A stretch of DNA of 64,000 bases from Cladopsammia gracilis (Eukaryota; Cnidaria; Anthozoa; Scleractinia; Dendrophylliidae), in NCBI GenBank assembly GCA_022457155.1, contig JAJGOT010000138.1, positions 462,501 to 526,500 on the forward strand, in the 5' to 3' direction. Under the pieces are notes generated by a model. The model ran no database searches, was not told the origin of the DNA, and worked only from the letters and a program-made list of their open reading frames with translations. Below, piece after piece: positions 1 through 64,000 of the stretch; position 1 is the first letter of the stretch, and every line of letters begins with the position of its first letter. Made by a program: the position numbers and the translations under genes.

Positions 1-1880
1 TTTGCAGGAGGTTTTCTTTAAATTTAGAGTGATATCTTCAGCTAAATGGAAATCAAGATTTTCACCAATTGAGCTGAGATGCCCAAGGTCTCTATGAACT
101 GATGCACTCCTTTTGAGATGTTCGGGAATGGCTGAGATGATCTAGTAGTATTGCAAAAAGTTAGCTTTGATGTTGTATTTGTCATTGAGTTCTTGTGGTG
201 AAAGGTAATTGCCTTGATCATTCAGCAAATCTTGTATAAAAATAATATTCTTGTCTCGCCAGGACTTCCAATAAATAGATTTGTTTTCAATATTTATGTC
301 TCTGTTATTCCACAAAATAAATTCACGTTTCAATGGATCTTCGTAGTTCCTACGCAGTTGTTGAAAGTAATCAAAGAATTCTCGGTGTAATAGAGGGATT
401 TTCCTGTCTAGTTTCTCGACACTGTAATTACAGTTAAGTAGAAACAAGAGCCCGCCACATTTTTCAAAGTGGTAATTAGGGATTGCCGTCCAATGATCTT
501 TGGTGTTGCTTAAAAGTCTGCTTATCCAACTAAGACGTAACGCTTTAACGGTAATCGTGAAGCAAGGGAAACTTAAACCACCCTTGGATAACGGACGGAA
601 CAAAACCTGTCTTTTGATCTTATCAGTTTTATTTTTCCAAAGACAAGCAAATAGTTTCTTTTGCGTCTGTTGAATTACTGTTTCTGGAACGGAAAGCATG
701 GAAGCAGTGTAGATTAACTGAGATAAACCTAGAGATTTTGCCAGCAAGGTTCTTCCAAAGAGCGTTACGTCCCACGACAGCCATATATTAAGCTTCGTTT
801 CCATCTTCCTTATTTTGATATAAAAATTATTTTTGTCGTTACCAACTGCATCATGTGAGAGAGAGGTTCCAAGAAATTTAATGGGATCTTTTGGACACTT
901 AAATTCTAAAGGTTCTGTCTTATTTTTTCTCAAAGTACCAATCCACAGCGCCTTTGTTTTCTTTATGTTAGCTGCAAGCCGGACAGTACTCCAAATGAGT
1001 TCACTATGTTCATCGCATTTCTCAGTGACTTAGCATCTTGAGAAATAAGAGTGGTGTCATCTGCGAACTGTGAGATTTTTGCGTTTTTTCCATTCGGGAG
1101 TTCAATACCCTGGCAGGATTGATCTTGGCGTATTTTGAGGGCTAGCATTTCAACCGCTAAGACAAATAGAAGAGGACTCAAAGGGCACCCTTGTCATACA
1201 CCTTGGGAGACTTTAAAGTAATTAGTCATAAAACCCGCATTCATCACGCCGCTTTCGACGTTGTTATAGAGAATGGATATCCATTTCCTAATTATGTTTC
1301 GACTGAAGTTGTAAAGTTCGATACACTTGTGAATAAAATTCCACTCAATAGTGTCAAAGGCCTTGCGAAAATCAATAAAGAGTAGAATGCCTGGGAGGTT
1401 TTTAGCTTCTGTATATTCCATAATGTCATTTAAAAGCCGATCGTGTTGTCCAATAAATCTTCCCTTAATGTAAGCCCGTTTGATCAGAGTGAATGAGCGA
1501 AGAGAGTATTGTCTCAATTCTTTGGCCAATAGCTTTTGTCAAAATTTTATAATCAACGTTTAGGAGGGTTAATGGTCGCCAGTTAGACAACTGAATAAGG
1601 CAAGAATCGTCTTTTGGTATCAAACAAATAACTCCACGCCTCTGAGATATTGATAATTGTCCGTTCTTGAAAGCTTCATTATATGAATTGAGGAGGTGTA
1701 TGCCAATCAGATCAAAAGTTTCATAAAATTCTTTAGAAAAGCCATCCTCACCAGGGGATTTGTTGTTTTGAAATGATTTCAAAACATTTTTTAACTCATC
1801 AAGTGTCAGATTGGATTCAAGGGCCATTTATTCCTCAGGCGATAATTGAGGAGTGTCTATGTCCTCGCATTGCCATACAA
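1..1880 (-). pseudogene. L1/Tx1-like LINE reverse transcriptase, decayed
   Basis: Minus-strand pieces at 1465-1827, 1194-1529, 963-1181 and 142-933 form one non-LTR reverse transcriptase read right to left. Visible are the early RT block (NNKSPGEDGFSKEFY), the palm (FIDFRKAFDTIEW), the catalytic box FADDTTL and the downstream thumb (FLGTSLSH, then a W-rich region). The ORF is broken by frameshifts and by a stop at about 1191-1193, where GVRQGCP should read: a TGA replaces a likely CGA, a CpG-type change. Another stop (TAA) lies before 1827. The endonuclease half is absent; the RT ends near 1880, beside a gypsy terminal repeat. The window edge cuts the 3' side. Clade assignment is inferred from motif style. 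Confidence 0.85.
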
Positions 1881-1889
1881 TCAACCCAT

Positions 1890-1951
1890 ACACTCGTCAC
1901 GTGTCTTCATACATAATCTATAAAACAACCTCTCGAATTACAGTAATTCAA
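1890..1951 (-). repeat. Terminal direct repeat of gypsy relic, left copy
   Basis: About 62 bp shared with 6490-6551 in the same orientation with a few mismatches, containing CATACATAATCTATAAAACA. It flanks the gypsy relic and is best read as the remaining part of its LTR. Similarity stops abruptly on the outer side of the right copy, so that copy may be truncated. Confidence 0.55.
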
Positions 1952-2019
1952 TAAAAAAACCCAAATATAATCACATTGAACATTAACTGTCTTTAGAAAG
2001 TGTCATTTTAACCCTATGG

Positions 2020-3505
2020 TTAGTCCATGATAAAGTCATTGAATCTAGCAGGTCTTACAGGCACCCGCCCGCTGCGGGTTCTGTAAGCTGTGGCTGGGCA
2101 CGTTGCTGAGGTTCCTGTGGTTCTGCTCTCTGGCAGTGGCCCACTCTCCCACTGTTGGCCATCTGATGAAACCCCTTTCTCCGCATCTATTGCAGTAGTA
2201 GCTTCTTCAGTTACCTCCGGGACTGGCGACTCTGCAGGCGGTTCGATGTCCTCGATGTGTTCGTACTTTCGCAGGTGCCTTCGGTTTCTGATGTACACCG
2301 TCCCATCCGCTTGTACTTCATAGGACCGGGGACACACTTCCTTTACCACCTGTCCATCAGCCCAGTCTTTCTTTCCAAGGGTAAATGGCTGAAGTTTCAC
2401 CCTGTCTCCTTTATGCAGCTGTTCTAGGGTCTTGGCTCCCCTGTTGTAATAGTGTTGCTGCTTGGCTTGTTTCTTGAGAATGGTGTCCGTGATATTTTGA
2501 ACCACGTGAGGCTTCAGTAGGCTTGTGGAGACTGGAAGAAGGGTCTTTGTACTCCTGCGCATCATTCTTTGGGTTGGGCTCGTGTTGTATCCTTCCTGAG
2601 GCGTATTCCGGACGTTCAGGACGGTCAAATAGAAATCATTGCCGCTCACTCTTGCCATTCGCAGGGTTTTCTTGGCTTGCTTTACTGCTGATTCGGCCTT
2701 GCCGTTGGACTGAGGGTGATGCGGACTGGTGCACGTATGCTTGAACGTGTATGCTTGAGCGAAGACACGAAACTCTTCAGCAGTGAACTGTGACCCGTTA
2801 TCAGAGATTACTTCGTCTGGTATCCCGTATCTTGCAAAGTGGCCTTTCAGCTTCTTTATGACTGTTTCAAAAGTCGTGCTGTACAGGGGGTTTACCTCAA
2901 AGAAATCAGAGAAATAGTCTACTGTCACGAGGTAGTCTTTGTTCTCGAACTGAAAAAGGTCTGTGGCGACCTTTGCCCAAGGGCGATCAGGTACTTCGTG
3001 GCTTAGGAGGGGCTCCTTCTGTTGACGAGGGGCATAGGTCAGGCAAGTGTCACACCTGGAGATGTAGTCCTTCATCTCATTGTTCATATTGGGCCAGTAA
3101 ATGCTTTCTCATGCTCTTCTTAGAGTAGACTCTATTCCTTGGTGCGCTGGGTGTAGATCCTGGATTGTTTCCTTTCTTAGTGTGTGGGATAACCACCCTA
3201 TCTCTGCGGAGTATGAGACCTTCTTGCACTACTAACTCGTCTCGAAATTGGAAATAGGGTGTTACTGCCGCGGGCGAGCTGCTCTTGCTCTCAGGCCATC
3301 CGCATTGAATAGCCGCCTTCACGGCCTGGAGGACTTCGCCTTTGCTTGTCTCATTCCTTAATCTCGCCAACTTGTCTTCTGATGCTACCATCTGGTTGAT
3401 GTCCTCTATCTTTGGCATTTCTTTGAGCTCTTCCTCAAAGTCTGACCTGACCGCGTGTACTTCATCTCCGCTGAAGTGTCTGCTGAGCGTATCCGCCAGG
3501 TACAT
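2020..3505 (-). pseudogene. Gypsy relic integrase
   Basis: Two overlapping minus ORFs (3077-3505 and 2020-3087) encode the end of RNase H (YLADTLSR), the zinc-binding linker and the integrase. The core shows the first Asp in KVATDLFQF, the second in VISDNGSQF and the Glu in HPQSNGKAES. A basic C-terminal domain follows (RVKLQPFTLGKKDW, then RSYEVQ), with an acidic tail ending near 2020. The core is intact over about 355 codons, but a frameshift near 3085 separates it from upstream pol. The layout resembles the K02A2.6-like group of Ty3/gypsy elements (inference). Confidence 0.88.
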
Positions 3506-4437
3506 TTCAGATCCCTACTTGTAATGTATGTCAAGATCATAACGTTGAAGACACATGAACATCTTTTGGAGACGTCAGGGAGCCGTGGCCAGGAACTTTC
3601 CGAATATTGTCTCCAAAGGCTTGTGGTCCGAGTCCACAACAACTTTTCTTCTGTTCGTGTATTGGTGGAAACACTCTACACCAAAGACGATGGCCAATTG
3701 TTCCTTTTCAATCTGAGCATAGTTCGTTTCCGTAGATGTAAGAGCTCAGCTTGCATACGCAATTGGTTTTGTCTTGCAACAATGAAGCACCCAGGCCCTT
3801 CTCACTTGCATCACATTGGAGTACCAGTGGCTTGCTTGATTCATAGTATTTGAGTAGCGGCGAGCTTGACATAAGTTCCTTGATGTCGTCAAATGCCTGG
3901 TCATGAATGTCCGACCAGTAGAAATCATGGTCCTTTATGGTTAACTCGCGCAATGGTGCTGAGACGTCTGATAGCTTTGGCAGGAACTTTGCTAAGTAAT
4001 TGGTCATCCCCAGGATCCGTCTGATGCCTGCCTTGCACATCAGTTGGCTTGGTCAGATTGGTGATTGTGTCAACTTTGGAGGGGTCCGCCTTTACTTCGT
4101 TGGCAGTGAATAGATGACCAATGTACGGCATGGAGGTTTGCTTGAGGGCAATCTTTGTTTCGTTTAACTTGATTCCACGCTCGCAACACCGGGTAAGTAA
4201 GACCTCTAGCTTGGTGTCGTGGTCTTTTACTGCATCGACAACCGACTCCCCGTTGCCAATGATAAGGAGGTCGTCTGCTACGGTCCTGACTCCGCCAAGT
4301 CCCTTAATGTTTTGGTCTAGGCGGTGCTGGAAAATTTCTCCTGCGGGAGAAAAACTGAAAGGCATTCTGGTCCACATATAGCGACCAAAGGGAGTATTGA
4401 AGGTGCTCAGAATAGACGAGTGTTGGTCCAGCTTAAC
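3406..4437 (-). pseudogene. Gypsy relic RT C-terminal half and RNase H
   Basis: ORFs at 3925-4377 and 3708-4040 give the RT palm and thumb and the RNase H start. The catalytic box reads VADDLLI rather than the usual YxDD. The thumb motif (MPYIGHLFT) and connection (GMTNYLAKFLPKLSDV) follow, then RNase H with LQCDASEKGLGASLLQ. The RT is cut from its N-terminal half by a TAG at about 4436, immediately after NGYW, where a Gln codon is expected. At least one frameshift lies near 4035, and the RNase H reading switches again near 3700-3640. Confidence 0.85.
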
Positions 4438-5511
4438 CTACCAGTAACCGTTCTTACAGTCCAGCTTAGTGAACACTTTTGCATTTGCTAGGTCTGGAAG
4501 GACTTCTTCAATCATCGGGATTGGGTAATGGCGTCGCTTTAAAGCCTTGTTCAGTGGCTGTGGGTCAAGGCAGAGTCGTATCTTGCCGTTGTTCTTCTTG
4601 TTCACTACTATTGCGCTCACCCAGTCTGTCGCTTGAGTGACTTTCTCGACTACTCCTTGTTGCTCGAGCTCTGCTAGATGGTCTTTCAGGGGAACTTTGA
4701 GAGCTTCAGGTATCCTTGCAGGTGGGATCTGGACTGGTGTAATCATCTCATCCACTTCTAGGTGTAGTGGTTCACCAAGTTCTCCTAGTCCTTGAAATAC
4801 GTCAGCATACTTGGTCCGTATTTCTTCCTCTGATAAGCCAATCGCACTCTGGGTCTGCACCACATGGACCTCATTCGCCCCAGGCAGCATATTTTCATGA
4901 TTAACTTGGATTAGATTCATCTGTTGAGCCGCTCTGCTTCCAAGGAGATTGATGTCCGCATCTTTATCTTCAACTAAAACAAAGTCCACCTTATACTTCT
5001 GGCTATTTTGTGGGTTTGTTAGCTGTACGCGGCATTTTCCGACTGGCTTTAGCGGTGAGGAATTGTACATCTTTAGTACTTGGTTCGTCGCTGTGACGTT
5101 ATTTTCATACTTAGTGCCACGCAGTTCACCAGACCAGATCATGTTACAGGTCACCCCAGTGTCCACTTGGAAGATCGTCTCAGAGCCACCCTTGATTTTC
5201 ATTGTCGCATGAATTTTCGACCTCAATTGCTTGCTCTGAACAACCAGGACTTCCTCTGCGGCTTCTGGGGATAGGTCCAGTGTTATGATGGAATCGCCGG
5301 AATCGTCATCTGATAGCTGTTGAGATTGCGTTACGATGTTCACTGACGCGTCTCTGGCTGGAATTTCTCTGTAAACAGACTTGGGAGAAATGATTCCGAC
5401 GGCCACATTTCTTGCATGTTTGTCCATACGCTGGGCAATCTCCTCGTCTGTGACTTCCCCCACAATAATGACAAGAGCGGATTGTTTCTCTTTCTCTTCG
5501 TGATTTTTCAT
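4438..5511 (-). pseudogene. Gypsy relic protease and RT N-terminal half
   Basis: A 357-codon minus ORF carries a retropepsin-type protease (active site VDTGVTCNMI), a linker and the RT fingers. RT landmarks are ARIPEALKVPLKDHL, KKNNGKIRLCLDPQPLN and FTKLDCKNGYW. The frame is open but ends at the nonsense codon before the catalytic palm. Upstream, the gag zinc-knuckle frame overlaps it (5306-5521), fitting gag-pol frameshift expression or a mutation. Confidence 0.85.
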
Positions 5512-5789
5512 TATTTTTCATTATTCGTTCTCTTGGTCTTCAGTGTATTAATATCTTCATCTGTTCCAGATGTTGCTGCTTTGTTCTTGAGCTCTTTAAG
5601 AGGCATACTGGTCGTTTCACCGCTTCTTCCAATGTCTACAGCACGTGAGAGGCTAAGCTTCTTTTCTTGCAACAATTTCTTTCGAATCGACTCGTCCCTA
5701 ATTCCTAGGACCAGCTGATCCCTGATAAGCGAATCTTGTAGACAACTGCAGAAATTGCATGTCTGAGCGAGCTTTCGCAATACCGTCAC
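5306..5789 (-). pseudogene. Gypsy relic gag C-terminal half with zinc knuckles
   Basis: Minus ORFs 5511-5789 and 5306-5521 encode the rear of a Ty3-type gag. The body motif LIRDQLVLGIRDESIRKKLL is diagnostic of retrotransposon gag. Two knuckles follow: CHYCGGSHRRGDC (C-x2-C-x4-H-x4-C) and CKKCGRRNHFSQVC. The upstream half lies at 6176-6449, beyond an inserted MITE. Confidence 0.8.
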
Positions 5790-5905
5790 ATGTTGATCAA
5801 TACTTTCGTTTTCTTCTTGTTTTCTTCGATTAAAGATGAACCTCTCATAGGTTTCGTTCGTTTTCCCGATGCATAACTCTTCAAATTTTTCGACTACCTT
5901 GCTAA

Positions 5906-6172
5906 GGGATGGACCATTAGAAAAGTGATGGGGGGTGGGGCAAAAGCAAAAAAAAAAAATTCCCAGTTAATTATTAAGAAAAAAAAATATTCCCACGCAT
6001 TATCGCAAAAAAAAAATCTGCCCAAGGAAAATTAAAAAATAAAGTATTAAAAAAAATATATTCCATCCATCGAGTGAAAAAAAAAAAAATTTCCACCTTA
6101 GGTGGACAAAAAAAAATTTCTTGCCTCTCCCAAAGTTCCCACCCCCCCATCACTTTTCTAATGGTCCATCCC
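5906..6172. mobile_element. 267-bp MITE with TAA target duplication (PIF/Harbinger-like)
   Basis: Near-perfect inverted repeats of about 35 bp lie at 5906-5940 and 6138-6172, starting GGGATGGACC and ending GGTCCATCCC. They differ by one G in a homopolymer. The interior is A-rich low complexity without an ORF. A TAA triplet flanks both ends (5903-5905 and 6173-6175), matching the 3-bp TWA duplications of PIF/Harbinger elements. The MITE sits inside the gypsy gag, and removing it with one TAA joins the two gag halves in one frame. Superfamily is inferred from TSD and terminal Gs only. Confidence 0.85.
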
Positions 6173-6175
6173 TAA

Positions 6176-6449
6176 GTACTTGACGGTCGGTTTCTGGTAT
6201 GAAATCCATTCAGTCGAATATTTCCATTGCATCTTCTCCTATTACCGAGAGAAGCATTGCTGTCTTGAATTTTTCATCGAAACGCTCAAGTCTGGCCACA
6301 ATCAAGTAGTTGTCCCAGGTTCGTTTGAATCGTTTCCAGTTTGTAGCAAGGTTTCCGTCAGTCTTGAGAGGCTGAGGCGGTTTTAAACTGGATGGCAGGA
6401 TTGGCATTGCTGCAGCCATGTTGTTGTATTCTCCAGGTGCTTGAATCAA
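6176..6449 (-). pseudogene. Gypsy relic gag N-terminal half
   Basis: Minus ORF 6210-6449 starts a gag with the motif NWKRFKRTWDNYLIV, typical of Ty3/gypsy capsid N-terminal regions. A TGA near 6210 interrupts the frame (FD, stop, MDF), probably from GGA. Downstream codons continue to the MITE. The likely start is about 50 nt inside the presumed primer-binding site. Confidence 0.75.
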
Positions 6450-6489
6450 TATTTCTGAAACCGGTGGTTGTTCCGTGCTGCCACTTGCT

Positions 6490-6551
6490 CACTCGTCACT
6501 TGTCTACATACATAATCTATAAAACAACCTCTCGAATTACAGTAAATCAAC
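6490..6551 (-). repeat. Terminal direct repeat of gypsy relic, right copy
   Basis: Partner of the 1890-1951 repeat. On the minus strand, TGGCAGCACGGAAC follows about 5 nt inside it (about 6470-6483). This has the TGG start of a tRNA-primed primer-binding site and supports reading the repeat as the 3' end of the 5' LTR. The primer tRNA was not identified. Confidence 0.5.
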
Positions 6552-6759
6552 ACATATCGTGACACATTTCAACTCTTTATTCTTCTTGATATTACAAGTA
6601 GTAAAGGGCTAAAGAAAACCAGCATAAGGAACTGTAAACCTATGCAATTGATAAATAAATTACTTGTGTGGTTCAAAGTATTAAGAAACAAACATTTCCA
6701 TAATGTAGCATTGTTCTGCTCATATCTTGAACTGTATAACAAATAACAAAATTTAATGG

Positions 6760-7238
6760 CTAAAGGAACTGTAAACCTGTGTGTTTACTGATTACACAAT
6801 AGCATGACAGTCTCAGCTGCGGATGACATTTCCCCCTTTGGACACTTTGCTCAATAAAATTTGTGAGCATGTCACCACAAATGCAACACTTGTCATCCTC
6901 AATTTGGGCCTTTTGCAAGCCACAGGAACAATAGCTATTATCCCTCTTTGGAATGTAAACATCGTTACTAGCTTTGTACTGACATGTGGTAAGCCCATTA
7001 TCTGGTAACCAAATGAGCATCAAAAACTCATGCTGAAAAATATCAAACCATTGGTTTTTAGATGAGCTGTTCTCTGACAGTTTCTTGAGGACAATATGTT
7101 TTGCCTCTCTCCCCTCCATGGTCACTGTACCTAGTCCCTGGAGATATTTCTGGAACAGCTGTTCTGCATGCTGAGGGACAACATGCCCAAGTGTCCAAAC
7201 TGTTGGTGTGACTACAGAGGGGAGAAACAAAGCATTTG
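6760..7238 (-). pseudogene. DDE-transposase-like gene, C-terminal segment
   Basis: Last segment of a long minus-strand gene whose other parts are at 11351-11632 and 14732-17268. The strongest landmark is MEGREAKH (Glu codons at 7114-7116 and 7105-7107), preceded by VVPQHAEQLFQKY. The order H-V-P, about 20 residues, then S/M-E-G-x-E is reminiscent of the RAG1/Transib block that carries the third catalytic acidic residue. A Cys-rich tail follows (CSCGL, then CCICGDM), a possible zinc finger. The gene ends near 6760 with an A/T-rich 3' flank of about 200 bp. The relation to RAG1/Transib is motif-level inference only. Confidence 0.5.
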
Positions 7239-7291
7239 TGACCCTCCATACGAAAACACGTCTTATCAAACATTGTAATTTAGTGAAACTG

Positions 7292-7440
7292 GGTTTCAAA
7301 CCCCCTGAAACCGGGTCTCCAAAGGGTTTCCAAATGGTTTCCAAAGGGTTTCCAAAGGGTTTCTAAGGCGTTTCCAAAGGGTTTCCAAAGGGTTTCTAAA
7401 GCGTTTCTAAAGTGTCTAAGCGCTTCCGAAAGGGTTTGCA
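7292..7440. repeat. Left subterminal array of GGGTTTCCAAA units
   Basis: About a dozen degenerate 11-bp units lie just inside the left TIR of the 4.1-kb element. A motif GGGTTTCAAACCC, itself palindromic, starts the array and recurs near the right end. Confidence 0.85.
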
Positions 7441-7659
7441 AACTCGTCGTACCGTTTAATCAGCCTTGCTTTTGTATCATATCATTGAAAGCTGTAACTA
7501 AGAAGACGTAATGAAAATTACCTGCAACATGTTGTTCCAACTAATTTCTGTGTAAAAATATCGAAGCCCATTTATGTTCACGTCAGCGTTAAAACTTTAA
7601 AAAATCGCGGCGTGTTCTCTTTCGGACAGATGAAACTCACGCAAGATCATAAAATTTAC

Positions 7660-7745
7660 GGCCGGGTGAGCGCGAACGCATCAGGTTTCTGAATTAATTT
7701 GTGAGCCGAAAAATATTTTTAGCATGCTATTTTGATGTTTATACT
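7660..7745 (+). repeat. Internal direct repeat of the 4.1-kb element, copy 1
   Basis: About 85 bp beginning GGCCGGGTGAGCGCGAACGC recurs at 8282-8370 with roughly 85 percent identity. A shared TTTTGATGTTTA marks the end. It is an old internal duplication about 620 bp apart, with no coding capacity. Confidence 0.75.
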
Positions 7746-8281
7746 CTAAATTGAAATTGCTACCTTAAAGAAAAAAATGCATCAGCTACATTCCTGGTTG
7801 CGAAATTTAATGATAATCTGAAGATAATAATCCCAGGACTGGTGTACTCTGTTTTCTCTGGTTTGCGTGACCGTAACCTAAACACACCATGGCGTGTTCG
7901 ACAAAAGTGGTTCGATTCTGAACCGAGATACAACGTTCATAAATAGCTGCTTGCAAATTGGTTCGAATAGAGACGTTGTGATTTTGATTGCAGCGATATT
8001 TTTTTACAGCCTTTGATTTTTGACCTTTTTACAAAATTTTCTTTTCAACTCCGTATCTTTTGTTTACTATATTACAGTAAACCGGAATAGTCAATAAAAT
8101 GAACTAGCCCGCCTCCGCTGCGCGTACCTTATGGTTTATAATGAAAACTTCTAAACAAATTGCCCCTAATGGCGATACAAGCCAGAAAAATGTAACAAGC
8201 ATAATCTACAGTTCTTCGAAATCTGTTAAAAACTGTTTCTAAACCCGCCGTTTTCAAACTTATGCAAAATCGAAAAATTAT

Positions 8282-8370
8282 CGGCCGGATGAGCGCGAAC
8301 GCATGAAGTTTAAGGATTAATTTGTGGGCCGAAAAATATTTTTTGGCACGCTATTTTGATGTTTACTCAA
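8282..8370 (+). repeat. Internal direct repeat of the 4.1-kb element, copy 2
   Basis: Second copy of the 7660-7745 block, with GGCCGGATGAGCGCGAACGC at its start. The rest of 7450-10276 is A/T-rich and shows no ORF or structured RNA that I can recognise. Confidence 0.75.
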
Positions 8371-10276
8371 ATCAAAACTGACTTGTGAAATGAAAAAGCC
8401 TAGTTATTCGCGGGCGGTCACGTTACGAACTTTGTAATATGCGTTGTTTACAAACACCTCATGAATTAAGTTTTCAGTTTTTTTTGCTCCTTGGCCATCA
8501 TCACTTTCATAACATTCGATTATGATACACGTTTTATTCAAGACCTAAGTTTTATTCAACAAGTTTGCCGAAAATGTTTCAATGTTTGACCGTATGCAAA
8601 TATTCGATTTGAGCGCTTTTTCAAGTCCAAAGATATCTCCCGTGGGAATACGCTGTCGGCTCATTCCTTAAGTCTGAGATTATTTCCCGCTGGAAAAAAG
8701 CGGGAGAACTTTGCTCTTTCACAACCCTCATCTTCATTCCACTATGTTCCTTTTTCTGCGAAAAATCATTTGATAAGATACACGTTATTCACGTGATGAA
8801 TTTATTTGTCGGTGAAAGTAAAAACGCAAAGAAACGAAATTTGATACTCGTGCCTTTCTGACTACGTGACATGACTTGTGATTTAAGCGTGCGACGAAGA
8901 ATTTGAAAGAAAGCAAGATTTGTCACATGCCGAAAAAACTCACAAGTTCAAAGCTACTGATATCATAATTTATTTTTTTCTGAAGCATTTCAGCGGTCCG
9001 GAATCCTAAATCCTTAAATCTGATTGGCTAATCGCACGCTTTCCCGCGCTTTCAGCCGGTCCAACTGGTCCAGCTTTTTACGATACGGACCGGGGTTACA
9101 GACCGGGTTTGCCGGTTGTACTTTCGCGATTGCAATTGGGTCCAATTGATGACACTGAATTGATTTTCTGTTGATGAACTGCTTATATCATTGAATTTTG
9201 TCGTAAATTATGAACCCAGACGAAAGCTAGCAAAGCGAAAGTGAAGTTTTATTGGCCAGATCTAATATTTAACGACACAAACAAAGAAAACAATGAAGAA
9301 AACCGGCAAAGTTTCATCATAGCTGACATCGGCTGACATACAAAGACCAGACAACACGCTGAAGATCTTAACTACGCTTAAACCAGGCACAAAAAGACTC
9401 AATGAAGAAAGACAGAACAAACTAAATGGAAGGAGAAATCAGCCGTAAAAATAAAGGCCAATTTTATTCCTCGAAAAGGCGAGTACAAGTTTCGATTTTA
9501 TAATTTATTGATTTTGTAATTTTGGGGTTTGTTGTTTTTTACAAAGCGGCATTTGTGGCAAAACATTACTATATTAAATAAGATGCAATCTAGCGCTTTT
9601 TTACAAAGGTTTTGACTCCATTCAGTTTAAGTGTTCTTATTTTTCTGGTTGTGTTTTTTCTCCTAATAGAGATTCTGTGAATTTTTTATTAAAAAGTCTT
9701 TTGTCATTCTAGTCTTGTACTAGGTTTGGTGTCAATAATTTACACGCCATTTAGCGATCGGATTTTACGAGATAATTTGTACTTTCACTACATTGATAGG
9801 TTCATTATGCTCTTATTTCTCGGTTTTTACCTTCTTTTATCTAAATTCTATAAGTTTTCGTTCAAGAAAACATGATTTTTAAATTAGAATAGCTCAGTTT
9901 AAGCTTTCGCCTCGCTATAAATAAATTACGCTCGACTTTTCTTTGTAATAGAAAAATTTGAAAAGTTTTTAAAGTTATAATTCAGCTTTCCACGGCTTCG
10001 CTGTAGGCAAGAACATTTCTCTATCCTCACCGGAGGCAAACACAAGAGCCGTTTATTCTACCAAAGGACATAAACTGATAGCAATGAGTTCACTTTGCAC
10101 ATTAAGTTTTTTTTGTTTATGAATGGAAAGTTGTGAAGATTACCGAGTTAATTTAGGTTTTGCGCGCGTTCTGTCAGTTTAGATGTACGCGGCGCGTAAG
10201 AAACATTTCTTGGAAAGCTGTACATGAATGATTTTCACAGCGAATCGCAGAATTAAAGTAGGAAAAAAATAAATAA

Positions 10277-10419
10277 GTTATTTACCGGCCTAGGTCGGTC
10301 CGTATAGGAAAAAACTGTGCCCGAGGTCTTGAGTACGGCCCGAGGCCATAGGCCTCGGGCCGTACTCAAGACCTCGGGCACAGTTTTTTCCTATACGGAC
10401 CTCCCGGCCGGTAAATAAC
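10277..10419. repeat. 143-bp foldback element (near-perfect hairpin)
   Basis: Inverted arms of 51 bp (10297-10347 and 10351-10401) pair perfectly around a 3-nt loop ATA, with CCGAGGC at the loop. The outermost 14 bp, GTTATTTACCGGCC and its complement, also pair but in shifted register. GC content is far above the surroundings. It looks like a small foldback MITE nested in the 4.1-kb element. Confidence 0.85.
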
Positions 10420-11183
10420 ATATATTAATGACTACCTTCAAAGGCAGAGTATTTTACTGTTTCAATTGCGACTTTATATGCGTTGTGGAATCCACGATAT
10501 TCAATGCAAAACAATGCGGCCACGCCGACAAATTGGCGGCCGCTTCTATGTTTACTAAAATGAAAATTTGTTCGCAATAAAGTAAACGAAAAATACTCGG
10601 CACATCGTGGAAATTTTCATCACTACAGATTGTGCTTTTACCTCCAAAGATAAATAATAGTGGGAAAAGCGTCACCTACTCCGAATGGCAGTGTTATAAT
10701 CTATGACGAGTGAGATGTTTATAAAGTCATTGCGGTACGCATTGTCGAAATGGTTGCATGGCAAGCGAACGCAGACGATTCATACGGCTGTTGTTTCTCT
10801 CCGGCGAAAACAAATTGATTTGTTTTACTCTCAAAAGACTTAGATTTTCAATATGGTGTTAGCGGTTTTGGTTGTTTACGTTTGCAACATAATCAAATGC
10901 ATCGATAGCGCAAGTATTTTAACAGAAAGTGAAACCATTCAAATGAATTAACAACAGCCCTAATTTAAAAGACGAAAAATGTAGGAAGCAACGCCGACTT
11001 TCTCTTTCAGTGGTCGCACAGTGATTTAAAGCGCGTAGCTTGAAAAATCTTTTGTTTCATTTTACTATTCAAATAGCCACGAAAACACCTGAGAGTATTT
11101 GCAAGGATTGTTAAAGTGTTAGCAAAGCGAAATATACACAGTAACGTTGTTTCAAAGCGAACAAAGAAAAAAGATTTTTACAA

Positions 11184-11280
11184 AGCGTTTCCAAAGGGTT
11201 TCCAAAGGGTTTCCAACGGGTTTCCAAAGGGTTTCCAACGGGTTTCAAACCCTCCGAAACCGGGTTTCCAAAGGGTTTCT
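11184..11280. repeat. Right subterminal array of GGGTTTCCAAA units
   Basis: Counterpart of the left array inside the right TIR, in direct (not inverted) orientation relative to it. It includes the block GGGTTTCAAACCC followed by GAAACCGGGT, shared with 7292-7330. Confidence 0.85.
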
Positions 11281-11350
11281 AAGTGACCTCAAACCCCCCA
11301 AAAAACACTTTTGTTGATAAGACGTGTTTTCCTATGGAGGGTCACATTTG

Positions 11351-11632
11351 CCCTGAAGTACTGTTGGCATTTTACTTGAAGTTCCAAGAGCTGGTCGGTT
11401 GTAATCTCAACCCGACTAAACAAAGAAACAGAGTCACGCAGCCTTACTCCAATATATGCATAAACAAGAACTGTTAGCCTTTGCTTCCTAGATTCATCTT
11501 CACATCTCAGTTGTTTAATTACCCTCATGAAGTTTTGACAGAACATTCGAGACTCCTTTCCAGTAAATCTATATTGAAGCTCAGCACCCTTCCCCTGGGT
11601 TTCACCATACCATTTAACTACTTTTCTAGCAA
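11351..11632 (-). pseudogene. DDE-transposase-like gene, middle segment
   Basis: Open minus frame between the two inserted transposons. It encodes a helical stretch including VVKWYGETQGKG, RFTGKESRMFCQNFM and SLFSRVEITTDQLLEL. The right end continues in frame from 14732 once the 3.1-kb element and one CAA are removed. The left end continues in frame to 7232 once the 4.1-kb element and one CATTTG are removed. I recognise it as part of a multicopy family in coral genomes but know no experimentally assigned function. Confidence 0.6.
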
Positions 11633-12059
11633 TAGTCAGGTACACGGGAGCCCAAAATGTGACACCCACAGGCATTTTTGTCTGATTTTTGGCAACATGG
11701 CTATTTCTACTAACTCGAGTACGCTGATTTCGAAAATCATTGTTGCCAAGCTCAATTCTTGTGTTAAGATGGTGTTTTGGGGCATTTCATTATGATGTCA
11801 TTATCCAAATAAGGAGTTTTCTTTCCTTTAGCAATTTTAAGTTTAATAGATCCAGAAATTCTTTCAAAGCGTTGTTGGTGTACTGGAAAGATGATTCTAA
11901 GAATTTCTGACAGTTTTAACGTTGTTTCTATGAAGATCGAGAAGTCACGTGACAATCGACCACGCCCTGTTATGTAAAATTCACCTTATAACGGTATAGT
12001 TTTGACTTTTGTTGAAAAACGATTGTGATTCTTGTATTAATAAAAAGTTGCAATTGAAA
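11633..12059 (+). repeat. Left long TIR of the 3.1-kb element
   Basis: Inverted copy of 14303-14731. The outer end is TAGTCAGGTACAC and the inner end lies near GCAATTGAAA. Mismatches and small indels are scattered along its length, so the insertion is not recent. Confidence 0.9.
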
Positions 12060-12486
12060 TAAGAAAGGAAAATGTTGTCGTCATGCCACGCTGAAGCTAC
12101 GAGCTAGCGAGCATCGAGAACGACGTCATGACAATGTCCATATATCGAGTTTTCCCTTGTTTCAGCATTTGGTGTTAGCTTTATAGTCGGAAAATGGAAA
12201 TAACATCATCGTTGTTACAGTTGGAGATAAAACTTTGTTTGTCTTGTGTATTGCTGAATCTAAGTCATTTCATAATGCACTTTGTCTGTCACGGGCTCAT
12301 GAAGGTGACTTTGGGTGAATTCATGTAAAATTAACGAATTCAAAATATCAAGACGTTGCTCCTTACTCTCAGGTTTAAATCTGTCTATAATATTGTTAAT
12401 CAATATTGTAAATATTATTAATAAATCCTCTAAACTCTTTCAAAAACACTGAATATTGCTTTTTATACAAGCGTCTTTAAAGCGTT

Positions 12487-14314
12487 TTAGCGCAGGTTGA
12501 TGCAGCAATTAGCGTCGGTCTTGGTGCATCCACACAGCCCAGTGCACACAACATGCGACTTTCTGCATTTCATACAGCGAAGAGTCGCGCAGCCAGTGGT
12601 GCATCGGCATGAAACCATCTCCAGACAAGCCTTCGGGATTGGATCTAGTGTCATAAATACAGGGACCAGTAAATCTTCTGCTAGCGTCCAGCCTGTCTCC
12701 TCTGGGTTAGGAAGCACCGGTTTCTGAATGTGTGCCTGGCGCCACACCGCCGTTTGGTAGTAGCATCTCTTCAAGTGTTGCTTGAACGCGTCACTAGGAG
12801 GTGGTAACTTTTCTGGGCTACTGACCTTGCCAAATAGCACAACACGAGCCAAGTCCAATGAGTCCTCCGATGTCTTGTACATTCGACAAACAAACTTCTC
12901 TGCGGATGCGATGGTGTCAGCATCGAGGACGTCTTCGCCCACCGAAGAGAGAAGGTCAAAGTGCTCTGTAAAAACCTTCCACGCAGTCTTCTTTGAATGT
13001 CCACAGATGAACGAGGTGCTGTCACAGCCGGTGATGGCGTGAAATGGTAACAATGCACTTGACGAGTTACGAGGAAGATTTGCTGAGACCTCCTCCAAAG
13101 GTATGTACTTTGGCTTCTTTGAAGTTCCTGCCCATATCCACACCTTTGATGAGAGCTTAGCGCGATGCGCCAGGAGAAGTAACAGCACGTCTGTGTCTCG
13201 AGCGGAAACTACTATGTTGTCAACATGGCCGTTAAGACAGACTGCATGAAGAACAAACCTCGTATCGGCTTCTTCGTGGTTGGATCTCAAAACGGTTACA
13301 TCAAGGCTATGATCCGAGCAGAGAACATCCCCTTCGTTTGAACAACCGCCAGATACTACGATTGTAGTGTCAGCGGGTGCTTGCGCGATAAGTTCGTCTG
13401 AGAGAAACCGTGCTAAGTCCGCTTTGTTGTCTCCTAGTGCCAGAAATGCTTGCCACTTCATCGGCAACGGAACCTCTCTTCCTTCAATAACTCTGCGCAC
13501 AGACAGCGCCGTGTTCTTGGAGCGTCGACTTCTTGTCGTTGCTTTGATGGAGTACCTCTGATAACGATCGAATAACACATCGATCCTCTGGTATACAGAA
13601 CCTTTCCGTAACACAGCGTCCACGTAGCAGTCCGCAAAGCCACCGAAAGTCTTTGCTTTTCCTGGTTTTCCAATAGCTGCCACCAGAGCAAAGCCGTCCA
13701 TGAACAAAGCAGCATTTCCTTGAAGTGTAACTGACTCCGGGCACTTGACCTTTTGTCTCATAACGTCTGCTAAAATAGACTTGTTTCCCGTTCGCATGGT
13801 GTGGTTCACTTCTGCGAGAGACAGTGGCACCGGCATTAGTTCATGCTGCAATATGGCTTGCATGTTTACCTCGCGTCCGGCTTCATACGCCGTCACTAGA
13901 CAACATAAGATACTCCGGTCCATTTGTCTGTGACGAGAACACCCCAAATGTTTGTAGTGTAGAATGTAGAGCATTCTCAGCTTCATTATCTTGCTTCTGT
14001 CTCTCCCTGGCACTCTCCTTGTGGATCAAGCGGTCGTCGTGGTGTATGTCAAACATCGCTGATATTTGCGCAGCAATGTGGGAACGCAGGTTGTAGGATA
14101 GAGCCCATCTGCTAAACGCGGAAGGTGTCTTTGTGATGCCGACGATGCCGCCACCCTTCTTTCCAGTCGCATTTAACCATTCCTGAGCCTGATCCGGACT
14201 TACTTGATTGAATTTGGCGCTGGACGCGAGCGTTTGACTACAAAATTGTCTCTCTGAAATTCTTCTAGCACCTGTGTAGGAAGCTGGTGCATCTCCGCAT
14301 GTTTTCAATTGCAA
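12487..14314 (-). pseudogene. FEN1/XPG-like PIN-domain nuclease with Cys-rich tail
   Basis: Two overlapping minus frames (13883-14314, then 12487-14013) read as one protein of about 600 residues with a single frameshift around 13925-13970. The N-terminal part has SPDQAQEWLNATGKKGGG and YNLRSHIAAQ. The nuclease region shows the FEN/XPG order of acidic sites: FMDGFAL, VLFDRYQRY, NHEEADTRFVLH, SARDTDVLLLLL, then HAITGCDSTSF with a GHSKKTAW helix-turn equivalent. The last about 40 residues hold repeated Cys pairs (CRCTTGC, CMKCRK, CGC, NCC). The start near 14314 is just inside the right TIR. Apart from the frameshift the domain looks intact. Function is inferred from motif order. Confidence 0.72.
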
Positions 14315-14731
14315 CTTTTTATTAATTCAAGAATCACAATCGTTTTTCAACAAAATGTCAAAACTATACCCGTGATACGGTGAATTTTATATAACAGGGC
14401 GTGGTCAATTGTCATGTGACGGCTCGATCTTCATAGAAACAATGTTAAAACTGTCAGAAATTCTTAGAATCTTCTTTACAGTACACTAACAACGCTTTGA
14501 AAGAATTTATGGATCTATTAAACTTAAAATTGCTAAAGGAAAGAAAACTCCTTATTTGGATAATGACATCTTAATGAAATGCCCCAAAACACCATCTTAA
14601 CACAAGAATTGATCTTGGCAACAATGATTTTCGAAATCAGCGTACTCGAGTTAGTAAAAATAGCCATGTTTCCAAAAATCAGACAAAAATGCCCGTGGGT
14701 GTCACATTTTGGGCTCCTGTGTACCTGACTA
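14303..14731 (-). repeat. Right long TIR of the 3.1-kb element
   Basis: Inverted partner of 11633-12059, ending CCTGACTA at 14731 and followed by the CAA duplication. Confidence 0.9.
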
Positions 14732-16197
14732 CAAGGCAAGAGCACTTCAGCTCATACCAAAGAGCTGTTATTACTCGATGAAAACAGCTCTCAACAGGCA
14801 CATCAGCAAAAGTCTTGCAGGTGTCAGGGAGTTTAGACTTGGACATTGCCCCTTTAAGTACCCCCTTAAAATAATGTTGCCAAGCATTATTTTTTAGATG
14901 TAACGGCTCAACATGAGCCAAATCTATATATTTACCCACAAGAGGCTCAAATTCTTGCCTACTTTACTTTGTAGCAATAAAGCTAGTCACCTTTGAACGA
15001 AAATTCTTAGCCTTCAGATGCTTTGGCAAAGTTTCTTTGAACTTTGCAACTGACCGTGCTACTTTCACCCTTTCATTATAGTCCCATACTTTCCATTTGC
15101 AATTACCAGTGACAAATTGGCCCTCTAGGTCCCCATAGTCGTCAGTGCTAACTGTTGCAAAAGTTCAAAAGTAATGAGCAGAATTAGGCAACTCCCCTGC
15201 TAAGGCGGCAAGCATTTCCATGTCATTTGGAAGTTCTTTAAATTTGAATGTGACGTGAAAACCCTCAATAGCAAAAACCTTACCTTCAAGATCTCTCATT
15301 TGCTTACATGCATATTTAACATTATTTTGTACCATGCCACAGCATTCAGACTCGCAATTTGCACCAAAAAATACAAAATTATCAGAACTTGATGCAACTT
15401 GCTTTCCAACATTTAAAAAACTGACAGGAAAGGAGCAAGCATTCTTGTTCTTCCCAAAAGGGCACCCATCGCCACCTAATCCTACCAAAAATGTCTTTCG
15501 GTCTCTGAAAAGCACTGAAGAGCCTCATTAGACTTGTTTTTAGCTGCAAATAGAACTTCGCAAGCCAAGGGAGATAATCCCTTAAATCCCTGAAACAACC
15601 ATGTACAAGCTCATCAGCCTGAATATAGTTAGAAAACTCCTCTTCAACTGAGTAAACCTTTCCGATATCTACTTGCTTGATATGACTTATTAACTTATAA
15701 TATGGCAATAGTTTGGGAATTCTGCATTTTTGCATAAAGCACAATGGTGCTCTGCCTCCTCGCTTTTTTGTACTAGGCTTTGTTGCCAAAACAAGTCTAA
15801 CTGACTTATATTTTCTCTTGCCATTACGCCCCCACTATAATAGCAGGCAGTACTCCGAAGAACATTTTCATTTGAAGATTCGAATGACCTTATTTTTTGA
15901 GAGGAAGGTGTGATGCTACCCTAGCGTGCAGCTTCTCATTACTAGAAACAAGTTTGGTCATGTCGTCTAGCTTACTCCTTTTGCATAAGGTATCAAACAT
16001 GCCCTAAATGGCAGGACATTTGTTTTTTTTTCTGTTCCTCCATGAATGACCATGGCAGCATTGAAGGTTTCATGACGAAGTTTAACAGCTGTCCTTGGAG
16101 TCTGGTTTGACTTCCCATTCTTAAGTATGGTGGAATTCTTCTTGCTTATATAATAATAAAAACACAAAGAACAACCACCTTTTCTAGTTTGGCACAA
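14732..16197 (-). pseudogene. DDE-transposase-like gene, N-terminal and core segment
   Basis: Minus pieces at 15967-16197, 15382-15789, 15165-15515 and 14735-14939 belong to one protein. The core has GGDGCPFGK (Asp codon 15468-15470), FGANCESECCGM and FKELPNDMEML (Asp 15222-15224), followed by GELPNSAHYF. This spacing of Asp residues, with the Glu block at 7105-7116, suggests an RNase H-fold DDE enzyme. Frameshifts occur near 15510-15530 and 15990-16035. In-frame stops occur near 15166 (TGA) and 14983 (TAA). A Cys/His-bearing N-terminal region (CALCKNAEF) precedes the core. The copy is dead even without its insertions. Confidence 0.55.
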
Positions 16198-16789
16198 TGA
16201 GAGGTTTATTCAGTAAAATGACGAGAATATGAGAATGATAACAAAACCACTCCACCGAAGAACCTCTCGACCCGAATAAACCGGGTGGGTAGGGAGGGTA
16301 AAAGAACTTATACAGGTTGTTGAAACGAGAGAGTTCGAGCTGGCTAGTGACGATTTCTGCTGTGACAACACTAAATATGTCTTAATTAATTAATGATTAA
16401 CTGAATATAATCTACTATAAGACGCATTACATGAAGTGGGCGTCGAATTAAATATTTTAATCAAAACTCAAAATAGACCGATTCATCTGCCTCCTTGGGG
16501 TATCATAATTTCCATTGAAATGGTATAAAATGTTATCAATTTATCAGAAAATTGTAGGCTAATTATGTCAACATCATGATAATTACAAAAAAGAAGAGGA
16601 GGAGATGGAAGGAAAGAGAGAATACCTATATACACACCTTTATGTTTTCTTTTCTAGGTGTATTGAGCCCCGCCAAAAGTTCTTGACACTGCTTTTTTGC
16701 AAGATCAGTCTGAGCAGGAAAACATAAATATCTGAGCTTTGCAGTTATTTACTCAGCAAAAAGTTCACAGCAATGCAAAAAATTATAAA
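16198..16789. other. Intervening noncoding stretch, possible retroelement end
   Basis: No ORF. The part 16197-16440 contains AGGTTTATTCAG, a short GGGTGGGTAGGGAGGG tract and TTAATTAATTAATGATTAAC, in the style of the Ngaro terminal repeats elsewhere in the window. No second copy was found, so it is not called as an element. Confidence 0.3.
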
Positions 16790-16795
16790 GATATA

Positions 16796-17103
16796 AAATA
16801 AAAATCATTGACTCTATAATCATTGGAAACCTTTGTCTGAAGCCTTTTCAGCTTTCTATTTAACAAATATATGGATGGATGAAAAATAAAATCAACAAAT
16901 AAAAAGATAAATAAAGATATAAAATAAAAATCACTGACTTTATAATTATTGCCAACCTTTGCCTGAAGCCTTTTCAGTTTTCTGTAACTAATATATGGAT
17001 GGATGAAAAGTAAAATCAACAAAAACATAAAAAAGTAAATCAACAAATAAACAGACAAATAAAGATATAAATAAAAATCATTGACTTTATAATTATAAAA
17101 AAC
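16796..17103 (-). repeat. Tandem units of about 130-150 bp, each with a microexon-like motif
   Basis: Units starting near 16796, 16917 and 17064 repeat GATATAAA, then AAAATCA, then a minus-strand 25-nt segment encoding KLKRLQ-type residues and ending AAAG before GT. Each upstream side resembles an acceptor (TTACAG or AAATAG). They look like duplicates of the splice region and 3' end of the coiled-coil exon next door. Whether any is spliced is unknown. Confidence 0.55.
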
Positions 17104-17503
17104 CTTTGTCTGAAGCCTTTTTAGCTTCATCTGGGTTGACTTCAGTTTTCTGCTTTCTACAGCTAAACAGTTCATAAGTTTTGTGTTCTCTTGGAGTGCA
17201 GCATCTTTTTTCTGTTTTCTGATTTTATTAAAAAGCCCAACGTTGAAACGGTTTAGCTTTGGCGGCATAACTACCCGATGCTTCTCTTTCCTTGGCGGGA
17301 AAACTACCTGCAAAGTAAATATATATTCCGTATATACCTTATCCACGACAAATCTGCTGTTCGCAACTGCATAAGTTGGTTGCATAAGTTGGTTACATAA
17401 GTGCGAGGACCCTTAATTTAATGCGATATAACTGAAACCTCCGCAAAAAATCGGAAAAACAAAAAACATACGATTGTAAAAGGTAAAATAAACAATCCAT
17501 CTG
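17041..17503. repeat. Duplicated genomic block, left copy
   Basis: About 460 bp nearly identical to 30075-30523 in direct orientation, including the coiled-coil exon and its upstream flank. This copy has an extra 13-bp duplication (GCATAAGTTGGTT). The pair brackets the nested gypsy elements. Confidence 0.9.
17104..17268 (-). CDS. Coiled-coil first exon, probably of the DDE-like gene
   Basis: A 55-codon exon starts at the ATG at 17266-17268 (MPPKLNRFNVGLFNKIRKQK) and ends at AAG before GTTTTT, a plausible donor. The end (ESRKLKSTQMKLKRLQTK) is strongly basic and heptad-like. It is upstream of, and on the same strand as, the DDE-like gene, so it may be its N-terminus; that link is inference. 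A second copy with a 1-nt deletion lies at 30138-30301. Confidence 0.5.
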
Positions 17504-17597
17504 TGATAGTTTCTACTTCATCTCTTTACACGTAAAAAATTATATACAAATCCACAATTCCTCTATATTTCATCTCTGTGCAGTACTCTTGAAATAG

Positions 17598-17759
17598 TGT
17601 TAGGGGTGTTGGCCCGGCATCAAACAGTAAAGATACAAATCAAACACACAGCACACGAAGCTTCTCTTCGGTTCTTCTTCTACATGTTCTATTCAACCTC
17701 GTGCTCTATTGATCACGTGACTCTGCGACCAACTGGGGTTGGGTGGGGGTGCCCCTACA
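17598..17759 (-). repeat. Gypsy element 1 LTR (3' LTR)
   Basis: 162-bp LTR with TG and CA ends. It differs from 29872-30033 at about six positions. Confidence 0.95.
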
Positions 17760-17771
17760 TACTCCCCCTCT
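17760..17771 (-). promoter_or_regulatory. Gypsy element 1 polypurine tract
   Basis: On the minus strand AGAGGGGGAGTA immediately precedes the 3' LTR, as expected for the plus-strand DNA primer of an LTR retroelement. Confidence 0.8.
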
Positions 17772-17868
17772 AAAACGATATGTCCTCCTGGACATCGAAA
17801 AAGTGGCTTAGTCTAGTTTACATTGTAACAGTTTACAACATCCGAGTAACAAAAACTTTGAAGGGTGA

Positions 17869-19323
17869 TCAGGCCTTGATATCACCCTCGGACACATTCA
17901 CCGTACACAGTTTCATGTAAGAATCAATATCCATTAGCAATCTTGAGAGTGCATCAGCATCCTTGTTGGCGTGTCCAGGTCTGTACTTGATGGCAAATGA
18001 GAAGTCTGCGAGCTCTGACACCCAACGATGACCAGTAGCATTTAACTTTGCAGTCGTCAGCACATATGTCAGGGTTTTATTATCCGTATACACAGTAAAG
18101 TCAGGCGCATGGTAGAGGTAGTCTCTAAAGTGTTGAGAGCGAGAAACCCGAGCTTCCCTGAATGGAGATTATAGTTCTTCTCTGCCTTCGTCAATGACCT
18201 TGAGCCGTAACCAATTACTCTCATCTTTGCATCCTCTTTCTGATATAACACGGCTCCTAGTCCCTCTTGTGAAGCGTCAGTATGCAGGACAAAGGGCTTG
18301 CTAAAATCGGGATATCCAAGAATTGGAGGAGCTACAAAGTGGTCTAACAAGGTTTCAACTGCTTTTTGATGCTGTTCCATCCAAATGACCGGTCGGGACG
18401 ATGGTCCTGAACCATGACGTTGCTTGTTCTTGTATGTTCTTGTCACATCTTCAGAGGTCAATAACTGAAATAACGGGTGCGCAATTTTGGCAAAATTTTG
18501 GATGTACCTCCGGTAGTACCCGACAAGACCCAGTAATTTTCTAACTTCACCAACTGTCCTTCAGAGTCCTAACTGCTTCCAGATTGGAAGGGTCTAGTCT
18601 GTAGCCTTTTGCTGACGCAATCTGTCCAAGATAGTTAACTTCTTGCTTAAAGAGTCTGCACTTCTTGGATTTAAGCTTAACCCCATGTTCACGTAACCGT
18701 CAGAGCACTTTCCGAATATGGTCAACATGTTCCTCAAATGTTTGGCTAAATACAATGATGTCATCAATGTAAGGTATACAAATATCATTCCTCAAACCAT
18801 CAAGGCAGTGTTCCATAAAGCGTTGAAATTCTCCTGGCGCATTTTTCAAGCCCATTGGTGGGCGAACCCATTCATACAATCCCCAAGGGGTGGCAAAAGC
18901 TGTTTTGTGTCTACTTTCAGGACTTACAAAACCTTGATGATAAGCCTTCCCTTGATCTAGTAAGGAGAACCATTGATTTCCGCCTAGGCTTTCCAAGGCA
19001 TCCTGCATTCTGTGCAAAGGGTGGCTGTCACGAACTGTTTTGGAATTCAACTGTCTATAGTCTATGCACAGTCTTAATGTTCCATCTTTCTTCCGAACAC
19101 ATACAACAGGGGATGAATAAGCTGACCTTGACTTTTCAATCCACCCTTGATTCAACAGATCCTCAACATACTGCTTTACTTCTGCATAGAGTGGCCGGGG
19201 GATGGAAGTGTACTTCCGCTGAACTGGTACTGAATCAGTGAGGTTAATATCCACTTGCAGCTCCTCTGCCCTTCCAACATCATCATCAGTTTTCGAGAAT
19301 GACTCTGCTTCTTCTAACAGCAT
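17869..19323 (-). pseudogene. Gypsy element 1 RT and RNase H
   Basis: Minus pieces at 18700-19323, 18594-18788, 18069-18461 and 17869-18093. RT motifs: [49 protein letters not shown] and the catalytic box [10 protein letters not shown]. RNase H keeps FVLHTDASQEGLGAVLY and ends with KYRPGHANKDADALSRL. Frameshifts lie near 18730, 18560 and 18090. The protein is closely related to element 2, and the frame ends soon after RNase H with no zinc linker or integrase. Confidence 0.9.
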
Positions 19324-19328
19324 TTTTC

Positions 19329-19805
19329 TTACGATGAGGCGTTGTTCCTCAGTGAGTTTTCAGTGTCAATATCAGGAATGTAACTACATGGTTGTTCTTC
19401 GCAATTCATGTCAATACCTTGGTTAGCACGTGGCTCAGGCTTATCAGCAATTTGAGATTCTACTACATTTACACTGGCTGAAAGTTCTTCTTTTAACTTC
19501 ACTTCAAGAGGGGTGACTGACTTCACTTGCTGGAGGTGTCCTAGAATTGTCCTTCCTTTCAGAGTAATGTCATGTTTTGTTGGATTATCCACTCGAATGT
19601 TCACCCGACATGTGGAGCCTCCTGCTACAGTCACCTGTTTTCCAGGTATTTCAAGACCACAAGGCCAAGACTGAATAGGGTCAAGTTCAAATAGTGTACA
19701 GGTATCTTACTGACTGGACCCACGGCAGCACGACATGATACAACAACTGACTGTCCCCTTGGGATTACAGTGTCTTGCTTTCTTGACTTTACAGTAGCCA
19801 ATTCC
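19329..19805 (-). pseudogene. Gypsy element 1 protease-RT linker
   Basis: Minus ORFs 19329-19634 and 19631-19805 encode the spacer between protease and RT (VIPRGQSVVVSCRAAVGP and NPTKHDITLKGRTILGHLQ). It is homologous to 23100-23450 of element 2. The upstream end joins the protease frame at 27634 once element 2 is removed. Confidence 0.8.
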
Positions 19806-19809
19806 TTTA

Positions 19810-20028
19810 TGTTAGGTATAGAAATTGTATAGAAACCGTACGCGCGCGCCCTCCAAAAGGGACTGGGCCTCAGGTGACTAAATGTCACGTCAGCAAAAAA
19901 CCATGTGCTCTAGTCGCGAAGAGAGAGAAAAGTACCTCGCGTTGTGAGATGTAAAAGTTTACTCTGTGAAGAAACCGTACTTAAATACGCAAGGAATACC
20001 TAAAAGAGTGTGGATTTCTTGTGTTACA
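19810..20028 (+). repeat. Gypsy element 2 5' LTR
   Basis: 219 bp, TG and CA ends, with a CG-alternating CGCGCGCG tract. Few differences from the 3' LTR. Confidence 0.95.
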
Positions 20029-20031
20029 TTC

Positions 20032-20048
20032 TGGGGGCCTGTCCGGGA
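20032..20048 (+). promoter_or_regulatory. Gypsy element 2 primer-binding site, tRNA-Pro-like
   Basis: TGGGGGCCTGTCCGGGA begins 3 nt after the LTR. It resembles the well-known tRNA-Pro primer-binding site (TGGGGGCTCGTCCGGGAT), with the central CT/CG differing. tRNA choice is inferred from that similarity. Confidence 0.7.
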
Positions 20049-20315
20049 GGATTTTGCTGGAGAAATTGGATGGATGTACCTGTTTTAACGCTCGATTGAT
20101 CATTGTGTGCGAGGACTTGCGTGTGTTATTTTTGGATTTCAATGGACAAGTTTTGGCGAAGGATGCAACTGGTTGCAATTTGAAGGGACATTTGGTGTGG
20201 ACAGCGTGTTACAAGGTAGTGGAGCGTGGATTTGAGGCCAGGGTAGGTAGGAATATTGATTTATCCGGCTTTGTGTATGCAGGTGGTTGATCGTGTTGTT
20301 TACAAGTATAAGTGT

Positions 20316-20605
20316 GGGCGGCACGGTGGTGTAATGGTTAGCGCGTCGGACTTTCAACCTGAAGGTCGGTGGTTCGAAGCCTGGTCTCTGCCGTCGTGTT
20401 GTTTCCTTAGACAAGAAACTTTACTCCACACTGTCTCTCTCCACCCAGGTGTATAAATGGGTACCGGCGACAAAATGCTGGGGGTAACCCTGCGATGGAC
20501 TAGCATCCCATCCAGGGAGGAGTAGCAATATTCCTAGTCGCTTCATGCTATAGAAACCGGGTTTAAGCTCCGGCCGTTATGAGCCTTCTGGCTCGGGTGC
20601 GCGAC
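20316..20605 (+). mobile_element. tRNA-Glu-derived SINE in element 2 leader
   Basis: The head GGTGTAATGGTTAGCGCG and B-box GGTGGTTCGAAGCC give a tRNA-like 5' part. The anticodon region reads CTTTCAA, as in tRNA-Glu(TTC). The body (ACCCAGGTGTATAAATGGG, then GGAGGAGTAGCAATATTCC) is the same as in the SINE at 51832-52131. It interrupts the sequence just before ATGGCGGAC, with a short TATAA-like duplication. Confidence 0.85.
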
Positions 20606-20620
20606 TTTACTTATAATCAA

Positions 20621-21340
20621 AATGGCGGACGATAAACTTATTCAGCTGGATCGAAAATTGTTGTCGTTGGACTTGGATGCATTACCAGAATTTGCTCTTC
20701 ATGCTAAAGTTGAGTAAACGGCAGTAGAGGGCAAGGGGAAATTAGGTGTTATTCGGGCCAACAGACGTAAAATTGAAGATTCAGTCGAGGGTTTGTCTGA
20801 CGACGAGCATATTGAGTATGTCGAAGGGTTGATCGCTCACTTGGGCCCGCCGCCACTCGAGGGACTAGAGGACCAATATGGCGAAGAAAAAGTAGAAACC
20901 AAAGGTGACATAAAATTGCTCAAGAAAGAACTGGGTGAACTAGAGTCGAAGCAGCATCGTGTTGTTTACAAGTATAATCAAAATGGCGGACGATAAACTT
21001 ATTCAGCTGGATCGAAAATTGTTGTCGTTGGACTTGGATGCATTACGAGAATTTGCTCTTCATGCTAAAGTTGAGTAAACGGCAGTAGAGGGCAAGGGGA
21101 AATTAGGTGTTATTCGGGCCATCAGACGTAAAATTGAAGATTCAGTCGAGGGTTTGTCTGACGATGAGCAAACTGAGTATGTCGAAGGGTTGATCGCTCA
21201 CTTGGGCCCGCCGCCACTCGAGGGACTAGAGGACCAATACGGCGAAGAAAAAGTAGAAACCAAAGGTGACATAAAATTGCTCAAGAAAGAACTGGGTGAA
21301 CTAGAGTCGAAGCAGCAAGCAGTCGAGGAACAATTGGCTA
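20621..21340 (+). repeat. 361-bp tandem duplication of the element 2 gag start
   Basis: Two direct units, ATG at 20622 and ATG at 20983, share about 340 bp at very high identity. Each begins ATGGCGGACGATAAACTT and contains the same stop (GTTGAGTAA) about 33 codons in. The later ORF restarts downstream of that stop. Confidence 0.9.
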
Positions 21341-22383
21341 AGATGCAAAAAGTAAAGCTTACTGATCACCCAGTGAAGGACGAAGACACGATCAAGTTTC
21401 CTGTGAAAGGTGTAGAGCAAAGCATATTCCGCAGAGATTTTAAAATACAAGGAGTGGTCGGAGACCCTGGGCAAAAAGATAAGCTGGGTTATCAAGCTCT
21501 AATATCCCAAGTAGAGTCAGGGCTTGCCAAAGAATACTCAGACAAAGAAGTAGTTAGTGCTGTAGTTCGTGCTGTACAGCCAGGCCTGCAACTATGAAGC
21601 TATCTAGAGAACATGACTGACCTTACCCTACCCAGGCTGCGTAAAATTATTCGCTTCCATTTTCATGAGAAAAATGCCACAGAACTTTACCAACTTCTAA
21701 CAAACATTGCCCAGCAGTCCAATGAAGATCCAGAGTCCTTTTTGATGAGAGCACTTACAATTAGGCAGAAGGTTATCAGTGCGTCAAAAGAGTCTGATAG
21801 TGGGGTTAAGTACGATGCTTCCTCAGTGCAAAGTTTGTTCCTGCATGCCTTGGAAACTGGTCTTGCTGATGAAACCATTCGTGCAAAAATAAGACCTCTC
21901 ACTCAAAACCCAAAAGTTGCAGATGAAGACCTCATTGGAGCAATGAGCCTAGCCATATCTGCAGAAGCTGAGCGAAGTAACAAGTTTAGTCTTAACAGCA
22001 AAGGGAAGTCGGCAAAGGTGTCGGTCATTGAAGGTGCAACAGAAGCAACCACCAAGAAAGAGTCACAGAAGGACTCTCAAGTCCTAGCTACATTGAAGGC
22101 TGTACAAGCAGAGCTGGCCACAGTGAAATCGGAAGTCAAAACCCCTCATGAAGAAGCAAGCCACCAGAAAGCAGATGCCACGGTACCTGGTTACACTGGG
22201 GGTCGAGCGAGAGCTGGACCCAGGCCACCTGGTTGCCAAGAGTGTAGAAGGAAAAAACAAGGTGACCGGTGTCCACACTGCTACCTCTGTGGGGGCTCGA
22301 ACCATATTGCCCGCTACTGCCAGACCAACTTCAGAAGATATCTGGGAAACGCAGCCAGGCTACCCCCACGGGACAGGGAGTAG
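20983..22383 (+). pseudogene. Gypsy element 2 gag with CCHC knuckle
   Basis: Pieces at 21154-21597 and 21613-22383 form a gag of about 450 residues. It has an acidic coiled region (KKELGELESKQ), capsid-like sequence (PRLRKIIRFHFHEKNATELY and LETGLADETIRAKIRPL) and the knuckle CYLCGGSNHIARYC. A TGA at about 21595 (QPGLQL, stop, SYLEN) is a likely CGA to TGA change. The shared TAA in the duplicated 5' units removes the native N-terminus. It is homologous to element 1 gag at 28500-29560. Confidence 0.88.
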
Positions 22384-23294
22384 CCGTGCCAGAGAAAGAG
22401 AAGTCCCACCAGTGTAGTTGTTGCCTAAAGCTTGATTGCCATATACAGTTGTTACAGTGTTCAGCATGCCAGTCCGTCCGATATTGTTCTGTGCGTTGCC
22501 AGAAGGCTCATTGGCCAAAACATAAAGTGTTATGCAAAGTAATCAAGGAACTCTCTGACAGAGGATCGTTTAAAGAAAAGGGGTTAGGTGATGCCCAAGA
22601 CAGTGGTGTGTATGCTAGCCACATCACTCCCAGGCAACAAGAACGCATAGTTAAGCTGGTGGGGAGGAAGTGTCTGGTAGATTGTTACTTGGATGATAAG
22701 CCTACAGAAGTGTTATGGGACACAGGGGCCCAAGTATCGATTGTTTCGGTAGATTTCCTAATGAGCCAATTACCAACAGTCCAAAGAAGGGACATTAAAG
22801 AGTTACTTGGAACAGACGGGTCCATAAGTTTGCAAGCAGCAAATGGAACAGATATCCCTTACTGTGGATGGGTAGAGATTGGAGTAAGGCTAACAGATGA
22901 AAATGAGACAGAAGTAAAGGTTCCATTCTTGTTAACAAAGGAGAATATTGAGCAGCCCATTATTGGATTTAATGTCATAGAGTTAATGGTCAGCAACACA
23001 GAAGACAAAGAAGATGATGCATTGCTGGGAAGGATGTCAAGGAGCTTCAGGATGAATGAATGTGGTGATGTACAAGCGTTGATAAGTCTAATACGTACTA
23101 CGAACTCTGAACTCTGTCTAGTAAAATCTTCAAAGAAGCCACACATTGTTCCAGCAGGGGAGACTGTTCGTGTACCTTGTCGTGCTAACACTGGACCAAT
23201 CCACCAAAAGACCCCAGTTATTTTTGAGCCAGATGAGTTGGCTACCTGGCCTTCAGGGTTGGCAGTACACGAATCCCTTACCACCGTGAAGTAG
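22269..23294 (+). pseudogene. Gypsy element 2 MYND finger and protease
   Basis: The frame overlaps the gag end. A MYND-type zinc finger (CSCCLKLDCHIQLLQCSAC, then RYCSVRCQKAHWPKHKVLC) lies at about 22410-22535. A retropepsin follows with LWDTGAQVSIVS (about 22717-22752) and a GWVEIGVRL strand. MYND fingers are normally protein-interaction modules in eukaryotic regulators; here one lies between nucleocapsid and protease. The frame stops at a TAG near 23292, before the RT linker. Confidence 0.9.
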
Positions 23295-23321
23295 GGCGAT
23301 ACAACCATCTTACCAATCACA

Positions 23322-24535
23322 GTGACCAACAACACAAACCATGACATCGTACCTGGAAGAGTTGTCCTGGGGCGGCTTCATCTTGTCCGGTCGGTGACGC
23401 CAGTGGAAGTCAGATTTAAAGATCCAGAGACACCGACCCCATGCGAAGAACCGCCTTCTAAACCACTTACGCCAGCTGAGCACACTGCAAATAACTTGTC
23501 TTGGCTACCTAAGGTCGATTTGAGTGGACTAACAGAAGAACAGAAGCTACAGGCAAGACAGTTGTTAGTTGAGGAAGCAGATGCATTTGCATCAAGTGAT
23601 GAGGACATTGGCTGCATTGCCGAGCTGGAAATGGACATCAAACTAACCAGCGACCAGCCAGTACAGAAGAACTATACTTCCATACCTCGTCCACTCTACC
23701 CAGAAGTTAAAGGATACATCGAGGACTTGCTTAATCGGGGCTTCATTAGAAAGTCAAAGTCACCGTTCTCGAGTAGCGTAGTGTGCGCAAAAGAGATGGG
23801 GTAATGAGATTGTGCGTGGACTACAGAGAACTTAATAAGAAAACAGTGCCAGACCGACATCCCATCCCTCGGATACAGGATGCTCTAGACAGCTTGGGGG
23901 GCAAATCATGGTTTAGTGTTTTGGATCAGGGGAAGGCGTACCATCAGGGCTTTATTGGAGAAAACAGCCAACCATTCACTGCATTTGTGACCCCTTGGGG
24001 ACTTTACGAATGGGTGCAGATACCATTCGGACTTATGAACGCACCAGCGAATTTTCAAAGATTCATGGAGAATTGTCTTGGAGACCTGCGTGATGAGGTA
24101 TGCATTCCGTACTTGGATGATGTTATTGTATTCTCAGAAACATTTTCTGATCAAATTGAACACCTTCGTAAAGTTCTCCGTCGGTTGAAGAGTAACGGTG
24201 TTAAACTTAAGCCTAGGAAGTGTGCATTGTTCAAGCGAGAAGTGTCTTTCCTTGGAAGGGTGATCTCTCAAGATGGGTACCAGATAGATCCTAAAGCTAC
24301 GGATGCAGTGACTGCAATGAATAACTTAAAACCTCGAACCGTTGGCGAAGTAAGAAGACTCATGGGTCAGCAAAACCTGTTTATGATCTCGTCAACCATG
24401 ACCTATCCGAGAAAAATAGTTCTACCTCGACCCGACAGAAGCCAAAGCTGCGTAGTGGACAGTAACCATCCACTTCACCAGTGGTGTGGGAACCTAGGCA
24501 CCAGTCAGCATTGGATGCCCTGGTGGACAAGATAA
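23322..24535 (+). pseudogene. Gypsy element 2 reverse transcriptase
   Basis: ORFs 23322-23804 and 23783-24535 give a near-complete RT split by a frameshift at about 23790. Motifs: [65 protein letters not shown] and the catalytic box [10 protein letters not shown]. The thumb [13 protein letters not shown] follows. Another frameshift near 24400-24480 leads into RNase H. Confidence 0.93.
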
Positions 24536-25794
24536 CATCACCCCCTCTGCTTGCATACCCAGATTACAATGCACCATTTATTGTACACACATATGCATCA
24601 CAGGATGGCTTGGGGGCGGTCTTGTATCGAAAGCAGAATGGCACTACACGGGTAGTTGCATATGCATCCAGGACTCTGACTCCGCCTGAACAGAACTACC
24701 ACATGCATTCCGGCAAGCTTGAATTTTTAGCGTTGAAATGGGCAGTCACAGAACAGTTCAGGGACTATCTCTATTATGCTCCTGAATTTGTTTTCTACAC
24801 CGACAACAATCCCTTGACTTATGTGTTAACAACTGCCAAGTTGAATGCCACAGGATTGAGGTGGGTTGGAGAGCTTGCTGACTTTAACTTTGAAATACGA
24901 TATCGACCAGGCAGGTTGAATGTTGATGCGGATAGTCTTTCCCGATTACCTGGTGAGTTCAAGACCTACATGGACACTTGTGCTGAGAAAGTAACTCCTG
25001 AAAGCTTGCATGCCTCAATATCTGCCATCCAGGCATTGTCAAATGAAGAATCAAATTGGCTGACAGCTTTGAGTGATGAAGAAAAGGAACTCCACTATGT
25101 TGACGCCCTGTCACAAGCATCCTGCAATCAAGTGAAAGTGGTGGATTTAGTAAAAGCACAGAGCAAAGACCCTCACATTGGACGTGTCCTTAAATTAATC
25201 AATGCAAACCACAAGCTAACAGTTGCAGAAAAGCACAAGGAAGCACCTTTGGTTCGTAAGCTCCTGAATGAGTGGCACAAGCTTCATATAAACAGTAAGA
25301 GTGGATTACTTTATCGTAACCAGCAGGTTGTTCTACCACAGAAATTTCGTCGCACTGTTTATCGTGAACTCCATGAAGAAATGGGCCACCTTGGTGTTGA
25401 GAGAGTGTTAGCTCTGGCTCAAGAGAGATTTTATTGGCCACACATGAGGAGAGACATTGAAAACTTTATCCATCACACATGCCGCTGCCAAAAACAGAGA
25501 CGCCCAAATCTACAAACAAGAGAACCATTACAACCAATTCTCACAACAGTTCCTCTTCAAATGGTTTCTATTGATTTTGTGCACCTTGAGCGGAGTAGAT
25601 TCTGGTTGTGGTCGATCACTTTACCAAGTACACTCAAGCATACCCAACTAGGAATAAAACCGCTGTTACTGCCGCAGACAAGATCTTCAATGATTTCATC
25701 CCATGCTTTGGATTTCCCGAAAAACTCCATCATGACATGGGAGGCGAGTTTGAAAATCGTTTGTTCAAGAGACTTGAAGAACTTTCTGGAGTAA
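24481..25794 (+). pseudogene. Gypsy element 2 RNase H and integrase N-terminal part
   Basis: RNase H reads IVHTYASQDGLGAVLY. The Asp expected in HTDAS is Tyr (TAT at 24592-24594), removing a catalytic residue. Other RNase H signatures (YTDNNPLTYVL and DADSLSRLPG) are intact. The integrase zinc finger has HEEMGH and CRCQ around FYWPHMRRDI. The frame leaves the integrase core near 25600 by a frameshift, just after VSIDFVHLE (first catalytic Asp). Confidence 0.92.
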
Positions 25795-27077
25795 TGCACT
25801 CTAGAACTACTTCATATCACCCACGAGGAAATGGTATAGTTGAAAGAATGAACCGTACACCACTCAGTATGCTGCGAACTCTACCAGAAACTCACAAATC
25901 CAGCTGGAAGGACCATGTGAACAAACTCATTCATGCATACAGTTGCACTGTTCATGAGTCAACAGGTTATTCTCCTTTCTTCCTGTTATTTGGTCGCAGT
26001 CCACGGCTACCAATTGATGTCATCTTTGACCTCGAGACAAAAACAGGAGCCAGAACACATGCTGAATATGTTACCAAGTGGAAATCTGCAATGCAAGAAG
26101 CTTACTCACTCGCATCAAAATCTGCCATGAAGAATGCCCTGAGAGGAAAAAAGAACTACGACAGACGTGTGAGGTCATCAGCATTACAAGTGGGAGATCG
26201 TGTCCTGGTGCGCAACCTTACTCCTCGGGGTGGACCTGGGAAACCTCGTGCCTTTTGGGAAGACCAGATTCACCTAGTTGTTGCAAGAAAGGGGGAGGGG
26301 AGCCCTGTGTACGACATAAGACCAGAATCAAGTCCAGGACCGATCCGTACTTTGCATCGAAACCTGTTACTCCCATGTAACTATCTACCAGGGAAGCCCT
26401 GGGAGGAACTCCCTCCTGTAAAGAAGACAAGAACGGTAGCACTCAACCATTGTGTTGACACCCAACCACCAGTACAAGAAGAGAACAGAAGTGACAGCGA
26501 AGATGACCTTCCAGACATTTCATTCTGCAATCGCTCGCCAGAACATGATAGAAATGGCCTAGCACGGACACAGGTAGAGTCTACACGAGTAGAACCAGAG
26601 CCAGACGTTGCGGATGTTCATTCTGGTGACACATCGAGTGAAACAGAGACAGAAGCCAACATTACTGTTGCTCCAGAGGAGGCACAGCTGATAGAGGACC
26701 ATCAAGAAGTTGGGGGAGAGAGGGATGAGCAAGAGGACACGAGCAACGAAGGCCGACCTCAACGCCTGAGGCAGGCACCTAAACGGCTTACTTATGACAG
26801 TCCTGGGGAACCAACTTACGTGCGTCAAGTTAAAGTCAACCCCTCTGATGGAATACAGCAGTGCGGAATACCGCCGACACCACCAATGCCATACGTAGCT
26901 GAACCCCCTGTGAACCAGTACGGTATGCTGCTGCCAGTCTTGAACTATATGGCTCCACCAGTACCACCGATGATGTTCTGGAACGCGAACATGATGATGC
27001 CTTATATGATGCTCTATCCAGTAGTACCGCAGCTGCCACAATGGGGAGTGCCTTACCAGCCATTTCAGTGCAGATAA
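25608..27077 (+). pseudogene. Gypsy element 2 integrase core and Pro/Met-rich C-terminal tail
   Basis: About 490 codons. The core shows HHDMGGEFEN (second Asp) and RGNGIVERMNRT (Glu). A chromatin-like or GPY/F-like C-terminal domain follows (VGDRVLVRNLTPRGGPGK, then SPVYDIRPE). The last about 200 residues are unusual: an acidic stretch rich in E, D and T, then a Pro/Met/Tyr-rich end (PPVPPMMFWNANMMMPYMML). No signal peptide or hydrophobic transmembrane segment argues for an env gene. The UTR 27078-27401 has no ORF. Confidence 0.9.
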
Positions 27078-27401
27078 ACTACACCAGTCATTCCAGTGTA
27101 GATGAACTTTTCCTCTTTTGCCTATTACATTGTTGTTGTTTTTTTAAAAAAAAATCGAGTTTCCTAGGTGTATTTAAACATTCGTTACGCGAATGCTGTA
27201 AGAACTGTCTTAAGGATAGTCGTTGTACTACGAACATTAGTATGGACAGATGGACTGAGAGATGTTAAGTGGTCTGTAAGGAGCTGGGCCTGATCACCCC
27301 ACTCCAGGATTTAAGAAACAATGAATCCTGAACTAAATGCCACTTAAGTAAAGTATTTTTCTGTATTGCAAGTCAAATGTCACGGATGACATTTCTTTTC
27401 A

Positions 27402-27414
27402 AGTTAGGGGAGAG
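27402..27414 (+). promoter_or_regulatory. Gypsy element 2 polypurine tract
   Basis: AGTTAGGGGAGAG directly before the 3' LTR. Confidence 0.8.
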
Positions 27415-27629
27415 TGTTAGGTATAGAAATTGTATAGAAACCGTACGCGCGCGCCCTCCAAAAGGGACTGGGCCTCAGGTGACTAAATGTCACGTCAGCA
27501 AAAAACCATGTGCTCTAGTCGCGGAGAGAGAGTAAAGTACCTCGCGTTGTGAGATGTAAAAGTTTACTCTGAAGAAACCGTACTTAAATACACAAGGAAT
27601 ACCTAAAAGAGTGGATTTCTTGTGTTACA
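27415..27629 (+). repeat. Gypsy element 2 3' LTR
   Basis: 215 bp. It lacks two short dinucleotide insertions found in the 5' LTR and is otherwise almost the same. Confidence 0.95.
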
Positions 27630-27633
27630 TTTA

Positions 27634-28495
27634 CAGGCTCAGATTTGATAATCTGAACAAGGGCCTCTACATTTACTCGGTCAGCACCAGTTAGACTTGA
27701 AGTAAGCACATCCACCAACGATCCATGAACTCCACCTAAAGTATCACCTTCAAAATACTCAGTAAACTCTTCAATAACATTAAATCCAACAATAGGCATG
27801 TCCAAGGAATCCTTGGCAACCAAAAACGGCACCTTAATAGTGTGGTCAGAGTTATCTTCAATAAGATTAAAAGTCAGTTCCACCCACCCCTCGTAGGGTA
27901 GGTCAGTTCCATTTGCTGCCTTTAAATCAAGCCCATCCATGCCTAATAACTCTGTCATGTCTCGAATGTCACAACCTGGAAGACACCGCTTCAACCAACT
28001 ACGCGAAATAATTGACACTTGAGCCCCAGTATCCCAGAAGGCATCAGTCTCGACACCGTTGAGCAAACATTTGACAGTACATTTACGCCCCACAAGACGA
28101 TCTACCTGGGCATGCTCCTGTGGTGACAAATGGCTCACAAAGACTCCTGTCTTTCCTCTGTCTTCTCTGTACTTTCGCTCTTCCAAAGTGGATATGGCCT
28201 GGCAAAGTGTCTTGTGCTGTCTCCAGTGTTTCTCTTGACATTTCCTTGAACAATATCTGACAGCTTTACAACTACTGCACTGTTTAAAAGAGGAGGTACC
28301 CTCTTTGCTTCCACAGAACTTGCAGACATGGTGGGACGAGTTCACTCCAACTACACCCTGTCCCGCTGATACAGCATCCTCGAGCAAAATGATCTGTTGA
28401 GCCACATTTAAAGCAATGATCACAGTTGTCTGTACCCGCTGTCCTACATGAACTACACTGACGCCGCTGAAACTGTGACCAGTTACCAGATGCAT
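27634..28495 (-). pseudogene. Gypsy element 1 CCHC knuckle, MYND finger and protease
   Basis: Minus frame homologous to 22269-23294. MYND: CKFCGSKEGTSSFKQCSSC, then RYCSRKCQEKHWRQHKTLC (about 28190-28330). Protease: FWDTGAQVSIISRSWL. The zinc knuckle CFKCGSTDHFARGC (about 28373-28414) is in a different frame, so one frameshift separates it from MYND. The left end is cut by element 2 and continues at 19805. Confidence 0.9.
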
Positions 28496-28499
28496 AATG

Positions 28500-29572
28500 C
28501 CGGGAAGGACTCCTCTCTACTGGGGCGCTGACTCTGTCAAAGGATTCTTTCAGGGAGGCAAGCTTCCAATACTGTCACCAGAGTATTGGGACTTGCTACT
28601 CTCAGCCTGGGGTGGTGGACTTGAACTTGACTGGGTTTGGTTAGTTGGAGGCGAGGCAGTTTCAACCTGGTTAACCCTTGCCCCTTTCCTACCAGCTACA
28701 CCCATCTTATTCTGGTGTCTGTCTCTGCCGACATAATCCGATTGACCCTTTCCACAAGTTGTTCATCAGTTACAGAAGCTACTTCGAGTAAAGGGCGTAG
28801 TTTAGCTCTAACTGATTCATCTTTATCCCTGTCTCTACTACATGAAGGAACAATGCTTGGACAAGAGAGGGCTCATACTTGATGGAATCATCAGTGGCAT
28901 TTGACACAAAAATAACCTGCTGTTTTAAGTTCAAAGCCCGCACAAGAAAACCTTAGGGAGATTCATTTGCTTCATGGCGTAAGACAGACAGTTCCTGGTA
29001 CAGTTCCGTTGCTGACTTTTGCTTAAAATGAGCTTTCATAATCTGCCTTAAGCGAGATAACGATAGATCCTGTATCATCTCTAAGTAAGATCTCAGTAAA
29101 AGGCTTGGACTAACTGCACGAATAACAGCTTCTACAATTTCACTCTCTTTATAGCCCGCCTTTGTCCCGGATTCTATCTCCCGCCACAACACCATGAATC
29201 TTGAACTCCCGCCTAAGCACCTTGCTAACATCAACATTTACCTTTGTTTCTTCACCTTGTGCTTTCTCGGTTGCTTTTTCTGTCGGGGTAGGTGGTTCAA
29301 CTTTCACTTTCGTTCCTGTTGTTGTGTCATCTTCGAGCAGAGGTGGTTTCCCCTTCACAAATGCAAGAAGGCCGACCAGAAATGTTTTCTTATCGTCTAC
29401 TTCGCTCACATCTAGCTCTATTTTCTCGCGGATTCGCTTCGACAGCTGCAACCTTCCTAGCTTTCCCTTTTCCAGTGTTAGGTGTTCTGCTAGCTGTCCC
29501 AGTGCATATCATCGACATCAAGACCACAAACTTTCGCTTTCCGTTGCCATATTGATTTCCAGAGGTAAACAA
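28500..29572 (-). pseudogene. Gypsy element 1 gag
   Basis: Pieces 29149-29451 (KLGRLQLSKRIREKIEL upstream, VSKVLRREFKIHGVVAGDR) and 28953-29237 (LSRLRQIMKAHFKQKSATEL) match element 2 gag in order. The N-terminal part is near 29560. Several frameshifts and stops are present; 28500-28950 has gag-like sequence in scattered frames only. Confidence 0.8.
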
Positions 29573-29851
29573 AGATAAACAGATGAAACAACTTGCTCGT
29601 TACCACAGCATTTACAATTGTACCACACTCTTCGACGCAATTACACAGGGCCAGAACGCATTTTCATTCAAAATGTAGCTTGTCTTGAGTTTTCCAGTCG
29701 CCAGAATAACACGCAGTGTCGTCCACATGTGGATGTGCATGCACATCAGCAAAGCTCACGCGTCGTTCGGTTCGCAAAAGCGAAAAGCGAACCCAAAAGC
29801 ACCGAAGTTTCGTTTCGTCACTACATTCAGGCAAATTTTGCCCAAGTGACA

Positions 29852-29869
29852 GTCCTGGCGGGGTCGCCA
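29852..29869 (-). promoter_or_regulatory. Gypsy element 1 primer-binding site
   Basis: On the minus strand TGGCGACCCCGCCAGGAC begins 2 nt inside the 5' LTR. It is a typical tRNA-type PBS with TGG start. It differs from the element 2 PBS, so the two lineages use different primers. Confidence 0.75.
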
Positions 29870-29871
29870 AA

Positions 29872-30033
29872 TGTTAGGGGTGTTGGCCCGGCATCAAACA
29901 GTAAAGATACAAATCAAACACACAGCACACGATACTTCTCTTCGGTTCTTCTTTTACATGTTCTATTCAACCTCATGCTCTATTGATCACGTGACTCTGC
30001 GACCAACTGGGGTGGGGTGTGGGTGCCCCTACA
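29872..30033 (-). repeat. Gypsy element 1 LTR (5' LTR)
   Basis: 162-bp partner of 17598-17759. Confidence 0.95.
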
Positions 30034-30074
30034 ATAACATGAAATAAGAGGAGCAAATTGATGGTAAAATTAAC

Positions 30075-30523
30075 AAACAAATAAACAGACAAATAAAGAT
30101 ATAAATAAAAATCATTGACTTTATAATTATAACAAACCTTTGCCTGAAGCTTTTTTAGCTTCATCTGGGTTGACTTCAGTTTTCTGCTTTCTACAGCTAA
30201 ACAGTTCATAAGTTTTGTGTTCTCTTGGAGTGCAGCATCTTTTTTCTGTTTTCTGATTTTATTAAAAAGCCAACGTTGAAACGGTTTAGCTTTGGCGGCA
30301 TAACTACCCGATGCTTCTCTTTCCTTGGCGGCAAAACTACCTGTAAAGTAAATATATATTCCGTATATACCTTATCCACGACAAATCTGCTGTTCGCAAC
30401 TGCATAAGTTGGTTACATAAGTGCGAGGACCCTTAATTTAATGCGATATAACTGAAACCTCCGCAAAAAATCGGAAAAACAAAAAACATACGATTGTAAA
30501 GGGTAAAATAAACAATCCATCTG
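30075..30523. repeat. Duplicated genomic block, right copy
   Basis: About 450 bp, partner of 17041-17503. Its coiled-coil exon (30138-30301) has lost one C, shifting the frame after about 12 codons, so this copy cannot encode the same exon. The sequence to the right (30524 onward) does not match the other copy. Confidence 0.9.
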
Positions 30524-31579
30524 CACTCTTAAAGTATAAATCCTTAAAACAAGACCAAAGAATCTCATTTTAAGTTCCTGAGATAAGAAATTTATCACCT
30601 TAAAATGAGAGTATTTAATATCTCAAAACAAGAATCACACTGCTTGAAACAGGAAAAGTATTCCTCAATTTATGATACAACAATAAGTGAAACTTTGCTT
30701 AAAATAGAAAAAAAGGCTTACAACAAGTTAAGAATTTGCCTGAAACTGGAAATTTACTCTACATTTCAGACTTTTAAAACAAGGAAAACACTCTTAAAAT
30801 GTGGAAAATAAATGCTTGTGATTAAAACACGGACTGAACTCAAACCTGACCATATTACTGGTACTGGTTGAAAATTCACTCAGCATACTAAGCTAATTCT
30901 AGAATGTGAAAATAATTACATGTACGTAATGATGCTTTGAAACAACCAAGTACCAATTAAATTAGATTCTTAAGTAAAACTTCTATCTTAAACTACAACA
31001 TACAGAATAAAATAAACTTAACCCTTTAAGCTCTGAGAGTGATCAGCATCAAATTTCTCATTCTAATATCAATGCTTAACACAGAGGTCATGAGATGTAA
31101 AGACGTGATCACCCAAGAAAAATCCTTGTGATATTTTAACAACTTCTCCATACTACTTCTACTGGAAATGCATGGAGACAGGAAAGGAGAATTTCAATAT
31201 AGATATCAGGGGTTAAAGGGTTAAAAAACAAAACTGTAGCTTTTTCCTAGTATAATGCATGTTTTCATGAAATAGTGATGACTTTAAGTTTAAAATTTCT
31301 GGCAGTCCCATGCATGTTTTTGTTTGTAGTGATTATACACCTTTAAGGTATATAATCAACCATTGTCTTCCTTAACAATATCAACGAAAATACTTCTCTA
31401 AAGACCTTTAAACTCTTCAACACAACAACACAGTGGTATAATTCTGCATGACCCTCAATGCCCTAAATTCTCTTCTATTTCAACTGAGGCTCATCAAGAT
31501 GTGAACTTTAAATCATAATTAACCTGATATCAACTCAGTAGATGTTCTAGAATTATACACACTTCATATCACATGTCAA
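30524..31579. other. A/T-rich noncoding stretch
   Basis: No convincing ORF, tRNA or terminal repeats. Short CTCTTAAA motifs recur at about 30525 and 30790. Confidence 0.5.
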
Positions 31580-31917
31580 TTAGCTAGCACTGCTTGCCTC
31601 ATTGAGCTTTTTAAGAAGTATATTTTCCAGCTGCTTCAAGGCATAGCTCTTCCTTTTTGGACAGATATCTAGCACATGCTCTTCTAAGATCTTGAAGAGA
31701 TGTTTCCAGCAATCTGCATACTCTAAATTGAAAGTGTAGTAGACTGCAAGTAGAGACACCAATGATGATGCGAAAACGCTGATCTCATCACTGACTGGTA
31801 GGCACACACATCTTTCTCTAAAATAAGGAACACTTGAGCTTTATCTAGACAGCCTTCTCCCTCAGCCAAAATTAGGTAAGGATGATTTGATGGAACGTTA
31901 CTTAGAAAGCTTTCCAT
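31580..31917 (-). pseudogene. C-terminal fragment of an uncharacterised protein
   Basis: Two overlapping minus frames (31723-31917 and 31580-31807) read as one segment with a frameshift near 31800: ILAEGEGCLDKAQVFLILE, then SLVSLLAVYYTFNLEYADCW and a basic tail. The pattern of a helix followed by YYTFNLEY resembles C-terminal ends of uncharacterised, often multicopy metazoan proteins. Function unknown. Confidence 0.4.
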
Positions 31918-31956
31918 GTTGTCGCCTGCCTAGAATACATAAATGAAAGAACATTA

Positions 31957-33300
31957 CTATATATGACCACTTGTTACCACAACAATTCTGTGACTTGAGT
32001 GTAGTATTTTCTTGAGCTCTTCTCTCATGTGAAACGGTAAAACGACATGATCTCCTTTGAAGATAACTCCGTTTTGTAATGTGAGTTCTTCCTTGAAGGG
32101 AAAGTAGTCATGAACTTCCTGTGGCAAGTGAAGTTTGCTTTCTGGCCACCCTTGTTGAATCACACTGGCTAGTGTTTCGAGTACCACATCTTCGCGAGTG
32201 CAGTCTTGGATCCTGCATAAGGTTTCCTCTCTCACTGGGAGATAGTGCAGCATGTTTATCTCCTCTGCCTCTTTCTCTGTTGGAGATCTCGTGTCTGTAA
32301 TTGTCATGACATCTTCTTGATCCTTGACAAATTCCTTGTGTGGCAGATAGGCCCGACTCAGGGTGTCAGCTAGGAATAGTGAAGTTCCCTTTTTGTAGGT
32401 AACTTCAAATTCGAAACGCTGGAGCCTCAATAGCATTCGTTGTAGCCTCTGGTGAACTTAGGTGACTTTTATTGGAGATTGCCTCTAAAGGCTCGTGGTC
32501 AGACTCGACTAGTACCTTCCTTCCATACAGGTAAGTTTGAAACTTCTCCATTCCGAAGACTATGGCCAGCAGTTCCTTTTTAATTTGAGCATATTGGATC
32601 TGTAGGAGTCATGGATCTTGATGCATACGCAACAGGGTGCCCATCCTGCATTAAAAATGTGCCCAGGCCATGCATGGATGCATCACATTGTAGTACCGGT
32701 ACCATGCCTGTGTGGAAGAACTTCAGGACTGTTGTTGCAGAGAGAACTTCCTTTGTTTGTTCCAGGGCTACACCATGGACCTGCTCATCCCATACGAACT
32801 GTGTCGCTTTTGGTTGGTTCACGTTGTGGGGTGGTGACCTCGGACAGTTTGGGTGCAAACTTCTGTAGTTAGTTGGTCATTCCCAGGAGACGCTGTACAC
32901 CTTGTTTGTCGGTTGGGGTAGGCATCTCTCTGATTGCGATGACTTTGTCAAGGTCTGGCTTGAGTCCGTCTGCTGAGAGGATACTTCCTTTAGCTTGAGC
33001 TGCAACTTTGCGCTGTTTAGCTTTACACCTTTATCTCGTCACCGTTTTAAGAGTCCTTTGAGTTTTTCATCGTGATCTTGTATGGCTTCTGCATCTGTCG
33101 CTCCACTGCCAAAGACGAGAATATCATCAACAATTGCTTTGCACCTCTCTGTTCCGGAAAGTGCTTGATCAAGTCTTTGCTGGAACTCCTCTGGGGCAGG
33201 TGATATGCCAAATGGCATTCTGAGCCATCTGTACCTTCCCCAGGGGGGCACCAAATGTGGTTGCATAACTGCTGTCTTCATCAAGAGACCTGAAGTGCTT
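31957..33300 (-). pseudogene. Truncated gypsy pol (RT palm, RNase H, integrase start)
   Basis: Minus pieces 33039-33300, 32580-32858 and 31957-32436. RT: GRYRWLRMPFGISPAPEEFQ and the catalytic box IVDDILVFGSG. RNase H: LQCDASMHGLGTFL and PVAYASRSM. Connection to integrase: KKGTSLFLADTLSRAYL and LHSSH. Fingers and most of the integrase are missing, and there are stops or frameshifts near 33040, 32880 and 32440. It is of the same broad type as the relic at 2020-6449 and not the MYND lineage. No LTRs found. Confidence 0.85.
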
Positions 33301-33381
33301 CTTTCTTTTGTTCTAAATAAGCTGGCAATAGGCCATCGGGATCTTTTACTTGTTCCTCTACCTCTGATGGATCCACAACGC

Positions 33382-34386
33382 CTATAAATTGACCAGATAG
33401 ATGCAAAATTCTGCCAACCTGCATTCGTGCATGGCTTTGGTTCTCGCTTCATTGGTACTCTGCATGGTTTTTAACATTATGGCCAGCTGGCATCCTCTTA
33501 AACCTTCACTATTGACTTCTGATACTTGACAACGTAGTTCTTCGAAGCCCCTGCCAGTTTCTTCGCAGTCGTCTGTGTCCGATTCCTGGGAAGATGGGAG
33601 CTGATTTTCCCCACTTGATCCTGGCTGGGTAGATTCTTGAGTTTCTTCTTCAAGTAATGATACCCCAAGGATGCTTTGTAAATCTTCTGTCAGGCGGTCG
33701 TCTTGCATGGTTGGCATCGCGACTTCACTGTGTCGATCGACATTACTGACTATCTTCTGCGCCCATGCAATACAGTCCATTGTGTGTTCTCTTAGCCACT
33801 GGTTTGCCTCGGGTACTACCCTCGCTAGACTCTTAAAATGGTATTTGTTTAAATGCCTGCTCATTACATCATTGTGTTCTGCACCAAAATCCATATCCAT
33901 CTGGCATGTGATGTACATGCTACAAGCAATTGCAAAAAGACTTGTAGTGCATATTTCGAGGCTAAGATGGTTTTCAGCAAGACCCCACCCCCTCCCCCGT
34001 TATCAATGTTGTACCAGATCAAAAATGCCATTCAAACTAACAGTCATCAACATTGAAAGTGGAGGGGGGTAAATAGCACATGGCATTGATTTGTGGTACA
34101 CGGTTGCTTTTATACGAATGAACATTTTTTTGGAAAGTGTCTCAACCTTCTTGCAATTGCTTGTAGCTTGGCAGTAAAAACCTTGGGCTTTTTTCCATTT
34201 GGCGTCGTGTGATGTAAATCCTCCCTGACAGATGATCTTCCAATCGTCTGCATCCAGTAAACCCACAAAGGCTTCGTTGAGGAAGATGACTTCGGTGGCA
34301 GAATCAATCATAGCCTTGTTGAAACTCTTTTGCTTTGTAACTCGTGCTATTCTTTTTATCGGCACAATCTGGAATGCGGGTGACAA
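33382..34386 (-). pseudogene. SF3-helicase-like protein, ATPase part
   Basis: Two minus frames, 34003-34386 and 33382-33918. The first has a Walker B-like ATEVIFLNEAF, then DDWKIICQGGFTSHDAKWK. The second starts MYITCQMDMDFGAEHNDVM and RHLNKYHFKSL, like the sensor and arginine-finger region of superfamily 3 helicases of the parvovirus NS1 type. The Walker A loop is not seen. An intron-like gap (about 33920-34170) begins after YCQAT. A stop near 34455 breaks the upstream frame. The C-terminus merges with gypsy sequence near 33300-33380. Family call is inferred. Confidence 0.4.
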
Positions 34387-34882
34387 AGGTCTTGTTTTTC
34401 TGCTGTCTGCGACACCAATTGCACATGGAACTGGCTGCTTGTGCTGTTTGGGTCAAAATAACGCCACAAAATCTGCACAGAACTTCTTCATGTCTTTGAA
34501 GTTTTTGGAGTCTAGATCGTTTCTGTGATCGTACTCCACGAACGCTCTTGGGGAGGAAACGTCTTTCTGCAAAGAAATCGGGGAAATGTTTTTCACATTC
34601 TTAGCTACAAACAAAATGAGTTTACCTTGGATACCTTTCCCAATTTCTTTTCTACTTCCGAAAAGTCACACTATTCCCCTTTAGTAACTGGAAGAACTTG
34701 GCCCGGGTTGGGTATTTCACTACCAGGAGATTTTTCTAACAGAATATTTCACTAGAAATTTCACTACTAAATCACTTCAAGTACGATCCAACAAGTGAAC
34801 TTGTATGTTGACTACAGTTATCTTGCGAGCACAAAGTTGATGTTTTCACATAGATTAATCCTTTCTTGCCAGTTATTCTTAC

Positions 34883-35055
34883 CTGTGATTCTGGTATAAT
34901 TTCTTCAACGAATGATCCTAACGTAAAGCTCCAAAACCAGTCATCTTGGACTTCTACCAGGTCTTTTGTAATCTTCAACTGGCACAACATTTTCGCTCAG
35001 CACAGGAAATTGGGAGTCCTCGTCGTCGCTGATATCAAGTTCATCTTGAAGAGCC
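34883..35055 (-). pseudogene. Internal exon of the SF3-like gene (tentative)
   Basis: An acceptor (ATTAAAG) at the right and a consensus donor (CACAG before GTAAGA) at the left bound 173 nt. Starting in the phase left by exon 1 gives ALQDELDISDDEDSQFPVL, then a stop. Another frame gives KDLVEVQDDWFWSFTLGSF up to the donor. A frameshift inside the exon reconciles both. Confidence 0.4.
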
Positions 35056-35252
35056 CTTTAATAGAACAAAAATAATTCCATGTTTAAAAAACATGAAATG
35101 ACTAACCATACTGCTATAAAGTAATTTAAAAAATGTTGAGTGTCAAATCACTGCCGGCTAATTGTTTTCCTTTAGTATAAATATGAAAATGATTATGTCT
35201 TGTTGTTTGGAAGAATAGGTTAAACTTACACAGCAGAAAGTCGCTTACTCAC

Positions 35253-35563
35253 CTAAAGCAATATTGATAACGTGTCCCAGATCCCATTAAACACGGATTC
35301 TTGTGATCCTTCAGTACTTGACATAGAGTATTCAGGTCATGGCTGCCCCTTTTCCTCAATGCTCTGGATACGTAAAATTTAAGTCCACAACTCCCGAGTG
35401 CACTTTGTATTTTCAGCGGATTTATAGGTGACCCATTTTGCGTCTGACACGCAACCCAATACAAGACGGCCGGTAATACCTGCTTTCCTGGCGATGATAG
35501 TTGGGAAGCATTAATTGACGACTCGTCGTTCGACTCATCGCTTTCTCTTGAACTTTGTGGCAT
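35253..35563 (-). CDS. First exon of the SF3-like gene (tentative)
   Basis: ATG at 35561-35563 opens MPQSSRESDESNDESS, an acidic Ser-rich start. A globular part follows (VLPAVLYWVACQTQNGSPIN and LNTLCQVLKDHKNPCL). The exon ends at TTTAG with a strong donor GTGAGTAAG. No known domain recognised. Confidence 0.45.
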
Positions 35564-36229
35564 TTTCCGCTTTTTTGTGTCAAATTGTGACGTACTTATT
35601 GCGGAAAAGAAAAAGCAGACTACCTTGACTTTTGACAATTTCAAATCACACTCGTCTCGTTTGTCGCAGACCCAATTCTACGCTGTGTCAATTTCTTTGT
35701 CTTGCACGCGCCAAATACATTTAAAGCCAACAACGAAGCACTGTTTCTCCACTGTTGCAATGATGTTGCATTCTGCTTAGTCACAAATAAGTTTACTGTT
35801 GAGTTGTAAGCACGGCTTACTCATTTTGGTTGTGGACTAAAGCGGTTTTATTTCTCTGTTTAAGTATACTGCTCCGAGAAAAGCATCTGAAACATCAACC
35901 AATCACTGATCGTAAAAGTATCCGAAGGGAATAGAAACTCGCATTTCATTGGGCCAGGACACTTCTTAGAAAATGATACAATGACATTTGGGAAATAAAC
36001 CACCAATCAGAATTCAGCTCTGTAAACTAATTTATTTTGTCATTTGACCCTGACATTCGTCTTCATCAAGGACAAACAAGAAAAGTATGGCATCAATTAA
36101 GACAATAAACAAATACGACCACATCTGCTGTGGACAGCTTCGATATGGATTTCTTAGACCACCTTGAATTGCCTGGTTTTGGTCGGATTTTCTTTGAACT
36201 TAACAACTTTATTTTCGTCTGCCATTTGT
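35564..36229. other. 5' flank without a clear gene
   Basis: A short minus ORF starts at the ATG at 36223-36225 (MADENKVVKFKENPTKTRQF) and stops after about 23 codons, directly beside the Ngaro copy A terminus. It may be the interrupted end of a neighbouring exon. Nothing else was recognised. Confidence 0.35.
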
Positions 36230-36607
36230 AAATACACTGAAAACCAACCATCGAAATAAGGCTCTCTGCCCACCATAAGGGTGGGAGGGATGGGAAAGAA
36301 GAAAATGCACTAATTCAAAGCAGTGTGTAGTGAATGACTAAACAACAGCTAATGCCCGATTTAACCCCTTAACAATATAAGAAATACGATATCTACACAA
36401 TGACTGATTAAAACAGTAACAGTAACGATAATAGGAATTAAGCATTTTGAAGAGTCCCCCAAAATAAAGCAATTCCCCAGTATATCTCAAACGACCACTA
36501 ACATATAAGTCAAGACACATCATTTTGTTTGGCATGAAGAGAGCTTTATTACCATGTGATGAAATACACTGAAAACCAACCATCGAAATAAGGCTCTCTG
36601 CCCACCA
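36230..36607 (-). repeat. Ngaro A B1-A2-B2 terminal cluster
   Basis: B copies (ATACACTGAAAACCAACCAT start) at 36562-36607 and 36230-36275 bracket A2 at 36296-36470. Linkers of about 90 and 20 bp lie between them. Confidence 0.85.
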
Positions 36608-36669
36608 AACCCCCCAAACAAAATGATGAATCCTGAATACGAAGACGACGCGATATTAACCACTTACTG

Positions 36670-37665
36670 TTAATGACTAACACATTTTGCAACCCGTAAC
36701 TTAGCTGGTAAGGCAAATTCAAGGTAACTCTTGTAAGCCTCTGAAGACCAGTCCTCAAACACTTGGATAAGTTCACCAGGAAGCCCACACTGAAATGCCC
36801 AATTCGCCCCACCCCTACGAAATGAGTGCCCTCTATAAGTGTGTGCCTGAGGAACACCCACTGACAATAAACGCCTGCGAAAAACCCTGACAAAAAGACT
36901 TTTAGTGATGGGGAAAAGAGATCCGTCCGACGAAGTGAGAACAAAGGCAGGTCCTGTGGAACCCGCGGGAGTAAGGGCACACATGCGGTGAAACATAGTA
37001 ACGGGGCATAAGGGCGAATTGGGAATAACAACAAGGGGTAATTGTAAGTGACGTGACCCTGTCTGATTGGTCTTAGACCACTTGAAAGTGACTGTGAGGC
37101 CATGGGGAGCCGAAACTATATCCCCTCTGCACAAATGCTTACGAGGATCAAATGATCGAAAGGAAAAAGGAACAATGTTGGAAATGCGGGCAAACAAGAA
37201 AAATGCAAACAAAAATGCATAGGAAAAGGTGACTTCTTCCGGTGAAGAATCAGAAGCACAGGAAAACTGAACTAGGTTAAAAAGAATGGACGGTGTGACG
37301 GGAGGTGCCCGAACTGGATAGTGTAACGCAATCCTATCAATACCTCGAAGTGTGACTCTAATGGCGAATGATTTAAGCGAGGGAAATTCCAGCCCCAGAG
37401 CAACATGCAAAAAATTAACCCCACTAAGATAGTTTCGGACTGAGGCTGGAGTCATAGATCGACTTAAAAACTGACAAAACAGGCAAATAGTGTCCACTGA
37501 AACTGGTAAGGAATCTAACGAGAAATATAAACAAAAGAAAAAATAAGTCCGCCCCTGCGTAAGATGATTCTTGTGAGTTCCAGCAGCAAAGGCCGCTTTG
37601 CGTGTGACCTTCAAGTCTCGCCGTAGATCTTTGAGTTCACGATCTACAAAGATAAAAGTAATCAA
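36670..37665 (-). CDS. Ngaro A tyrosine recombinase
   Basis: An intact 331-codon frame. The N-terminal SAM-like region has MTPASVRNYLSGVNFLHVAL. The catalytic core has FLFARISNIVPFS (first Arg), YRGHSFRRGGANWAFQCG (H-x-x-R) and a C-terminal YKSYLEF (nucleophile Tyr). All R, H-x-x-R and Y positions are present. It joins element circles to target DNA in this order of retroelements. It is the best-preserved gene of the copy, and its start overlaps the RNase H end. Confidence 0.9.
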   Translation of the reverse strand: MITFIFVDRELKDLRRDLKVTRKAAFAAGTHKNHLTQGRTYFFFCLYFSLDSLPVSVDTICLFCQFLSRSMTPASVRNYLSGVNFLHVALGLEFPSLKSFAIRVTLRGIDRIALHYPVRAPPVTPSILFNLVQFSCASDSSPEEVTFSYAFLFAFFLFARISNIVPFSFRSFDPRKHLCRGDIVSAPHGLTVTFKWSKTNQTGSRHLQLPLVVIPNSPLCPVTMFHRMCALTPAGSTGPAFVLTSSDGSLFPITKSLFVRVFRRRLLSVGVPQAHTYRGHSFRRGGANWAFQCGLPGELIQVFEDWSSEAYKSYLEFALPAKLRVAKCVSH

Positions 37666-39231
37666 TAATTGTAAATGTTAAAGACGTCTGGCGGCACAGC
37701 TGCTTCTGTGAGGTTAGGAAACAATTCGAGTCTACGGAATTGATTCTCAAAAGCGCGGTCAAGGTGCCAACGCGACAGTAAATCCGCGGCGCGATTCTCC
37801 TGACCCGACAAGTGAACGGCGCGCATTTCAAACTCCAGAGAGGCGGTGACAAACCAGATTTCGCGTAGAATGCTAGCCAGCGACTGATCCTTCACCTTCC
37901 CCGACGTGAGCGCGGAAACTACGGCTGAGTTGTCACAAAACACTTGAATACCTAAACCCGCCCATAAGTGACCCCACAAGGGAAACTAAAATGGCTAGCG
38001 CTTCCAACAAATGAATTTCGGGAAACTGAGCGATGACGTCTGAAGGAAACACCACGTGGAAATACTGGGACTGAGAAAGACCGCCACATCCTGATAAACA
38101 AGCATCCGTGGAAAAGACAGTATCGGGTTCAGTCCATTGCAGAGGAGAAATAATTGAAACGCCGTTGTAACTCCTCATGAAACGAAGCCACCACGCAATA
38201 TCCTTACGAAACTCCCCAGTGAGACGAGTATGGTAGGAATTCCGTTTTAGTGTTCTCAACAATGCTAAAATCCGAGACAGAAACAGTCGACTCTGTCGTA
38301 CACATTTGGAAACGAACGAAAGTTTACCAGGTAGCGATTGAAGTTCAGCTTTAGTGGCAGATCGCCGGACAGACCATGAACTCAGGAGCGACTCAATTTC
38401 TTCCAAGCGCTCCGGTGTGACCGACATTGTCATTTGTACAGTATCGAACTGTACACCCAAACAAGTGGCGATCGTGGCGGGAGGGCAAGCTTTGCTAGGA
38501 GACTCATCTAGACCAAGTTCCTCCAGAGGAAGACCACAATGTTCGTATCCCTGCCACGCTGTATCGGGAGTAGCTATCCCAATAAAATCATCCAGATAAC
38601 TGAGTGTCTGATGCCCTTCAGCCTCACAAATATAACAAACTGCCGTAGTAATACGTTGACAAGCTATCGCGGCCGACCGCAAACCCATTGGCAAAACAAC
38701 GTCAAAATAGAGATCATGTTTCCAACAATAACCCAATAAAGGGTAGTCCCGAGGGTCCACGGGAAATTGACGGTAAGCCAGTTTTAGATCACGTTTGTAG
38801 ATTAAACAGCCAGTGCCTGTAGACCAGATGAGAGACGCAATGTTATGCACAGTGGGATATGTCAATGAAATCTCTTCCCCTAAATAACTGGAAGAGGAAA
38901 TTCCATCGTTCACTGAAGTGCCGGCAGGCCAACTTAAATCCACGATGATTCGATGCTCAGCTGAATCTTGTTTTGGCACTGTGTTCAACGGAGACGATAC
39001 AACTGGACACGAGAAAGGGTTTGACGTGTAAGGCCCTATTACAGCGTTCTGAGACCTCTCAGTTAACAAGTAGGCGTCAATTGTATCGGGAAATGACAAC
39101 GCACCCTGATGATTTCGCAATTGACTGAGTGGAAAACCATATGTGGAATAATCGTAACCAACGGGCCAGCCGTACTCCAGAAATTCGCATATCTGAACGT
39201 CGGAATAATTACTCAACAAGAAGCTGTACAC
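37662..39231 (-). pseudogene. Ngaro A reverse transcriptase and RNase H
   Basis: The main frame 37933-39231 (432 codons) has TVPKQDSAEHRIIVDLSWP, YKRDLKLAYRQFPVDPRDYP, LPMGLRSAAIACQR and the catalytic box LSYLDDFIG. RNase H begins STDACLSGCGG. The rest lies in the frame 37662-37979 (FCDNSAVVSAL, then HLSGQENRAADLLSRW). A frameshift near 37950 or a programmed shift separates them. Otherwise the domain is complete. Confidence 0.92.
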
Positions 39232-39239
39232 AGCTTGAA

Positions 39240-40375
39240 CTCGTGGCGCCTTTAACTCATTGCAGCATTGATTCCCAAGTGATTTGAGTGCTTTTACAGA
39301 GAAACATAAGCTTAAAATTATATCTCAAAGGCTCCTAAGAGCCAGCCCGAGAAGAAGAAACGCTAACGCGTAACGCGTAACGCAATATTGCCGTAAGCTT
39401 TAATACGTTTTCACACTGACACAGTTCGATATATATTTTTAAATTAAACGTAAGGATTTTTGACGAACGAAAAAAAAAAGTACATCACTTTCATAAAGTC
39501 CAGTTCGAAAAAAGAAAAAAAAAAAGAAAAAAAGAAAAAAAAAAAAGGACTTGATGGAGATTCGAACTCGGGCCGTCTGGGACTAAGCCACAAACTCATT
39601 CACTGCGCTGTCCAAGCGCACATACTACCTAAGAACTAAATTTTATTATTTTAAGCTAGATACACATCAGAACGCGTGTTTAGGTTGCAAAATCCTTTTA
39701 GATCGATTTTAATCTTGCACTAAAAACTCCAAATGCGAAACATCTGTAAGCTTATTGTTGTCTATATTCGTTTACATCAAATTAATTATTGTTATCGTTG
39801 GATTCACGTTGAATTCCTGTTACGAAATGTGTTCGTAACAAAGCATTTGCTCACTAAGTTTACAGCTGATGGAAGGAGCGAGTGAGTGAGTGAGAGAATG
39901 AATTTTATTTAAACACACTTGCCGATTACCTGTTCATCATGCTTTCACGTATACAAGGGTTTAAAAGTAAGACTACACTGCATTCACTAGATTCAGTAGC
40001 TGACACTTAAGCTCGACCCGGAGCTCGATCGCTAAGCAAATGGCAAGTTTAATATATAAAACACAGAACTTGCCAGAGCAAAAATCCCACAGGAATAAGC
40101 GGCGAACACAATATCAAACGGTCCTATCCATCCATGAACGCCTTGAATTGTCTTGAAAGTGTGCAGTTGTATGCAGTAGTTCTTTATCTTGCTTCTCGAG
40201 TACACAAACGGAGAGATTTTACGGTATGTATTTCATGGCCGAAAGCCATATAGTCGTCTATATAGACTTAAATATGCGTGCATAAATTTGCATGCGCTAA
40301 TGTGACACGAAAAAAAACAAGAAAAGTCAACGCCGGATTTATACCTCGTGTGCTTCGCCACGAGTAAATACTGAC
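39240..40375. mobile_element. About 1.1-kb noncoding insertion in Ngaro A
   Basis: Splits the gag-RT junction: SRLNIPHWRQYL is to its right and FLLSNYSDVQICEFLEYG to its left. The ends show ACTCGTGGCG and its complement (about 39240 and 40366), though part of the right end is also a small local hairpin. Inside are A-rich tracts (39470-39550), a tRNA-like stretch and a GTGA-repeat followed by ATTTTATTTAAAC. TSD not resolved. Confidence 0.45.
39540..39632 (-). mobile_element. tRNA-like SINE fragment
   Basis: On the minus strand a B-box-like GAGTTCGAATCTCC with upstream AGTGAATGAGTTTGTGGC, followed by a long T-rich run (A-rich on the plus strand). No full cloverleaf could be drawn, so this is a SINE-like relic and not a tRNA gene. 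Confidence 0.4.
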
Positions 40376-41779
40376 GCCAGTGAGGTATATTTAACCGAGA
40401 CGGGACGGGCAAACGACAAGAAGCATAATTAGGGAGACCAGATTCGTGCACGCGTTCGTGCAACATGACGAAATCCGTCGGAGACAGGGTTAACTGTTCG
40501 CGCAGCGGAATAACATCATCGACTGAAACACTTGACGATGAAACTTGACTGAGTGAAGCAACACTTAAACTATCGCTTGAACTAACTGAGGACTCAACTT
40601 GACTTGACTGAACTTTAACTTTAACAATGACAATAGGCGAAACACCCTGACTGACCTGACTTACTGACTTGTCACAATGTGATCTGGAAACTGGAAGCCC
40701 GAGACACTAAGACATGAAATAGGAAACACGACACGAGAACAATTTGAAACAGAATCATCCTTATTGTCAATAAAACACACAGGTTCGCGTCGAGAGTCTA
40801 TCCCGAACAGTCAGGCATCCGAAATAATGTTCGTAGGAGATGGATTACCTTTTGCCGAACCAACCAACGGGCACTCTGAGGAATTCTCTCGATGCCGTTC
40901 CACTTCTTGCTTCGTGAGCCAGCATTTCGCGCAAATATGTTGCGCCCACTTACGTTCGTTCCTGATGAGGCGATAATGATCCTTGCTGAACGAACACTTG
41001 CCATTTTGGAAGGCTTTGCAAAACTGAACCTGCTGTTTCGTGGCCTACGGGCTCGAAGATCGCAGCTGATTTGCTCTGGGAAGGCGAAGGATTGAAGCAT
41101 AGCCGGCGGCAAATTTGGCTACAGTCAAGTTGTCATACGAAACTTCTTTACACACGTAAGATAGACTTAGTTCACTGTGCGGCCAAATTTGCGGGTGCAA
41201 TACTCGGCTTGTGATCTTCCCTGTTTTCCCCGACCGCAACTTCTTACCTCGTTTTTGTCGCTCATTGCGGCCACTCCGTTTGCCTTCGTCATCCGAGTCC
41301 TCGGTACCACTTGAAGAATCAGAAAGCCCAAGCTGTTGTAACTTGTTTTCGACGCGGGTATTTAAATCGGGTAAGGCACAGACGTCCTTAACTGTTAGTT
41401 TGGTGGGCGGTAAGAAAAATGGGCGGTGGAGAAACGAGCGACTCCTCCTGTTGTCCTTTTAGCTTGGCGTTTTACTGTTGCAGCATTGAAAGTTCTCGCT
41501 GCAGCTCCCGAAGTTCCGACGAACGAAGAGATGCCTCGTTCTCTGCTTTCGCTGCTGCCAAGGCAGTGCGAAGTCAATCCGGATTGGCCGGGGTACCGAC
41601 AACGATGGCGAAGGAATGGACCCGGCAGACAACTTAGCGTCCAAACCAGGGTCCAAACGCTTCTTCTGAACTGGTGATTTCAAAGCCAATTTGCCGAGAC
41701 CTTTCAGACCGGGCGAAAGACCAGCCTCCAATGCGGAGTAATCGACCCGCCGAACAGAACGACGTTCACGATTAGCCAT
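40376..41779 (-). pseudogene. Ngaro A gag
   Basis: Starts at the ATG at 41777-41779 (MANRERRSVRRVDYSALEAG) immediately inside A1. It continues in broken frames: KRLDPGLDAKLSAGSIPSPS, then KITSRVLHPQIWPHSELSLS (about 41045-41239), then a C-terminal piece near 40400 (PVPSRLNIPHWRQYL). Several frameshifts occur. The segment around IWPHSELSLSYV recurs in gag proteins of cnidarian retroelements as I recall them. Confidence 0.65.
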
Positions 41780-41783
41780 GATA

Positions 41784-41988
41784 AAAGAAGAAAATGCACT
41801 AATTCAAAGCAGTGTGTAGTGAATGACTAAACAAGAGCTAATGCCCGATCTAACCCCTTAACAATATAAAGGCACGTGCTTGAAATATGAAGCTATAAGA
41901 AATACGATATCTACACGATGACTGATGAAAACAGTAACAGTAACGATAATAGGAATTAAGCATTTTGAAGAGTCCCCCAAAATAAAGC
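41784..41988 (-). repeat. Ngaro A A1 terminal repeat
   Basis: Direct copy of A2 (36296-36470) plus a 29-bp insertion. Confidence 0.85.
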
Positions 41989-41989
41989 G

Positions 41990-42636
41990 ATTTTTGAAGT
42001 TCACGTTTGTTAGGGCTACGCCATTGTGATCTCCAAGGCTTCCTTGCGACCAGAAATATTCTTCGTCTGTTGGAGTGTATGGCTGAGCTTTATGTGGCCG
42101 TTTGCCTCTGCCTTGGTATCTGAGGATTTTTGCTTTCGCGTTCAGGGTCTCTTGAGACTTTTTGAATTTGCAACCAGTGATTATACTTGTCGCACAGCTC
42201 TTCTGGCGAAGATGAAAATCCAAGGATGCTTGCATCACTCAGTGCGAGTCCGGTTCATATTCTGAGCCATCTAGTTTCCTTACTTCTGCGTAAAATTTCA
42301 TCAGAATTTAGTCTAGAGCTTGTGGAGTATATGTTTTTGTCAATAGTTCGTGCGGCACACAATTTTCGCCACACTGTCAGCCATGTTTGTGTCGTCGCTG
42401 TTCGCTGTTGCGAGCTTGAGGACACAATCATTGTTGTGGCCACTGTTTGCTGTGTTCCATTTGAAATTACTGACATTTCTGTGAACAAACTCATCAAATG
42501 GCCCAAAAAACTCTGGTGGCAATGGGTCAAAGGACATATGGGAGAAAACATTTTCAGTAGAGGCCTTATCTAAAGTGAAAAATTCCTCCATTTTGAAAAA
42601 AGCCCACAATTTGGACCAGTAAGTTGCTATTGCCAT
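41990..42636 (-). pseudogene. Crypton/DUF3504-like (QRICH1/ZMYM-type) ORF
   Basis: Minus pieces 42340-42636 (MEEFFTLDKASTENVF), 42255-42551 and 41858-42238. The last holds KSQETLNAKAKILRYQGRGK followed by AQPYTPTDEEYFWSQGSLG, which resembles the region before the catalytic part of the Crypton-derived DUF3504 domain in QRICH1/ZMYM-like proteins. Frames change at about 42250 and an in-frame stop is present. Ngaro A abuts it after NVNFKNRF, so the 3' half is missing or displaced. Confidence 0.5.
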
Positions 42637-42639
42637 AGT

Positions 42640-43590
42640 GATTGTATTAAATTATGTGATTGGTTAATTTAGCCTTAAACTTTCAATGTGATTGGCTCAT
42701 GAAACTGTCTGATTATATTGTCCACACGCGATTACAACAAACTTCGATTACATTGTCCGATTATAATTTTGCAAAGCTTTGCAAGTAAATTAGAGGAAAA
42801 TACACAGGTTTATGAGCCAATCACATTGGAGGAAATTGTAACAGTTATGATTAAACTTGTTATACCCTTCTACCCCAGACAGAAAGTTCTCTGGTGTTGC
42901 CATATAATGTATTCACTTGAATCCGCAGTATACGCGTAACTCCTTATACACGCTAGGAATAGATAGAAAGTTGCTCAAAATTCCTCCTCCTTCAAACAAT
43001 GAGATGTTAAATTTTTTATTTCAGTGCCAAGTGTATAAAGGGTATAACGTGCACAGCGTATTTCAAAAGAATAATTTTCCCTTCCCGTGAACAATACGGA
43101 CCACATTATGTTTGTTCCCTTTGGACTCCTGGTTTAAAAGCAAAAACGTAATGTGAATCGATCTTTGGTTTTTTTGCTACTTACATTTTGAGTTATAATC
43201 AAAGTGTTCTGTGAGTGAAGTTGTGAATGCGGCAGCCGATGAACTGAATTGTCGGTAAAGTGTACTATGAACTGAAGGAACAGTACAGGCTTCTAAGTTT
43301 ATGATATGAGAAGTGGAATAATTAAAATTGAGTGGAAGGTGAACCTCTGAGTTAAGGGGCGTTTTGTTCGGTAGACATTTGTCGTTATTTCAATAAAATG
43401 AACTGAATGAAATTAGATTGCTTTTTGTTTTTTTCGCCGTTTTGAGGTGATTTTGCCGTCAGTGTCTTAACTTTCATGACTTCGTCTTATTGTGACAGGC
43501 TGTCAAACATGGAAACACAGCTCGCAAAAAAAATGTTTTAATTCCTTTAACCTTGCAAGATATGTTTTATCTCTGAGGCTTTGAAGGATA
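42640..43590. other. Noncoding stretch
   Basis: No supported gene. Mildly A/T-rich, with no long repeats seen. Confidence 0.5.
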
Positions 43591-43666
43591 TACCGTTTTG
43601 GTCGATGAGAGCCTCCCAGGGGTTTTAGGGAACAAGGGAACATGGCCATTATTTTTGGGGAACAAG

Positions 43667-44078
43667 GGATATCTATGGTGGCCCATTGTTATCGTAGCAA
43701 AACCAGCTAGAAATGCTTGTTTGAAATTTAAAATAACATGTAGGCGTGATTAAAATATAAAAATAAAATAAAAATAAATAAAAATAAAAAATATATAAAA
43801 AAATAAACAAAAATTAAAAAGAAAAGAAAAAAAAACAAAGAAACACAAATTTTAAAAAATGAATAAAATCAAATGGAAAAACAAAAAAGAAAAAAAATAA
43901 ATTGAAAAAAAACATAAAAAAACTCGTGGTATAAATGCAAATGCAAATAAATTTTAAATTTACTATGATAACGCTGGGCCGAATTGAATGTCACAATTTC
44001 TGTTTTATTTTCAAAATGAAATGTCGCAAAATGGCCCATTGTTATCATAGCCCGCGACACCTAAGGCCAGTGGACTCC
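43667..44078 (+). repeat. Dispersed repeat with A-rich core, copy 1
   Basis: Inverted relative to 59296-59735. Shared marks include GGCCCATTGTTATCRTAGC, present twice here (43679 and 44034), a long A-rich core (43745-43930), GCAAATGCAAATAAATTTTA and CACCTAAGGCCAGTGGA at the right end. Class unknown. It lies immediately upstream of the alpha-kinase first exon. Confidence 0.75.
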
Positions 44079-44218
44079 TCAAAATGGCAGGCTTTCGTCG
44101 CTCCTCTTGCGCGTGCTCGCTCTCTTCGATTCGTTCCAACTACCGCCATCTTTATTAAAGTCCTTACAAAATCGAAATTAATAAAAGGCAAATTGTGTGG
44201 AACCGTTTGCAAGTGGAA

Positions 44219-44518
44219 ATGAAAAACAACAGGAGTCTACCGGATCCTCGCGGAAAAGGTAAGAACAAGAAATCTGGTTCCGCTCCGCACGAGTAAATCG
44301 TGCAACGTTTGGCTCCTGAGCCTGACAACAAGCAAACATTTCGACCCGTCCAACCAAGAGAGTTTGTGACATTTCCATATGGATATCTTACGCTGTCAAA
44401 CTTAAAGAAAGCTTGTGCGGACCATTACAGCCTTCCAGCAAGCTCATGCGATGTCCTTGTTACAAACAAGGGACCGTCTTGCACCAGCATCGAGCAAATC
44501 CCTCATAGAAAGGACAAG
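44219..44518 (+). pseudogene. Alpha-kinase gene, first coding exon (with stop)
   Basis: From the ATG at 44219 the frame reads MKNNRSLPDPRGKGKNKKSG, APHE, then TAA at 44293-44295, then QRLAPEPDNKQTF and NLKKACADHYSLP. It ends at GACAAG with donor GTAAGC. The stop would be a one-base change from CAA (Gln). The downstream frame joins the next exon at 50322 in phase 0, giving a continuous protein. Initiation downstream of the stop is not excluded. The exon encodes the N-terminal non-kinase part. Confidence 0.6.
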
Positions 44519-45705
44519 GTAAGCTCGTGTATTAAATAATGATGCAATTACATGTGTATTAAAGGGCCATTCCATTTAATATCCCCCCATGGATAAGATA
44601 GGGTAAATAAGAGACTAGTACAGCTGAGTTAAAATATTCTGGGATACTTGACAGAGTTCAGCTAGGATCGGCCTTGAATACAGGAATGATGTGCAACTTT
44701 AAAAGAATCAGGAACAATGCCTGTGGAAACTGAGAAATGATGTCTCCAGAGGCTTTGAGATCAAAGAGTATAATATATTGAGTAGTGGAACTGGGATACT
44801 GAAAGGACTACATGCTTTCTCAGTTCTGAGACTGAGAAATGACAGGTAGGTAGGTAGGTAGGTAGATAGATATCTTTATTTTAATAGGCCTAGGGTAGCA
44901 CCTTCAGTAACTTAAATAAACTGATATCAACGGAGGCCCTACATACAAATACTTACATCAATCATTACATTGTAAAAAACGTCTATAAAAGTTAGAAAAC
45001 TAAATAATTAGTCGATGTTTTCGATGTTTTCATGATATAGGTTGAAAAAGTGATGTCAACCTTCGGTATAGCCTGACTTACTTACTTATACTTTTATTTA
45101 AAACTCGGTAGAAATCTTGACTCAAACTTGTTGGCTATATCATTGGCATTAGATAGAAGTTTGTTAAAGGAAGTAATAATTTTGGTTGGGGTTACGTCAT
45201 CATTTAATCGAGCCATTCTGTTGGATAAAGTTACTGCGTGACAATGCTTGCTAAGTTGCGTTGACTTGGTTGAACATTGCATAGCAACAGGGAAAAAATT
45301 CCTAAATTACATGGAGATGTTTTTTTGATATATTTTCATTTAGCTCTATATTTCAAATTGTTCATTGCAAAACTTGCATAACCTTTGTTTAGATTTTTTA
45401 CCTAAATCTTGTCCAAATAAAGCAAGGCTCAGAAATATTCAAGAAATATCCACCAAGTGTGGTGAAAATGAAATGTTTCCTTTTGGAAATATACATAAAA
45501 TCTTTAGCTTACATATTTAAAATTATAAACTTTAAGAGGTTAGAAAGACAATTTTAGCTTTCATGCACAGTACTATTTGGCTGCTTTGGGGCCTGGATGG
45601 TTAGAATTTCAGCCTTATGTATTACTATAATAGCATACGAATAAGTAAAGATTTGGTAAAACATTTGACAATAAAAATCTGCGATAAAATATTATAAAAC
45701 ATAAG

Positions 45706-45742
45706 ACGACGTTTCGACGTTTCCAGAACGTCATTATCAAGT
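45706..45742 (-). ncRNA. Hammerhead-like motif of Penelope tail, left
   Basis: On the minus strand TTGATAATGACGTTCTGG, then AAACGTCGAAACGTCG, can form a short GACGTT/AACGTC stem followed by GAAAC, as in Penelope-associated hammerheads. The conserved CUGAUGA box is degenerate (UUGAUAA), so activity is doubtful. Confidence 0.4.
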
Positions 45743-46113
45743 GAGAATAAAATAATGAAATCGAGTATATATAATAAAAAGATGAATAAATTAAAAGGCA
45801 TTGAGAGTCAAACAAAGAGTTTGGCCCTAATTACGAGAACACCAAGACTACGCACGAGTTTGGGGCAAACGAGTGATTTATTGAACGCTACAGCGAAGAG
45901 CAATAGAAAGAATAAAACAAGGGCGGGAGGGAGGGAAAAGACAGCGAAGAGATCGCGAACTAACCTTTGAGCCGCCGCTCAAGACTTAAATAGATCCAGA
46001 AGAAACTTGACACGAAGGGGTGTGTCCCCGGCTAATTAACTGTTTTGACAGGCCAAAACCACCAAGTTACGAGAACACCAAGACTACGCACGAGTTTGGG
46101 GCAAACGAGTGAT

Positions 46114-47223
46114 TTATTGAACGCTACAGCGAAGAGCAATAAAAAGAATAAAACCCCAAACCCAAGAGGGGAAGATGAAATGATAATGAAAGGATAAATT
46201 GGAAAGCCTGGCAGAAATAAAATGCAATATGTCAAGTTTCTTCTGAGTAGATAATTTAAGATAAACTAGATAAGCGTCGCTTCGCCAGTCGCCCTGCGCT
46301 TTGATAAATTCAGTAGGTGCACCACAATTGAAAGCAAAAGTAGCTCCCCCTTGACGAAAACTGCGCGAAGAAAAATTGCAAGAGTTAAGACCCACCGATG
46401 CTACACACGATTTGAAAAAACGGTTGAAATGAGTGGCGAAGATAGGCCTAAGTTCGCCACACTGATAAAGAACAAACAAAGGCGAATTAGCTTGTGCCGG
46501 CACCATGCTTAGATAACGCTTCAAGGCGGTGACCGGGCACAACACAGAATTGGGAATAAACGGCAATGGAATTTCGAGAATGCGCTGGTGAAATTGAATT
46601 GTTTTGGTCCTGTAAACCTTAAGAACAGCTCCCGTAGAATTAAAAGAGACATCTTCGCGCTTGAGGAAATAAGCATTGCCGGACTGGGTGTCTGCTAAAG
46701 AATACGGCATTAAATTTGAAATTCTGAGAAATGAGAAAAAGGCAACTAAAAACGCTGCATGCATACAAATATGTAATGGTAGAGACCAATTAAAATATTT
46801 AAACGCATTCAAAAGAATATCAACAGTAACAGGACGAGTGGTGCGTACAGAGTCGTCCATGACACATCGAAGACCATGCTGCATAAGAACTACATCATAA
46901 TCTCGCATGAAGGAAATATCAGCACCAAGGGACCTGTTGATATGCTTAAGAATGTTGATGTAATTAAGTAAAGAACGATAACAAGATAACGACTTCGAGA
47001 GAAAAACTAAATAAGCTAGGAAAGACTGCTTAGAAACAGGAAACGGAACTAAACCAAAAATTTCACAAAACAAAAGATAACTGTTCAACTGAGTTCTCAA
47101 GTTCGCCTTTGTCGACTCCTGGAAGGCAAAGGACTGAAGCTTGTTGGCGTAATCCACCAGTGGTACCACACTTTCTGCAAAAACAGAAGTTCTACTTGAA
47201 GACCCTGTAGCTTGTGAGCCCAC
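46114..47223 (-). CDS. Ngaro B tyrosine recombinase (His site altered)
   Basis: An open frame of 369 codons. N-terminal part: STKANLRTQLNSYLLFCEIF. Core: FFSFLRISNLMPYS (Arg), then SSRSFRQGGATFAFNCGAP, where copies A and C have HSFRRGG, so the catalytic His is Arg here. The C-terminal Tyr lies in SDAYLVYLKLS. The last about 30 codons run into the B1 repeat. It is intact in length but possibly inactive. Confidence 0.88.
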   Translation of the reverse strand: MGSQATGSSSRTSVFAESVVPLVDYANKLQSFAFQESTKANLRTQLNSYLLFCEIFGLVPFPVSKQSFLAYLVFLSKSLSCYRSLLNYINILKHINRSLGADISFMRDYDVVLMQHGLRCVMDDSVRTTRPVTVDILLNAFKYFNWSLPLHICMHAAFLVAFFSFLRISNLMPYSLADTQSGNAYFLKREDVSFNSTGAVLKVYRTKTIQFHQRILEIPLPFIPNSVLCPVTALKRYLSMVPAQANSPLFVLYQCGELRPIFATHFNRFFKSCVASVGLNSCNFSSRSFRQGGATFAFNCGAPTEFIKAQGDWRSDAYLVYLKLSTQKKLDILHFISARLSNLSFHYHFIFPSWVWGFILFIALRCSVQ

Positions 47224-48476
47224 AGCTTGATAGAAATGACAACAGTGAGCAGTTCCAATTCATTGATGTGAAGGCCCTGACAGAGTATAAAATCTGGGAA
47301 CTCCTTGTGAAAAAACTCGCCGAAACAAACGGCACCACAGCCGGTGAGGCAAGCGTCAGTAGCAAAGAGTTCCGGGTTGGAAATTAGGACATCTGACGGT
47401 ATCACGGAAACACCATTGTACGAGCAAAGAAACAAAAGCCACCAGTTGACATCGGAGCGAAGGTCATCGGTGATAGCATGGACAGTCTGCTTAGGAGACG
47501 AGGAACAAGACCGAAGGGCATTTAAGAAACGATTCATGAAAGACCTGCCTGGCCTCACACAAGCTGACACAAAGGACAATTTACCCAGTAGCTGTTGCAG
47601 TTGGTGCTTCGTAAAAGTGGATTTGTGCAGCCAGGTTTGAAGTTCGGATTGCAGTTCGGAAATACGAAACTCAGGAACAGACAGTCATGTCCAAGGTGTT
47701 GATCCAAACACCTAAGCAAAGCATTTGGTGGCATGGCGGAGTGTCCTTGTCCGGAGAAGCCATGACTCCTAACGGGTCAAACAAAGATTTCATACGTTGA
47801 AAGGAAAACTCAGAAGAATGTGGAGTGTCTGCGCCGTAGAAATCATCAATGTAGACGTCGACAGAAATACCTTCAGAGTTCAAAATATGGACGATACTCT
47901 TGGTAGTACGTTGACAAATCAACGTAGCGGAACGAAGACCAAATGGGAGTGACGCATGAAAGTACAAAGAGTCATTGATGCGCATCCCTAACAAGGGATA
48001 ATCCGCAGGGTCAACTGGGATCTGTCTAAAAGCATGCTTCAGATCTCTTTTAAACACATGACATCCACGACCTTTTGCATTGACGAAATTGACGAGACGG
48101 TCGATACCAGGAAGACGAAGTTTGAAGAACTGGTCCAGATAATGGTCTGCAGTTCAACAGAATCACGCTTTGGTACACAAAGGAGTGGGGATATCACGCA
48201 GTTCCAGATAAAAGGATTGCAACAAAACAGACCAAAAACGGACTGATAGGAAAGTTCCTTGGTGATATACGAAGCCAAGTAATCAGAGTTCTTGACAGCG
48301 GAAGGATGATTGCGAAATGTAGAAGATGCCAGGTCTACAGATTTGTAATTAATGGGCCAACCATAACGAAGAAAGTCAATGATTACACTATCTTGATAAT
48401 GTTCCAAATAACTTGACCAAGTGTCAACATTAAAACAAGAAAACACCGGACGTTTAGCGCCCAAAAAATTTGGCAC
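47097..48476 (-). pseudogene. Ngaro B reverse transcriptase and RNase H
   Basis: Three minus frames (48039-48476, 47671-48057, 47097-47579). RT: SPLLCVPKRDSVELQTI, FKRDLKHAFRQIPVDPADYP, LPFGLRSATLICQR and the catalytic box VYIDDFYGA. RNase H: FATDACLTGCGAVCFGEFF and HINELELLTVV. Frameshifts near 48045 and 47640. Confidence 0.92.
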
Positions 48477-48521
48477 GCCAAACTCTCTAACCTCGTTAAA
48501 GAGGACGACTAAAGGATGTAG

Positions 48522-49568
48522 TCAGGAGGCTTGATCAGACGGGGACGAAACGGACGATGGAAGCGACATGTTTGGAATCGGAAATTTGCGCTTGGAACAC
48601 ACAAGCATGGCATGATCAGACGAGTCGCAAACGCGACAGCGATGCACAGCCTTGTAAGAGGCATCCGAGAGGGCACAACTGCATTTGCCTTGATAATTCC
48701 ACTCCCTGCAATATTGATCCTTCGCTTTATTTCTGACTGGTGGAGTGCTGATACTTCGCCCAGGTGAGAAGGTGTTGGAACGCAGATCCTGATGCGAGAA
48801 GAATGTTTGAGACCGCTCGCGGATAATCTCGGCGCTATGCCATGTTAAACAGCCTTGTTCCACGGCGTTGTTCACCGACAAATGGAAGTTGCGCACGCTT
48901 GGCCAAGAATATGTGACGGCACGGTCCATCAATAGTTGAAGATGGTTAAAAAGCGGCTGTTTGGGAGGACTCTGGCTGCGCCTTACAGAATTCTAGATAA
49001 CCACTAACAAACTCAGGTAAATCTAGTTTGTCGTAATCCACCGTACCTTTAGGCGAGTAGAGGAAATTGTTGGGCAATGAAGAGCCAGCCTTCTTGCGAG
49101 CCCGAAGCTGTTCGAGGGATGGAATGTCCAACTGATGAGGCAAACCAGGCGAGGAAGAAGCATTGGGTGCAATAGCCGATTGCAACTTCAGCGGAGAAAC
49201 TGGGGGTGGGGCGCCTGAAGCTTCCGAAGCGTGTGAATTGGGAGACGCGTTTAGCTGAGCCAACTTCAACTCCGTTTCTGCAATCTGCAACTGTGTGGCT
49301 AGATTCTCTTTACGTAGGAGCTAAGACTTTAAGACTTAATAAGACTTTCCACTGAAGCGGACGAATCCACTTGGGGCGTAACGGATTTCGCTTTCTTGTC
49401 TTTTTTGGACTTTGCCTTCGGTTTTGTAATGACGGCAGATTCCTGCTCTTCTACCTCTTCTAGCATGGCAGAAAGGTTATCGATCTCCTCAGGAGAGAGA
49501 AACGACGATGAGACTCTGGAGGTGCATGAACGGGATGGACGAGCCTCGGCAGACATGATAGGCAGCAC
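48522..49568 (-). pseudogene. Ngaro B gag
   Basis: Starts MSAEARPSRSCTSRVSS (about 49557). An acidic or Lys-rich region (KPKAKSKKDKKAK) is followed by stops near 49320, then IAETELKLAQLNASPN and DIPSLEQLRARKKAG. The C-terminal part (48522-48932) holds AVTYSWPSVRNFHLSV and two Cys clusters, CREWNYQGKCSC and CRVCDSSDHAMLVC (C-x2-C-x4-H-x4-C). Confidence 0.8.
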
Positions 49569-49734
49569 GCGAAGGAGTTAACGAAGGATTGCAAAACAAC
49601 CAAAAGACAGCAAAGAGATCGCGAACGGACCTTTGAGCCGACGCTCAAGACTTAAATAGATCCAGAAGAAACTTGACACGAAGGGGTGTGTCCCCGGCTA
49701 ATTAACTGTTTTGACAGGCCAAAAACACCAAATG

Positions 49735-49930
49735 GAGTCGCTCTGGGTGTTTAAATTGTGTCTTATTGTTCTTATGTACAACATTTCATAAACAAGACAA
49801 TCCCATTTCGTGCTACATTTTTTAAGCATTCTAAACTGGCTCTCATTGAGTAAGTCAATGTTCCCATGGGTATCTCTCAGGTGGCGACCAAAGGCAGAGT
49901 ATCGATGTTCAGCAATGCGTTGAAACAAAT
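49735..49930 (-). pseudogene. Penelope-like ORF C-terminus (GIY-YIG region)
   Basis: Minus frame with RIAEHRYSAFGRHLRDTHG, NESQFRMLKKCSTKWDCLVY and EMLYIRTIRHNLNTQSDSI. This is the end of the GIY-YIG endonuclease region of Penelope-like elements. Ngaro B cuts it a few codons before the stop. The core GIY and YIG motifs lie in the missing upstream part. Confidence 0.75.
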
Positions 49931-50081
49931 GACGCGTCGTATATCCATGGGAACATTGACTTACACAATGAGAGCCAGTTTAGAATGCTTAAAAATGTAG
50001 CACGAAATGGGATTGTCTTGTTTATGAAATGTTGTACATAAGAACAATAAGACCCAATTTAAACACCCAGAGCGACTCCAT

Positions 50082-50245
50082 TAGGGCCAAACTCTTTGTT
50101 TGACCCTCAATGCCTTTTAATTTATTCATCTTTTTATTATATATACTCGATTTCATTATTTTATTCTCACTTGATAATGACGTTCTGGAAACGTCGAAAC
50201 GTCGTGTTATGTTTTATATTTTATCGCAGATTTTTATTGTCAAAT
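50082..50245 (+). repeat. Penelope tail, right inverted copy
   Basis: Reverse complement of 45664-45830. It includes the hammerhead-like motif at 50169-50205. Confidence 0.85.
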
Positions 50246-50321
50246 ATAATAGCATAACCCACTAATTAATAGTGACTATAGCATGAATTTCATGCTTTTC
50301 ATTTTTATTTGATACATATAG

Positions 50322-51314
50322 GTGTATCTGATGCGGTTTGTCGTTGGCCAGGATAACAGAGAGGACTACCCTTATTCTAACACACCTGATGAACAGCAAT
50401 TGTTTCTTGATAATTACTCAATACACAACGCTTCTGGTGCGTCATCAGCACCAGCGAGGAAGGCAGGTGCACCAAAACCAAAGGCAGATTATGGAAGCTT
50501 CTCAGTGACAACCCAGTTTCCTCCATCTGTATCCATTGCCTCATTGCTTGAAGCTGGAAAGCTTGTTAAACCAGTAGCCAAAAACAAGCTAGTGCTAACC
50601 TTTGAACAATTTGACATTGCCTCCAAAAAATGGACTGATGCAATGGAGGTAGAGTGTACAGTAGATTCAGAGAAGTTTTCCTCAGGTGGATTCCGTGATG
50701 CATACCACTGCATGCTAACTGGCAAATCAGCCAACCAAAACATCGCAAATCACTGGGTGATAAAAACGTACAATGAGAAGTCCGAAGAAGCAATCCATAC
50801 TAATTTTGAAACAAATATAGAGAGCCATTGCCGTAAACAAGTTCAGATGCATGAGGTAGCCAGGCACTTAACAAAAAAGTTCAAGTCACAGGCTCCAAAA
50901 CAAATGGGAAAATGTTTTCAGTACAACCATGTATATTACACCACAATAAATGAGCAACCTGCTACAGTTGAGGAATTTGTACCAGGACCCTTTGTAAAAC
51001 TGATAAATAATGATGGTAAGAAAGCCAAACTGCCAGAAGAGGCAGATGATGAACTGATAGAGTTGTTTGAGAAAGCAGAGTGCCTGGTACACTACACATA
51101 TGTGTCATCCAATGAAAAACTCATGCTACTGGATATACAGGGATCTGGCTTCTGTTTATATGATCCTGAAATAGCAACAAATGAGGTCATGGATGCCAGC
51201 AGCATGGAATTCTATTTCTGCTGTGGAAATTGTTCAACAGTGGGCATCACAGGCTTTCTTAATGTACATGAGTGCAATAACTACTGTAAAATGATGGGTT
51301 TAAGCCAATCATAG
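50322..51314 (+). CDS. Alpha-kinase domain exon (eEF2K/MHCK-type)
   Basis: A 330-codon open exon after the acceptor at 50321, ending in TAG. Alpha-kinase landmarks: KFSSGGFRDAYHC, HWVIKTYNEK (invariant Lys), VYYTTINEQPATVEEFVPG, LLDIQGSGFCLYDPEI and the C-terminal NCSTVGITGFLNVHECNNYC zinc-binding and activation region. This is a complete atypical Ser/Thr kinase fold. It continues the frame of the exon at 44219-44518. The exon itself has no stops, so the gene may be functional if the upstream stop is bypassed. Confidence 0.92.
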   Translation: MYLMRFVVGQDNREDYPYSNTPDEQQLFLDNYSIHNASGASSAPARKAGAPKPKADYGSFSVTTQFPPSVSIASLLEAGKLVKPVAKNKLVLTFEQFDIASKKWTDAMEVECTVDSEKFSSGGFRDAYHCMLTGKSANQNIANHWVIKTYNEKSEEAIHTNFETNIESHCRKQVQMHEVARHLTKKFKSQAPKQMGKCFQYNHVYYTTINEQPATVEEFVPGPFVKLINNDGKKAKLPEEADDELIELFEKAECLVHYTYVSSNEKLMLLDIQGSGFCLYDPEIATNEVMDASSMEFYFCCGNCSTVGITGFLNVHECNNYCKMMGLSQS

Positions 51315-51816
51315 ACCACAATGACATGAATTGAGCTTACGCAACTCCCGCATGTTAACAAAAGAGCCATTCAGTGACTCACTGACTGGTTTATTTGATA
51401 TATACTTAAGCGTTGTGTTAAGATTTTAAACGTTATGCATGTCAGACAGTGTTCAATCTAGAATTCAGTCAAAGTGGGTTGTATGCCCCGCATGACATTT
51501 TAAATTGGGTCATTTCAAAAATAGTCTGGGTCAAACTATGATATTGAAACTTCGAAAAACTGACATTATCCAAACTATCACCAGTATGTAATTATAGCTT
51601 TTATGCTTTTCACAAAGCGTCAATCGATTGGTAAAGCAGCGTTTGCAAAACGTTGAAGTAGGCTCCAGTCTCTCTTGGAATTGCTTGGAACGCCTGACAC
51701 AAAATATACTCATGCGCACGTAGTCTGAAATGCCAGTCATTTCGCGCACTCATTTCAAGCTAGTAATCACAAATTTGTTTAAATTTTCTTTTATTATTGC
51801 CTGTTGCTTTGGAAGT
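51315..51816. other. Intergenic stretch between convergent genes
   Basis: 3' flank of the alpha-kinase and of the minus integrase-like gene. No ORF or repeat recognised. Confidence 0.5.
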
Positions 51817-51831
51817 ACTTATATATGAGGT

Positions 51832-52131
51832 AAAAAAGGTAAAGTCGCACTCGGGCCACGATGGCCCACACGGCCGGAGCTTAACCCGGTTTCCATAGCA
51901 TGAAGCAACTAGGAATATTGCTACTCCTCCCTGGATGGGATGCTAGTCCATCGCAGGGTTACCCCCAGCATTTTGTCGCCGGTACCCATTTATACACCTG
52001 GGTGGAGAGAGACAGTGTGGAGTAAAGTTTCTTGTCCAAGGAAACAACACGACGGCAGAGACCAGGCTCGAACCACCGACCTTCAGGTTGAAAGTCCGAC
52101 ACGCTAACCACTAGACCACCGTGCCGCCCAC
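51832..52131 (-). mobile_element. tRNA-Glu-derived SINE with 15-bp TSD
   Basis: Minus SINE with A-box GGTCTAGTGGTTAGCGTG and B-box GGTGGTTCGAGCC at its right side. Its body is shared with 20316-20605. ACTTATATATGAGGT flanks it exactly at 51817-51831 and 52132-52146, so this is a clean LINE-mobilised insertion. Confidence 0.93.
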
Positions 52132-52398
52132 ACTTATATATGAGGTGACTTTTTTTTTGGTTTTTGTTTGTTTGTTTTTTTTTTTTGGCGTCAGTTTGAC
52201 TCTACGTTCATTTCATTTTGCGTCGGAATCGAATATTCCGCGTCAATGACGCAAAAACGCGGCCTAGATTGAACACTGGTCAGAGAGAAACCTCTCATGT
52301 TGCTCACAGACCATTGAGAGGTTAATATATTTAAGTGAAAGTTTTAGAATATCTTGTTCAAATTTAAACTATGAAAAAAGCTGCAATACAATGCAGTT

Positions 52399-52601
52399 TT
52401 ATGATGTTGATGATGGCTCTTTGTAGTTTGCCTTTAGGAAGAGATAAACATCTGCTGTCTCAGCTGGCTTTACCCCATCAATATTGGGAACAACTCGTTC
52501 ACATTCCTCTCTAACACTTTTTGGCAAGTAATCATCCCTAACTGACATGACACCTGAGATGGTAGCAACCTCGTCCAATGCTTCTTGAGTGACTTTCAAA
52601 C
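52399..52601 (-). CDS. Integrase-core gene, last exon
   Basis: Acceptor TTGTATAG at 52602-52603, then LKVTQEALDEVATISGVMSV and a stop in TAA. The C-terminal region has YLPKSVREECERVVPNI. Part of the gene spanning 52399-59330. Confidence 0.65.
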
Positions 52602-52962
52602 CTATACAATACAGGAAAATACATTTTAGGGAGCATTTGTACATTACATGTATATTGTTAGTGAGTGGAAAAATCTGTCTTGAAGATCTTTGTGTATCCC
52701 CTCCCCCATTTTAATTTTGAATGGGAAATTAACAGATAAATCTCTCAATCTTTCTCAGTTTAATTTACCAGCCACATTTTTCCACATTGTTTTCATGGAA
52801 TCCATTGAATCAATACGTCACTGTGGGCCAATAAACAAAAAAAGGAGTTTGCATAGCAATAAAAATGTTTGCCGCCCAGTACAGACATGTAAGACTTAGC
52901 TCTCTAAGAAGTGCTTTCTAGTGCAGTCTGCACATATTATTTCCAAAAAGAAATAGCCATAC

Positions 52963-53119
52963 CACACTCATCTGCATTGTATTGCTCAGGAAATGAGTAG
53001 AGGTGTTATGGTATCCCTTTTGGCATCTCAGCATCTTTTTGGCTCCTCACTCTATGTGAATTCCACACAGTTTCCCTAAAGGTATCCATTTCTTTTTGAA
53101 ACTGAATGCCAATAGGTGC
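52963..53119 (-). pseudogene. Integrase-core gene, fifth exon
   Basis: Bounded by TTTCAACAG and GTGTG before GTATGG. Encodes FQKEMDTFRETVWNSHRVRS and GIP, stop (TAA), HLYSFPEQYNADECG. The stop is likely AAC to TAA or another small change; the family normally has an uninterrupted N-H-x-Y/F-S-x-P here. This damages the gene independently of Ngaro C. Confidence 0.65.
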
Positions 53120-53207
53120 CTGTTGAAATGCAAAAACATCAAATAAGAATTTATGTGGCCATTTCGAAAGTACTTCACCTTTTTCTTCAGTTCTGTAAAA
53201 TGAATAA

Positions 53208-53712
53208 CAGTGCGACTGCTTGAACCGGGCCACTTGGAACAAGGTAACCAATCAAAACGTTAATTGAGAACAAAGGATGGCGACCTTATTCGTAAACGAA
53301 CCAATAACGTTGAACAATACAAACAATAGTTCTGCAACAAACTTTAAAAGCAAACAAAGTTGCGGATCTCTCAGGAAACTGTCATTTTTTTATTGGTTAG
53401 CTTCGATCCAAAATTTTGAGCAGTTTTCAATGGTTTCGGTTTGGCTGTCACAAAACGAGTTTTCAACCTAAAATTCGCCGCCAAGGATGGAATCTGTAGA
53501 GTGTATACAGTATAGACGATTTGATAGTATACAATTCAAGTAAAACAGACCTTATTTGCCTTCACCTGATTTAAAATTTTGTTGTAGAACTATTGTCTGA
53601 ATGCTTTAACGTCATTGGCCTATTTACGAAAAAGATCGCCATCCCTTGTTTTCGATAAATGCTTTGATTGGTCAGTATTCTTCCAAGTGGCCCGGTTCAA
53701 GTAGTTGCACTG
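53208..53712. mobile_element. 505-bp hAT-like MITE
   Basis: Inverted ends starting CAGTGCGACTGCTTGAACC and ending TTCAAGTAGTTGCACTG, with good matching for about 30 bp and weaker pairing to about 100 bp. No ORF. Eight flanking bases (ATGAATAA and TGAAGAGA) are only partly alike. CAGTG ends suggest hAT (inference). It lies in the intron between exons 4 and 5 of the integrase-like gene. Confidence 0.65.
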
Positions 53713-53753
53713 TGAAGAGAACTACCACTGTCATGTACAGTGGTACAGAGTAC

Positions 53754-53863
53754 CTTTCAGTTTGATTGTTTGGATCGTAATGACCTTGTTCAAGCAACAT
53801 AGTCAGCTGTCTCTTGAAAAATCTCTCAAATCTGTTGTGGAGCTCTCGCCACCATCTTTCCAT
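53754..53863 (-). CDS. Integrase-core gene, fourth exon (catalytic Glu)
   Basis: Acceptor TTTTACAG, then MERWWRELHNRFERFFKRQL and LLEQGHYDPNNQTE with donor GAAAG before GTACTC. The Glu in the first residues follows STNNK of exon 3, as the third acidic residue in the rve-type integrase fold. Confidence 0.75.
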
Positions 53864-54118
53864 CTGTAAAAAAAAAATGGATCAACACCATGTTGACAAT
53901 GCTCTTTAATAATAAAAATATATAACATTTATATAGTTACATTTAGTTTTTAGAATCCCTGACTGTCCTGGTTATAAATAAAGAGTTTTCTGCAATGCTA
54001 CAGCATAGTTTCCTTATTCTACATCAACGTCTGTCACAATATTCAAAAAAGCCCAAATGGGCATCACATTGATGATGATTATAAATGGTCTGGTATGGTG
54101 TCCAAGTTCTGCTTTTAC

Positions 54119-54249
54119 CTTGTTATTAGTAGATGGTCCATAAAAAACTGCATCTGGTTCATCGTCCTGGTCCTGCCTTAAAAATGCTTGAATGGTAGCC
54201 ATATGCCCAGTCTCAGTTCCTTTGTCTAGCCTTAGGTATTTACTGATCA
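54119..54249 (-). CDS. Integrase-core gene, third exon (second Asp)
   Basis: Reads KYLRLDKGTETGHMATIQAF, then DEPDAVFYGPSTNNK, with donor AACAAG before GTAAAA. The Asp in RLDKGTE fits the second catalytic position. Confidence 0.75.
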
Positions 54250-54381
54250 CTTGAATGCAGAAAGAGAAAATAAAGCTTAGAAAATCAAATCCTTAGTTAA
54301 CTCTCAACACATAGGTAATTAAAGTATTATGATCAGTGTGCATATGCCATTGTCTCTATTTTGTAAAGTATAATACATTAC

Positions 54382-54560
54382 CTTTTGTCCTGTACAAATG
54401 ATCCATATACTTGAGGTCAGAGTTTGTGGTCCATAATTTCAAATACAAAATGTATCCGCTAGAGGCATCTTGCAAGCCATACACTGCTAAAGGAAAAGTG
54501 CTATTCATGAAGCCCATGAGTTTATCATTTATTCTTATTCTCGTGTTCTCAATAGGATCA
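54382..54560 (-). CDS. Integrase-core gene, second exon (5' end damaged)
   Basis: Reads NDKLMGFMNSTFPLAVYGLQ, DASSGYILYLKLWTTNSD and LKYMDHLYRTK, ending before GTAATG. In the family a V-D-G-H-D block containing the first catalytic Asp precedes KLMG. Here that block is RIRIN and the exon start merges with Ngaro C end sequence, so the first Asp is lost. Confidence 0.7.
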
Positions 54561-54948
54561 TATACAATAAACCAAGACGCAACTGGATCGAATTAAATGA
54601 AACTAATTTACAATATGATTATAAACTACACAAAAATACTGAGATTTAAGGGGGGAGAGGTGGGCAAGAGATTACGCGTCGCCTCCGGATCTAACGAAAG
54701 ATGACTGGTGAGACTGTGCACTCGTTTATATAAGACATTCGACACCTCCGTAACTAGTTAATTAAAGATCATTAATAAATGATTACTCAATCAACCCACG
54801 TTACCAAGATGACACGAGAGTTTGGGCAAAATAAGTTTATTGAACCAAGCGGAGAGAGCTGACCTATAGCTTGACAATAAACCAAGACGCCAAAGTGCCC
54901 AAACTAGAGTGAGAATTTTGGGTAGTGGGTTGAAAGAATACCTTAAAC

Positions 54949-55980
54949 TTAGACGGGAAACATAGACTGGAGCTGTAGAGCCATCGCCTTGTCTGCCTGC
55001 TGTTTTTGTGTCTGAGATAATGCTAAATAAACAAGATAAGCGTCGCTCTTCCAGTCTCCCTGCAGTTTGATTATTTCAGATGGAATATGGCAATCAAATG
55101 CGAAAGTCGCCCCACCCCTTCGAAAACTATGAGGGGAGTAAAGGGACGGATCTAAATTGAGCTTAGACACAACCCGCGAAAGAAAAGCGCAAAATGGCTT
55201 GTAAGTAATTGGAACTAAACCCGACCCAGAGGAAACTGAAAAAAGGGGAGCAGACCGGGGCCCGTGTTGAGCGCGATATGGCGTCGCAAAGCCGAAATCG
55301 ACAAAGGCGCGACCCAGGAATCACGGGAATGGGCAAAATAAGAGAGCGTTGCTGACACTGAATGGTCTTTGTGGCTGAAACATGGATATTTGCTCCCGAA
55401 GACGTGAAAACCAAATTTGCCCCCGTGATAACCTTAGGGGAGATGTGCCTCGGATTATCGAGTACTAGATTGGATTTACGCAAAAAAGTGAAGAAAGCCA
55501 CTAAAAACAAAGCCCACATAGCCGCATGTAGCGGTAAAAAAAAATTGAACAATTCAAACGCGGCATGCAAAATTGAAGGTGTCATGGCCGACTTACGAGA
55601 AACGGCCTCACCCAGAAAACGCTTGGCACCTCACAACAAAAGCTGAAAGCGGTAATCTGAACTCCAAGTGAGTTCAGACCCGGCAAGTTGATGAGCGTGT
55701 TTAAGACTACTAATATGGTTAAGCACGGTACCGTAAGCCCGTTTCTGAGCTACTAAATATGCGACATACAAGCTGATAGATTTTACACTAATAGGAAAGG
55801 ACTGAAGAGCCCTGAGTTCACAAAAAGTCCAATAACTACGAATATGAGCTGCTTTATTCTGCGTCGATGTTGCGTGTGCACAGGAGATGAGACGTGAGAT
55901 GAAAGACTGCAGTGTGACGATAGAAACATCTGACCGGAAATGCTGACCTGATTCTGGAGGGAGGTCTACAAGATAAAAAC
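54949..55980 (-). pseudogene. Ngaro C tyrosine recombinase
   Basis: Pieces 55163-55585 (FFTFLRKSNLVLDN, first Arg) and 54949-55170 (SPHSFRRGGATFAFDCHIP and SDAYLVYLALS). H-x-x-R and Tyr are intact, but a frameshift near 55165-55250 separates the halves, and the N-terminal part up to 55980 is in broken frames. Confidence 0.85.
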
Positions 55981-55984
55981 AAAA

Positions 55985-57567
55985 CTAAATAAAAAAAAAA
56001 TTGTCACGCAACATCGAAAGAAAAACAAGCAGAGTCAACATCTTGAAAATAGTAAACTTGATTAAAGTCACTACAAAGCTATAAAAATTGGCGCGAGCTG
56101 AAGGATCGGAATGCCAACGACTAAGACAATCAGCCAACTGATTGTGTTTGCCAGGAACATGGAGCGCGCGTACTTCAAATTCGAAGAGAGCAGAAGTGAA
56201 CCATAACTGGCGTAGACAGCGCTGCATAAAAGGATCCTTTGACGCATTGGATGAAATGACCGTAACTGCAGCGGAGTTATCACATGCCACGATGAATTTT
56301 CGACCTTGTAACTGAGGAGCCCAGTGTTTTAGCGCGACCACGATCGTGAACAGTTCCAGAGCATTAATGTGAAGAGATTGAAGAGAAATGCAATCGGGAA
56401 AAACAAAACTGATACACTGTGTTTGGCAAGTGGCACCACCCCCGTGAAGACAAGCATCGGTGGAGAAATTCAGGCCCTCGAAATCCCACAGTGAAGGTTT
56501 GATAAGTGAAATGCGGTGGTAGCGTGGAAGAAATTCAAACCACCATTGAATGTCCAAGAGCATAGTGGCGGAAATGGGATACCGATGACTAGCAGCGTGA
56601 TGTTTGCATTCACGAAGACATTGTAGAAGTCTAGCCATGAAGATTCTCCCAGGCTTGACACATGCCGTGACAAAGGAGAGCTTTCCCAGAAGAGATTGAA
56701 GTTGTCTCTTAGTAAAAAATGAAGAATGTTTCCAGCTGATAAGCTCAGCCTGTAAATCCTCCAGACGTGAGGCTGGTACCTCTAGAGTGAAGGCTTCAGT
56801 GTCAACTGAAATGCCAAGACAAATCATTGAAGTGGAAGGTGGCGTGTCCTTTTTCGGAGAAGAATCCAAGCCAAGTTGCTGAAATAATTGGCCGAGCTGT
56901 GAAAAAGCCTGAGTAGCGAGATACAGATATTCAGCTCCGTAAAAGTCATCCAAATAGACATCCGCCGTAAATCCCTGCCCGTTAAAGATGTGAACGACTG
57001 CTTTTGTTGTGCGTTGACAAATCATTGCCGACGATCGTAAGCCAAAGGGGCAACGAGTATCGAAGTAGAACTCTCCTTGATAACAAAACCCGAGCAGACT
57101 ATAGTCCTTTGGATCGACCGGGAACTGTCTATAAGCGCGACGTAAGTTTTTCTTAAACACGAGACAATTACGGCCTTTAGCGAGAAGAAATTCAACAAGC
57201 CGATCTATTCCAGGTAAACGCAAGTTAAACTGTTCACCTAAGTATGTATCGGGAGGGATGCCGTCATTTACTGAAGATCCTCGAGGAAAACTAAGATCCA
57301 TAACCACTCTGCGAGTCGAAGAGCCGCGTTTAGGGACCGTTTGAAGCGGAGAACACACAAAGGCGTCTGCAAACGGAGGGTTAGGGAAAGGACCAGCGAT
57401 AGCATTGCAAGACAGCTTGGTGTCCAGATAGGTTTGTACGTGAGAGTGAAAATTTGAAGCTGACGGATGATTATGAGATGATGAGACGGGACGTGTAGCG
57501 GCAGTGTAGTTGATTGGCCAACCTTATGAAAGAAAATCAACCACAATGTTATCGTGATAATCCTCAA
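55985..57567 (-). pseudogene. Ngaro C reverse transcriptase and RNase H
   Basis: The 457-codon frame 55985-57358 holds LQTVPKRGSSTRRVVMDLSF, FKKNLRRAYRQFPVDPKDYS, CPFGLRSSAMICQR and the catalytic box VYLDDFYGAEY. RNase H follows: FSTDACLHGGGATC, HINALELFTIVVALK, ACDNSAAVTVI and HVPGKHNQLADCLSRW. The upstream start (57268-57567) is in another frame. It is the most complete RT-RNase H here. Confidence 0.93.
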
Positions 57568-57754
57568 GCAAGGTTCTCCACTTTTCCAGCAAAAGCGAGG
57601 ATGGAACTAAAACCTTAGCGCCGAAAGCATTTGGTTGAGGATAACGCGAGGCGCGTAAATAACGTACCACAGCTGCGGTGTTGAAAGATTCGTGTCTGTG
57701 TCTGTTCCGGGTCGAAAAGGTGAATGTGTTGGGAACTTGTAAAGCTGAATGTCA

Positions 57755-58742
57755 CTATGCCGGAATTGGTGTTCGGCGTTTCGGACAGTGTAACATCGGA
57801 TGATCGGCTTTGCAGACACAACAACGATGATGTTCGCTATAGGCTGCATTGTCCTGTTTGTCGCAATCGCAAGTACCAGTGTAATTCCACGCTCTACATG
57901 CCTTTATACCGGGCTTGCTTGCCTGCTGATTTGAAGGTATGGTATTTCCAGAATGCCAGGAATGCGGTTGCGAAACTTGCGCGATCTCGTTTTGCGGGGA
58001 AGAGCGAAGATCCGAATGGCGAAAAAAGGTCGTGGCCTGATCGTTGATAGCTTTGGAATCTTGCCATTCCAAACGGCGCTGCTCCACTTGTTTTGCAACG
58101 AACTTATGAAAAGCCCGCACGCTGGACCATGAGTAACTAATGGATTTAATCATGAGTAATTCGAGGTGAACCAGGAACGCCTCCTTCAGCTGCGACTCGT
58201 ACGTTTTTATCATGACTAAAAAGCCTGCTACAAACTCTGCAAGAGTTAACTTTTCATACTCGCCTTGGACGCTGGGTACAAAGTCCTGAGGCTAGTCGAT
58301 GGATCTTTTAATTAGTGCGTCGTTGTGAGGTTGGCTCTGTAACATCGTCGACGAAACCGTCACGCGTGTTTTCTTGGGGGCGTTCCTGAGGGCTCAGAGT
58401 AAGAACTTGCAACTCCAGTTCGAGCTTTTCTTTCTGAAGCTGGACAAGTTGAATTTGCTGCTCAAAAGTGAGCGTGTTTCCTGAATCCACTGAAGAGATT
58501 GCCGGCGGCGAAGGGTCAGGAACGGTGGGTGATTTGGTTTTGGAGGACTTCTGCTTTCACTGCTTTGTCTTCGGTATGTTGTTGGCGTCTTCCTCTAACT
58601 CTAGAGCCTCTGAGAACAACGAGTGTGAGTGAAAATCGTAGAGAAAATCTGGATTGTACGCTGGTTTGGGAGCGCGCTTTGGACGTGCACCAGCTGAGAG
58701 TGACATTACGAAAAGAGCTTGGAGTGACTAACGTGAATACAT
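57755..58742 (-). pseudogene. Ngaro C gag
   Basis: Frame 57755-58213 has SISYSWSSVRAFHKFVAKQV and Cys clusters CRAWNYTGTCDC and CCVCKADHPMLHC. 58308-58490 adds the coiled segment LVQLQKEKLELELQVLTLS. The start near 58705 is just inside A1. At least two frame changes. Confidence 0.8.
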
Positions 58743-58866
58743 GAGATTACGCGTCGCCTCCGGATCTAACGAAAGATGACTGGTGAGACTGTGCGCTCGT
58801 TTATGCAAGACATTCGACACCTCCGTAACTAGTTAATTAACGATCATTAATAAATGATTACTCAAT

Positions 58867-59330
58867 GATGTAAATGTTCCTGTGGCTTCTCTTTGTCGTT
58901 TCTTGTGACCAACATTGCCTCGCTTTTTCAGTCCCTCCGGGTCCACCAGACCCATCACATCATAGACCAGATTACGAGGAACAGCCAATTTATGTTGCTC
59001 TCGAAGTTTTCTCTGCATGGACCGATATCCAAGGTACAGCCCTGGAGCTTCCATTTCCTCTTGCACAGCTTTCTGGACGTCTTCTATGTTAGTTTCATAA
59101 CGAATGTATTTGATGCCGAAAAAATTCAATCTCCTACTAAGTGTAGGTAGACTCCATGCATATTCAGGGTAATCCCGACTAGCAAAATCTAGTATCTCTT
59201 TTCTGGAATAATTTGCTAACACATAGTGCTCAAGATCACTCTTCAATTGCTCGTCGTTCTCCCACTCTGAGCAGCGAATGCGAGCCGCATCTTGAAATAG
59301 ACGACTCCACTGGCCTTAGGTGTCGCAGGC
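58867..59330 (-). pseudogene. Integrase-core gene, first exon
   Basis: Minus ORF with LEHYVLANYSRKEILDFASR, SLPTLSRRLNFFGIKYIRY, EEMEAPGLYLGYRSMQRKLR and LVYDVMGLVDPEGLKKRG, ending GTFTS at Ngaro C. The helix-turn-helix-like first part plus a DPEGVxxR linker precedes the integrase core in an uncharacterised family I recall from cnidarians and fish. The right end meets a dispersed repeat. Confidence 0.7.
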
Positions 59331-59735
59331 TATGATAACAATGGGCCATTTTGCGACATTTCATTTTGAAAATAAAACAGAAATCGGCCCAGCGTTATCA
59401 TAGTAAATTTAAAATTTATTTGCATTTGCATTTATACCAAGAGTTTTTTTGTTTTTTTTAATTTATTTTATTTTTTTTTGTTTTTCCATTTTATTTTATT
59501 CTATTTTTTTAATTTTTGTTTCTTTAATTGTTTCTTTTTTCTTTTCTTTTTAATTTTTGTTTCTTTTTTATTTATTTCTTTAGTTTATTTTTTATATATT
59601 TTTTATTTTTATTTATTTATTTTTATTTTATTTTATTTTTTTTAGATTTTAATCACGCCTACATGTTATTTTAAATTTCAAACAAGCATTTCCAGCTGGT
59701 TTTGCTACGATAACAATGGGCCACCATAGATATCT
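59296..59735 (-). repeat. Dispersed repeat with A/T-rich core, copy 2
   Basis: Inverted copy of 43667-44078, with a T-rich core (59440-59650). To 60095 it continues with GGGAACAAGGGAACATG units, also found at 43630-43670 but rearranged. The unit CCTCCCAGGGG or its complement bounds both. Confidence 0.75.
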
Positions 59736-60095
59736 TAAAATTACTTTTAGGAAACAAGGGAACTTTTGAGTATTTTTCGGGAGCAAGGGGACATTGATTA
59801 TTTAGATTTTCAAGAAATTTTTATACTTCTTTATGGCAAAAAAAGGTCAGAAGAAGGCCATTCGTTTCTCTTTTGTCTCCCAGTGCAAGAGGAAAGATGC
59901 CTGGGCGCAATTTTGTTCTTGACAAAAGAACTGGTGACGAGCTTTTGAGTGGTAATTTCAGGGAACAGGGGAACTCAGTAAATATAAATTTTGGGGAACA
60001 TTAGAATTTATTTATTGGGAACAGGGGATAAATTGCTTTTTTATAGGGAACAAGGGAACATGTACCTCCCCCTGGGAGGCCCTCGTTGATATATT
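59736..60095. repeat. GGGAACAAGGGA-rich stretch
   Basis: Several degenerate copies of AGGGAACA..GGGGA. A 60-codon ORF at 59766-59948 has no recognisable domain and is not called a gene. Confidence 0.5.
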
Positions 60096-60509
60096 TTTTT
60101 AAAACGAGAATTGGAAGGGCTTGCTCCATTTATTTTTTCTTCATACCCAGTTGTCCTAATAATCTAATGGTCTTCCTTAAAGTCACTTATTCGTTTGATG
60201 GAGTAATTCTGTACATAAAAGTAGTAGACTTGTTGGAACACAAAGTGCAGTTTATTACATAAAGGAACGTACAATTCAAATGTAACTGTAAACGAAAATA
60301 ACGGATTAATCATGAACAAAACAGCGACATAATTTAAGTCTTTAAAACAACGAGGGATCTTTTGAGAGTAACAAGTGGTACTGTTAAGGAATAACCGAAC
60401 GATAATTGTAAAAAACAATAAGCTATAACCAAACAATTTAAACTTAGGTTCGTGATCAACAGTTAAACGCAAGCTTTGTTTGTATTTATGGGTCTGGTGA
60501 CAATGTTAA

Positions 60510-61700
60510 CTACTGCATTGGTTTTGAAAACTTTAGTTCCATGATGGTCAATGTTTCGGGATTATATTCATCTATCAGTAAAAGTTCTTCCGTAACTTCG
60601 GCTTCAGAAAGACTAGATATGGTTTGTACAACAGTGCTTAAAGTGCTCTGAAATGCAGTTAAATTAATGGTTTCACCTTCAGGCGATTGTACTGACAGCT
60701 TTGCATAGAGTTGTCTTGAACAGTTGTCTGCTCTCATGGTGTGCTGGCATACGTCACAGTGCACAATCTTGGCAGCTGTAGCCTGAATGATCCTCCGGGA
60801 ACAGTTCACGCAATGGATAAGCGTTTTTACTTGTTGGATGGAGTTAATATTTGGTACCGTGATTTCTCCGCTTCAATTTGGTCTTCAGAGGCAGTTAGCT
60901 GGGTAAGTGATTGATCCTGGATTTCAGTTACAACTGAACGGAAAGTTGTACTTAGTTTCTTTTTTTCGTTCCAAATGCGAACTTGTATTGGACTGATCTG
61001 GTAGATGTGGCCTTCTTGAATCATTGGAATGTACTGCTCCTCCCATAAATCAACTTTTATTATCCCGGTTTTGTCTGCAAATGTACCTTTCGCCAACTTT
61101 AGCTTCTTTGAAGGGGTTTTCTCCGTTTGGCTCAGATGGACAGCTTTTCCACAGAAGGCGGCGAGATCCCATTCATTGCAAGAGCTTAAGATATGTTCCG
61201 TTGAAACTGGAGGTGATGGGGTTATGTCTTTGAACTGGAAGCAGTACTCTCTTTGATCTGGGATTGATAGCTTTGTCATGTCGTTAATGATGATCTTTTG
61301 GAATGTACTGCTCCCATAAATCAACTTTTATTATCCCGGTTTTGTCTGCAAATGTACCTTTCGCCAACTTTAGCTTCTTTGAAGGGGTTTTCTCCGTTTG
61401 GCTCAGATGGACAGCTTTTCCACAGAGGTGGCGAGATCCCATTCATTGCAAGAGCTTAAGATATGTTCCGTTGAAACTGGAGGTGATGGGGTTATGTCTT
61501 TGAACTGGAAGCAGTACCCTCTTTGATCTGGGATTGATAGCTTTGTCATGTCGTTAATGATGATCTTTTTGGTATCATCAGTGTAGGCGAACCGCTGTAT
61601 TTTGATGGGGGTATGCGTGTTTTCACTGTTTTCCAGAAGGCGTCGTTTGGCTTTTGAGTACAGTAATGCTTCTTGATGTGTGTCGCTGTTAGTTTACAAC
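60510..61700 (-). pseudogene. RPA70-like OB-fold protein, C-terminal part
   Basis: Minus frames 60827-61324 and 60510-60809. OB-fold-like stretch: VHLSQTEKTPSKKLKLAKGT, GIIKVDLWEEQYIPMIQEGH and YQISPIQVRIW. A Cys cluster follows: CVNCSRRIIQATAAKIVHCD, VC and MRADNC, as in the zinc-ribbon OB domain of replication protein A large subunits. A 1-nt frameshift near 60860 separates the two. Upstream, KRRLLENSENTHTPIKIQRF leads in but is interrupted by a tandem duplication. RPA-like proteins are encoded by some Helitrons; no Rep/Hel domain is present here. Confidence 0.55.
61027..61570 (-). repeat. 273-bp tandem duplication in the RPA-like gene
   Basis: Units 61027-61299 and 61300-61570 are nearly identical, each starting GGAATGTACTGCTCC. 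The right unit has small indels (GGTGGCGAG for GGCGGCGAG, one CTC lost) that break its frame. The duplication repeats the segment FQFKDITPSPPVSTEHIL. Confidence 0.93.
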
Positions 61701-61784
61701 AACAATTTTGAGTAATGCATAGTATTTTTCTTGTTTCTTGTTGGTGGACTGAATTGGTGTACCTAGGTGATTAAAGTTCGCTGG

Positions 61785-62030
61785 TTAGTTTTTGTCGAAC
61801 TTGATGCTGTTGCAAGAGATAGCTGTTGAGGTTGTGAAGTGTGTTGTTTTCTTTCGGGCAACGTTCTTGGAGTGTCCATTGGTAAGTCTGAAAGGTTTGT
61901 CGGTAGAGTTGAAGGCAATTTTGTTGCTAGATGATTTTGATGTCGATGGCTGTTTGGTTGCAGTGTTCTTTGGTGGGCGGGATGAACTGGAAGAGTTTCT
62001 TTTCCATGGCTTTTGCTTTCGAGAAGACAT
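61785..62030 (-). CDS. RPA-like gene, N-terminal exon
   Basis: ATG at 62028-62030: MSSRKQKPWKRNSSSSSRPP, a basic Ser/Lys-rich disordered leader, then FRLTNGHSKNVARKKTTHF. It stops after 81 codons at 61785, so splicing near the end is needed to reach the OB region; the splice site is not certain. Confidence 0.45.
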   Translation of the reverse strand: MSSRKQKPWKRNSSSSSRPPKNTATKQPSTSKSSSNKIAFNSTDKPFRLTNGHSKNVARKKTTHFTTSTAISCNSIKFDKN

Positions 62031-62230
62031 TGTTAAAGTTTGTTTGCGTTTGCGCAAGCAGATTCTCTTTTTATATGAAAATCGCGGATCGAAAATAGTG
62101 TTCTTTGATTGGTTAAAAATAAATATGTACCTCTGAGGAAACATGAGCTCTTCTAATTGGTGCATTTCGATCCAAAATGCAGACCGCAGAGGAAACAGTA
62201 ATGACATTTTCCGTTACTGTATCGCGGGGC

Positions 62231-62678
62231 CCCTGGTTTAGAAGGGGAATCTTTGCAGACGTCATTGTTTACATTTTGCTTCATTAACATACGAATCTGC
62301 ATTGAGAAGGCATCATGCTAAATACGAATTGACTTCAAGAGTTGAAAGAGCTTGTTAAACTTAGTAATCTATGCAATTTCCAGCTTTTTCATGTAATATT
62401 TAAGGAAATATCTGCGATCAAAAACTGTAAAATTGTTGGTTGGCAAAAGCGCTAATGAGCCCATACATTCTTTGTAAAAATAATTTTGAGTTTTTTATAA
62501 AGCATTGCATGAAGTGTATCTAGTATATCGGGCTCAAATTTTCAGAGAAAGCTAATTGTGCTATGCCCTTTCAATATTCAGAGTTGACTTTTTTGTAGGT
62601 AGGTTAGAACGAAGCGCATATGCTAATGAGGCAAACATGGTAAACAAAGATTCTCCTATAGGCGGTAATTCAGGCGCT
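62231..62678. other. Noncoding stretch
   Basis: Nothing recognised apart from A/T-rich sequence. Confidence 0.45.
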
Positions 62679-64000
62679 AATTCCCCAAGTACGCCCCCTG
62701 ACACAAATGAAAAACAATTCGCTTTTTGGCATGGAGAGAAGTTTATTAAGGATACGAACAAAAAGTAAACAACAGCCAACGATATGCCTAATAAACCTCT
62801 CTGCCACCCTTTGACATTAATTAAAATCACCCAGGGAGGGTGGGTGGGTGGGAAGACGAAAACGAAACAGTGCGATACAAAACTAGTCTGGTACGCTCGA
62901 AATGAAAACTGACCCGAACTGAAAAATGAAACTCCTGTCACCTGATACTAAAGGATGTATGTTGCGCAATTAATCCCTTTGAACACGTGCTTGTCCAAAG
63001 GGGGTAAATTCCCCAACTACGCCCCCTGACACAAATGAAAAACAATTCGCTTTTTGGCACGGAGAGAAGTTTATTAAGGATACGAACAAAAAGTAAACAA
63101 CAGCCAACGATATGCCTAATAAACCTCTCTGCCACCAAACAGAACGCCCTAAAAACGAACTGTGCACGGAACAACTACGAAGTACTAGTGTACTTCCAAT
63201 CCTTTCTCAATGCAGATAATGCTAAGAAATCTTGACTAAAAAGGAAACAAACAAGCAAAACGGTCAATTAGAAAGGACTGTCTAACTGGAAGAAAGTAAA
63301 TGGCACAGAAACTGCAATAAGTTGATCACGTTGAACACGGTGTAGGAATTGTTCTTTGGCACGTGAGGACACATTCCAGCGCGAAGGCACGTCAGCTTCA
63401 CTGTTCAACACACCAGGAAGATGAACCGCTCTAATCTCGAACTCGTGTGTTGCCGCCAGGAAACAGACTTCTCGAAGACAAGAATTAAGAAAGGCATTCC
63501 GACATCGTCCCGAGCTCAACACAGTGACTGCGACTTCGTTGTCACACCGAACAGTCAAACGAAGGCCGCGCCAAAGATGACTTCACAGTTTAAGAGTAAC
63601 AACAATGGTCAAAAGTTCCAAGGAGTTAATGTCAAGATGCTGGATTGAGATGAACTCTGCGAACTCCGCATGAAAATAATAACGCGCACAAAGGCCTCCA
63701 CAAACGGTAAGACAAGCGTCAGTGGTAAGCACCTCTCCAGGAGACGACCAGTTGTTTACGGACACACCGTTGTAGACACGCAAAAACCTGCACCACCACT
63801 TAATGTCTTGACGAAGTTCAGAATTAAGATTAATATGATGATGATTAAATTTTACCGACCGTAACAAACGAAGAATCCGCGCAATGAAGACTCGACTTTG
63901 GCGGACACACTTCGATACAAATACCAACTTGCCTACTAGCGACTGGAGGGATGATTTCGTTGTTGTACGTGTATGTAACCATGTGTGTAACAAACTCTCA
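62679..64000 (-). mobile_element. Ngaro-type retroelement, copy D, recombinase-less, cut by window end
   Basis: Two 130-bp B repeats (62679-62808 and 63007-63136) start AATTCCCCAA and contain GCCCCCTGACACAAATG; they bracket a 198-bp A2 candidate. RT-RNase H starts only 130 bp to the right, so there is no recombinase gene between. The A1 repeat and gag lie beyond the window. Confidence 0.85.
63268..63993 (-). pseudogene. Ngaro D RT C-terminus and RNase H
   Basis: Frames 63583-63993 (SSLQSLVGKLVFVSKCVRQS and TTDACLTVCGGLCARYYF) and 63268-63558 (RCDNEVAVTVLSS and HLPGVLNSEADVPSRW). Similar to copies A-C. The RNase H is interrupted by a frameshift near 63575. Confidence 0.88.

Follow-up and report, generated by a model that had tools for sequence, protein, structure and literature searches.

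In the 64,000-nucleotide stretch of DNA analyzed here (the window), positions 11633 to 14731 hold a transposable element with long terminal inverted repeats (TIRs), flanked by a short target-site duplication and carrying two partly overlapping frames on the minus strand. Its features are as follows:

11630–11632: target-site duplication CAA, left copy, a direct repeat with 14732–14734
11633–12059, plus strand: left terminal inverted repeat, 427 bp, 95.1% identical to the right repeat
12487–14013, minus strand: 508-aa frame with a FEN1/XPG-type nuclease; likeness to relatives starts at about residue 32, past junction 2
12490–12627, minus strand: Cys-rich C-terminal tail, of lower model confidence (pLDDT 62–70)
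12667–13785, minus strand: 5'-nuclease (FEN1/EXO1/XPG) fold, residues 77–449 of the 508-aa frame
13883–14314, minus strand: 143-aa frame, a transposase remnant that starts past both conserved Asp residues and keeps the conserved Glu (QEW)
13919–13921: junction 2, a deletion of about 0.26–0.27 kb, present in 3 of 15 copies (the window copy, L031, which is its duplicate on C299, and L014)
14297–14298: junction 1, a deletion of about 4.2 kb relative to copy L026, with the N-terminus and both conserved Asp residues gone
14303–14731, minus strand: right terminal inverted repeat, 429 bp, aligned to the left repeat
14732–14734: target-site duplication CAA, right copy, a direct repeat with 11630–11632

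A preliminary description, made from the sequence alone, had delimited the element by 427-bp inverted repeats, an exact CAA duplication and restoration of an interrupted host frame on removal, and all three observations hold. Element positions 1–427 and 2671–3099 align with 95.1% identity over 429 columns, and the two CAA copies directly abut the repeats. When the element and one CAA are excised, the host flanks (11291–11632 and 14735–14962) read as a single open frame of 190 aa, for which 138 relatives were found at E ≤ 0.001. Among the 120 listed, 86 cross the join by 20 residues on either side, and 74 of those 86 are ungapped within 15 residues of it. The family is unnamed, a Pfam scan of the host-frame pieces having matched no family, and is present in cnidarians; named relatives include Desmophyllum pertusum, Stylophora pistillata, Nematostella vectensis and Hydractinia symbiolongicarpus. 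Because in-frame stops occur farther out, on its outer side, the interrupted host frame is itself probably a relic. Short tandem repeats with a GGGTTTCCAA-like unit lie beside it at 11200–11290.

Coding content of the window copy

The listed GTG start of the 508-aa frame is mechanical; in frame, ATG first occurs at codon 10. Its product carries the acidic motifs DG, FD, EEAD, DTD and GCDS, which are conserved in relatives: in an 80-row alignment D149, E247, D273 and D275 are invariant, and D106, E248, D250 and D331 are conserved in at least 90% of rows. A structure model and fold comparison give a PIN-like 5'-nuclease fold, which together with the order of the motifs bears out the earlier nuclease call; the Cys-rich tail is likewise confirmed by Cys columns conserved in relatives (alignment A3). 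The product thus resembles the Rad2/XPG 5'-nucleases (EXO1, FEN1, XPG) in fold and in the order of its acidic residues, but its identity to EXO1 is 11%, and its full-length relatives differ from these enzymes in having the nuclease fused with both a transposase region and a Cys-rich tail. Pfam searches with the 508-aa and 143-aa frames returned no family and a PDB search with the 508-aa frame matched no chain, while profile A1 had a single PDB match (E 0.47) that we take as chance. Matches to pieces of copy L009 all stayed below threshold.

Positions 12487–14314 had been read as one product; this reading fails, for the 508-aa frame (12487–14013) and the 143-aa frame (13883–14314) are out of register. 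The accompanying statement that there is no DDE domain is correct insofar as the window copy lacks a complete D-D-E core, but one piece of that core, with the conserved glutamate of QEW, survives in the 143-aa frame. In the short copies this remnant begins near residue 844 of relative P0135, past D473, D639 and H668 and before E881.

Sibling copies and the shared deletion

Copies were sought in the 878-Mb genome by TIR searches, so the census gives lower bounds. Genome-wide, 29 exact matches to the 13-mer TAGTCAGGTACAC were found, and it proves nothing alone because its reversed control matches more often (170); 13-mer matches on C987 and C1002 were rejected as element copies, with no TIR past the 13-mer. 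The first 268 bp of the inverted repeat have at least 33 genome matches. The preliminary description had proposed looking for other copies with the same ends, and ten further paired copies were fetched. Together with the window copy and without L010, whose flanks are identical to those of L009 at 297 of 299 positions on each side, these make 10 independent paired insertions; L020/L031 were also left out of the count: they are 98% like the window, flanks included, and the C299 copy duplicates the window locus. Exact target-site duplications flank eight of the 10, with a length of 3 bp at six and 4 bp at two (chance probability 4e-12), and at the remaining two, L009 and L016, no exact flanking duplication was found. 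On C319, two copies (496380–501928 and 686703–692078) lie about 190 kb apart; their 299-bp flanks match at 297 positions on either side, which suggests a segmental duplication or an assembly duplicate.

The copy closest in content to a parent is L026 (on C995), in which one end carries the shared inverted repeat and is followed by both Asp residues, the His and the nuclease motifs, spread over several broken frames; an N-terminal C..C exon was seen by eye. Its far end is missing and the Glu of QEW reads Lys. A longer sibling with the same TIRs and a transposase had been named beforehand as evidence against a nuclease-only element, and L026 is such a sibling in that it holds the D-D-E region, but it has one end and broken frames, and the RNase H fold of that region comes from a model and the conserved triad. 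Part of the transposase region is also kept in L009 and L010, where a deletion from L026 position 5613 removes the first Asp (5652). Among the copies reached by TIR searches, no intact full-length copy was found.

Breakpoint 1 is common to 11 of 15 copies (the window copy, L011 to L018, L021 and L031), some of which differ by 1–2 bases beside it, and is absent from L009, L010, L026 and L028. The deletion, about 4.2 kb relative to L026, has 2 bp of microhomology. L011, L012 and L028 (7.2–8.7 kb) were rejected as full-length elements: both L011 and L012 show breakpoint 1 and contain further inserts. Within L028, positions 3837–7605 are a nested DIRS-like element with reverse transcriptase, RNase H and a weak tyrosine-recombinase match.

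The parent protein in full-length relatives

A relative search with the nuclease as query, with an upper length limit of 1.75 times the query, yielded 59 proteins longer than 508 residues among the 120 listed. With an 888-aa relative as query, 139 proteins were found at E ≤ 0.001, of which 120 were listed; 34 of the 102 proteins counted (the 888-aa query and 101 new identifiers) are 1,500–1,555 residues long. These relatives of about 1,530 residues combine, in a single protein, a zinc-binding-like N-terminus with conserved C..C/H..C groups, a D-D-E region that is DUF6589-like, the nuclease and the Cys-rich tail. DUF6589 is matched in Pfam at E ≤ 0.01 by 20 of 31 long relatives; scores are low, with 1 of 7 relatives scanned at the curated cut-off and 2 of 7, P0146 among them, without a match.

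Among 87 relatives chosen for alignment, a subset of those found, and with gapped rows excluded from each count, the first triad column is D in all 65 rows, the second is D in 76 of 78 and the third is E in all 87; the His after the second D is present in all 79. In a model of P0146 (1,145 aa; pLDDT 87.9, pTM 0.80), the first Asp is part of a strand, the second immediately follows a strand, and the Glu sits in a helix preceded by a long helical insertion. This is the order of the D-D-E residues in RNase H-like transposases that contain an insertion domain. Foldseek gave weak matches to the transposase part, with ISCth4 transposase at probability 0.28 and RAG1 at 0.12 (E above 1), and fold searches with the whole 1,145-aa model barely probed this part because 5'-nucleases headed the lists. 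Based on the model and the conserved triad, the transposase part of the parent is a candidate RNase H-like D-D-E core.

Origin, mobilization and class of the element

Taken together, we consider it very probable that the element is a non-autonomous, internally deleted derivative of an Academ-like (AcademX-type) cut-and-paste transposon that is moved in trans; it is not a nuclease-only transposon family. The parent would have encoded a single protein of about 1,530 residues, composed of a zinc-binding-like N-terminus, a DUF6589-like D-D-E core, the FEN1/XPG nuclease and the Cys-rich tail, and one deletion of about 4.2 kb would have taken away the N-terminus and the two conserved Asp residues. 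The deleted derivative would then have been mobilized in trans by full-length copies while further deletions accumulated. Observed among the elements of this scheme are the shared ends, the short duplications, the shared deletion and the coding content of the parent-like copy and the relatives; as for the chemistry, full-length protein from other copies may bind the TIRs, the D-D-E core would cut and join the ends with a 3–4 bp stagger, and the nuclease may process branched or flapped strands, by cutting the second strand or trimming the joint. Internally deleted DNA transposons of the Ac/Ds and P/KP kind have the same ends as their parents, an internal deletion and movement in trans. The present element resembles them in all three respects, and differs in that its remaining coding part is a nuclease domain.

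The preliminary description had offered two alternatives, and the first, an Academ derivative keeping only the nuclease, fits best. The second, in which the nuclease is itself the mobilizing enzyme of a separate transposon family, is extremely improbable. It could draw on the nuclease frame being open in both the window copy and L014, which are independent insertions, and on their 7 synonymous and 8 non-synonymous differences (pN/pS 0.35, one-sided P 0.043). However, L011 and L018, a pair with broken nucleases, have an even lower ratio (0.22, P 0.010), so the window/L014 value is no sign of selection; ratios for the window copy against the 14 other copies range from 0.32 to 1.20, and the pair L013/L015 has 0 synonymous and 13 non-synonymous differences. 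Nothing indicates selection on the short form. Moreover, element positions 1190–1722 (about residues 221–397), and with them EEAD, DTD and GCDS, are deleted in L011, L016 and L018 alike, and a common 80-bp deletion shifts the frame in L013, L015 and L017, yet these six copies lie at different sites, five of them with their own 3- or 4-bp duplication (L016 has none). The nuclease is not needed in cis for movement unless each copy broke after inserting, which is unlikely because the deletions are shared among copies; an intact nuclease could still act in trans. Finally, L026 keeps a D-D-E region, and the full-length relatives hold the D-D-E part and the nuclease within the same protein. A very unlikely addition to this account is that the window copy and L014 do produce their nuclease-only protein and that it works in trans, either as a nuclease helper or as a regulator competing with the full-length protein; if true, this would account for the open nuclease frame at two insertions.

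The class assignment of the trans-mobilized derivative relies on published descriptions. Excerpts of PMC9587614 treat Academ as a DDD/E transposase superfamily, and those of PMC10045372 give AcademX 3- or 4-bp target-site duplications and an encoded nuclease, tie two Academ lineages to a helicase and a nuclease, respectively, and suggest that these enzymes relate to the differing duplication lengths. From similar extracts, AcademH helicases are treated in PMC10799480, curated Academ elements in a bivalve study average 5,565 bp (PMC10294476), and the accessory enzymes of other transposons include the nuclease TnsA of Tn7 (PMC3627910). In our literature search no paper was found that joins Academ, XPG and transposon. 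Kojima is said to have described the AcademX nuclease in 2020 as XPG-like.

Of the AcademX traits, the 3- or 4-bp duplication is present at 8 of the 10 independent paired insertions, and a nuclease stands beside the transposase in L026 and the full-length relatives, the transposase part being incomplete in the window copy. For the DDD/E transposase, the triad is conserved and placed as expected in the model, fold matches are weak, and the window copy, unlike AcademX elements, has a remnant without the core. AcademX membership, matched by description rather than by curated Academ sequences, is therefore likely. The parent could instead belong to a D-D-E plus XPG superfamily outside Academ, alike only in its nuclease and its duplication length, given that the Academ likeness comes from published descriptions and that Pfam names the region only DUF6589; this is unlikely, as the combination of a nuclease, a DDD/E transposase and 3–4 bp duplications is that of AcademX in the excerpts available. 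This account removes the claim of a transposon driven solely by a flap nuclease, and the nuclease-only element looks ordinary beside its longer relatives. The parent architecture also connects DUF6589, an unnamed family in Pfam, with a probable transposase, and opens the nuclease's role to testing.

The window is rich in mobile-element frames. Gypsy-type retrotransposon-like frames lie at 21613–27077 on the plus strand (gag, protease and reverse transcriptase by eye), and an integrase core match within 25608–27077 (E 1e-4) is below the curated cut-off. On the minus strand, 37933–39231 and 46114–47223 match RVT_1 (E 2.4e-5) and, weakly, a tyrosine recombinase (E 0.005), both below curated cut-offs, a pairing as in DIRS-like elements. 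A 330-aa open frame at 50322–51314 on the plus strand encodes an alpha-kinase domain (PF02816, E 7e-29).
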